Source: an uncultured Bacillota bacterium
Lineage (GTDB): Bacteria > Bacillota_I > Bacilli_A > Erysipelotrichales > Erysipelotrichaceae
Length of the DNA: 33,143 nt
Direction: 5' to 3'
NCBI GenBank assembly: GCA_949298975.1
Contig: CASFYR010000030.1
Location: 1-33,143 of the forward strand
Below are positions 1 to 33,143 of this stretch, piece by piece. A program made the position numbers and the translations under genes. Within the stretch, counting starts at the first letter, position 1; the number at the start of each line of letters is the position of its first letter. The notes under the pieces are model-generated. The model made no database searches and was not told where the DNA came from. It saw only the letters and a list, made by a program, of their open reading frames with translations.

Positions 1-392
1 ATCGTTATTGTACCCAGATGGAAATAATTGTTTATCGTTGAAATAACGAAAAACAACGCAGTACCAAAAGCGATATAACAGATAAAGCTAACCAGAAAAT
101 CAAACCAAGAAACATTGCTCTTGCGGCAAAACTCCGTAACCTTTACTCTTGATATCTTCAACAATAAAGTAAAAGGTATCAGCGTTCCGACAATGATAAT
201 GATATATGTCAAATAACCCATGATATTCTTGGTATTGGGGTCAATCATAGCCGATGGATGTTTTATTGTGTAGTACATTTGGAAAACCATTGGCAAAACC
301 AGAACCAGGAGCACATAAAGGAACATGGTCAAACCCACGCTTGAAAATTCCTTTTTGCAGCTTTTCAAAGATACTTTACGTTTTCTTACCAT
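1..392 (-). CDS. Membrane protein, N-terminal part (cut by window edge), possibly CPBP-family
   Basis: This is the start of a minus-strand gene that runs off the left edge, so about 130 residues are visible. It opens with a short basic segment (MVRKRKVSLKSC) followed by three hydrophobic stretches (around LYVLLVLVLPMVF, YIIIIVGTLIPF and FICYIAFGTALFFV). It is therefore a multi-pass membrane protein. The overall look resembles the N-terminus of CPBP/Abi-type intramembrane proteases, but the diagnostic EExxxR and HxxxN motifs would lie outside the window, so the family is a guess. I chose the ATG at 392 because an extended -10 sequence sits exactly 6 bases upstream of it. An in-frame ATG at 410 is the alternative. 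It diverges from the FAD oxidoreductase gene. Confidence 0.6.
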   Translation of the reverse strand, partial: MVRKRKVSLKSCKKEFSSVGLTMFLYVLLVLVLPMVFQMYYTIKHPSAMIDPNTKNIMGYLTYIIIIVGTLIPFTLLLKISRVKVTEFCRKSNVSWFDFLVSFICYIAFGTALFFVISTINNYFHLGTIT

Positions 393-398
393 AAATAA

Positions 399-407
399 AT
401 TATTGCA
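399..407 (-). promoter_or_regulatory. Extended -10 element for a leaderless minus-strand start
   Basis: Read on the minus strand the sequence is TGCAATAAT, an extended -10 (TGn plus AATAAT, one mismatch to TATAAT). It ends 6 bases before the ATG at 392. The -35 region is poor. If the upstream ATG at 410 were the true start this call would fall. Confidence 0.4.
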
Positions 408-435
408 CATTATTCTCGTTTAGAAAATATTAAAG

Positions 436-441
436 TATAAT
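436..441 (+). promoter_or_regulatory. -10 box placing transcription start on the ATG at 448
   Basis: There is a perfect TATAAT hexamer, then six bases (AGAGAC), then ATG. Normal spacing puts the transcription start on or next to the A of the ATG, so the mRNA would be leaderless. No Shine-Dalgarno sequence could fit. Confidence 0.55.
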
Positions 442-447
442 AGAGAC

Positions 448-1995
448 ATGATTTTAATCAAAAATATTCGTCTGACAATTGAAGAAAAAGAAGATACATT
501 ACGCTATAAAACCGCCAGAAAATTAGGAATTGATCCGGGATCTTTTCGTTCTTTCCGCATTGCGCATAAGTCGCTTGATGCCCGTAAAGAACCTTTTTTT
601 AACTATCAGGTCATAGTGGAACTGACGAATGAAAAACGCTTTTTAAAGCGAAACGATATAACGGAATATTTTCCTTTGGATCTTGGTGTTCCTAAAGTTA
701 ATACTTCGATCAGACCGATCGTTATCGGTCTTGGCCCCAGCGGTCTTTTTTGTGCTTACCGTTTACTTGCTGCAGGGATCAGACCGATCGTCATTGAAAG
801 AGGCAGCCGGATTGTCAAGCGTGAAAAAGCGGTTGAACTTTTTACTGATAAGGGTATTTTAGATCCGGAATCCAATGTTCAATATGGCGAAGGCGGCGCC
901 GGAACTTTTTCAGATGCCAAACTTACGACCAGAATCAAAGATCCGCTGATCAATTACATCATTGACGCCCTGATTGCCTTTGGTGCTGATGAAAGCATCG
1001 CTTATGAATCCCATCCTCATATCGGAACCGACAGAATCCGTAATATCATCACTAAAATGACTGACTGGATGATTTCAGAGGGGGCGGATTGTTATTTCGA
1101 TGAAAAAGTTACTGATTTCCTTGTTGAAAACCGACAGATCACCGGCGTTGTTACGAATAATAATCGCTTTGCCAGTCCGATCGTGATCGCGGCATTCGGT
1201 CATAGTGCCTATGACACTTTCACCGCACTGCATCAAAAAGGCGTTTATCTGGAAAATAAAGATATAAGTATTGGTTTCAGGGTTGAGCATCCGCAAAAAA
1301 TGATTGATCTTAATCAATACGGGCCCAAAGCCGCAGCTAAATTAAATATCCCGGCCGAATACTTTTTACGAGCCAAAACAACATCTGGCAAAGGAGTTTA
1401 CAGTTTTTGTATGTGTCCGGGTGGATATGTCATGCCTTCCAGCAGTGATATCGGCGGTATCGTTACTAATGGTATGTCTTTTTCAGATCGCGGTAATGAT
1501 TTAGCCAACAGCGCAATTTTGGCAACAATCAACCAAAGTGATTATGGCAACGATCTTTTCAGCGGTTTTAATTACATCCACAGCATAGAAAAAAACGCTT
1601 ATTTGATTACCAACAGTTATCAGGCTCCTGCGCAAAATATCAAAGACTATCTCAAAAGTCAGACAAATGAACTGATCTTTCCGTCATCTTACTCTTTAGG
1701 TACCGTTAATTACAATTTGAACTATCTTTTCTCTGATAAAATCAATGCAGCATTTCATGAAGCAATTGAATATTTTGATCACCTGATCCCCGGATTTATT
1801 GATCATGGAATTATGGTTGCCCCAGAGACCCGTTCTTCCTGTCCGCTCAGAATTAAGCGCCAGCCTAACGGAGTCAGCATCAATACCGGCGGTCTTTACC
1901 CGATAGGAGAAGGAGCCGGTTATGCCGGGGGAATAATGTCAAGCGCCCTTGACGGAATCAAGGCCGCTGATAAGATCATCGCGCTTTTAGGTTGA
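448..1995 (+). CDS. NAD(FAD)-dependent dehydrogenase, COG2509 family
   Basis: A 515-residue flavoprotein oxidoreductase. A small N-terminal domain of about 85 residues precedes the dinucleotide-binding motif VIGLGPSGLFCA (about 92-103), with the acidic residue at the end of the second strand (VIERGSR). Later come the conserved stretches YGEGGAGTFSDAKL, RVEHPQ and, near the end, APETRSSCPLRI and YPIGEGAGYAGGIMSSALDG. The last is the C-terminal FAD-contacting segment typical of this family. Family members are annotated as uncharacterised FAD-dependent dehydrogenases and the substrate is unknown. The gene is complete. Its ATG lies directly behind a -10 box, so it is probably translated from a leaderless message. 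It runs in the same direction as htrA, 50 bases downstream, which has its own promoter. Confidence 0.88.
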   Translation: MILIKNIRLTIEEKEDTLRYKTARKLGIDPGSFRSFRIAHKSLDARKEPFFNYQVIVELTNEKRFLKRNDITEYFPLDLGVPKVNTSIRPIVIGLGPSGLFCAYRLLAAGIRPIVIERGSRIVKREKAVELFTDKGILDPESNVQYGEGGAGTFSDAKLTTRIKDPLINYIIDALIAFGADESIAYESHPHIGTDRIRNIITKMTDWMISEGADCYFDEKVTDFLVENRQITGVVTNNNRFASPIVIAAFGHSAYDTFTALHQKGVYLENKDISIGFRVEHPQKMIDLNQYGPKAAAKLNIPAEYFLRAKTTSGKGVYSFCMCPGGYVMPSSSDIGGIVTNGMSFSDRGNDLANSAILATINQSDYGNDLFSGFNYIHSIEKNAYLITNSYQAPAQNIKDYLKSQTNELIFPSSYSLGTVNYNLNYLFSDKINAAFHEAIEYFDHLIPGFIDHGIMVAPETRSSCPLRIKRQPNGVSINTGGLYPIGEGAGYAGGIMSSALDGIKAADKIIALLG

Positions 1996-2021
1996 ATTCA
2001 CTTGTAATTCACATTGCTATG

Positions 2022-2027
2022 TATAAT
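2022..2027 (+). promoter_or_regulatory. -10 box of the htrA promoter
   Basis: A perfect TATAAT lies 18 bases upstream of the htrA ATG, with a GAGGTG Shine-Dalgarno sequence at about 2034-2040 in between. This gives a short conventional leader. No strong -35 is visible. Confidence 0.5.
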
Positions 2028-2045
2028 TGTTGATGAGGTGAAAAA

Positions 2046-3131
2046 ATGAAAACAACGATTAAAAACTTATGTATTATTTTTCTGGTAGCACTGCTTGGCG
2101 GTTTCGTCGGCACTTTAGGCGCCAGCGAACTAAATAAAGCTAACGGCAATTACAACAGTACCTACAATACTCAGACCGTTTATACCAACAAAGAATCATC
2201 TGATGTCAAAAGTGCGATTCAAAAAGCGTATGATACCGTGGTCAGGATTGAGTGCAGTATTTCTGAACAGGATTTCTTCAATCAGGTTACCGGTACATCT
2301 TCCGGTTCCGGGGTGATTATCTCTGCCGACGGCTATATCATAACCAACCATCATGTAATTGGCGGGGCAACTGACATCAAAGTGTATTTGACCGACAATA
2401 CCGAATATGAAGCAACCATTATCGGCAGCGATGAAAAATCCGATATCGCCGTTTTAAAAATTGACGCCAAAAATCTTGATTACGCCGAATTCGCCGACAG
2501 CGACGCTGTTGAAGTCGGTGATGATGCCATCGCCATCGGCAATCCCCTTGGCAGCGGTATCTCGGTAACGACCGGGATCATTTCGGCCACTCATAAACAG
2601 ATCGTCATCAATAACGAATCGATGAATCTGCTCCAGACAAACGCCCAGATCAACAGCGGCAACTCCGGCGGCGGCTTATTCAATATTTCCGGACAACTGA
2701 TCGGGATTGTCAATGCCAAAACATCAAGCTCCAACAACGGCGTTACGGTAGAAGGCTTGGGTTATGCCATTCCATCCAATACGGCTAAAAATATTGCCGA
2801 TGCCTTGATTAATGACGGCTATGTCAAAGATCGGCCAACGCTGGGTGTAACTGTGACCGAGGTCGGCAACAATATGCAAGGCTTTGATGCCGGATTATAT
2901 ATTACTGATATTACCGAAGATTCCGCCGCTCAGAAAGCCGGATTACAGGCTTATGACCGGATCATTGAATTCAACGGCGTAGAAATAAGCGGATATACAG
3001 ATCTTAGCGCCGAATTAAGTAAATTGAGCGTCGGCGATGTAATTGAGATGGTGGTCATCAGAAACAACCAGGAAGCAAAAATAAATATCACTTTGGGCGA
3101 GGCAACTAACACCGGCACTTCAGCCAACTGA
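2046..3131 (+). CDS. htrA: HtrA/DegP-like membrane-anchored serine protease
   Basis: A 361-residue S1C-family protease for quality control of misfolded envelope proteins. Residues about 5-26 form an uncleaved signal anchor, so the protease domain faces outward. A short linker rich in N, T and Y follows. The trypsin-like domain shows the catalytic triad: His103 in TNHHVIGG, Asp133 in EKSDIAVL and Ser207 in GNSGGGLFN. One PDZ domain occupies about 265-350 (GLYITDITEDSAAQKAGL, DRIIEFNGVEI). A single PDZ domain and an N-terminal anchor match the usual HtrA/YkdA/DegP layout of Bacillota. The Shine-Dalgarno site is GAGGTG, 5-6 bases before the ATG. It stands alone between two genes that appear leaderless. 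Confidence 0.93.
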   Translation: MKTTIKNLCIIFLVALLGGFVGTLGASELNKANGNYNSTYNTQTVYTNKESSDVKSAIQKAYDTVVRIECSISEQDFFNQVTGTSSGSGVIISADGYIITNHHVIGGATDIKVYLTDNTEYEATIIGSDEKSDIAVLKIDAKNLDYAEFADSDAVEVGDDAIAIGNPLGSGISVTTGIISATHKQIVINNESMNLLQTNAQINSGNSGGGLFNISGQLIGIVNAKTSSSNNGVTVEGLGYAIPSNTAKNIADALINDGYVKDRPTLGVTVTEVGNNMQGFDAGLYITDITEDSAAQKAGLQAYDRIIEFNGVEISGYTDLSAELSKLSVGDVIEMVVIRNNQEAKINITLGEATNTGTSAN

Positions 3132-3160
3132 TCCTTATTCTTTCAAGTATGGCGCATTTA

Positions 3161-3169
3161 TGATAGAAT
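3161..3169 (+). promoter_or_regulatory. Extended -10 element placing transcription start on the ATG at 3176
   Basis: TGATAGAAT is an extended -10 (TGn plus TAGAAT). It is followed by six bases (AAAGTC) and the ATG. There is no Shine-Dalgarno sequence, so a leaderless transcript is predicted. The 12-mer TTATGATAGAAT (3158-3169) recurs at the PBP promoter (25736-25747). Confidence 0.55.
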
Positions 3170-3175
3170 AAAGTC

Positions 3176-3559
3176 ATGAATAAGGAAGAAACCAGACAGA
3201 ATTATTTAGAGGCTATTTATTTTATCGCCCTTAAGAACAAATCAGTCAGAGCTATTGATATTGTTGAATATATGGGTTTTTCAAGACCAACCGTTTCGAT
3301 TGCTTTAAAGCAGTTAAGCGAAGACGGTTATGTTGAGATTCACAACAACCAGATAACTTTGACTGAAACCGGACAAAAAGAAGCCTATCGCATGTATGAA
3401 CGTCATATGCTGATCGCGGAAATATTCATGCGGCTGGGCGTTGATGAAAAAACAGCCTATCACGATGCCTGCATGATCGAACACGACATCAGCGATGAAA
3501 CATTTGCGGCCATCAGACGCGCTTACGCCAACCATAAACAACCTAAAGGACAAGATTAA
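3176..3559 (+). CDS. DtxR/MntR-family metal-dependent transcriptional regulator
   Basis: A 127-residue two-domain repressor of the short MntR type, with no SH3-like third domain. The winged helix spans about 1-65 (recognition region YMGFSRPTVSIALKQLSEDGYVEI) and the dimerisation and metal-binding helices lie at about 66-127. Metal-ligand positions can be aligned with Bacillus subtilis MntR: His77, Glu102 and His103 are kept and Glu12 matches MntR Glu11. However, Asn9 replaces MntR Asp8 and Cys99 replaces MntR Glu99. DtxR-type iron regulators have a Cys at that second position (DACMIEHDIS here). Family membership is clear but the metal sensed (Mn or Fe) is not. No metal transporter lies nearby. 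The stop codon lies within the terminator hairpin. Confidence 0.85.
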   Translation: MNKEETRQNYLEAIYFIALKNKSVRAIDIVEYMGFSRPTVSIALKQLSEDGYVEIHNNQITLTETGQKEAYRMYERHMLIAEIFMRLGVDEKTAYHDACMIEHDISDETFAAIRRAYANHKQPKGQD

Positions 3560-3571
3560 TTTGTCCTTTTT
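3545..3571 (+). terminator. Rho-independent terminator after the MntR-like gene
   Basis: A nine-base stem, AAAGGACAA with TTGTCCTTT, surrounds a 7-base loop and is followed by more T residues. The stem starts inside the coding region and the loop contains the stop codon. Confidence 0.75.
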
Positions 3572-3589
3572 AATTAATAATTTACACTT

Positions 3590-3603
3590 TATAATCGCTT
3601 TTA
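3590..3603 (-). promoter_or_regulatory. Candidate cre-like (CcpA) site upstream of agaZ
   Basis: The minus strand reads TAAAAGCGATTATA, 12 of 14 matches to the cre consensus TGWAANCGNTNWCA, with mismatches at the symmetric positions 2 and 13. It touches the likely -35 of agaZ (3601-3606), where binding would repress. This rests on a consensus match only. Confidence 0.3.
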
Positions 3604-3630
3604 ACAAACATTCATAAGATATGATATAAT
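3601..3630 (+). promoter_or_regulatory. Promoter of agaZ
   Basis: A -35-like TTAACA (3601-3606), an 18-base spacer, and the extended -10 TGATATAAT (3622-3630). The leader is short and carries the Shine-Dalgarno sequence GAGGAGG at about 3637-3643. Confidence 0.55.
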
Positions 3631-3650
3631 GCGTTTGAGGAGGAGTGAAA

Positions 3651-4970
3651 ATGCGTCAAAATCCATTAAAAAAGCTGGTCGATGTCCAAAAAAGCGGCAA
3701 GGCAATCGGTATTTATTCTGCCTGCAGCGCCAATCGTTTTGTTATCGAAGCGGTATTGACCAGAGGCAAGCAAGATGATTCGTGCGTTCTGATTGAAAGT
3801 ACTGCTAATCAGTGTGATCAGTTCGGCGGATACACCGGAATGAAACCGGAAGATTTCAAGAATTATGTCTATGAAACAGCAAATAAGATCGGTTTTAATA
3901 CTGATAAACTGTTCTTGGGCGGTGATCATTTAGGCCCATTGACTTGGTCATCATTAAACGAAAAAGAAGCGATGAAAAATGCCGAGGATCTAATCCGCGC
4001 GTATGTTCTGGCCGGTTTCAGCAAGATCCATATCGACACCAGCATGAAGCTGGCTGATGACGATAAAGAGACAAGATTATCGGATGAAGTAATTGCCAAA
4101 AGAGGTGCCAGACTGGCAAAAGTAGCAGAAGAGGCTTTTTTGGAGCGATTAAAAGCGGAACCAAACGCTGTTGAACCTATCTACATCGTCGGCAGTGAAG
4201 TACCGATCCCAGGCGGTTCGCAGGCTGCTGTTGATGAAGGGGTGCAGGTAACTAAAGTTGAAGATTTCAAAAAGACGGTCGAAACTTTCAAAGAAGAGTT
4301 TTATGCCAATGGTCTTCAAGAAGCCTGGAAAAAGGTTATCGCTATCGTCGTTCAGCCGGGAGTAGAAGAAAAAGATGCCGGATGCACTGAATATGATCGT
4401 GATAAAGCTAAAGAGCTTACTTCAGCAATCAAAGCATATCCTGATTTGATCTTTGAAGGCCACTCTACCGACTATCAAACCAAGATCAAACTTAAGGAAC
4501 TGGTTGAAGACGGGGTTGCGATCTTAAAAGTAGGTCCGGGATTATCATTTGCGGCCAGAGAAGGATTATTCGCCTTAAGTTTCATTGAAGATGAATACTA
4601 TGCCGGCAGCGATCATATCCGAAGCAATTTCCGTGCTGTGCTGGAAACAGAAATGCTTAAAAATGATAAAAACTGGAAAAAGCACTATCATGGTAATGAG
4701 CACGAACTATTGATCAAACGCAAATATTCATTCTCTGACCGTTCGCGCTATTACATGCAAACACCGGCAGTTGAAGAATCTATTGAAGTATTGCTGGCAA
4801 ACTTCAAAAACGGGGTTCCACTGAATCTGCTAAGTCAATTCATGCCGATCCAATACACCAAAGTTCGTGAAGGTCTACTACCTAATGAACCGGAGGCTTT
4901 GATTATCGATCGGGTCATCAATACGATCGACGAATATTTATACGCTACCAATCAAAAAGAATTATTCTAA
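3651..4970 (+). CDS. agaZ: AgaZ/GatZ/KbaZ-like tagatose-bisphosphate aldolase-associated protein
   Basis: A 439-residue protein of the GatZ/KbaZ/AgaZ family. Visible family blocks include FLGGDHLGPLTW (about 88-99), HIDTSMKLADDD (127-138), YIVGSEVPIPGG (178-189) and FEGHSTDYQT. In E. coli, GatZ and KbaZ are needed for full activity and stability of the class II tagatose-1,6-bisphosphate aldolase subunits GatY and KbaY. In some amino-sugar pathways AgaZ has instead been proposed as a tagatose-6-phosphate kinase, so the reaction is not settled. No GatY/KbaY partner is in the window. I chose the ATG at 3651, 7 bases after GAGGAGG; the GTG at 3645 sits too close to that site. The gene is separate from the PTS operons but fits the same amino-sugar pathway. 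Confidence 0.87.
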   Translation: MRQNPLKKLVDVQKSGKAIGIYSACSANRFVIEAVLTRGKQDDSCVLIESTANQCDQFGGYTGMKPEDFKNYVYETANKIGFNTDKLFLGGDHLGPLTWSSLNEKEAMKNAEDLIRAYVLAGFSKIHIDTSMKLADDDKETRLSDEVIAKRGARLAKVAEEAFLERLKAEPNAVEPIYIVGSEVPIPGGSQAAVDEGVQVTKVEDFKKTVETFKEEFYANGLQEAWKKVIAIVVQPGVEEKDAGCTEYDRDKAKELTSAIKAYPDLIFEGHSTDYQTKIKLKELVEDGVAILKVGPGLSFAAREGLFALSFIEDEYYAGSDHIRSNFRAVLETEMLKNDKNWKKHYHGNEHELLIKRKYSFSDRSRYYMQTPAVEESIEVLLANFKNGVPLNLLSQFMPIQYTKVREGLLPNEPEALIIDRVINTIDEYLYATNQKELF

Positions 4971-4976
4971 TAAACA

Positions 4977-5012
4977 AAACAGGAAGATGTATTATGCATC
5001 TTCCTGTTTTTT
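4977..5012. terminator. Bidirectional terminator between agaZ and the convergent 212-residue gene
   Basis: A perfect 14-base stem (4977-4990 with 4997-5010) has a 6-base loop. T residues follow on the plus strand, and the A-rich left arm gives a U-tract when read leftward. It serves two convergent genes. Confidence 0.85.
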
Positions 5013-5030
5013 TATGATGGCAATATAAAA

Positions 5031-5669
5031 TTATTTTTCCGTTTTTTCCTTATGATCACGGGCCAGCTTACGGTCAAGGAGCTCAATATGTTTTTCTGAC
5101 AAACGGCGATATTCTTGAGCTTTTTTCTTTTCTCCCATATTTTCATACATCAGAGAAATCAAGAATTCATTAACTCCTTTATACATATCCTGCATATCGG
5201 CCGTTTCTTCTAATAGTTCATCCAGATATTTATGACCTTTCAGAATATAGATATCATAGATCCGATCAGCCTCTTTTTTGATCTGTTCATTACTTAATGT
5301 ATGAACAAGGTCAAGATACTCTTTGGTTTTGGCAGGATTTTCCAAACTTACATAGTAGTTAAAACCTTTCATGTAAATATCCTGTTTTTGTTTGGTATTC
5401 AAACGATGCTTAATTATTTCAGCAAATCTTTCATCGATCATTTTGGCGTCTGCAGCAACAATCGCCCGATTCAGCTTTAAGTAATCTTTGACATACGGAC
5501 CAAAAACAAATTTGACAAAACCACTTTCAATTTGATTATCAAACTCATCATATTTTTGTGTAGTTATCAGATTGACTAATTTGGCATATTTTTGTCTTTT
5601 GATAAAATTAAAAGCAATGGCCAGCAATAATGCGAAAACTACAAAAACAACTACATAAATATATTTCAT
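5031..5669 (-). CDS. Membrane-anchored TPR-like protein of unknown function
   Basis: A 212-residue protein I cannot assign to a named family. Residues 3-22 form one hydrophobic N-terminal anchor. The rest is charged and helical with repeated alanine/tyrosine-type helix pairs (DIYMKGFNYYVSLENPAKTKEYLDLV, FLISLMYENMGEKKKAQEYRRLSEKHIELL), which look like degenerate tetratricopeptide repeats. A soluble interaction domain is probably held at the membrane. The Shine-Dalgarno sequence AAGGAG lies 7 bases before the ATG. It sits 83 bases downstream of the EIID gene, beyond a 24-base palindrome, so it may be read through from the PTS operon. Nothing in its sequence suggests sugar metabolism. Confidence 0.75.
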   Translation of the reverse strand: MKYIYVVVFVVFALLLAIAFNFIKRQKYAKLVNLITTQKYDEFDNQIESGFVKFVFGPYVKDYLKLNRAIVAADAKMIDERFAEIIKHRLNTKQKQDIYMKGFNYYVSLENPAKTKEYLDLVHTLSNEQIKKEADRIYDIYILKGHKYLDELLEETADMQDMYKGVNEFLISLMYENMGEKKKAQEYRRLSEKHIELLDRKLARDHKEKTEK

Positions 5670-5694
5670 AATAAGCTCCTTATTTTTCTCAAAT

Positions 5695-5718
5695 AAGCAC
5701 GTAGTTAACTACGTGCTT
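5695..5718. repeat. Perfect 24-base palindrome between EIID and the downstream gene
   Basis: The 12-base arm AAGCACGTAGTT is followed at once by its reverse complement, centred on GTTAAC. As RNA it could form a strong hairpin after the PTS operon. The minus-strand downstream sequence (ATTTGAG) has only a weak U-tract, so it may be a weak terminator, an mRNA-stabilising 3' end or a protein-binding site. Confidence 0.7.
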
Positions 5719-5752
5719 GTTGAAGTTCAAGAGAATTTTATCGGGCACTAAA

Positions 5753-6646
5753 TTAAGCGTGCCAAGGAACACCTACTAATGCTTTGTAATCCCCGCTCCA
5801 GATACCAAATGCACATCCGATAATACCAACGAAGATAAATAATAAGATACATTTAGTTGGAGTCCAGTTTCTCTTCTTAATTAAGAAGTAGCAAAGCATA
5901 GTAAATGCAAGCGGGATCATTGCCGGTAAAATACCGTTTAACAGTCCCTGAATATCAATGAAGTTTTCAACAACTTCACCAGCATCGTTAATCTTAGTTC
6001 CGTTAGGAATCATCATTCCTAAAGTAGTAGCGCCATAGTTGCAAGTTAAAGCACCAACAACGAACACACCCAGCATTGAAGCAGCATGAGTGAATTCTCT
6101 GGCATTCTTAGTCAAAATACCGATAGCACTTGAACCAAGTGAGTATGACCAGTACAATAAGAAGAAACGTAAAGCCATCTGAACACCGAAAGTAATGATG
6201 AAGTATAAAACCGGACCTACTAACGAATGTTCAATAGCCATATTTGCTGTGATACCAGCAGTGATCGGAACTAATGTGAACCAGAATAATGCGTCACCAA
6301 TACCGCCTAAAGGACCCATAGCAGCAACACGTACCGAACGGATAGTATTGATATCAGCTTTCTGCTGTTCCAATGAAAGAACAATACCCATAACAAAGGT
6401 TACTAAGAATGGGTGAGTATTGAAGAACTCAAGGTTATGAGTCATTGAAGCACTTAAGTCTTCTTTATTGGTGTGGATCTTTTCAAGACCCGGTAAAATA
6501 CCCCATAACCAGCCGGCTGCCTGCATTCTTTCATAGTTGAAAGAAGCCTGTAACATCATTGACAGCCAAGCCATCTTGTTAAGCGTACCTTTATCAAGCG
6601 GCTTAGCAGGAGTAAGATCCTTATAAGTTAACATATTAGATGCCAT
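5753..6646 (-). CDS. PTS mannose/sorbose-family EIID component, AgaE-like
   Basis: A 297-residue EIID membrane subunit of a mannose-class sugar phosphotransferase permease. It forms the sugar channel together with EIIC. Diagnostic blocks are LQASFNYERMQAAGW (about 32-46) and GPLGGIGDALFWFTLVPI (111-128), followed by C-terminal hydrophobic helices. By eye it resembles E. coli AgaE. The ATG at 6646 is chosen because a GGAGGTC Shine-Dalgarno site lies just upstream. A longer reading frame exists but lacks a ribosome site and would overlap EIIC by about 77 bases. With this start, EIID overlaps the 3' end of EIIC by 11 bases, which suggests translational coupling. It is the last PTS gene of the operon. 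Confidence 0.92.
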   Translation of the reverse strand: MASNMLTYKDLTPAKPLDKGTLNKMAWLSMMLQASFNYERMQAAGWLWGILPGLEKIHTNKEDLSASMTHNLEFFNTHPFLVTFVMGIVLSLEQQKADINTIRSVRVAAMGPLGGIGDALFWFTLVPITAGITANMAIEHSLVGPVLYFIITFGVQMALRFFLLYWSYSLGSSAIGILTKNAREFTHAASMLGVFVVGALTCNYGATTLGMMIPNGTKINDAGEVVENFIDIQGLLNGILPAMIPLAFTMLCYFLIKKRNWTPTKCILLFIFVGIIGCAFGIWSGDYKALVGVPWHA

Positions 6647-7430
6647 CGCCCTGACCTCCATTTCCACCTGCATTAGATAACTTAACATTAGTGTTGAAAT
6701 CATACATAGCAATTGCTATACCGATGAAAGCAACCAGCAATAATGTTGCACCGGAAGTTGCAGAAACATTTCCTAATAAGGCTGCAGCTGCAAAACCGGC
6801 AAAGTAGATACCCCACATATCGTTTGCTAACATTATCTTTAATAAGATAGCGAAACCGACATAACGCATCATACCACCAGCAGCACTTAAGCCGCCCATT
6901 ACCCAGCTGAAGTCCTTAGAGAACTGATCAAGCGGTCCGGCAACTGTGTCAAGACCAACATAAGCGACAACTGCCAGTACAGCGAACAACGAACCTAAAA
7001 TAGCCATTGAAATAAAGTTAACTTTAACGATTCCGCTTGGTTTAGCTTCAGCAGCCGCTTTATCAGCACCGGCCATTAAGAAAGCCATGAATGAGAATGT
7101 CAAAGTAACTACATATTGACCGAATAAAGCGAAGACAACTGAGGCACCTAAAGCTGCCTGAGTATCAAATCCTGCTTTAACAGCAAACAATACAGCAACA
7201 ATACCACCTAATACGGCATTTGGTGGCTGAGCACCGCCGACAGGCATGTTACCAACCATCATCAATTCGTAAGTACCACCGATTTCAAGACCGATGTTGA
7301 CATCACCCATAATCAGACCGATAATCGGGCAAGCGATGATTGGACGGTAAACTAATTCAGTTAATGAAAACTGATCAATTGCAAAGATGAAAGTTACAAC
7401 AGCCAGTAATACTATTTGAATTACATCCAT
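6636..7430 (-). CDS. PTS mannose/sorbose-family EIIC component, AgaW-like
   Basis: A 264-residue multi-helix EIIC permease subunit. Family features are seen in the first half: YRPIIACPIIGLIMGDVNIGLEIGG, TYELMMVGNMPVGGAQPPNAVLGGIVAV. These match the sorbose/mannose EIIC fold, in which this region helps select the sugar. The C-terminal tail is glycine rich, and its DNA doubles as the Shine-Dalgarno region of EIID. The gene starts 23 bases after EIIB, with an AAAGGGAAA ribosome site. Substrate assignment to N-acetylgalactosamine or galactosamine comes from resemblance to the Aga set and the linked AgaS, not from this protein alone. Confidence 0.92.
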   Translation of the reverse strand: MDVIQIVLLAVVTFIFAIDQFSLTELVYRPIIACPIIGLIMGDVNIGLEIGGTYELMMVGNMPVGGAQPPNAVLGGIVAVLFAVKAGFDTQAALGASVVFALFGQYVVTLTFSFMAFLMAGADKAAAEAKPSGIVKVNFISMAILGSLFAVLAVVAYVGLDTVAGPLDQFSKDFSWVMGGLSAAGGMMRYVGFAILLKIMLANDMWGIYFAGFAAAALLGNVSATSGATLLLVAFIGIAIAMYDFNTNVKLSNAGGNGGQGDGI

Positions 7431-7453
7431 TGAATATTTTCCCTTTCTTTAGA

Positions 7454-7930
7454 TTATTTAAACAAATTTTCAACGTCTTCCTTAGCGATATCCGGAACTC
7501 TTTGAATATATAATTCAACTCCTAATTCGCGTAAGCGTTTAAATGCGGCAACATCGTCATCACTAACAGCCACGCTGGTTGCGACTTGACGTTTTCCTTC
7601 AGCCATGTGCATATTGCCAATGTTGACTGATTTGATAGGAACGCCGCCCTCAACAAGTTTCAAAACATCTTGAGGTGTTTCGCAGATAATAGCGATGTGT
7701 TGAGATGGACTAGCCTTGCCAATGATGTCACAAGTTTTTTGAATCGTAAAATATCTTGTCTGGCAATAAGATGGAGCAGCCATATTCATCAATCCCTGAC
7801 GTAACTGATCAGCAGCTACCTTGTCATTAGCGACTAATAATAAATTGGCTCCGACAACACCACACCATTGGGTTGCCACTTGTCCGTGAATAAGACGATT
7901 GTCTATTCTAGTAAGAACAATATCAGGCAT
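7454..7930 (-). CDS. PTS mannose/sorbose-family EIIB component, AgaV-like
   Basis: A 158-residue cytoplasmic phosphocarrier that passes phosphate from EIIA to the incoming sugar. The phosphorylated residue should be His15 in TRIDNRLIHGQVATQW. Further matches to E. coli AgaV are VGANLLLVANDKVA and VNIGNMHMAEGKRQVA. These are the best reason to call this an Aga-type system rather than a generic mannose one. The Shine-Dalgarno site is GGGAGAGAG about 5 bases before the ATG. It is the first gene of the EIIB-EIIC-EIID operon and diverges from the AraC-type regulator across 264 bases. Confidence 0.93.
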   Translation of the reverse strand: MPDIVLTRIDNRLIHGQVATQWCGVVGANLLLVANDKVAADQLRQGLMNMAAPSYCQTRYFTIQKTCDIIGKASPSQHIAIICETPQDVLKLVEGGVPIKSVNIGNMHMAEGKRQVATSVAVSDDDVAAFKRLRELGVELYIQRVPDIAKEDVENLFK

Positions 7931-8194
7931 TTTTTCTCTCTCCCTTCTTCATAAGAATCGTGCATTAAGCGCGTTTCCAACATTATGATAAATCAAACGC
8001 TTACATTGTTCTTTATATTTTTTACTTATATATTTGTACTTTTTAATAAATATGTGAATTATTATTGTTAATATGCCCTTTATTAAAGGCCTTTTTTGCA
8101 TATTTGCACCTTTTTATCACATAATCCTTTCGCTAAAAGAGTATTATTTGGCCACAATGTCTGAAAATCAGTTAAAATATAAGAGGGGGAAATT
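7931..8194. promoter_or_regulatory. Divergent control region between the PTS operon and the AraC-type gene
   Basis: This AT-rich region of 264 bases holds several signals. Two cre-like sequences lie at 7966-7979 and 7992-8005, each 11 of 14 to consensus; they share inverted arms (AAGCGCGTTT and AAACGCTT). A near-direct repeat of ATATTTGnAC plus a T-run starts at 8030 and again at 8100. A nested inverted repeat at about 8070-8102 has outer arms AATATGC and GCATATT around CCTTTATTAAAGG. A weak CATAAT -10 for the PTS operon lies between the cre-like sites. None is proven. Confidence 0.5.
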
Positions 8195-9361
8195 ATGTAC
8201 TTAAAGACAACGAGTATTAATTTTCAAAAGTATGGCACCACCTTTACGGAAACTACTCCTCGCAAGATCCATTACCGCAACAGTCTGATCAGGGATATAA
8301 CCAAAAAAGTGGCCAAAGAACTCTATCATAACAATGAAGATGTCTATTTTCGGGTAAACGAAGGAATAGTTTTATTAATTATTACCAATGACTTGTCGCA
8401 AGCCATTGAAACCTTTGTTGTACATCAGGTTGTAAGAATAAATAAGGGCAACTATTTTAATCTGCTGTCGATTTCCAGCAGTGCAAATATCGAAGTATTA
8501 ACCTTCGATCAAAACGAGGATCACGATGTTTATCCTTTAGCCGAACCTTTCATTTACAAACCAATTGTTCCTTCGGTCAAAATCAAAGAAATTTTCAGCT
8601 ACTATTATGTCGTCCGCGGGACGAACTATAATTTTCCCGGTGAAATCCATCATTTCTGGGAATTGACTATGATCAATAGCGGGGTCTTGCGGACTGTCAT
8701 CGAAGACAAGGAATATATCTTAAAGGACAATGAACTGATCTTATATGCTCCCGGACAATTCCATACTCAATATACCAGCGTCAGCGAAACTACTTCGTAT
8801 ATTACTGTCGTTTTTGAAATGGATGTTGCCTGTCCGGAGGATCTCAAGAATAAAATATTTCATTCCGAGCGCGATATCAGAAAATACATCGAGGATTTTA
8901 TTAAATATTCGACCCGTGATGTTCCCTACAACGACGATCTGTTGATTACCAGTTTGGAAAAGATCATCATTGCCCTTTTGCGCAGCGAACAAATCAAAGC
9001 CGCTCCGGTTGCCACGACATTAATGCAGCAAAAATTTGACAGCGAATTGCTGGATGGAATTTTAAACTATATTCAAGAGAATATTTATTCACCTTTAACC
9101 GTTGAAGAGCTTTGTGAAAAGTTCTCTGTCTCCCGTTCCAGTTTGCAAGTATTATTCAAGAACAATCTGGATATCGCACCAAAGCAATATATCAGCAATC
9201 TGAAATTAGCCCGCTCCAAACAGCTGATCAAAGAAAATAATCGCACGATTTCCGAGATTGCCGTGATCTGCGGTTTTGCCTCAATTCATTACTTTTCCCG
9301 TAAATTCAAAAAAGAATTTGGCATTACTCCTAGCGAATACGCCAAGACCTATATCGGATAA
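8195..9361 (+). CDS. AraC-family transcriptional regulator, likely of the linked PTS genes
   Basis: A 388-residue regulator. The C-terminal 100 residues (about 285-388) carry the two helix-turn-helix motifs of the AraC/XylS family: LTVEELCEKFSVSRSSLQVLFKNNLDIAPKQYI, and ISEIAVICGFASIHYFSRKFKKEFGITPSEY. The middle part (about 125-225) has a cupin-like pattern (HHFWELTMINSGVLRTVIEDKEYILKDNELILYAPGQFHTQY), typical of the sugar-sensing domain. An extra N-terminal domain of roughly 110 residues precedes it. The Shine-Dalgarno site is GAGGGGG, 5 bases before the ATG. Position between the two PTS operons suggests it controls both. That is unlike the classic Aga systems, which use the repressor AgaR. 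Confidence 0.9.
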   Translation: MYLKTTSINFQKYGTTFTETTPRKIHYRNSLIRDITKKVAKELYHNNEDVYFRVNEGIVLLIITNDLSQAIETFVVHQVVRINKGNYFNLLSISSSANIEVLTFDQNEDHDVYPLAEPFIYKPIVPSVKIKEIFSYYYVVRGTNYNFPGEIHHFWELTMINSGVLRTVIEDKEYILKDNELILYAPGQFHTQYTSVSETTSYITVVFEMDVACPEDLKNKIFHSERDIRKYIEDFIKYSTRDVPYNDDLLITSLEKIIIALLRSEQIKAAPVATTLMQQKFDSELLDGILNYIQENIYSPLTVEELCEKFSVSRSSLQVLFKNNLDIAPKQYISNLKLARSKQLIKENNRTISEIAVICGFASIHYFSRKFKKEFGITPSEYAKTYIG

Positions 9362-9385
9362 AAGACCATGTTGAATGGTCTTTTT
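9361..9385 (+). terminator. Terminator after the AraC-type gene
   Basis: The nine-base stem AAAGACCAT with ATGGTCTTT has a 5-base loop and a short T-run. It begins at the last base of the stop codon. Confidence 0.75.
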
Positions 9386-9387
9386 AA

Positions 9388-9417
9388 ATGAAAAATGACC
9401 GGATTTGCCGGTCATTT
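9388..9417 (-). terminator. Terminator of the agaS-EIIA operon
   Basis: A perfect ten-base stem (9393-9402 with 9408-9417; AAATGACCGG arm) has a 5-base loop. On the minus strand the stem is followed by a run of T residues. It lies just past the EIIA stop. Confidence 0.75.
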
Positions 9418-9433
9418 ATTATATAATTATTAT

Positions 9434-9871
9434 TTAAATTCCCTCGCCGTCATCTGGATCAGGATTATTAACAGGAGCTTTCATCTCAAACTTAACTACC
9501 TGCTCTTTGCCGGTATTCAAAGCCATATCGACTAAAGTATCGGCATCTTCGATAAAGCTTCTGGCCATGGCGATTTCACAAAGCATAGGTAAATTAGTAC
9601 CACCTAAAACAGTAACTTTCGGGAAACTAAGGCCTTTTTCTACTGCCACTTTAAACGGTGATCCGCCTGGCAGATCAGCAAAAACAATAATGCCGTCGCA
9701 TTCGTTTAAAGCCCCGAATGCTTTTTCCAGATTATTTGCCAAATCATCGGTTGAATGAGTGCTTTCAAAATCAACTGCTTGATAAGCTTTCTGCGGCCCG
9801 GCAATCAGATCCAAAGCACTGGTTACTCCACTGGCAAAATGCCCGTGTCCGGTTACTACGATTCCTACCAT
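9434..9871 (-). CDS. PTS mannose/sorbose-family EIIA component, AgaF-like
   Basis: A 145-residue cytoplasmic phosphocarrier that takes phosphate from HPr and passes it to EIIB. The opening MVGIVVTGHGHFASGV places the phosphorylated histidine at His9. The block IIVFADLPGGSPFKVA is the second family signature. The C-terminal tail (NPDPDDGEGI) is acidic and probably disordered. It is encoded 12 bases after agaS, away from the other three PTS components, so the full permease needs both operons. The Shine-Dalgarno site is GGAGG. Confidence 0.92.
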   Translation of the reverse strand: MVGIVVTGHGHFASGVTSALDLIAGPQKAYQAVDFESTHSTDDLANNLEKAFGALNECDGIIVFADLPGGSPFKVAVEKGLSFPKVTVLGGTNLPMLCEIAMARSFIEDADTLVDMALNTGKEQVVKFEMKAPVNNPDPDDGEGI

Positions 9872-9883
9872 TGATATTTCCTC

Positions 9884-11059
9884 CTACTTCTTCTTATAAG
9901 GGTAGATAATTACGCCCTTTACAACCCGGTTAACTTCGCCGCTCGGGCATGGATTATCCGGAGTAATACCCATTTTCATAGATTTATGAATAGCCAAGGT
10001 CTGAGCAACCGTAATGTATTCAAGACCCAAGAAGACATTATTCAAATCATATCCGTTATCAAAAGAAATAAAGTAATCGACCAGACCCTTTACCTCGCTG
10101 TCATCTTTGGAGGAAACGGCCAGAATCTTATTGCCATTTCTCTCGTGGGACATTTCTTTAATAATATCGTATTCGTACTGTCTGGTATATTCATCATCGC
10201 TCAGATACACTACTGTCAGAGTTTCCGGATTGATTACTGACTTTGGTCCATGACGGAAGCCCATCGGTGTATCGAAATTGGTATCGATGATTCCCTTGGT
10301 CAATTCACAAAGTTTCAAAGCCGATTCCTGAGCAACGCCCTTGTTGGTATTGGAACCGAGGTAGACAATTCGTTTGAAATCAAATTCATCAACGATTGCT
10401 GTAACTTTTGTATAATCATGATCCAAGAAATTCTGAGCTCTGTCACAGATAGTTTCGACAATCTTTGTCATTTCATCAAGATGATCAAGATTAAATGCCA
10501 ATACCGTCGCCAGATACATATTGGAGAATGAAGAAGTCATAGCAAAACTCTGGTCATGAGTTTCCGGGGTCAGGTTGATGGCATAACAGTTGTCTTTACC
10601 GACGGCGAACTTCGAAAGAGCACCTTCGTGATTACAAGTAACGAACAAATGATGGATGTTTTCGCACACTTCATTAGCCGCTTCAACTGCCGCAACGCTT
10701 TCCGGTGAATTGCCGCTCCGGCCAAAAGAAATAAGCAGGGTCGGTTTAGTCCGTGAAAGATAGTTTTCCGGACAAGCAACGATATCGGTAGTTGCGTATG
10801 ACTTGGTTTTATAATCGGTCAGCTTATTTAAGTATGAATAAATCGCATTACCGACAAATTCACTGGTACCGGCACCGGTTAAAACGATATCATAATCATC
10901 GTTAGCCACCACTTTGTCGATCAGGTTTTTGATCGCTTCCTTTTCCGCTTTGACCTGATTTAAAGTTTTAAGCCAGGTTTCCGGTTGTTGATAAATTTCT
11001 TTAGAAGTCCAATAAGCACTTAATTCTTTCCAAGCACTCTCGTCTTTAGCAAAAATCAT
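9884..11059 (-). CDS. agaS: AgaS-like galactosamine-6-phosphate isomerase/deaminase (SIS domains)
   Basis: A 391-residue sugar isomerase with two SIS domains. The first shows VLTGAGTSEFVGNA (about 59-72) and SFGRSGNSPESVAAVEAA (111-128), the phosphosugar-binding serine loop. The second begins near YLGSNTNKGVAQESALKLCEL and includes DTPMGFRHGPKSVI. AgaS proteins convert galactosamine-6-phosphate to tagatose-6-phosphate and ammonia. The ATG at 11059 follows GGAGG. An upstream in-frame ATG at 11089 overlaps the -10 box and is rejected. It heads an operon with EIIA, which ties the PTS to an amino sugar. Confidence 0.9.
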   Translation of the reverse strand: MIFAKDESAWKELSAYWTSKEIYQQPETWLKTLNQVKAEKEAIKNLIDKVVANDDYDIVLTGAGTSEFVGNAIYSYLNKLTDYKTKSYATTDIVACPENYLSRTKPTLLISFGRSGNSPESVAAVEAANEVCENIHHLFVTCNHEGALSKFAVGKDNCYAINLTPETHDQSFAMTSSFSNMYLATVLAFNLDHLDEMTKIVETICDRAQNFLDHDYTKVTAIVDEFDFKRIVYLGSNTNKGVAQESALKLCELTKGIIDTNFDTPMGFRHGPKSVINPETLTVVYLSDDEYTRQYEYDIIKEMSHERNGNKILAVSSKDDSEVKGLVDYFISFDNGYDLNNVFLGLEYITVAQTLAIHKSMKMGITPDNPCPSGEVNRVVKGVIIYPYKKK

Positions 11060-11087
11060 AGTTTGATGATCCTCCTTTTTCGCCACC

Positions 11088-11093
11088 ATTATA
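11088..11093 (-). promoter_or_regulatory. -10 box of the agaS-EIIA operon
   Basis: A perfect TATAAT on the minus strand lies 28 bases upstream of the agaS ATG, with GGAGG between. The -35 region is weak, as expected for a promoter that needs an activator. Confidence 0.6.
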
Positions 11094-11126
11094 GTACCTT
11101 TTTAGCGGATAACGAAATAGTTTTAC

Positions 11127-11155
11127 TAATTAATACAAACTTTTTCATAATTAAT
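11127..11155. repeat. Two direct TAATTAAT repeats 21 bases apart upstream of agaS
   Basis: TAATTAAT occurs at 11127-11134 and again at 11148-11155. The similarity extends into flanking CAAA on the plus strand. A spacing of 21 bases is two helical turns, the usual half-site spacing for AraC-family proteins. The pair lies about 35-65 bases upstream of the agaS -10, where an activator would bind. Confidence 0.4.
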
Positions 11156-11161
11156 CAAACA

Positions 11162-12685
11162 CTAAACAATGCTAAAACATATTATGGCTTTGAAAAGATC
11201 GCCGTCAATGGCAATATCAAAGGTGCCGCCTTGGATTTCGCTGAAACTCTTGCAGATCGCCAGACCCAAACCACTGCCGCTTTCGTGCCTTGATTTATCC
11301 CCTCTTACAAAGCGTTCCTGAATTTCTTCCTTGCTGAAATTCATTTCGTCCTGCGCAATATTTTTCAATTCGATCTGAACCCGATCATCACTGACAACAA
11401 CATCAATATAAACTCGGGTATTGCTCAAAGCATATTTACTGATATTGATAAACAGGTTTTCGAATATTCGATAAGTCTTGTCGACATCAAGATCGGCCAT
11501 CACTGCCTCATGCCCATAATGCTCGACCAGTTTTAGTTTTTTGGCAGAAAACTTATCTTCGCATTCAACGATAACCTGCTTGATCAAAGCGATGAGGTCA
11601 ATCGTTTGCCGATTAAGGACGATGTTGCCGCTGGCCGCCTTAGAAATCTCAAATAAATCATTGACCAGTTTATTCAATCGTTCGTTGTAATGATCAATAA
11701 GGTCAATATACTTAATCCGGTCTTCTGAGGCAAGATCATCGTTTTGCAAGAGCTCGATATAATTGCTGATCCCGGTTATCGGCGTTTTTAGGTCATGCGA
11801 TACATTGGAGATCAATTCGGTTTTCATACTCTGCGATTTGATTTCTTCTTTGATGGCTTTTTTAAAACCAATATTGATATCAGCGATACTTTTTTCTAAA
11901 TCGCACAGATAGACCAAATCATCTCTTTTGACGATACCAAAATCCCCGTGGGCAATCTTGGCTAATTGTTGCTCAATAATATTTATTTCATGATGATAAT
12001 TATATAAATGCTCATAAAGCAATAATACATCAGCAACAATGACCGCGATAAAAATATAACAGGTTTCAATCGTGCTTTGTCCGCGTAAAAAGATACCGGC
12101 AAAAACAAAACACAGCAGCAGCAAATAAGAATTAACAATAATCATTTTGGCCGAGGTGCCACGGTCACTTAAACGATCAAGGCCGAAACGCTCAAAATAA
12201 GCGATAATGATGCTTCTTTCGCTAAAAAAACGGGTAATGCCGATACGGCTGATCTTTTTGACATAACCAACCGCCAGATAAACAAAGAAGAAGTAAATCC
12301 AGTAATAACCAAACAGGATCACTAGTTCAGCGATATCTCGGCCACTCAAAAATAAGCTCTTATAGGTAAAGGAAAAGAAAAACTGGTATCCGAATAATGA
12401 ATAGATTATGGCCAAAGCAAATAAAATACCTAAAATCTCAAATTTCATATTCAGAATTTTAGCGATTAAACCTTGGGTATTATCTGATTCAAGCCGAAAA
12501 CTGAGATAGATCATTAGTAATGAAGCAAGACCCATGATGGTAATGAACCAGAAAAAACTGCTTGGACTATAGGAAAAATAATATGTCTGATAGATCATGA
12601 TGGTCACTGCCGCAACAAAACCCCCTGATATTCCAGCAGCATTGATTAAGGCAGGTTTAACGCTGTGATTCTTCATTGTGTTCAT
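11162..12685 (-). CDS. Sensor histidine kinase with multi-helix membrane input region
   Basis: A 507-residue kinase. About six hydrophobic segments fill residues 15-225 with little extracellular sequence, so it may sense membrane or envelope state rather than a bulky ligand. The catalytic core is complete: H-box ISNVSHDLKTP with His297, N-box FENLFINISKY (Asn410/Asn414) and G-box SGSGLGLAI (about 469-477). The start overlaps the response-regulator stop as TAATG, with GGAGG in the end of the regulator gene, so the two are translationally coupled. The signal is unknown. The layout resembles the multi-spanning kinases common in Clostridia and Bacilli. Confidence 0.9.
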   Translation of the reverse strand: MNTMKNHSVKPALINAAGISGGFVAAVTIMIYQTYYFSYSPSSFFWFITIMGLASLLMIYLSFRLESDNTQGLIAKILNMKFEILGILFALAIIYSLFGYQFFFSFTYKSLFLSGRDIAELVILFGYYWIYFFFVYLAVGYVKKISRIGITRFFSERSIIIAYFERFGLDRLSDRGTSAKMIIVNSYLLLLCFVFAGIFLRGQSTIETCYIFIAVIVADVLLLYEHLYNYHHEINIIEQQLAKIAHGDFGIVKRDDLVYLCDLEKSIADINIGFKKAIKEEIKSQSMKTELISNVSHDLKTPITGISNYIELLQNDDLASEDRIKYIDLIDHYNERLNKLVNDLFEISKAASGNIVLNRQTIDLIALIKQVIVECEDKFSAKKLKLVEHYGHEAVMADLDVDKTYRIFENLFINISKYALSNTRVYIDVVVSDDRVQIELKNIAQDEMNFSKEEIQERFVRGDKSRHESGSGLGLAICKSFSEIQGGTFDIAIDGDLFKAIICFSIV

Positions 12686-13389
12686 TAATGTTCCTCCATT
12701 TTATATCCTATTCCCCAGACGACCTTAATATACTGCGGATGAGAGGGATCAACTTCGATCTTCTCTCTCAGTTTGCGTACATGCACCATAACGGTTTCCG
12801 ATGTAATCGCTGCCTCTTGCCAAACCGTTTCATAAATCTGATCAGCAGAAAAAACTCTTCCGGGATGGGACATCAACAGTTCCAGGATCTGAAGCTCCTT
12901 GGGAGTCAGATGAACTTCCCGGTCGCCGACAAATATTTGTTTACGCACCTTGTCCAAAGAAAGGTCGCCCACCACCAGAAGATCGTCGTTATCTCCGCTC
13001 TTTCCTTCCTTAAGTGCCAGAATCTGCTCATACCGCCGCAGATTGGAATGAACCCGGGCTAATAATTCCATTGATTTAAACGGCTTGGTCATATAGTCGT
13101 CAGCCCCCAGATTCAAACCGGTTATCTTATCAATGTCTTCGCTTTTAGCGCTTAAGAAAATGATCGGAAAATCATATTTTTCTCTGATTTTCAAGGTCAG
13201 AGTATAACCATCCATAACCGGCATCATGATATCGATGATGGCCAAATGAATATCGTTATTTTCAGCGATCAGCAGCGCCTCTTCGCCGTTATAGGCGCTC
13301 AAAGGCTCATAGCCCTGGCTTTTAAGATAGATGACGATCGCATCATTAATTCCTTTATCATCTTCAGCTACTAATATCTTATGTTCCAT
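12685..13389 (-). CDS. OmpR/PhoB-type response regulator
   Basis: A 234-residue DNA-binding response regulator. The receiver domain has the acidic pair in VAEDD, the phospho-acceptor Asp53 (in AIIDIMMPVMDG) and Lys102 in MTKPF. The winged-helix output domain fills about 130-234 (LTPKELQILELLMSHPGRVFS, TVMVHVRKLREKIE, VVWGIGYKMEEH). I chose the ATG at 13389, 5 bases after AAGGAG; the GTG at 13395 overlaps that site. It is encoded directly before its kinase. Target genes are unknown, but the adjacent divergent membrane-protein gene is a plausible one. Confidence 0.92.
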   Translation of the reverse strand: MEHKILVAEDDKGINDAIVIYLKSQGYEPLSAYNGEEALLIAENNDIHLAIIDIMMPVMDGYTLTLKIREKYDFPIIFLSAKSEDIDKITGLNLGADDYMTKPFKSMELLARVHSNLRRYEQILALKEGKSGDNDDLLVVGDLSLDKVRKQIFVGDREVHLTPKELQILELLMSHPGRVFSADQIYETVWQEAAITSETVMVHVRKLREKIEVDPSHPQYIKVVWGIGYKMEEH

Positions 13390-13398
13390 AAACACTCC

Positions 13399-13467
13399 TT
13401 AATCCTTGCTTTCGCGATAATAACTTATAACTATCCACATCAAGAGTATCAATCCTATTATAAACAT
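13399..13467 (-). CDS. Possible small single-helix membrane peptide (22 residues)
   Basis: A short open frame, MFIIGLILLMWIVISYYRE then SKD and stop, encodes one hydrophobic helix followed by a charged tail. An ATG at 13485 would give 28 residues (MKGNDN in front). The sequence AAAGGAAA lies about 8 bases before the ATG at 13467. The stop codon lies just before the Shine-Dalgarno site of the response regulator, so it would be the first gene of the two-component operon. Small size means chance cannot be excluded, and no homolog is recognised. Membrane peptides beside two-component systems are known to act as regulators. Confidence 0.4.
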   Translation of the reverse strand: MFIIGLILLMWIVISYYRESKD

Positions 13468-13630
13468 ATTATCGTTTCCTTTCATCGTTAATATTATGAA
13501 CGAAGAATATAAAGAAATAGTTTTTACAATTCTTAATATTTTTTAAAGAAACTGATGATTATACAAATAATTGAAATAATGTTATTATTACTAGGAAAGG
13601 AGTTAAGGGGAATTATCCTCAATCAAGAAT

Positions 13631-14161
13631 ATGGCAAAACAAAATATCCTGATCGAAGGAAGAAATATTTATTTTGACCGGCATAATCGGCCGGTATACT
13701 ATGTGAAATCACAAAAGCGAGGCTACCGCATATCATCTGACATGGAAAAACAGTTTAAAACCCTAAATTCCCGACTGGTAATTGCCGTTATCATGTTTAT
13801 TTTTCTCTATCTGATTTTCAACATCAATATTTATATCTCGGCTGCTGCCAGTCTGGCTGGTTTGGGGTTTTTGGAATATCGCTTCAGAAAACTTTTAAGC
13901 AATTGTACGATCATTGAAAACTTTGAACCCAAAAAAGACAGTAAGACCAATTTATCGACCGATACATCCGTCGGCGGTCTGGTTTTAAGAATGGTACTTT
14001 ACCTTGTCTGCGGCGTCTTGCTTATTGCCAACGCTTATACCTCGCCAGAGTTGATCGGCAATGTCACTTTGCAAGCGGTAAGCGATATCGTCGGTATTGC
14101 CGCCATTTACTTTGGTTTGCGTTATGCAATTGTCCTGCATAAGAAAATAACTAAAAAATAA
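13631..14161 (+). CDS. Hypothetical four-helix membrane protein
   Basis: A 176-residue protein of no family I recognise. A basic, soluble N-terminal part (about 1-46, rich in R, Y and K) is followed by two hydrophobic helices at about 48-82, a polar loop with a KKDSKTNLSTDT stretch at about 100-112, and two more helices at about 115-135 and 145-166 before a lysine-rich end. It diverges from the two-component operon. The ATG has no normally spaced Shine-Dalgarno site: the nearest purine-rich block (AGGAAAGGAG, 13593-13602) is 28 bases upstream. No other in-frame start exists before an upstream stop at 13604. Confidence 0.65.
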   Translation: MAKQNILIEGRNIYFDRHNRPVYYVKSQKRGYRISSDMEKQFKTLNSRLVIAVIMFIFLYLIFNINIYISAAASLAGLGFLEYRFRKLLSNCTIIENFEPKKDSKTNLSTDTSVGGLVLRMVLYLVCGVLLIANAYTSPELIGNVTLQAVSDIVGIAAIYFGLRYAIVLHKKITKK

Positions 14162-14186
14162 AACTGTATCACACTGTCACTAATTT

Positions 14187-14227
14187 AAAAACACTTTCTG
14201 AATATTGGTTTCAAAAAGTGTTTTTTT
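14187..14227. terminator. Bidirectional terminator between the membrane-protein gene and ruvB
   Basis: An eleven-base stem, AAAAACACTTT (14187-14197) with AAAGTGTTTTT (14215-14225), has a 17-base loop and T-runs in both directions. It separates convergent genes. Confidence 0.75.
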
Positions 14228-14244
14228 ATTTATATTTGCAATTA

Positions 14245-15249
14245 TTAAAATAGGCTCTCAGTGTTATCAATCTTTAGATGTTCATAAGCCTTTGATGTCA
14301 CCACCCTGCCCCGCGGCGTGCGATTGATAAAACCAATCTGCATCAAATAGGGTTCATAGACATCTTCTAAAGTCATCGTCTCTTCGCCAATTGCGCTGGC
14401 GATAGCTTCCAGACCCACAGGGCCGCCTTTAAACCGCTCGATGATTCCTTTGAGATAGCGAATATCCACGCTGTCAAGACCTAACGAATCGACTTTAAGC
14501 CGGTTAAGAGCATCATCTGCCAGATCACGATTGATTACTCCATCATTTAAAACCAGGCCAAAATCCCTCACTCGTCGGAACAGGCGGTTAGCGATTCGCG
14601 GTGTGCCACGGGAACGCTTGGCAATTTCTAAGATCGCTTCTTTGGAGGCTTCGGTATTATATACCCGTGATGTCCGCTTGATAATACTCTCGAGCTCAGG
14701 GGTAGTGTAATACTCAAGTTTGGAAATAATACCGAACCGATCTCGCAAAGGTGCAGAAATATCGCCGGCTCTGGTTGTAGCACCGACCAGGGTAAACGGC
14801 GGCAAATCCAGTCTGATCGAACGGGTAGCCTGATCTTTGCCGACAACGATATCAATACAAAAATCTTCCATTGCCGGGTACAGTACTTCCTCAACTACTT
14901 TCGGCAACCGGTGGATCTCGTCGATAAATAAGATATCTCCCGGCTCTAACATTGATAAAATGGCAGCCAAATCGCCGCTTCTTTCGATCGAGGGACCGCT
15001 GGTTACCCGTACTTTCGTGCCCATTTCATGAGCGAGGATATAAGCCAGGGTCGTTTTACCCAGTCCGGGCGGACCATAAAGCAAAACATGATCCAGACTC
15101 TCGTCTCTCATCTTGGCCGCTTTAATAAAAACTTTCAGATTTTCCTTTAAACTGCTTTGTCCGACATATTCATCCAAAGTCTCCGGTCTAAGACTGATAT
15201 CATCATCACCGGCTTCTTTATTTTGTGACAGTAATCTTTCTTCCATCAT
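14245..15249 (-). CDS. ruvB: Holliday junction branch-migration ATPase RuvB
   Basis: A 334-residue AAA+ motor that forms hexameric rings and, with RuvA, drives Holliday junction migration. Walker A is GPPGLGKT (59-66), Walker B is FIDEIH (108-113), sensor 1 is in LVGATTR (154-160), and the arginine-finger region is PLRDRFG. The C-terminal winged helix ends in [21 protein letters not shown]. Length and motifs are complete. Two tandem ATGs (15249 and 15246) follow AAGGGGAA. It starts 8 bases after ruvA, the standard ruvAB order. ruvC is not present, which is normal for Bacillota. Confidence 0.98.
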
Positions 15250-15257
15250 TTTCCCCT

Positions 15258-15827
15258 TTACCGCTGATTAGCCAAAAGAGCCAGGGCCTTGCGGATATAT
15301 TCATCAACGCCAAGATCTTCGGCTTTGATCTTATTAATGACCGGATTAATCTCACTGGTTCGATAACCCAGCGCTTTTAAAGCGTCGCTGACATCGACCA
15401 TCTTCGGATCGCTTTTAATCACTTCCAGCCCGCCCTCCGGCAGTTTGCCTTTAAGATCCAGAATGATCTGTGAAGCCGTTTTGGCGCCGATGCCGGGCAT
15501 GCCTTTCATAAAAGCGACATCATTGCTCTCGATTGCTTCAATGATCCGATCAGGAGTAGCAACAGCCAGAATATTAGAAGCAATTTTAGGGCCCAGACCT
15601 TTAACCGATATCAGCTTAATAAACAAATCATACTCTTTCAAGCTCAGAAAGCCATACAGGCTGATCTCATCTTCCCGGACATTCTGATATGTATAAATTG
15701 TTATTTCTTCACTCATCTTCAGATATTCCGGACGATTAAAATTGATCCGATAACCTACGCTGCCGGTATCAATAATGACAAAATCTTTGCCAAAGGCATG
15801 TACTTTCCCTTTTATGAATCCTATCAT
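15258..15827 (-). CDS. ruvA: Holliday junction-binding protein RuvA
   Basis: A 189-residue DNA-binding subunit that forms a tetramer on four-way junctions and loads RuvB. The N-terminal OB fold (1-60) is followed by two helix-hairpin-helix motifs, [11 protein letters not shown] (73-83) and [10 protein letters not shown] (109-118). The flexible linker leads to domain III (about 140-189), which contacts RuvB. The ATG at 15827 is chosen because GAGAGG lies 6 bases upstream; the TTG at 15833 is too close to that site. Confidence 0.97.
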
Positions 15828-15844
15828 AAACAACCTCTCAGTAA

Positions 15845-15850
15845 ATTATA
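15845..15850 (-). promoter_or_regulatory. Possible ruvAB -10 box
   Basis: A perfect TATAAT on the minus strand lies 17 bases before the ruvA ATG, with a Shine-Dalgarno sequence in between. A short stem (AACTGG with TCAGTT) directly upstream could instead be a weak terminator of the preceding gene. No good -35 is visible. Confidence 0.4.
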
Positions 15851-15870
15851 ACTGATTTTTGAACCAGTTC

Positions 15871-16527
15871 CTAGATCAAAAATACTACCGCAGTATAATG
15901 AGCGACACTGGCCAGCACGATAAAAATGTGCCAGATAAAGTGCGCGTAATCATACTTACGGGAATAAAAATAGACTCCTACGGTATAAAACAGACCGCCC
16001 AGCAAAACTAAAGCGAAAAACAAGTGATTGTAATTAAACATGATCGGCGCGACAAAGATTGCGATCCAGCCCATTGTCAAATAGATGACCATCGATAAAA
16101 TCCGGTGATGATACTTCGATATCGCCGTCATCAGAATTCCTGCCAAAGCAGCAATCCACTCTACCGCCAACAGACCATATCCCAGCTTACCGCCGACAAC
16201 AATCAAAAGAAACGGAGTATATGTTCCAGCAATGGCCGGATAGATGAAACAGTGGTCAAGTTTACGGAAGACATACTTCTGGTTGGAACCGAATTCCATG
16301 GAATGATAGATACACGATCCCAAAAACATCAAAAAGATGCAAATGATATAAACCGACTCACCGATTACCTTGATCATCCCGCCGGTAATATACGAATAAA
16401 CTGCGGTAAACGGAATCATAAACAGGCAGATAATCGCCATAACCCCATGACTGACCGCATTGCCAACCTCTTCGCCAAATGACAGTTTAAGCATCTCCCG
16501 CATGGGACTTTTAAGTTTTATTTTCAT
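15871..16527 (-). CDS. TrhA/hemolysin III-family (PAQR-like) membrane protein
   Basis: A protein of about 218 residues with seven hydrophobic helices. It belongs to the hemolysin III/YqfA/TrhA family, related to PAQR receptors. Conserved features are the first-helix block GNAVSHG, the YHSMEFG motif (with the His expected to bind metal), the FRKLDHCFIYPAIAGTYTPF block and the C-terminal HFIWHIFIVLASVAHY with paired histidines. The name hemolysin is historical; members have been linked to membrane-fluidity control. The gene follows obgE with no gap, and the Shine-Dalgarno site GAGGAG is the end of obgE. Of two tandem ATGs (16530 and 16527) the second is better spaced. Confidence 0.88.
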   Translation of the reverse strand: MKIKLKSPMREMLKLSFGEEVGNAVSHGVMAIICLFMIPFTAVYSYITGGMIKVIGESVYIICIFLMFLGSCIYHSMEFGSNQKYVFRKLDHCFIYPAIAGTYTPFLLIVVGGKLGYGLLAVEWIAALAGILMTAISKYHHRILSMVIYLTMGWIAIFVAPIMFNYNHLFFALVLLGGLFYTVGVYFYSRKYDYAHFIWHIFIVLASVAHYTAVVFLI

Positions 16528-16530
16528 CAT

Positions 16531-17817
16531 TTACTCCTCGTCAATAAAGTCAAAGCCATAATCCTTGATGTAAACCCTGTCGCCATCCTTGCATCCCTTT
16601 GCCCGCAGCGCCTCATCAACCTTCAGGTTACGCATAGCCCGCGAGAAACGTAAGACGCTCTCGTCATCATCAAAATCAACATTGGCAAATAATCGTTCGA
16701 TCTTTTCGCCTTCGACCCGAAAGACACCATTACCTTCATTATAGACCTTGAATTCATCTTTTTTCGGTTCATATTTGTAAACGATCTTCTTTTCTGCTTC
16801 ATCACTTTCATAAAGAGGGAAATAAGGGGTAGTTTTAAGCAATTCTTCTAAACGATACAATACCCTGTCCAATCCTTCGTCGATGATCGTTACCGTCTCA
16901 TAGATCTCAACATCGGGATACTTGGCTTTAAAGCGTTCCAAATTGCTTTGGGCATTTTCAAGATCCATCTTGTTGGCTATCACTACCTGCGGGCGTTTAA
17001 TTAAATTGTATTGGTAGTCCCTTAGTTCCTGATTGATGATTTCATAATCCTGCAAAGGATCGCGGCCATCGTTGGCTCCCATATCGATAACATGCAAAAT
17101 TACCCGGCAGCGTTCGATATGTTTTAAAAACTCGTGCCCCAGACCTTTTCCTTTCGACGCTCCTTCAATAAGGCCCGGTAGGTCGGCCATGACAAAACTG
17201 TATCCGTCTTTGACTCTTACAAGGCCAAGCTGCGGTCTTAAGGTCGTAAAATGATAATCGGCAATTTCCGGTCGGGCAGCGGAAACCATGGACAGCAGAG
17301 TCGATTTACCGACGCTTGGAAACCCGACCAATCCAACATCAGCCAATAGCTTGAGTTCGACAATAACTTCCTTTTTTTCACCGGCTTCGCCCATCTTGGC
17401 ATATTCCGGCGCACTGTTGCGACCGGTAGCGAAATGATAATTGCCCTTGCCGCCCCGACCGCCCTTGCAGATAACTACTTCGGCGTTAATTTCTGCCAGA
17501 TCAGCAATAATTTCATTGGTATTCGCATCTTTAACTATTGTTCCCAGAGGCACTTTAACGATTACGTCAGCTTTTGATTCGCCATGCATTTTGTTGTTCT
17601 TGCCATTTTCACCATTCATGGCAGTGATCTGCTTTGAATAGCGCAAATCTAAAAGAGTCGATTTATTGGTATCGACCTTGAAAATGATCGATCCACCATC
17701 GCCGCCATCGCCGCCTGACGGTCCGCCCAGCGGTACATATTTTTCCCGTCGGAAAGCTACAAGACCATTGCCGCCACTGCCGGCAATAAGTCTAAGTTTA
17801 ACTTTATCAATAAACAT
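16531..17817 (-). CDS. obgE: GTPase ObgE/CgtA
   Basis: A 428-residue ribosome-associated GTPase involved in 50S assembly and stress control. The glycine-rich Obg fold fills about 1-158 (GGPSGGDGGDGGSI, CKGGRGGKGNYHFATGRN). The G domain has P-loop GFPSVGKS (165-172), G3 DLPGLIEGA (212-220) and NKMD (282-285). The C-terminal OCT domain (about 350-428) is present, as in most Bacillota Obg proteins. It is preceded by the L27 gene and a terminator, so obgE is partly uncoupled from the ribosomal-protein operon. Confidence 0.97.
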   Translation of the reverse strand: MFIDKVKLRLIAGSGGNGLVAFRREKYVPLGGPSGGDGGDGGSIIFKVDTNKSTLLDLRYSKQITAMNGENGKNNKMHGESKADVIVKVPLGTIVKDANTNEIIADLAEINAEVVICKGGRGGKGNYHFATGRNSAPEYAKMGEAGEKKEVIVELKLLADVGLVGFPSVGKSTLLSMVSAARPEIADYHFTTLRPQLGLVRVKDGYSFVMADLPGLIEGASKGKGLGHEFLKHIERCRVILHVIDMGANDGRDPLQDYEIINQELRDYQYNLIKRPQVVIANKMDLENAQSNLERFKAKYPDVEIYETVTIIDEGLDRVLYRLEELLKTTPYFPLYESDEAEKKIVYKYEPKKDEFKVYNEGNGVFRVEGEKIERLFANVDFDDDESVLRFSRAMRNLKVDEALRAKGCKDGDRVYIKDYGFDFIDEE

Positions 17818-17837
17818 AACGAACCTCCCTTTGATTA

Positions 17838-17865
17838 ACTAAAAATAAAAGCCCGCGACGGGCTT
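17838..17865 (-). terminator. Terminator or attenuator between rpmA and obgE
   Basis: A GC-rich stem, AAGCCCG (17849-17855) with CGGGCTT (17859-17865), has a 3-base loop. On the minus strand it is followed by TTTTATTTTTAG. It lies between the L27 stop and the obgE Shine-Dalgarno site. Confidence 0.75.
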
Positions 17866-17868
17866 ATA

Positions 17869-18153
17869 TTATGCAATTGGATATACAGAAACTTTCTTAC
17901 CCGTCTTGCCGAAGCGTTCAAATTTGACAACGCCATCAACGGTACAGAACAAAGTATCATCTCCGCCCCGCATTACATTGGTTCCGGGATGGATTTTTGT
18001 TCCTCTTTGACGATAAAGGATCGATCCTGCTGTTGCAAATTCACCATCAGATTTCTTGGCACCAAGGCGTTTAGAGTGAGAATCACGACCATTCTTTGTC
18101 GAACCAACACCTTTTTTCGATGCAAAATACTGAATATTTAAAACGTATTTCAT
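17869..18153 (-). CDS. rpmA: 50S ribosomal protein L27, with cleavable propeptide
   Basis: A 94-residue large-subunit protein whose N-terminus reaches toward the peptidyl-transferase centre. The first residues are [11 protein letters not shown] followed by [13 protein letters not shown]. In Bacillota the leader up to the FA is removed by the protease Prp so that the mature protein starts with Ser or Ala. Cleavage is expected between Ala11 and Ser12. The ATG at 18153 is 8 bases after AAAGGAG; longer readings lack this fit. It lies one base after the prp stop codon. Confidence 0.97.
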
Positions 18154-18154
18154 C

Positions 18155-18466
18155 CTATTTTCTCCTTTCATCAATCATCAAATATTGACTATAAGATTCC
18201 TCAATGGTCTTGAGCTGAATGACAGCCAGTTCCAGATAGGCATCAATCTTAAGATCATCGGCATTGTTGATGATTTCGATCTGATTGCCGTCATCTTTAA
18301 TGACTGCATCCTCTTTAGTCATATCGATCGCATTCATAAGTCCGAACATGATCGAACTTACGCCTGCGCAAACCAGATCCTTGCCGTATTCATCATATTC
18401 GGCATGGCCTTTAACCTTTAGATAAGTTATCCGGCCCTGATCTAATTCAACCGCAACCTTGATCAT
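18155..18466 (-). CDS. prp: Ribosomal-processing cysteine protease Prp (YsxB family)
   Basis: A 103-residue protease that trims the N-terminal propeptide of L27. The catalytic pair is visible as His21 in [14 protein letters not shown] and Cys33 in [13 protein letters not shown]. The rest of the sequence ([19 protein letters not shown]) fits the family helix. The gene sits between rplU and rpmA, the standard place. Its ATG overlaps the L21 stop as TAATG. Its presence agrees with the propeptide on L27. Confidence 0.95.
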
Positions 18467-18777
18467 TAAGCGTTGATGCTTTCAACGACTAACTTGGTGT
18501 ATGGCTGACGATGACCTTGTTTTCTTCTGGTCGAACCCTTCTTGGCTTTGTACTTAAAGATCGTAATCTTCTTGTCCTTGCCCTGTTTTACAGCCTTGCA
18601 GACAACGCTGGCGCCTTCAACATACGGTTTGCCAAGCTTAAGACCGTTATCTTCAACGGCAACCACCTTGTCAAAAGTATAAGTTTCGCCTTCATTGACG
18701 GCCAACTTTTCAGTGAAAATAACAGCGCCTTTTTCTACTTTTAGCTGCTTGCCGCCGGTTTCAATTACTGCATACAT
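18466..18777 (-). CDS. rplU: 50S ribosomal protein L21
   Basis: A 103-residue large-subunit protein. The N-terminus [17 protein letters not shown] and the C-terminal [20 protein letters not shown] are family signatures. The ATG at 18777 follows GGGAGGTG with about 9 bases spacing. It is the first gene of the L21-Prp-L27 operon and is preceded by a structured leader. Confidence 0.97.
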
Positions 18778-18784
18778 TATAACT

Positions 18785-18885
18785 TGCACCTCCCTTTTCT
18801 TATCTTAAGACGCGCCATTGAGGCAGCATAATCATGCTTTTAAGACCTCTTTTGAGCGGTTATAGACCCAAAAGGGTACTACAAC
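18785..18885 (-). ncRNA. Ribosomal protein L21 leader (autoregulatory 5' UTR)
   Basis: About 100 bases separate the promoter from the L21 gene. Read on the minus strand they hold a hairpin (ACCCTTTTGGGT) and a second structured part with CCGCTCAAAAGAGG, a stem AGCATGATTATGCT, and GCCTCAATGGCGCG. Position and structure fit the L21 leader of Bacillota, in which L21 is thought to bind its own mRNA. The limits are approximate, and covariance-model confirmation was not possible here. Confidence 0.6.
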
Positions 18886-18891
18886 ACAAGT

Positions 18892-18920
18892 ATCATAGCA
18901 TATTAAGCCAATGATTTCAA
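18892..18920 (-). promoter_or_regulatory. Promoter of the rplU-prp-rpmA operon
   Basis: On the minus strand, -35 TTGAAA (18915-18920), a spacer of exactly 17 bases, then -10 TATGAT (18892-18897). It is among the best promoters in the window. It starts transcription near 18885, upstream of the leader. Confidence 0.75.
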
Positions 18921-18933
18921 TATCAACCTGCAT

Positions 18934-19599
18934 TTACCTTTCAATCTTACCATTGCTGATCATGACCGGAGCCGTGATTCTGGTTTTGGTGTTTTTGCCT
19001 TTTTTAATTTTGAGCAGAACTCTTAAGGCATAAGGTTTATTGGTATCATGAACATAAGTCATCTGCATCACTTTAAACCCATAATCAGCCAATTTTAAAA
19101 TCAATCCGGTGATACGGTCAGCGGGATATATCATAAAGATCGTCCCGTTGTCTTTTAATAATCGTTTAAAAACCGCCAGCAGTTCGTCCTGTTTGAGATC
19201 CGTTTCAAACATCGCGGCTTTTTTGTAGATATTATGCCGGAGATTATTGGTTTCAAAAAAAGGTGGATTCGTAACGATGATATCAAAAGGTTCATGTCTA
19301 AAATCCTGGGCCCGTACGCAATACAGACCGGCTTCAACTTTATTCATCCGTAAATTCTCCTCCGCCAAAGCCAATGCTTCAGCAAAAATATCGATACCTA
19401 CCAGTTGCCGCGGATCCCTTAAAGCAGCATAAAGCATAAGGGCACCGTTGTTGCAGCCGATGTCTAAAACCGATAATCCCTTTTTAAAGTCAAGATACCT
19501 GCCCAAAAGCACCGTATCAGTATTGACGCAAAACATTTCATCATCCTGATATATAGTGATATCGGTAAATTTAAGATAATCCTTCTTCGTCTTCTTCAT
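18934..19599 (-). CDS. TrmN6/YfiC-like tRNA (adenine-N6) methyltransferase
   Basis: A 221-residue class I SAM-dependent methyltransferase. The motif I loop is VLDIGCNNGALMLYAA, the ribose-binding acidic residue follows in LVGIDIFAEAL, and the catalytic motif IVTNPPFFE is typical of N6-adenine methylases. The start region (ITIYQDDEMFCVNTDTVLLGRYL) matches the start of YfiC/TrmN6 proteins, which modify A37 of tRNA-Val. The ATG at 19599 lies inside the 3' end of the kinase gene (29-base overlap) with only a weak GAAGAA ribosome site. It therefore probably depends on translation of the kinase. The exact tRNA target is inferred. Confidence 0.85.
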   Translation of the reverse strand: MKKTKKDYLKFTDITIYQDDEMFCVNTDTVLLGRYLDFKKGLSVLDIGCNNGALMLYAALRDPRQLVGIDIFAEALALAEENLRMNKVEAGLYCVRAQDFRHEPFDIIVTNPPFFETNNLRHNIYKKAAMFETDLKQDELLAVFKRLLKDNGTIFMIYPADRITGLILKLADYGFKVMQMTYVHDTNKPYALRVLLKIKKGKNTKTRITAPVMISNGKIER

Positions 19600-21034
19600 A
19601 ATTCTTCGATAATTCAAAATAGAATGTACTGCCTTTATTGACCTTTGACACAGCGCCGTATTTAGCTTTGTGGGCTTCCAAAATCGCTTTGGCAATTGCC
19701 AGGCCCAAGCCGGTAGAATTGATGTTGCGGGAAAAACCTTTATCAATTTTATAATAGCGGTCCCAGATATACGGCAGCTTATCCTTCGGAATGCCTTTGC
19801 CATGATCTTCAATTTCAAAACGAATCATCTCATCATCAGCATAAAGTCGGATCATAATCATCGAATCATCGTCAGAGTGCTTGATTGCATTGGAGATGAA
19901 ATTTGCCAGCACTTGTTTGATTTTGATTTCATCAGCCCAGATGATGCAAGGGACAAGTTCTTTTACAAAGGTAATCCCTCTCTCTTTACCCAGACCCTCA
20001 TACAGTTCCGTGATTGCTTCAACGGCGTCTTTAAGATCGAAGTTCTCCCGGTGCAGGATGACATAACCCGCCTGCATCATTGATAGTTCCCGCATATCAT
20101 CGACCAGTTTGTTAAGATAATCAGTCTCATTAATGATAACGTCCAGATGTTCATTGCGCTTTTGATCATCCCGATAAGAAAAATCCCGGACCATTTCGCT
20201 GTACGCCTTAATCATCGTCAAAGGAGTCTTGATATCATGCGAGACATTGGCAATTAAATCTTTCCGCAGTTCATCAACTTTGTTTAATTTTTCGCAGGCG
20301 TCATTGAGCGAATGAGCCAAGGCGTTGATCTCGCTGTAAGAATTGACATTGAAAACGGTCTGATAATTACCCGAAGCCAAATCATCTGTCCCCTTTTTAA
20401 TCAAAAGAATCGGTTTGGTGATTCGCTTGGTCAGAAAATAAGATAATAAGATAGCGATCGCCAGCACGGTCATGCCAACATAGATAAACTGAGAAAAAAT
20501 GAAGTCAATGACTGATTCAATCGGTTCCAGCGGACTGTTGATATACATATAGTAATCATTCAGATCGTCGCTGATCTTTTGGCCATAGATCAGCATCTCC
20601 GAACCGGTAATAGGGGAAATGATCGTATCATAAAACTCTTCTTCTTCCAAAAAGGCATTCAGAACAGACAGATTATTCTTAAGATCATATTCGATCTCAT
20701 CAATCTTGACCGTCGTATCTAAAGCGCAAGTATCACCCAGGGCATCGTTTTGATAAACGACACGGTCTTTGGCGTCGATGATAATCACACAGGCGTCATT
20801 ATTCAATATGGCCTGAAGCGAATGGTTGATATCATCTTGCGAGACACTGTCCTGATCAAAAATATCCGATTTAATAGTGTTGGCAAGCGATTCGATCGTC
20901 GCTATCCGGTCGCTGCGATAATAAGGTCTGATCAAAACTGCCTGGAACAGCCCAAACAGCAATAGTACCAGTAAAGCAAAACCTAAAAAATACAGCCAGA
21001 TATTAAATCGGATGCCCTTAAAATCAAACTTCAA
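19571..21034 (-). CDS. Sensor histidine kinase with extracellular domain and HAMP
   Basis: A 487-residue kinase. TM1 is at about 12-35, an extracellular sensor domain spans about 36-180, TM2 is at about 181-202 and a HAMP linker follows (203-255). The catalytic core is complete: H-box IANVSHDIKTP with His266, N-box VLANFISNAIKHS, G1 DHGKGIP and G2 STGLGLAIAK. The only in-frame start is a TTG at 21034, since an upstream TAA blocks a longer frame. It overlaps the response-regulator gene by 11 bases, with GAGG and GGGG runs upstream as ribosome site. The signal is unknown. It resembles VanS/PhoR-type envelope sensors. Confidence 0.92.
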   Translation of the reverse strand: MKFDFKGIRFNIWLYFLGFALLVLLLFGLFQAVLIRPYYRSDRIATIESLANTIKSDIFDQDSVSQDDINHSLQAILNNDACVIIIDAKDRVVYQNDALGDTCALDTTVKIDEIEYDLKNNLSVLNAFLEEEEFYDTIISPITGSEMLIYGQKISDDLNDYYMYINSPLEPIESVIDFIFSQFIYVGMTVLAIAILLSYFLTKRITKPILLIKKGTDDLASGNYQTVFNVNSYSEINALAHSLNDACEKLNKVDELRKDLIANVSHDIKTPLTMIKAYSEMVRDFSYRDDQKRNEHLDVIINETDYLNKLVDDMRELSMMQAGYVILHRENFDLKDAVEAITELYEGLGKERGITFVKELVPCIIWADEIKIKQVLANFISNAIKHSDDDSMIMIRLYADDEMIRFEIEDHGKGIPKDKLPYIWDRYYKIDKGFSRNINSTGLGLAIAKAILEAHKAKYGAVSKVNKGSTFYFELSKNYEEDEEGLS

Positions 21035-21695
21035 ACTTATACCCCATTCCTCTGACTGTTACGATATGATGACGGTACTTCGGTCCCAAATTATGTCTTA
21101 ACATTTTAATATGAGTATCGACCGTTCGTTCGTCGCCAATATAATCATATTTCCAAACTGCATTGAGCAGTTTCTCCCGGGAAAGAGCGATATTCTTGTT
21201 TTCGGCCAGATAAATCAAAAGATCGATCTCTTTTGGGGTTAAATTCAATTTCTGATCAGCGATAGAGACTTGCCGGCCTAACGGATCAATAGTCAGATCG
21301 CCAAAAACCAAAGTATTCTGACCTTGAGTTGCATATCTTTCACTAACCACTTTGATTCGAGCCATCAGTTCTTTGGGTGAAAAAGGCTTGGTAACATAAT
21401 CATCTACCCCCATGTCAAAACCAAATAGTTTATCGTGCTCCTCGCTGCGGGCGCTCAAAATGATGATCGGCACTTTCTTGATCTCTTTTATTTTTTTGCA
21501 TGCGGTAAAACCGTCCAGTTTAGGCATCATGATATCGAGAATTACCACGGCATAATCGTTGTTCTTTACTTTATTTACCGCTTCTTCACCATCATTGGCT
21601 TCATCGCATTCATAACCATAAAGACCCGCATACTCCTTTACCACTTCTCTGATTCTAATTTCATCATCAACAATCAATATTCGGCTCAAAATCAT
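21024..21695 (-). CDS. OmpR/PhoB-type response regulator
   Basis: A 223-residue response regulator. The receiver has the acidic residues in LIVDDE, the phospho-acceptor Asp in VVILDIMMPKLDG, and the conserved Lys in VTKPF. The winged-helix DNA-binding domain fills about 125-223 (LTPKEIDLLIYLAENKNIALS, RTVDTHIKMLRHNLG, TVRGMGYKFEV). The ATG at 21695 overlaps the dnaE stop as TGATG, but the Shine-Dalgarno site AAAGGAG is only 2 bases away. A TTG at 21689 with 8-base spacing is a real alternative. Confidence 0.92.
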   Translation of the reverse strand: MILSRILIVDDEIRIREVVKEYAGLYGYECDEANDGEEAVNKVKNNDYAVVILDIMMPKLDGFTACKKIKEIKKVPIIILSARSEEHDKLFGFDMGVDDYVTKPFSPKELMARIKVVSERYATQGQNTLVFGDLTIDPLGRQVSIADQKLNLTPKEIDLLIYLAENKNIALSREKLLNAVWKYDYIGDERTVDTHIKMLRHNLGPKYRHHIVTVRGMGYKFEV

Positions 21696-24600
21696 CACTC
21701 CTTTATCTCTAAAATATCAGCGCGGCAACTGTATTCTTTATACATCTGCCCTTCAAAATACAGATACTTCTGTTTAGCGGCGACCAAATCATCCCTCATC
21801 CGGTGATAGAGCGAAGGTTTAATGCTCAAATCCATCTCGCCCGAATCATCAAAGACTTTAAGAAAACACATCTTCTCTCCGGTCTTGGTCGTGTATTCCT
21901 TGATACTTTTAATTATCCCAAAGCCTTTAACCAAACCGTATGAGCGTCCGATCTCATACAGGCTCTTGGTATCATAACCGAACTGTTCTTTGACTCTGAT
22001 TATCGATCCGGTCGAAAACACAAAACCCAGAACTTCTTTTTCCTTTTTGATCCGCTCTTTTACATCTTCCTTGCAATTAGTTAGTTGGAACGAAAAATCA
22101 TCACCAAGCAAAGAAAGAGCGCCAAGCATTTCTTTTGTTTCCCACATCTTATGCAGATTGACGTTCATCGTCTTACGGTTAAGTTTAAAGCAATCAAATG
22201 CCCCAGCGTCAATCAGACTGGCCAAAATAGTCTCGGTTATCCGCGAATCGCAGTTTTTAAGTCTGAAAACACATTCAGAAAAATCGTGGAATGGTCCGTT
22301 TTGTCGGCGTTCAGTAATGATCTTATCAGCAGTGGAAGTACCGATATTCTTAATAATACATAGCGGCATAACGATCGCTGTGCCCTTTACGATATAACGG
22401 TTTTCGGACAAATTGATATCCGGTCCTGCGACTTGCTGTTTGACCCGCTGACATTCATTAAGATATGAGGCACTCATCGTTTGCGAATTGATCGCACCGT
22501 TTAAAAGGGCGGTATAAAAGAACATCGGATAGTTGGCTTTAAGATATGCCTGTTGATAAGCGATCAAGGCATAAGCGATCGAATGGGATTTATTAAAGCC
22601 GTAATTAGCGAATTTCATGATCAAGGCATAGACGTCTTTGGCTAACTTTTCACTATAGCCGTTTTTAAGACAGCCGGCGATGAATTCGGTTTCCAAACCG
22701 GACAATTCATCATATTTTTTCTTGGACATGGCTCTTCGCATTATATCGGCTTTGCCATAACTGAATGAAGCCATTTTACGGGCGATCGTCATAATTTGTT
22801 CCTGATAGATAATGATGCCGGAAGTATCCTTCAATATTGGGATCAGGTCTGAATGTAGATAGTGAATATTATCTGGATTGCGGCGGTTTTTTAAAAACAG
22901 TGGGATATTTTCCATTGGCCCGGGCCGGAATAAAGCGATCGTAACAGCAATATCGCTGAAAGTAGCCGGCTGAAGTTTGCGGATCAAATTCTGCATCCCG
23001 GCCGATTCGAGCTGAAAGATGCCCAATGTATCGACGTTTTTGATCAGCTTAAAAGTTTTATGATCGTCTAACGGGATCTTTTGAAGATCAAAAGGTGTTG
23101 TCTGGCTGATCGCCTTGATAACATCAGCAATAATGCTCAGATTCTTCAAACCCAGAAAATCCATTTTGATAAGACCGATCGATTCTAAATACTCCATGGT
23201 AAAGCCGGTTGAATCAATATCCTGTTCCACCCTGACCAAAGGGACGATATCCGACAGTGCCTCTTTGCTTAAAACGATGCCGGCGGCATGGGTCGAATAG
23301 TGGCGCGGCAGCCCTTCAAGTTTTAAAGCTATTTTAAACAATTCCCGGCTAAGTTCATCCCGTTCAATCTTCTTTTGGAAATTTTCTGATTCATTATATG
23401 CCCTTTTCAATGTAATCTTAAGATCGTTTGGCACCATTTTGGCCAAAGCGTCGATGCTGGGATAATTCAGCACCCGGGCCACATCCCGCAAAACCTGCTT
23501 GGCCCCTAAGGTTCCATAGGTCACAATATGAGCCACATGATCTTTGCCATACTTTTCCTTGACATAATCGATCATTTTATCGCGGTCACGATCCGGAAAG
23601 TCAATATCGATATCCGGCATGCTTATGCGTTCCGGATTAAGAAATCTTTCAAAATAAAGATTATAGCGCAAAGGATCAATTTCGGTTATATGCAAAGCAT
23701 AAGCGACCAAAGAACCCGCTGCGCTGCCTCTTCCCGGTCCAACCATGATTCCCATGCGGCGGGCATTATTGACCAAATCGTAGACGATCAAAAAATAATT
23801 CGCAAAATGCATTCCGATAATGACATCCAATTCCATTTTTAGTCGTCGTTGGTACTGATCAGGAAGCGTTTCCCGGTTTAAGCGGCGCTTTAGCCCTTTA
23901 ATAGCCAAAGCGGTGAGAGCTGCCTGAGGGTTTTTGATATCTCCGGCTGTTTGATGATAATAATCCGGCAAAGAGGTCTTATGCAAAATTAAATCGATCT
24001 TGAGATTATCCGCGAGATGTTCGCTCATTAAAAGATCGTCGTGCTCATAAATCCTTGTCAATTCATCCATCGTTTTGACATAATGACCCCTTTCATAAAC
24101 GAAGTCTTTGTCATCTAACTGTTTTTTATCGCCGATCGCTTTTAAAACAGCGTAAGCCTTCTCGTCGCTCTGATCGAGATAGTAAGCCCGGTCAGTAACG
24201 ATCGACATGATCTTTCTTTCGGTTAATAGCGGTTTGATTTCAGCATTCAGCTTGCGGCCGCCGGCGCTGCTGCCATCACTCATTCCAATCACATATTTAT
24301 CAAAATTAGCGTCAAGCAACGCCAGGGCATTGGGAATATCATCCTTAAAAATATCATTATCGCTGAAAATGCTTAATAGATTATCTTTCAGGTAATTTTT
24401 GAGTTCTGCGGCTTTGATTGTTGCTTCCTTAGTATTTAAAAATGTTGACAAATGCATCAAATTGCGAAAACCTTCATCATTGCGGGCATACAAAACGGCT
24501 TCAACAATTTTTCCGTTTAGATCGACCGGGATCTCCAAACCAAACAACGGAATCAAACCGGCGTTTTTGGCGGCATTATAAAAACAAATACTGCCGCTCA

Positions 24601-24727
24601 GCACTTTGTAATCGGTCAACGCTACCCGGCAATAGCCCATTTCTTTTAGTTTAATGCAAGCTTCTTCAATCTTTATCGTACTGCGTAAAAGCGAAAACGA
24701 GCTGCGCAGATAAAGCAATGTTTTCAT
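21695..24727 (-). CDS. dnaE: DNA polymerase III alpha subunit DnaE
   Basis: A 1010-residue C-family replicative polymerase, shorter than the roughly 1100-1160 residues of most DnaE. The N-terminal PHP domain (1-190) has lost its metal-binding histidines: where active enzymes have HLHVHSEYSLL, this one reads LYLRSSFSLL. The polymerase core is intact, with PGRGSAAGS (331-339), the catalytic pair Asp372 and Asp374 in PDIDIDF, and the third Asp523 in KMDFLGLKNL. Helix-hairpin-helix and OB-fold regions follow (OB about 935-1000). In Bacillota DnaE normally works beside PolC, which is not in this window. The ATG lies 6 bases after a -10 box, so the message is probably leaderless. Confidence 0.96.
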   Translation of the reverse strand: MKTLLYLRSSFSLLRSTIKIEEACIKLKEMGYCRVALTDYKVLSGSICFYNAAKNAGLIPLFGLEIPVDLNGKIVEAVLYARNDEGFRNLMHLSTFLNTKEATIKAAELKNYLKDNLLSIFSDNDIFKDDIPNALALLDANFDKYVIGMSDGSSAGGRKLNAEIKPLLTERKIMSIVTDRAYYLDQSDEKAYAVLKAIGDKKQLDDKDFVYERGHYVKTMDELTRIYEHDDLLMSEHLADNLKIDLILHKTSLPDYYHQTAGDIKNPQAALTALAIKGLKRRLNRETLPDQYQRRLKMELDVIIGMHFANYFLIVYDLVNNARRMGIMVGPGRGSAAGSLVAYALHITEIDPLRYNLYFERFLNPERISMPDIDIDFPDRDRDKMIDYVKEKYGKDHVAHIVTYGTLGAKQVLRDVARVLNYPSIDALAKMVPNDLKITLKRAYNESENFQKKIERDELSRELFKIALKLEGLPRHYSTHAAGIVLSKEALSDIVPLVRVEQDIDSTGFTMEYLESIGLIKMDFLGLKNLSIIADVIKAISQTTPFDLQKIPLDDHKTFKLIKNVDTLGIFQLESAGMQNLIRKLQPATFSDIAVTIALFRPGPMENIPLFLKNRRNPDNIHYLHSDLIPILKDTSGIIIYQEQIMTIARKMASFSYGKADIMRRAMSKKKYDELSGLETEFIAGCLKNGYSEKLAKDVYALIMKFANYGFNKSHSIAYALIAYQQAYLKANYPMFFYTALLNGAINSQTMSASYLNECQRVKQQVAGPDINLSENRYIVKGTAIVMPLCIIKNIGTSTADKIITERRQNGPFHDFSECVFRLKNCDSRITETILASLIDAGAFDCFKLNRKTMNVNLHKMWETKEMLGALSLLGDDFSFQLTNCKEDVKERIKKEKEVLGFVFSTGSIIRVKEQFGYDTKSLYEIGRSYGLVKGFGIIKSIKEYTTKTGEKMCFLKVFDDSGEMDLSIKPSLYHRMRDDLVAAKQKYLYFEGQMYKEYSCRADILEIKE

Positions 24728-24733
24728 ATTTTT

Positions 24734-24739
24734 ATTATA
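24734..24739 (-). promoter_or_regulatory. -10 box of dnaE, predicting a leaderless mRNA
   Basis: On the minus strand TATAAT is followed by six A/T bases and the dnaE ATG. A 4 of 6 match to the -35 (TTTAGA) lies 17 bases upstream. No Shine-Dalgarno sequence is present. Confidence 0.6.
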
Positions 24740-24769
24740 CGCTATTATCTAGAATTTCTAAAAAGCATG

Positions 24770-24778
24770 TGTTAAAAT
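24770..24778 (+). promoter_or_regulatory. Extended -10 of the degV gene
   Basis: TGTTAAAAT is an extended -10 (TGn plus TAAAAT). It is followed by a short conventional leader with GAGGTGG. It is divergent from the dnaE promoter 31 bases away. Confidence 0.45.
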
Positions 24779-24798
24779 TTATGAAAGAGGTGGTTTCC

Positions 24799-25653
24799 AT
24801 GAAAATAGCATACGTAACAGACAGCGGTTGCGGATCATCAATCGATGAAATGGCTAAAGATCATATCTTTTCTTTGCCCTTGCAGATCGCTATTGATAAT
24901 GAAAATTATTTCGATATCGAACAGGTATCCGTTGGCGATGTGATCAAAGCCTTAAAGGAGGATCGCAACCTTGCATCTTCCCTTCCGTCGTTAGGTCTTA
25001 TCGATGATCTGTTTGATAAACTTAAAAATGAGGGCTTCGAAAGAGTTATCGCTGTTCCGATCTGCAGCGGCTTAAGCGGCACGATGAACGCTTTATATAT
25101 GAGCGCCGACCAGCACGGTCTGCCAATTACATGTATTGATACCCATGTCACCGCACTGGTTCAGCGTTATTTGATCCAATATCTTAAAAAAGCGATCAGT
25201 GAGGATGGCATCGACGAAAAAGAGGCGTTTGCCAAAGCTGAACGGGTAATTGACAGCGCCGATACGCTTTTAGTTCCCGCCGGTTTGAAACATCTCACTA
25301 AAAGCGGCCGTTTAACGACCACCGCGGCCCGGATCGGCGATTTCTTCGGCATTAAACCGATATTAAAGATCAATAAAGAAACCCAGGGCAAGATTGATGT
25401 GATCGACAAGGTCAGAACATTTAAAAGAGCGACAGAAAAAGCGCTTGATATCATGGCCAGCGAAATCAAAAACAACAACTATGTCATCTATATTGCCCAT
25501 GTTGACGCTTACGGTGAAGCGGAAATATTCAAGGATAAAGTTATGAAACGGCTGGGTGAAAATGAAATTCATATCATTCCGTTATGCAGTCCGGTTGCAT
25601 TACATACCGGTCTGGGCTGTTTAGCGATCCAGTACTTTGAAAAAATCAGCTAA
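24799..25653 (+). CDS. DegV family fatty-acid-binding protein (FakB-like)
   Basis: A 284-residue DegV protein. It opens with MKIAYVTDSGCGSS, the lipid head-group binding serine region of the family. SGLSGTMNALYMSAD and the GLKHLTKSGRLTTTAARIGDFFGIKPIL block are also typical. In Bacillota such proteins (FakB) carry a fatty acid to the kinase FakA for activation as acyl-phosphate; fakA is not in this window. The ATG at 24799 follows GAGGTGG. Longer in-frame readings run into the divergent dnaE promoter and are rejected. A strong terminator follows. Confidence 0.92.
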   Translation: MKIAYVTDSGCGSSIDEMAKDHIFSLPLQIAIDNENYFDIEQVSVGDVIKALKEDRNLASSLPSLGLIDDLFDKLKNEGFERVIAVPICSGLSGTMNALYMSADQHGLPITCIDTHVTALVQRYLIQYLKKAISEDGIDEKEAFAKAERVIDSADTLLVPAGLKHLTKSGRLTTTAARIGDFFGIKPILKINKETQGKIDVIDKVRTFKRATEKALDIMASEIKNNNYVIYIAHVDAYGEAEIFKDKVMKRLGENEIHIIPLCSPVALHTGLGCLAIQYFEKIS

Positions 25654-25679
25654 ACCATCTGTTTTACGGATGGTTTTTT
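25652..25679 (+). terminator. Terminator of degV
   Basis: The stem AAACCATC with GATGGTTT, extended by GT/AC pairs near the loop, is followed by a T-run. It begins inside the stop codon. Confidence 0.75.
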
Positions 25680-25738
25680 AATTATTTCTTAAAGTATCAT
25701 CAGAGGTCATTTCTGCGCTTTTTTAATCGTTGTGGTTA

Positions 25739-25747
25739 TGATAGAAT
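25739..25747 (+). promoter_or_regulatory. Extended -10 of the PBP gene, overlapping the first in-frame ATG
   Basis: TGATAGAAT is an extended -10 whose last two bases belong to an in-frame ATG at 25746. That ATG therefore cannot lie on the transcript. The next ATG, at 25755, is 7 bases after the box, so a leaderless message is predicted. Confidence 0.55.
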
Positions 25748-25754
25748 GAGTAAT

Positions 25755-28577
25755 ATGGAAGAAGTGAAAAGAATGACCAAAAATAGACATCGCCGTTTTC
25801 AAAAACATTGCGGTCCTCTGAAACCCAAAACCGACCGCAATACAAAACGTCTGCATAAAATACTTATCAAAGTTCAAAAAAGACCGCAGATAAACATAAC
25901 TGAGGCAAGCGCTGACGCTGTTAAAGAGCCAAAGGCAGCCATAATCAAAGAACGGGTCAGCAAATGGCGGCAAAAAAGAAAAAGCAACAGCCAAAATAAA
26001 AAGGATAAAGAACAGCCAAGCGCTGTCATTTCCGGCCGTCAAAGACCGAAAGCCAAAAAAATAACTTTTGTGCTGGCCATCTTTGTCTGGTTTATCATAT
26101 TTTGCGGGATTATTACACTTATCGGCGGTTTGTATCTGGCTAATAAAATGCTGGAAGACAAACCGGAATTCAATGCCGCTGATTTAGTCGCTCCGGATTC
26201 AACGCTGGTCTATGATGCCAACGGCAATGTCATCCAGGAATTAGGTGAATACAAAAGGGAAAACATCGATTACGATCAGCTGCCCAATATTCTCGTCGAT
26301 GCATTTTTATCGATCGAAGACTCCCGATATTTCGAACATTTCGGTTTTGATATCCCCCGTTTCACCAAGGCGGCCATCGAAAATTTAAAATCAGGAAATT
26401 TCGATCAGGGCGGCAGCACCTTTACCATGCAGTTGATCAAGAATACCTATTTCCAGATCGACGCCGGCGACAATTCAACGATTGCGGAAAAAAAGATTTC
26501 CCGCAAATTACAGGAGATCTTTCTAGCCATCGAAGCCGATCATGAATTGAACAAAAAAGAGATCTTCGCTCTTTATGTCAATCGCATTAATTTCGGCAAT
26601 AATATCCGGGGGATCGAAAAAGCGGCCGAGTATTATTTCGGCAAAAGCGCCAAAGATCTCAATCTGTCTGAAGCGGCATTTTTAGCGGGAATTATCAACT
26701 CCCCTAATCTTTGTAACCCATATAATGATCTGATCAAAGACAATCCAAACAGCAGTTACACCAGCCCCGATATCAATTATCTTGCGGAAGGTGAAGCAAG
26801 ACGCAATGAAGTAATCAATATGATGGTCTATCATGGTTATATCACCCAAGAAGAGGCCGATCTGGCCAAATCGATAAAACTGGCCGATCAATTGGCCGGC
26901 GAAAAGAGCATCACCAACCAAAACAGCAAGTATTATCAGGACTATATTGATGCCGTAATTGACGAAGTCATCGAAAAAACCGGTAAAGATCCATATTATA
27001 CTTCGATGAAGATTTACACGAACATGGATCCATATATGCAGAAACTGGTATACGACATCCAAAACGAAAATACCAATATCAAATTCAATCAGCCGCTGAT
27101 GCAAAGCGCGATTGTTTCGATGAATAATCAAAACGGTGCAATTGTTGCTTTGGGAGGCGGGAAGGACGATGGCGAAAGCGGATCGCGCAAATGGAACAGA
27201 GCCACGATGTCCAAGATCCAACCGGGCTCTTCGATCAAACCGGTGATCGATTATGTGTTGGCTTTTGATCAGCTCGGATGGGCGACTACCCATACTCTGG
27301 TCGATCAACCGATCTTCCTTTACGGATCGGATAACTTATTGATTTCCAACTATCATGGCCGCTATAAAGGCGACGTCTTGCTGGAAGAGGCATTGGGCGA
27401 CTCGCTCAACACCACTGCCATCGAAACGCTGGAAGCCGTGGTAGATGCCAAAGGAGAGCAATTTGTCGTTGATTACCTCAACTCCATCGGCATTGACACC
27501 ACCGTGGAAGATTTTGATCTTCAATACGCCATCGGTGGCAATAAGTTATTGGTTACTCCGGTTGAATTAGCTGGCGCTCACGCCATGCTTATCAACTATG
27601 GCAAATACATTGAACCACATACCATCAATAAGATCGTTTTTGCCGACGGCAGTGAATACATTGCCGATACCGAAGGTAAACAGGTCATCAAACCGGGAGC
27701 GGCGTGGATGATGACCCGCTTGCTTTACACCAATGTTTACGGCAGCGTCTACAATTCGATGTATGTATTAAAAACCGGTTATCCGGTCTTTGGCAAAACC
27801 GGCACCACAGACTGGGGCACTTCCGGCCTGTCATACGGCATTCCAAGAGGAGCAAAACGAGATAACTGGTTGGTTTCGTCTACTTCCAATTATACCAACG
27901 TCGTTTGGGTCGGTTTTGATAAACTGGAAAAGGGTTCGTATATGTATAACGATACCAATATCAAAGGCCGGATCAGCCGGATGCTCCTTGATGAAGAAAA
28001 AGAGCATTTCAATTATCAGCCAACCGATCTGGCTAAAACCGATGATGTAAGATCGATCACGCATATTAAGGGAGTTTATCCTTATGTTGAACCGAAGGCC
28101 GGCACCAGAGTCACTGGTTATATTTTAAAAGAATTCTATCAATTATATCCGGTCAGCAGTATCAAATACGAACACAAAAAGAAAGAACTGACAGGGGCAA
28201 GCGTCTCTATCAACAACAATATCGTCAATATTGAATGGATCTTGACCGGCGAAGAAAAAGACGGGGAAAAAGATATTTCCGCAATCAGCAACACCGGAAG
28301 AGTCATCAAGGCGACCGGCCGGTCGTTCTTCCCGACAACGATTTGGGATGATCCTAAGGCAACCTATTACGCTGAAATCTACGTCAACGGCAAACTGGAG
28401 CAATCGCTTTCAACCGCCGCTTTGACCGCTTCGGTCGATTTGTCCTATCTGGCGCCGATCAATATCCCCGGACTTGGTGATCTGATTCCTTCTTTGGGCA
28501 ACGTCCAGGGAAACATTCGCGTGTGTGCCTGGTATAGCGAAAACACCAAGAACAAATACTGTTACGATATTCAGTAA
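25755..28577 (+). CDS. Class A penicillin-binding protein (transglycosylase/transpeptidase)
   Basis: A 940-residue cell-wall synthase. A long, strongly basic cytoplasmic tail (1-102) precedes one membrane helix (about 103-127). The GT51 transglycosylase domain has EDSRYFEHFG (188-197, catalytic Glu188) and QGGSTFTMQ (218-226). The transpeptidase domain has Ser492 and Lys495 in PGSSIKP, SLN (550-552) and KTG (681-683). A C-terminal domain of about 150 residues looks like a beta-sandwich. All catalytic motifs are intact. Start: the ATG at 25746 overlaps the -10 box, so 25755 is preferred; an ATG at 25773 is a further possibility. Confidence 0.95.
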   Translation: MEEVKRMTKNRHRRFQKHCGPLKPKTDRNTKRLHKILIKVQKRPQINITEASADAVKEPKAAIIKERVSKWRQKRKSNSQNKKDKEQPSAVISGRQRPKAKKITFVLAIFVWFIIFCGIITLIGGLYLANKMLEDKPEFNAADLVAPDSTLVYDANGNVIQELGEYKRENIDYDQLPNILVDAFLSIEDSRYFEHFGFDIPRFTKAAIENLKSGNFDQGGSTFTMQLIKNTYFQIDAGDNSTIAEKKISRKLQEIFLAIEADHELNKKEIFALYVNRINFGNNIRGIEKAAEYYFGKSAKDLNLSEAAFLAGIINSPNLCNPYNDLIKDNPNSSYTSPDINYLAEGEARRNEVINMMVYHGYITQEEADLAKSIKLADQLAGEKSITNQNSKYYQDYIDAVIDEVIEKTGKDPYYTSMKIYTNMDPYMQKLVYDIQNENTNIKFNQPLMQSAIVSMNNQNGAIVALGGGKDDGESGSRKWNRATMSKIQPGSSIKPVIDYVLAFDQLGWATTHTLVDQPIFLYGSDNLLISNYHGRYKGDVLLEEALGDSLNTTAIETLEAVVDAKGEQFVVDYLNSIGIDTTVEDFDLQYAIGGNKLLVTPVELAGAHAMLINYGKYIEPHTINKIVFADGSEYIADTEGKQVIKPGAAWMMTRLLYTNVYGSVYNSMYVLKTGYPVFGKTGTTDWGTSGLSYGIPRGAKRDNWLVSSTSNYTNVVWVGFDKLEKGSYMYNDTNIKGRISRMLLDEEKEHFNYQPTDLAKTDDVRSITHIKGVYPYVEPKAGTRVTGYILKEFYQLYPVSSIKYEHKKKELTGASVSINNNIVNIEWILTGEEKDGEKDISAISNTGRVIKATGRSFFPTTIWDDPKATYYAEIYVNGKLEQSLSTAALTASVDLSYLAPINIPGLGDLIPSLGNVQGNIRVCAWYSENTKNKYCYDIQ

Positions 28578-28582
28578 ACAAC

Positions 28583-28623
28583 AAAACCCTGAATGATTCT
28601 CTGATTTCATTCAGGGTTTTATT
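28583..28623 (+). terminator. Terminator of the PBP gene
   Basis: A perfect 14-base stem (28583-28596 with 28607-28620) has a 10-base loop and ends in TTTTATT. Confidence 0.8.
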
Positions 28624-28649
28624 AAAAAATAGCCTCGAAAGGCTATTTT
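28621..28649 (-). terminator. Terminator of the cmk-der-gpsA operon
   Basis: A perfect ten-base stem (AAAATAGCCT arm) closes a 4-base loop. Read on the minus strand it runs into a T-run. It lies 2 bases past the gpsA stop. Confidence 0.8.
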
Positions 28650-28651
28650 GA

Positions 28652-29644
28652 TCAATATTCGTGTTTCAAAGGCCGATTCATCAATTCCCGGATCGCTGTT
28701 TTCGGGTCTTTGTTTTCAAAGAGAACCTTATATACTTCTTCCGTAATCGGCATGCTGATATGTCTCTCCTGCGCCAGTTCATGAACCACTTTCGCAGCGC
28801 TGATTCCTTCGGTAGTTTTGGTATTCTCAGCTAAAAACTTAGCCGCCCCGCCTTCTTTGCCGATCATAAAGCCGGCCATGAAATTGCGGGAATGATGCGA
28901 GGAAGCGGTGACCACCAAATCGCCGACGCCGTTTAAGCCAAAGAAGGTGTCCATCTTGCCGCCGAAAACCAAACCAAAACGCAACATTTCATGCAAACCC
29001 CGGGTAATCAAAGCAGCACGGGCATTATCGCCTTCACCAATTCCCTCAAGTGTGCCTGAGGCAATCGCCATGATATTCTTTAATGCTGCGGCGATCTCAG
29101 CTCCTACGACATCGGTATTGGTATAAACCCGAAAGTAATCATTTGCAAATAGTTTTTGAACCATTTTAGCCTCTTCCAGATCTTCGCTGACAGAATTGAT
29201 GACGGTTAGTTTTCGTTCGATAACTTCTTCGGCGTGCGATGGGCCAATTAACGAAATCAAACCGGCCAAATGACCGCTCATCTCTCTTTCAATAACTAAA
29301 GACAATCTTTCTTTAGTAACCGGATGAAAACCTTTGGCGACATTAATGATATAGACCTTATGATCGATCAAAGTTTTGATCTGAGCCAAAACTGAAGCCA
29401 GGGCCAATGAAGGAACGCCTAAAAGAATAACGTCCGCATCACTGATATCATTGATATCAGTAGTTCCCTTCAAATCTTCATTAATCTTTATCGTCCCGAA
29501 ATATCTGCTGTTTTGATGATTTTCATTAATATCGGTTATTTCTTCCTGACTAATCCCATAAATCAAAACATCCTGCTGATTATCGGCCAATACCTGAGCT
29601 AAAGCCGTAGCCCAGCTGCCGCTGCCAATGATTCTTACTTTCAT
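28652..29644 (-). CDS. gpsA: Glycerol-3-phosphate dehydrogenase [NAD(P)+]
   Basis: A 330-residue cytoplasmic enzyme that reduces dihydroxyacetone phosphate to sn-glycerol-3-phosphate for phospholipid synthesis. The nucleotide-binding start is RIIGSGSWATALAQVLADN. Conserved blocks include INVAKGFHP, SLIGPSHAEEV, EIAAALKNIMAIASG (the catalytic Lys region) and LNGVGDLVVTASSHHSRN. Its ATG overlaps the der stop as TAATG, with GAGGGAAG as ribosome site. The der-gpsA pairing is common in Bacillota. Confidence 0.96.
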   Translation of the reverse strand: MKVRIIGSGSWATALAQVLADNQQDVLIYGISQEEITDINENHQNSRYFGTIKINEDLKGTTDINDISDADVILLGVPSLALASVLAQIKTLIDHKVYIINVAKGFHPVTKERLSLVIEREMSGHLAGLISLIGPSHAEEVIERKLTVINSVSEDLEEAKMVQKLFANDYFRVYTNTDVVGAEIAAALKNIMAIASGTLEGIGEGDNARAALITRGLHEMLRFGLVFGGKMDTFFGLNGVGDLVVTASSHHSRNFMAGFMIGKEGGAAKFLAENTKTTEGISAAKVVHELAQERHISMPITEEVYKVLFENKDPKTAIRELMNRPLKHEY

Positions 29645-30954
29645 TAATCTTCCCTCTTTCTGGCAATGATTCTGATCGGTACGCCTTCAAAACCAAAAGC
29701 CTCTCTTAATTTATTTTCAATATAACGCTGATATGAGAAATGCATCAGTTCCGGATCATTAACGAATAAGACAATTACACAAGGTGACGACTGCACTTGC
29801 GAAGCATAATAGATCTTAAGCCGTTTACCGTTATGAGTCTTCGGTGGATTGGATAATTGAGCATCCATAATTACTTCGTTTAATACATTGGTCCTGATCC
29901 GTAAATTGACATTTTGATAAACCATATCGATAAGCGGCAGCAAAGTATTGATCCGCTGCTTTTTTAAAGCGCTGGTAAAAGCGATCGGTGCATAGTCGAG
30001 ATAAGAAAACTCTTCACGGATTTGACGTTCGGTCGCTGCCATTGTTTTATCATCCTTATTCACCGCATCCCATTTATTATAAACGATAATAACTCCCTTT
30101 AATGCTTCATGAGCCAGACCGGCCACATGCTTATCCTGTTCGATGATACCTTTTTCACCATCAATGACCACCAGAATAACATCTGCCCTGTCAATGGCGT
30201 TACGGGAGCGCAAAACCGAATATTTTTCCACATTCTCATAAATCTTGCCCCGTTTGCGGATACCAGCCGTGTCAATGACGACATAAGTCTTGTCATTAGC
30301 GGTAAAAACCGTATCAATGGCGTCTCTGGTTGTCCCTTCGATATCAGATACGATCACTCGTTCTTCCTGCAAAAAGGCATTGGTCAGACTGGATTTACCG
30401 ACATTAGGCCGACCGATAATTGCAAATTTGATCATCCCTTCATAAGCGTCTTTGGGTTTATCAGGCATATTGGCCGTACACTCATCCAAAAGATCGCCGA
30501 CACCAATTCCATGCGAACCACTGACAGGAATCACATCTTTGAATCCCAGACCATAAAAATCATAAATGTTGTTAATTAACGAATTGTCATCGATTTTATT
30601 AACTGCCACTATCACCGGTTTCTTCGCTTTCCGCAACAGTTTAGCGATGTATTCGTCTTCGCTTGTCAACCCTTGTCTTCCGTCAGTAATAAAAATGATG
30701 ACATCAGCCTCGTCGACCGCAATTTCTACCTGAGCATTGATTTCCTTTTGAAACGGCTCATCAGCAAAAGTAATGCCACCGGTATCGATCAGCCGGAATG
30801 TTTTGGACAGCCATTGGCAATCGCCATATATCCGGTCCCGGGTAACGCCGGGTGTATCTTCCACGATCGAAAGCCGTTCTTCCAGCATCCGGTTGAACAA
30901 GGTCGATTTACCGACGTTCGGCCGGCCGACAATAGCGATTATTCCATCGATCAT
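29644..30954 (-). CDS. der: Ribosome-assembly GTPase Der (EngA)
   Basis: A 436-residue protein with two tandem GTPase domains used in 50S subunit maturation. The first P-loop is GRPNVGKS (10-17), with DTGGI and NKID. The second P-loop, at about residue 180, is again GRPNVGKSS, followed by DTAGI and NKWD. A KH-like domain closes the protein ([17 protein letters not shown] to [11 protein letters not shown]). The Shine-Dalgarno site AAAGGAGGT is strong. It starts 12 bases after cmk. Confidence 0.97.
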
Positions 30955-30966
30955 GTTTACCTCCTT

Positions 30967-31623
30967 TTAGATCTTAGTCTTGACAATAGCCAAAATCTTT
31001 TCAACTACTTCTTCTTTATCTAATTTAGAACTGTCGATCTCGATCGCGTCGGCTGCTTTGCATAACGGCGATACCGACCGATGTGTATCCTGATAGTCAC
31101 GCTCCTTGATTTCAGCTAAAATCTGTTCATAATCAGCCGGAATGTTATTCGCCTTATTTTGAATAACCCTTCTTAAAGCACGGTCGGCCGGATCGGCCGT
31201 TAAAAAGATTTTAACTTCTGCATCCTTCAAGACCACCGTGCCAATATCCCGACCATCTAGAATATAGCCTTTAGAACGAGCTATTTCCCGTTGAAGAGCA
31301 ACCAATGCTTCTCTGACCTTCGGGTTTTTGGAAACGTCCGAGGCCGCCATCGACATTTCGTTGGATCTGATTTTTTCGCTGATGTCTTCGCCGTTTAAAA
31401 CAATCCTTCCATCCTGGTTAAAAGACAGCGAATTATTCATAATTAAACTGACGATTTTATCTTCATCGTCAGTTTTAACATTATTCACTTTTGTCAGATA
31501 GGCCACCGCTCTATACATTGCTCCGGTATCTAAATGAACATAGCCTAATTTTTGGGCTAAAATATCGGAAACACTGCTCTTTCCGGCCGCGCTTGGCCCA
31601 TCAATCGCAATATTAATACTCAT
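30967..31623 (-). CDS. cmk: Cytidylate kinase
   Basis: A 218-residue nucleotide kinase that phosphorylates CMP and dCMP. The P-loop is IDGPSAAGKSS (7-17), then HLDTGAMYRAVAYL, the nucleotide-binding DGRDIGTVV and the LID-type RDYQDTHRSVSPL. All regions are complete. Its ATG overlaps the stop of the preceding acidic protein as TAATG, and the ribosome site is weak (AGGG), so translation is probably coupled. Confidence 0.96.
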   Translation of the reverse strand: MSINIAIDGPSAAGKSSVSDILAQKLGYVHLDTGAMYRAVAYLTKVNNVKTDDEDKIVSLIMNNSLSFNQDGRIVLNGEDISEKIRSNEMSMAASDVSKNPKVREALVALQREIARSKGYILDGRDIGTVVLKDAEVKIFLTADPADRALRRVIQNKANNIPADYEQILAEIKERDYQDTHRSVSPLCKAADAIEIDSSKLDKEEVVEKILAIVKTKI

Positions 31624-32783
31624 TAAATAATACCCTGGGCTACAAGGATCAAATAACCAACAAACGCTAAGATCAAAACCAGGATAACAATCAAAGCGAT
31701 CAGGATGATATTTAGTATCCGGTTTGGACCCGGTTCGACATCTAAATCATCATCATCTTCCTCTTTCTCATAACTGCGGGTTACTTCCAAAGGTACTGTT
31801 TCATTGAGCAAGGTTGACTGCTTGGTGGATTGCAAACTATCATCAGACGGGAGTTCCTCCACAGTTTTAGCGACTTCTGCGACCGAAGAGGCTACGACGG
31901 TATTGCCTAAATTGGCTGTATCATCAGTCTTTTCAGGTTCTAAATAGGAACGTAAAAGATCCGCCACTTCCTCCGGCAGCTCTTCTGCCTGAGTCGCAAC
32001 ATCGGTTTCAGAAGCGCCGCTGCTTTCAGCTGCTTCCGCAATATCTTCAGTTGCTTCGGCCTCATCTTTTATATCAGCGACCGTATCCAGTTCGGATAGA
32101 ATCTTTTTGATTTCCATGGTAACGGTATTGCTGATATCGTCGTCTTCGCCGTCCTCATTCGCCTTGACATTGCGTAACTCATTTGCAATTACCAAAGGAA
32201 CTTCTTCAGCAGTCAGAAGACCCTTTGACTTGTTATATTCATTCACTTCGCTCAGACATTCTTCCAGATAATTATCATCAATATCTTCTGCCTCGATTAC
32301 TTCGGCTTCTTCCGCTTCAGCTGACTTTGTTTGCGGGACTTCTTCCGCCGCTTCCACTGCTATGCTTTCAACATCCTGCGGTTCAACTTCTTCCGTTTCC
32401 ACAACTGTCTCTTCAATTGTTTCCAACTCACCGTCTTCAGAAGACTCTGGCTCGTCAATCTCCGTTTCATCAAAATCAAAAGGAACATAAACATCTTCGT
32501 CATTTCCTGTCTCATCTGCCGCAACTGCAACATCATCAGCGGCTACCGGTTCTTGAACTGTTGCCGGTTCAGCTTGCGCTTCTTCTTCCAGTATCTTGGA
32601 AAGATCATTCAAAGAAACGATGCTGTCCGCTTCCTCTTGGACAATTTCCGGCTTTTCAATATTGAGACTATCCATTCGATCTTCGTATTTTTCTAATTCT
32701 TTACTTTTGATCTCGGCCTCCGGACCGTGTTCTAACTGATTTCTTAATTCTGCATATTTTTGGGTTCTTGTAATTCTTGCCAT
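31623..32783 (-). CDS. Acidic tail-anchored membrane protein of unknown function
   Basis: A 386-residue protein of no family I recognise. The first 25 residues, MARITRTQKYAELRNQLEHG onward, are basic and helical, unlike the rest. Residues about 45-340 are dominated by E, D, A and V, with almost no predicted fold. The last 35 residues (about 352-386) form one hydrophobic helix followed by only a few residues, so the bulk is cytoplasmic and tail-anchored. The ATG at 32783 follows GGTGGAGG. It is the first gene of the cmk-der-gpsA operon and overlaps cmk by one base. Such a layout suggests a membrane-tethered scaffold, but that is inference. Confidence 0.8.
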   Translation of the reverse strand: MARITRTQKYAELRNQLEHGPEAEIKSKELEKYEDRMDSLNIEKPEIVQEEADSIVSLNDLSKILEEEAQAEPATVQEPVAADDVAVAADETGNDEDVYVPFDFDETEIDEPESSEDGELETIEETVVETEEVEPQDVESIAVEAAEEVPQTKSAEAEEAEVIEAEDIDDNYLEECLSEVNEYNKSKGLLTAEEVPLVIANELRNVKANEDGEDDDISNTVTMEIKKILSELDTVADIKDEAEATEDIAEAAESSGASETDVATQAEELPEEVADLLRSYLEPEKTDDTANLGNTVVASSVAEVAKTVEELPSDDSLQSTKQSTLLNETVPLEVTRSYEKEEDDDDLDVEPGPNRILNIILIALIVILVLILAFVGYLILVAQGII

Positions 32784-32803
32784 ATACAAACCTCCACCTT
32801 ATC

Positions 32804-32809
32804 ATTATA
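32804..32809 (-). promoter_or_regulatory. Proximal -10 box of the cmk operon
   Basis: TATAAT on the minus strand lies about 20 bases before the first ATG, with a strong Shine-Dalgarno site between. The -35 is weak. Confidence 0.45.
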
Positions 32810-32875
32810 ACAAACCGCCTGTAAAAAATAAAACTTTTTTACAAATCCCCTTATTTTATGGCCTTTTACGCCATC

Positions 32876-32904
32876 ATTATACATTATTTCCCGCATTTTT
32901 CCAA
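32876..32904 (-). promoter_or_regulatory. Distal promoter of the cmk operon
   Basis: On the minus strand, -35 TTGGAA (32899-32904), a 17-base spacer, and -10 TATAAT (32876-32881). A short inverted repeat (TGGC, 7-base loop, GCCA) follows in the leader. Confidence 0.5.
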
Positions 32905-32928
32905 AGATAACAAAAGAAAAGCCGACAA

Positions 32929-33143
32929 TTATGATGCCGACTCATTCTCCTTTTTCAATAGATCACGGATCTCCCGCAATATTTGCACCTCTTCCGAAGG
33001 CTGTTTGATCTTCGCTTCTTCTTGCTGTTCAGCCCGATTAAACAATGTTTCAAAAAGCCGCATAAACAAATAGACGCTTGATCCGATAATTAAAAAATTA
33101 ACGATGCTCTGAATAAAATTACCATAAGCAAATACCGCATTGC
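32929..33143 (-). CDS. mscL: Large-conductance mechanosensitive channel MscL, C-terminal part (cut by window edge)
   Basis: About 70 C-terminal residues are visible. They hold NAVFAYGNFIQSIVNFLIIG, the second membrane helix of MscL with the YGNFI signature, a charged linker, and the final cytoplasmic helix EVQILREIRDLLKKENESAS. This matches the MscL end, where a C-terminal helix forms a five-helix bundle. The N-terminal part and start lie outside the window. MscL opens under membrane tension to release solutes during hypo-osmotic shock. Confidence 0.9.
   Translation of the reverse strand, partial: NAVFAYGNFIQSIVNFLIIGSSVYLFMRLFETLFNRAEQQEEAKIKQPSEEVQILREIRDLLKKENESAS

Follow-up and report, generated by a model that had tools for sequence, protein, structure and literature searches.

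The window analysed here, a contig of 33,143 nucleotides taken in its entirety from a 1.30-Mb genome in 89 contigs (G000, genus g1 of the Erysipelotrichaceae), begins with two divergent genes whose start codons, ATG 392 (-) and ATG 448 (+), lie close together. The initial annotation proposed that both genes are leaderless, on the grounds that only 55 bases separate the two ATG codons, that a -10-like hexamer ends 6 bases before each of them (AATAAT with an extended TGn on the minus strand, TATAAT on the plus strand), that neither gene has a Shine-Dalgarno (SD) sequence, and that the equal spacing is hard to explain by chance. The spacer length and both hexamers were borne out when the sequence was read again, as was the lack of SD motifs: GGAG, GAGG and AGGA are absent from positions -20 to -4 of the plus start, and reading the sequence at the minus start revealed no SD motif either. 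The explanation that we consider likely is that both genes are leaderless, served by two interlocked and oppositely oriented sigma-A promoters in the spacer, and that they belong to a widely used class. This explanation draws on -10 sites kept in relatives, on a genome-wide class of SD-less genes and on an SD-led version of the pair in another genus (G045). The features of the locus are collected in Table 1.

Table 1. Predicted genes and promoter elements at the divergent locus (window coordinates).
Feature	Position	Strand	Basis and remarks
CPBP/Rce1-like membrane protease gene, N-terminal part	3..392	-	ATG 392; contig end cuts gene
Spacer with both promoters	393..447	.	55 bp; -35 regions interlock at ~413-418 (+) and ~422-427 (-), positions expected from a 17-bp spacing, both weak in G000
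-10 element AATAAT	399..404	-	6 nt (398-393) before ATG 392-390; sequence and profile
TGTGC, extended -10 (TRTGn)	405..409	-	Creates upstream ATG 410; TG there in 7/10 genomes
In-frame upstream ATG 410	408..410	-	Opens longest frame; probably not the start codon
-10 element TATAAT	436..441	+	6 nt before ATG 448; sequence; hexamer at 6-8 nt in 10/10 genomes
Six-base gap AGAGAC	442..447	+	Transcription start expected at A of ATG 448 from the usual distance
FAD-dependent protein gene, 515 aa, predicted leaderless	448..1995	+	ORF; PF21688, E=2.7e-56

The plus gene begins at a correctly placed start codon, given that residue 1 agrees with relatives and that no in-frame start lies upstream. The minus gene runs for about 130 codons before the contig ends, and a Pfam search of its cut product returned no match; three full-length relatives (from G004, G010 and G045) match PF02517, the family of CPBP/Rce1-like membrane proteases.

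How surprising is the symmetry of the two hexamers? We shuffled the 55-bp spacer 20,000 times, keeping its dinucleotide composition, and looked for TATAAT-like hexamers (a match of at least 5/6, with A2 and T6 required): they stood at 6 nt on both sides in a fraction of 0.0006 of the shuffles, and at equal distances anywhere between 3 and 12 nt in a fraction of 0.008. A single-sided hexamer at 6 nt is much easier to obtain in so AT-rich a spacer, being found in about 3% of the shuffles, and could lend some credit to the idea that the hexamers are due to chance and that each gene has a long SD-less leader, transcribed from a promoter located farther upstream and within the opposite gene. We consider this idea highly implausible, in view of two observations set out below: the sites hold their place at 6-8 nt although hardly anything else in the spacers can be aligned, and a genome-wide peak falls at exactly 6 nt.

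The initial annotation had suggested comparing the intergenic region across relatives, and in that comparison both -10 sites are kept at 6-8 nt in most genomes. The divergent pair is present in 8/8 other g1 genomes and in G010, of the sister genus g3, with 49-59% identity of the FAD protein across the pair-bearing relatives, and little of the spacer aligns among them besides the kept layout. In all ten genomes (g1 including G000, plus G010), a TATAAT-like hexamer lies 6, 7 or 8 nt before the FAD start. We also scored the spacers with a -10 position profile. It was trained on 59 leaderless-like genes from G000, G008 and G010, a set that leaves out the locus under study. On the plus side, the best site falls at 6-8 nt in 9/10 genomes, and the site at 7 nt in G007 ranks second; on the minus side, it falls at 6-8 nt in 7/10, at 10 nt in G002 and G007, and the second-best site of G004 lies at 6 nt. 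A -10 element at 6-8 nt, as expected of leaderless genes, is thus present on both sides, each at 6 nt in G000. Additionally, when 6 of the 10 loci, picked for their same orientation, are aligned, most of the columns that do not vary belong to the -10 elements of the two sides or to the start codons.

The layout is not peculiar to this locus. We surveyed portions of five genomes, all from this family or order, with a home-made gene caller that takes frames of at least 110 aa from their first ATG, and since first-ATG errors blur the counts, the figures that follow are rough shares. Among operon-leading genes, a TATAAT-like hexamer stands at exactly 6 nt in 21/176 cases in G000 (3.8 expected, p 3.8e-10), in 17/140 in G008 (2.6 expected) and in 23/122 in G010 (3.2 expected); the peak is weak in G039 (8/143, 2.1 expected, p 0.001), and none is seen in the sister-family genome G049 (2/168, 4.6 expected) or in E. 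coli (0/105). G000 therefore has the positional -10 peak beside starts that marks a genome using a leaderless class. None of the 61 spacing-6 genes of G000, G008 and G010 has an SD motif, a result that is partly forced because the hexamer fills that space. For genes inside operons in G000, the hexamer occurs at 6 nt in 2/213, which equals background, and an SD motif in 122/213; in G008 the corresponding hexamer count, 7/145, is not quite at background. The leaderless-like state also tends to be common to best-hit orthologues, in a classification that admits several start codons and spacings, so that some calls are false: orthologues of leaderless-like genes share it in 8/10 cases in G010 versus 11/53 for other genes (p 6e-4), in 7/16 versus 10/83 in G008 (p 0.006) and, less clearly, in 3/15 versus 3/76 in G039 (p 0.054); 11 of those 15 G039 genes are SD-led.

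Elsewhere in the window, TAGAAT ends 6 nt before the ATG at 3176 (+), where there is no SD motif, and the G008 orthologue has the same layout; TATAAT also lies 6 nt before the start of a minus gene at 24727, and G008 keeps it there. A divergent plus frame listed from 24718 overlaps the 5' end of that minus gene (24718-24739), and its true start is probably further in. Another leaderless-like layout is seen at 25755 (+), where an ATG nine bases into the listed frame is preceded at 7 nt by TAGAAT.

These counts bear on the claim that the equal spacing is more than chance, which stands insofar as the arrangement is rare in shuffles and falls insofar as the equality was given a special meaning. 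Since a spacing of 6 is the genome-wide peak, two leaderless genes would be expected to show equal spacing in any case; it arises because the -10-to-start distance is fixed in leaderless genes, and not from a coupling of the two sides. Doubly leaderless-like divergent pairs number 3/37 in G000, 3/38 in G008 (one of the three, with starts 407 bp apart and an SD-like GGAGGG, is probably false), 4/27 in G010 and 1/27 in G039, compared with about 2.4, 4.4, 2.7 and 0.6, respectively, predicted by independence from the single-gene rates of the same count, from which the window's own pair was left out, since the contig ends inside its minus gene. With no excess of double pairs over independence, coupling can be discarded. 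In the same connection, three compact divergent pairs (L006:2160-2196, L176:11632-11678 and L211:4273-4315, with gaps of 35, 45 and 41 bp) show a TATAAT-like site at 6 nt from each of their two starts, and their spacers resemble inverted repeats that could be operators.

Of the two genes, the plus gene has the heavier evidence for leaderlessness. The longest frame of the minus gene begins at ATG 410 and not at 392, a point on which the initial annotation has to be corrected. It could thus be argued that only the plus gene is leaderless and that the minus gene starts at ATG 410, behind a short leader from a minus-strand TATACT, in an arrangement resembling a symmetric bidirectional promoter. 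A promoter scan did find TTGATT-16-TATACT on the minus strand, which would place the RNA start near 427, and this TATACT (439-434) overlaps the plus TATAAT, as it also does the plus -10 in G003, G008 and G010. TATACT is nevertheless present in only 4/10 genomes, whereas the near -10 is kept; comparison of the relatives' sequences shows no start codon at the 410 position in G001, G004 and G010; and the TRTG of the extended -10 is sufficient to account for an ATG at this place. We regard this alternative as unlikely, and we rejected ATG 410 as the likely start, both for its absence from three relatives and for its overlap with the extended -10. Conservation places the minus start at 392, which the relatives favour, with less certainty than for the plus start since ATG 410 exists in G000. 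If transcription begins from the conserved -10, ATG 410 would be absent from the mRNA altogether. This carries a warning for annotation, in that the TRTG of an extended -10 can make a false upstream start in leaderless genes.

A different possibility is that the minus mRNA has an SD-less leader of about 10 nt, transcribed from a second AATAAT located 16 nt upstream of ATG 392. Tandem hexamers occur in 3/10 genomes, the far one at 17 nt in G004 and at 18 nt in G007, where it would likewise leave a leader of about 10 nt, and in G004 the far site outscores the near one in the profile (7.3 versus 5.1). However, the far hexamer is missing from the other 7 genomes; the near site of G000 scores 8.2, with the far site outside the top three; and in both G004 and G007 a TTGCAn -35 is positioned 17 bp from the near minus -10. 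We therefore find this possibility quite improbable, and retain the near -10 as the predicted origin of a leaderless minus mRNA. The minus side nonetheless varies: in G002 and G007, where 10 nt separate the -10 from the chosen start, the leader would be about 3 nt long, and the profile scores of G006 and G008 are weak (0.9 and 1.7 bits). Hexamers matching TTGACA in 4 or 5 of 6 positions lie at 17-18 bp on the minus side in 8/10 genomes, reaching p 0.02 against shuffles in only 3/10, and the match in G000 is only 3-of-6. On the plus side no -35 element rises above chance, and in G000 this promoter also lacks an extended -10. In G002 (L038), a three-codon frame, ATG ACG AAA TGA, sits between the minus -10 and the chosen start, and its stop overlaps the chosen ATG (ATGA).

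According to the interpretation that we favour, sigma-A polymerase bound to either promoter would start RNA some 7 nt past the hexamer, a position that on both sides coincides with the A of the start codon; a -10-to-start distance of 7 bp is reported to be optimal (PMC12825309). Both mRNAs, encoding the FAD-dependent protein and the CPBP-like protease, would then be leaderless, and ribosomes would recognise their 5'-terminal AUG with no SD pairing. Loading of leaderless mRNAs is described as likely involving direct interaction with the 70S ribosome, dependent on initiation factors 2 and 3 (PMC6431027). The pair would be one case of a leaderless gene class used widely in genus g1 and in g3 (G010). 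Since each -35 region lies inside the spacer of the other promoter, only one polymerase could probably be accommodated at a time. In this sense the locus recalls the bidirectional promoters of E. coli, where transcription is divergent and one polymerase excludes the other (PMC12825309). In those promoters, however, start sites are reported to be most often 18 bp apart, with 10 and 23 bp also common (PMC12825309), and here the -10 positions predict start sites 56 bp apart. That distance, together with the presence of TATACT in 4/10 genomes, sets the locus apart from a symmetric promoter of the E. coli type, with start sites 10-23 bp apart and overlapping -10s.

Leaderless genes and divergent leaderless pairs are already known, and the new part is the lineage: our literature search, judged by title and abstract, found no report of leaderless genes in Erysipelotrichaceae, and in the available text of PMC10783764 the sole mention of Erysipelotrichia is a table entry on anti-SD class. 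A broader literature search, on leaderless genes and transcription start sites in clostridia and Bacillota, gave no papers. With the predictions made here, Erysipelotrichaceae would join the Bacillota families in which leaderless genes form a genome-wide class. In streptococci, also Bacillota, mapped leaderless mRNAs are reported to make up 8.6% in S. pyogenes and 9% in S. agalactiae and S. pneumoniae, and 81% of the S. pyogenes set is also leaderless in S. agalactiae (PMC6431027); 5' ends were mapped in that work, whereas here they are predicted from sequence. The TA-led genes of Zheng et al. 2011, which have TANNNT about 10-12 bp upstream of the start and were interpreted as leaderless, are predicted to be concentrated, within Firmicutes, in Lactobacillales and Mycoplasma (PMC3160421). 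They resemble our pair in their -10-like signal, and Erysipelotrichaceae is not among the lineages mentioned in the available part of that study (PMC3160421). A divergent precedent comes from Mycobacterium tuberculosis, in which the start sites of the neighbours prpD and Rv1129c each coincide with a start codon (PMC3898074). There, the start codons used sit inside the annotated genes and one of the two is described as regulating its neighbour (PMC3898074), whereas neither gene of our pair is regulator-like.

A contrast within the family comes from G045, which belongs to another genus of Erysipelotrichaceae and has the same gene pair with its -10 sites 18 and 19 nt from the starts; AGAGGTG and AAAGGAAGTG, both SD motifs, lie between these sites and the starts. 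In G045, then, these promoters seem to give rise to short SD leaders, and in the lineage of the window to no leader at all. Loss of the anti-SD can be dismissed as the cause of the SD-less starts: of the 9 g1 genomes searched, G004 is the only one with a 16S match (there is none in G000), and at its 16S 3' end GGATCACCTCCTTTCT is present with CCTCC intact, so both initiation modes coexist. It is tempting to hypothesize, though we hold this only tentatively, that the lineage converted a substantial set of SD-led genes, the two genes of the pair among them, to the leaderless state while retaining an intact anti-SD and SD-led operon genes. Relatives such as G045 and G039 keep SD-led versions locus by locus, which, if the hypothesis is true, would make the switch of initiation mode traceable, and paired loci that are SD-led in one relative and leaderless in another offer a handle on how initiation modes interchange.

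Beyond the pair-bearing genomes, the nearest FAD start candidate in 20 more distant whole-genome relatives has the hexamer in 0/20, an SD motif in 8 and neither in 12; in three of the 20, the hexamer occurs at another, less probable candidate. The nearest start was also classified in 80 FAD relatives belonging to named genomes: it is SD-led in 38, has neither signal in 36, is unclassified in 2 and is leaderless-like in 4, one of which (L063) is the contig of G006 again. In Solobacterium, three FAD relatives (L067, L069 and L128) have GATAAT 8 nt before the nearest start candidate, which may reflect chance or a second leaderless case.

Follow-up and report, generated by a model that had tools for sequence, protein, structure and literature searches.

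How is a gene expressed when its start codon lies only a few bases behind a promoter -10 box? The question is raised by two loci in the window, a stretch of 33,143 nucleotides from an uncultured member of the Erysipelotrichaceae. One is a gene for a DtxR/MntR-family regulator (mntR), the other a gene for a class A penicillin-binding protein (PBP). A preliminary description had reported a 12-base string, TTATGATAGAAT, in front of both genes, separated by 6-7 bases from a start codon without a ribosome-binding site. Both exact copies were located, and the gaps are 6 and 7 nt, respectively, without a Shine-Dalgarno (SD) sequence. The sequence data make it very probable that both sites are extended -10 promoters of the housekeeping sigma factor, at which transcription would start on or near the A of the ATG to give leaderless mRNAs, and that the two genes are members of a class comprising roughly 8-12% of the genes in this genus and family.

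Two start codons behind an extended -10 box

The features concerned are the following:
3158-3169, + strand: mntR extended -10, TTATGATAGAAT, with TG at 3161-3162 and hexamer TAGAAT at 3164-3169
3176-3559, + strand: mntR, DtxR/MntR-family regulator of 127 aa, Pfam Fe_dep_repress and Fe_dep_repr_C above cut-off
25736-25747, + strand: PBP extended -10, TTATGATAGAAT, with TG at 25739-25740 and hexamer TAGAAT at 25742-25747
25755-28577, + strand: class A PBP, transglycosylase and transpeptidase (Pfam Transgly, Transpeptidase), start placed from orthologues
3620-3653, + strand: agaZ/gatZ promoter TATGATATAAT (3620-3630), SD GAGGAG and ATG 3651, a leadered contrast

In the window sequence, the hexanucleotide AAAGTC (3170-3175) separates the mntR box from the ATG at 3176, and the first T of the hexamer lies 12 nt 5' of this ATG, which is the spacing of about 12 bp known from TA-led genes. 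An SD-like string was looked for 5' of ATG 3176 and none was seen. The gene is predicted to be leaderless, with A3176 as the transcription start site. M1 was accepted as the start of the protein because the N-terminal residues E5, T6 and N9-I14 are invariant in the alignment; the next in-frame ATG occurs only at codon 33. The upstream neighbour, on the same strand and 44 bp away, encodes an HtrA-like protease.

The mntR product matches an N-terminal helix-turn-helix domain (PF01325, 38.8 bits) and a C-terminal metal-binding and dimerisation domain (PF02742, 49.9 bits), both above cut-off. Its invariant residues in the alignment include N9, E12, H77, C99, E102 and H103, with positions matched by eye to Bacillus subtilis MntR, whose ligands are of the Asp8/Glu99 type, with Asp and Glu in place of Asn9 and Cys99. 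Cys99 resembles DtxR more closely than MntR. Judged by these residues, the metal site is a mixture of DtxR and MntR types, and of the original label 'MntR-like' the family assignment holds, but a specificity for manganese cannot be read from the name. An autoregulatory operator overlapping the promoter was considered and rejected, as the -10 box is the only conserved block in 20 orthologous upstream regions.

At the PBP gene the box is followed by GAGTAAT (25748-25754) and ATG 25755, again without a visible SD-like string 5' of the start. The ORF list opens the gene at an in-frame ATG at 25746; this codon overlaps the -10 box, so that 25755 is the more sensible start. In all five relatives with a syntenic PBP orthologue, TGnTAnnnT lies 7-9 nt before the ATG, and the gene may thus carry 0-3 leader bases. 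The PBP gene is therefore better described as leaderless to near-leaderless than as a strict case of 6-nt spacing.

The 12-mer itself is less particular than it had seemed. Within the window, the exact string occurs only at these two sites, accompanied by two matches with one mismatch (four in total versus a chance expectation of 0.54). In 788 kb of the host genome it occurs three times, and the third copy precedes a leadered gene. Such a low number indicates that mntR and the PBP gene carry two close matches to a general extended -10 consensus. The idea of a special element common to both was consequently rejected: the copies are exact, but the 12-mer is one among many extended -10 variants. 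As had been described, agaZ carries the close variant TATGATATAAT with a normal leader of 20 nt, in which GAGGAG precedes ATG 3651.

Spacing of -10 boxes and start codons in the host genome

A scan for the distance between TGnTATAAT-type boxes and the following ATG had been proposed as a check. It was performed on 788 kb (about 60%) of the host genome (1.30 Mb, 89 contigs, 41% GC), including the window and two short loci; the assembly is 95% complete, though no 16S rRNA gene was found in it. Gene starts were taken from a simple hexamer-model caller, which gave 759 genes and 89% coding sequence in this sample. The number of bases between TGnTAnAAT and the linked gene's first in-frame ATG is 6 in 20 cases and 7 in five, 10-15 in none, and a separate broad hump of leadered genes extends from 16 to 28 nt. 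Under a strict definition, in which the box reads TAnnnT, agrees with TATAAT at 5/6 positions or more and ends precisely 6 nt short of the first ATG, 47 of 708 starts qualify; when the 60 nt upstream were dinucleotide-shuffled 100 times, the mean was 6.25 and the maximum 13. The sharp peak anticipated by the preliminary description, here at 6 nt, thus stands out against the shuffles, the neighbouring trough and the outgroups discussed below.

The start codons at spacing 6 are 44 ATG, two GTG and one TTG (581/61/88 for all first starts), and positions -18 to -4 are free of SD-like strings in all 44 of the clearest leaderless cases. Bacterial transcription usually favours a pyrimidine at -1 and a purine at +1. 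The base before the ATG is a pyrimidine in 45/47 leaderless but only 171/371 SD-led host genes (p 6e-12), and in the related data sets in 29/32, 30/30 and 31/31 leaderless genes versus 46-59% of SD-led genes. Such a preference is expected if transcription begins on the A of the ATG. At the level of sequence, this bias is the best evidence for a start on the ATG, and it is independent of the motif by which the genes were picked.

Two further predicted leaderless starts, at 448 (+) and 24727 (-), were recognised in the window:
436-441, + strand: -10 box TATAAT (TATAATagagacATG), 6 nt before ATG 448
448-1995, + strand: FAD-dependent protein, predicted leaderless gene
24734-24739, - strand: -10 box TATAAT (TATAATaaaaatATG), 6 nt before the DnaE ATG at 24727
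21695-24727, - strand: DnaE, DNA polymerase III alpha subunit (Pfam DNA_pol3_alpha), predicted leaderless

For the FAD-dependent gene, the -10 box is kept 6-8 nt before the ATG in nine of ten orthologous starts sampled. Leaderless dnaE (24727, -) is divergent from leadered degV (24770-24799, +), a contrast within the window itself; degV has the promoter TGTTAAAAT, followed by AGAGGTGG and ATG 24799, and its ORF-finder start at 24718 is too early. The promoters of agaZ (3620-3651), degV (24770-24799) and other leadered extended -10 genes of the host share the TGnTAnAAT core with the leaderless ones and differ in a leader of about 20 nt and an SD.

Gene content and promoter type

Pfam matches among the 58 leaderless genes of the host are mainly to housekeeping functions. 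They include DNA replication and repair proteins (DnaE, UvrB, uracil-DNA glycosylase, O6-methylguanine methyltransferase, MgsA/RarA), MnmE, TruB, MiaA, RimM and D-Tyr-tRNA deacylase, as well as IspH (LytB), RapZ/YvcJ, FtsW/RodA, HAD phosphatases, metallophosphoesterases, SIR2 and TrkH. Going by these protein families, many of the genes are presumably modestly expressed. Leaderless starts are about five times commoner at genes with a divergent neighbour (27/128) than at tandem genes (25/579; p 7e-9), and in several divergent pairs both genes are leaderless, their ATGs lying 35-58 bp apart. Two such pairs are IspH/DEAD helicase (L036:8776-11038, 37 bp between the ATGs) and uracil-DNA glycosylase/Mur-ligase-like protein (L016:1495-3428, 35 bp), in each of which the two promoters overlap in the gap.

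Leaderless and leadered boxes have a common hexamer consensus, and TGnTATAAT precedes both. The TG extension is present in 25/48 leaderless versus 46/132 leadered boxes and good -35 matches in 9/48 versus 47/132 (p ~0.04 each), the leadered set being diluted by false boxes. By these sequence features the leaderless promoter is of the ordinary extended -10 housekeeping type, from which only its placement differs. The earlier proposal of a promoter class that sets the start on the ATG is thus retained with regard to the 6-nt placement and the predicted start, but not as a separate class.

Conservation and lineage distribution

Among 23 distinct Erysipelotrichaceae-type mntR upstream regions, 20 carry a -10 box at a distance of exactly 6 nt from the ATG, under a relaxed definition that accepts 4/6 matches with TG. 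The encoded proteins share 48-75% identity. Conservation upstream is confined to TRTGnTAnAAT and the pyrimidine at -1 (20/20), the -35 region and the flanks having diverged. Three loci (L103, L104 and L106) have no clear -10 box at the ATG, and in one of them a weakly SD-like string is present. These loci may deviate from the rule, or their mntR may now be expressed with a leader or as part of an operon. Most Clostridia mntR orthologues have an SD in place of the -10 box. Over all leaderless genes and with the strict box, the 53 orthologous starts divide into 38 leaderless, 13 unclear and two SD-led.

The close relatives of the host include Erysipelotrichaceae bacterium metagenome-assembled genomes obtained from the rumen and from guts of goat, sheep and other animals. 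The spike at 6 nt is seen again in a genome of the same genus (G016) and in 20 close-relative loci (L097-L116), and in a genome of the same family (G006) it holds 16 of the 29 linked TGnTAnAAT boxes. The exact 6-nt spacing is found at 32/315, 30/266 and 31/302 starts in three related data sets. No enrichment was found in G003, the one sister-family genome (3/301), or in Clostridia loci (3/721). Linked TGnTAnAAT boxes gave no spike in 400 kb of G003 (0/62, a thin sample) and almost none in Clostridia and other loci (2/73). As these outgroups were run through the same gene caller, the spike is no artefact of the method. Expressed as a leaderless share, the values are 7.9% in the host (about one gene in twelve) and 12.0%, 12.0% and 11.7% in its relatives, versus 1.3% and 0.9% in the outgroups.

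A whole-genome tally of TGNTATAATN6ATG, with sums added by hand, gave 106 matches at spacing 6 versus 21 at spacing 12 in eight genomes of the genus, 409 versus 133 in 41 genomes of the family and, as a weak excess, 496 versus 310 in 43 sister-family genomes. Histograms tied to called genes are preferable to these raw counts, which are inflated by random ATGs.

Alternative explanations

Functionless -10-like strings might lie near ATGs by chance in AT-rich DNA. Such strings are indeed common in a genome of 41% GC in which the exact 12-mer occurs only three times in 788 kb, but 47 cases against at most 13 in shuffled sequences, the conserved arrangement among orthologues and the missing spike in G003, which at 28.5% GC is yet more AT-rich, leave this reading practically without credit; it is already refuted by the peak at 6 nt and by the outgroups. 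It is also very improbable that the promoters are real and translation truly begins at later codons, behind normal leaders. For the PBP gene a third ATG at 25773 is preceded by a weak GGAAG and the N-terminus is poorly conserved. The orthologous PBP ATGs nevertheless keep within 7-9 nt of the box, MntR has its invariant N-terminal residues and no in-frame ATG before codon 33, the ATG is held at exactly 6 nt in 20 mntR loci, and the -1 pyrimidine preference would have no reason if the ATG were not the start.

Co-transcription from upstream genes with translational coupling, the -10 box at the ATG being secondary, is suggested by the htrA-like gene 44 bp before mntR and by the three mntR-type loci without a clear box. 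This too has very little probability: there is no SD for re-initiation, and leaderless starts are enriched at divergent rather than tandem genes, where no same-strand neighbour could supply read-through. Marginally less improbable, though still hardly to be expected, is a dedicated sigma factor for a distinct class of leaderless promoters, the strict form of the original wording. Leaderless boxes are slightly richer in TG and poorer in -35 matches, but leadered genes also have TGnTATAAT in front of them, with an equal hexamer consensus apart from these mild differences.

The preferred reading remains that of extended -10 promoters placed directly at the start codon. At both mntR and the PBP gene, the sigma-A holoenzyme would be used and RNA polymerase would start on the A of the ATG or 1-3 nt from it. 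As the mRNAs would begin with AUG, their translation would require SD-independent initiation at the 5'-terminal AUG. In other bacteria leaderless mRNAs are engaged by 70S ribosomes with IF2 and fMet-tRNA. Most other genes in the Erysipelotrichaceae genomes studied keep SD sites.

Relation to known leaderless genes and significance

Zheng et al. (2011; PMC3160421) define TA-led genes as those with a Pribnow box some 12 bp 5' of the start codon; their Firmicutes examples come mainly from Lactobacillales and Mycoplasma, and the TG is strong in Lactococcus. The genes described here are alike in the position of the -10 box, the lack of an SD and the TG extension in low-GC Firmicutes, but belong to Erysipelotrichaceae; a text search of that paper found no mention of Erysipelotrichia. 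In Streptococcus pyogenes, S. agalactiae and S. pneumoniae, 8.6-9% of mRNAs are leaderless and the identity of the genes is strongly conserved, 54/67 being common to two species (PMC6431027). The leaderless share, the extended -10 promoters and the conserved gene set are similar here; the streptococcal data come from 5'-end RNA-seq in the order Lactobacillales, whereas the present ones are predictions. Only 15 potential leaderless cases were listed for Clostridioides difficile (PMC7438776). A full-text literature search combining leaderless with Erysipelotrichaceae retrieved only unrelated papers. The mechanism is known, and its presence at streptococcal level in Erysipelotrichaceae appears unreported in the literature searched.

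A broader interpretation is offered tentatively and is rather less likely than not to hold in full. The leaderless mode might have become fixed across the Erysipelotrichaceae and been selected on certain housekeeping genes of low expression (mntR, DnaE, UvrB, MnmE, TruB, IspH, PBP), packing divergent genes head to head with ATGs 35-58 bp apart and both promoters in the gap; the sister family might have lost this mode or never acquired it.

Gene finders built to look for an SD may misplace starts in common gut genomes, as illustrated by the PBP gene with its three candidate ATGs. Leaderless genes of Firmicutes have so far come mainly from streptococci and lactococci and from mycoplasmas. The Erysipelotrichaceae would add a third, sharply bounded clade (8-12%) and a clean setting for studying when leaderless initiation arises, for what reason, and in which genes it is retained.
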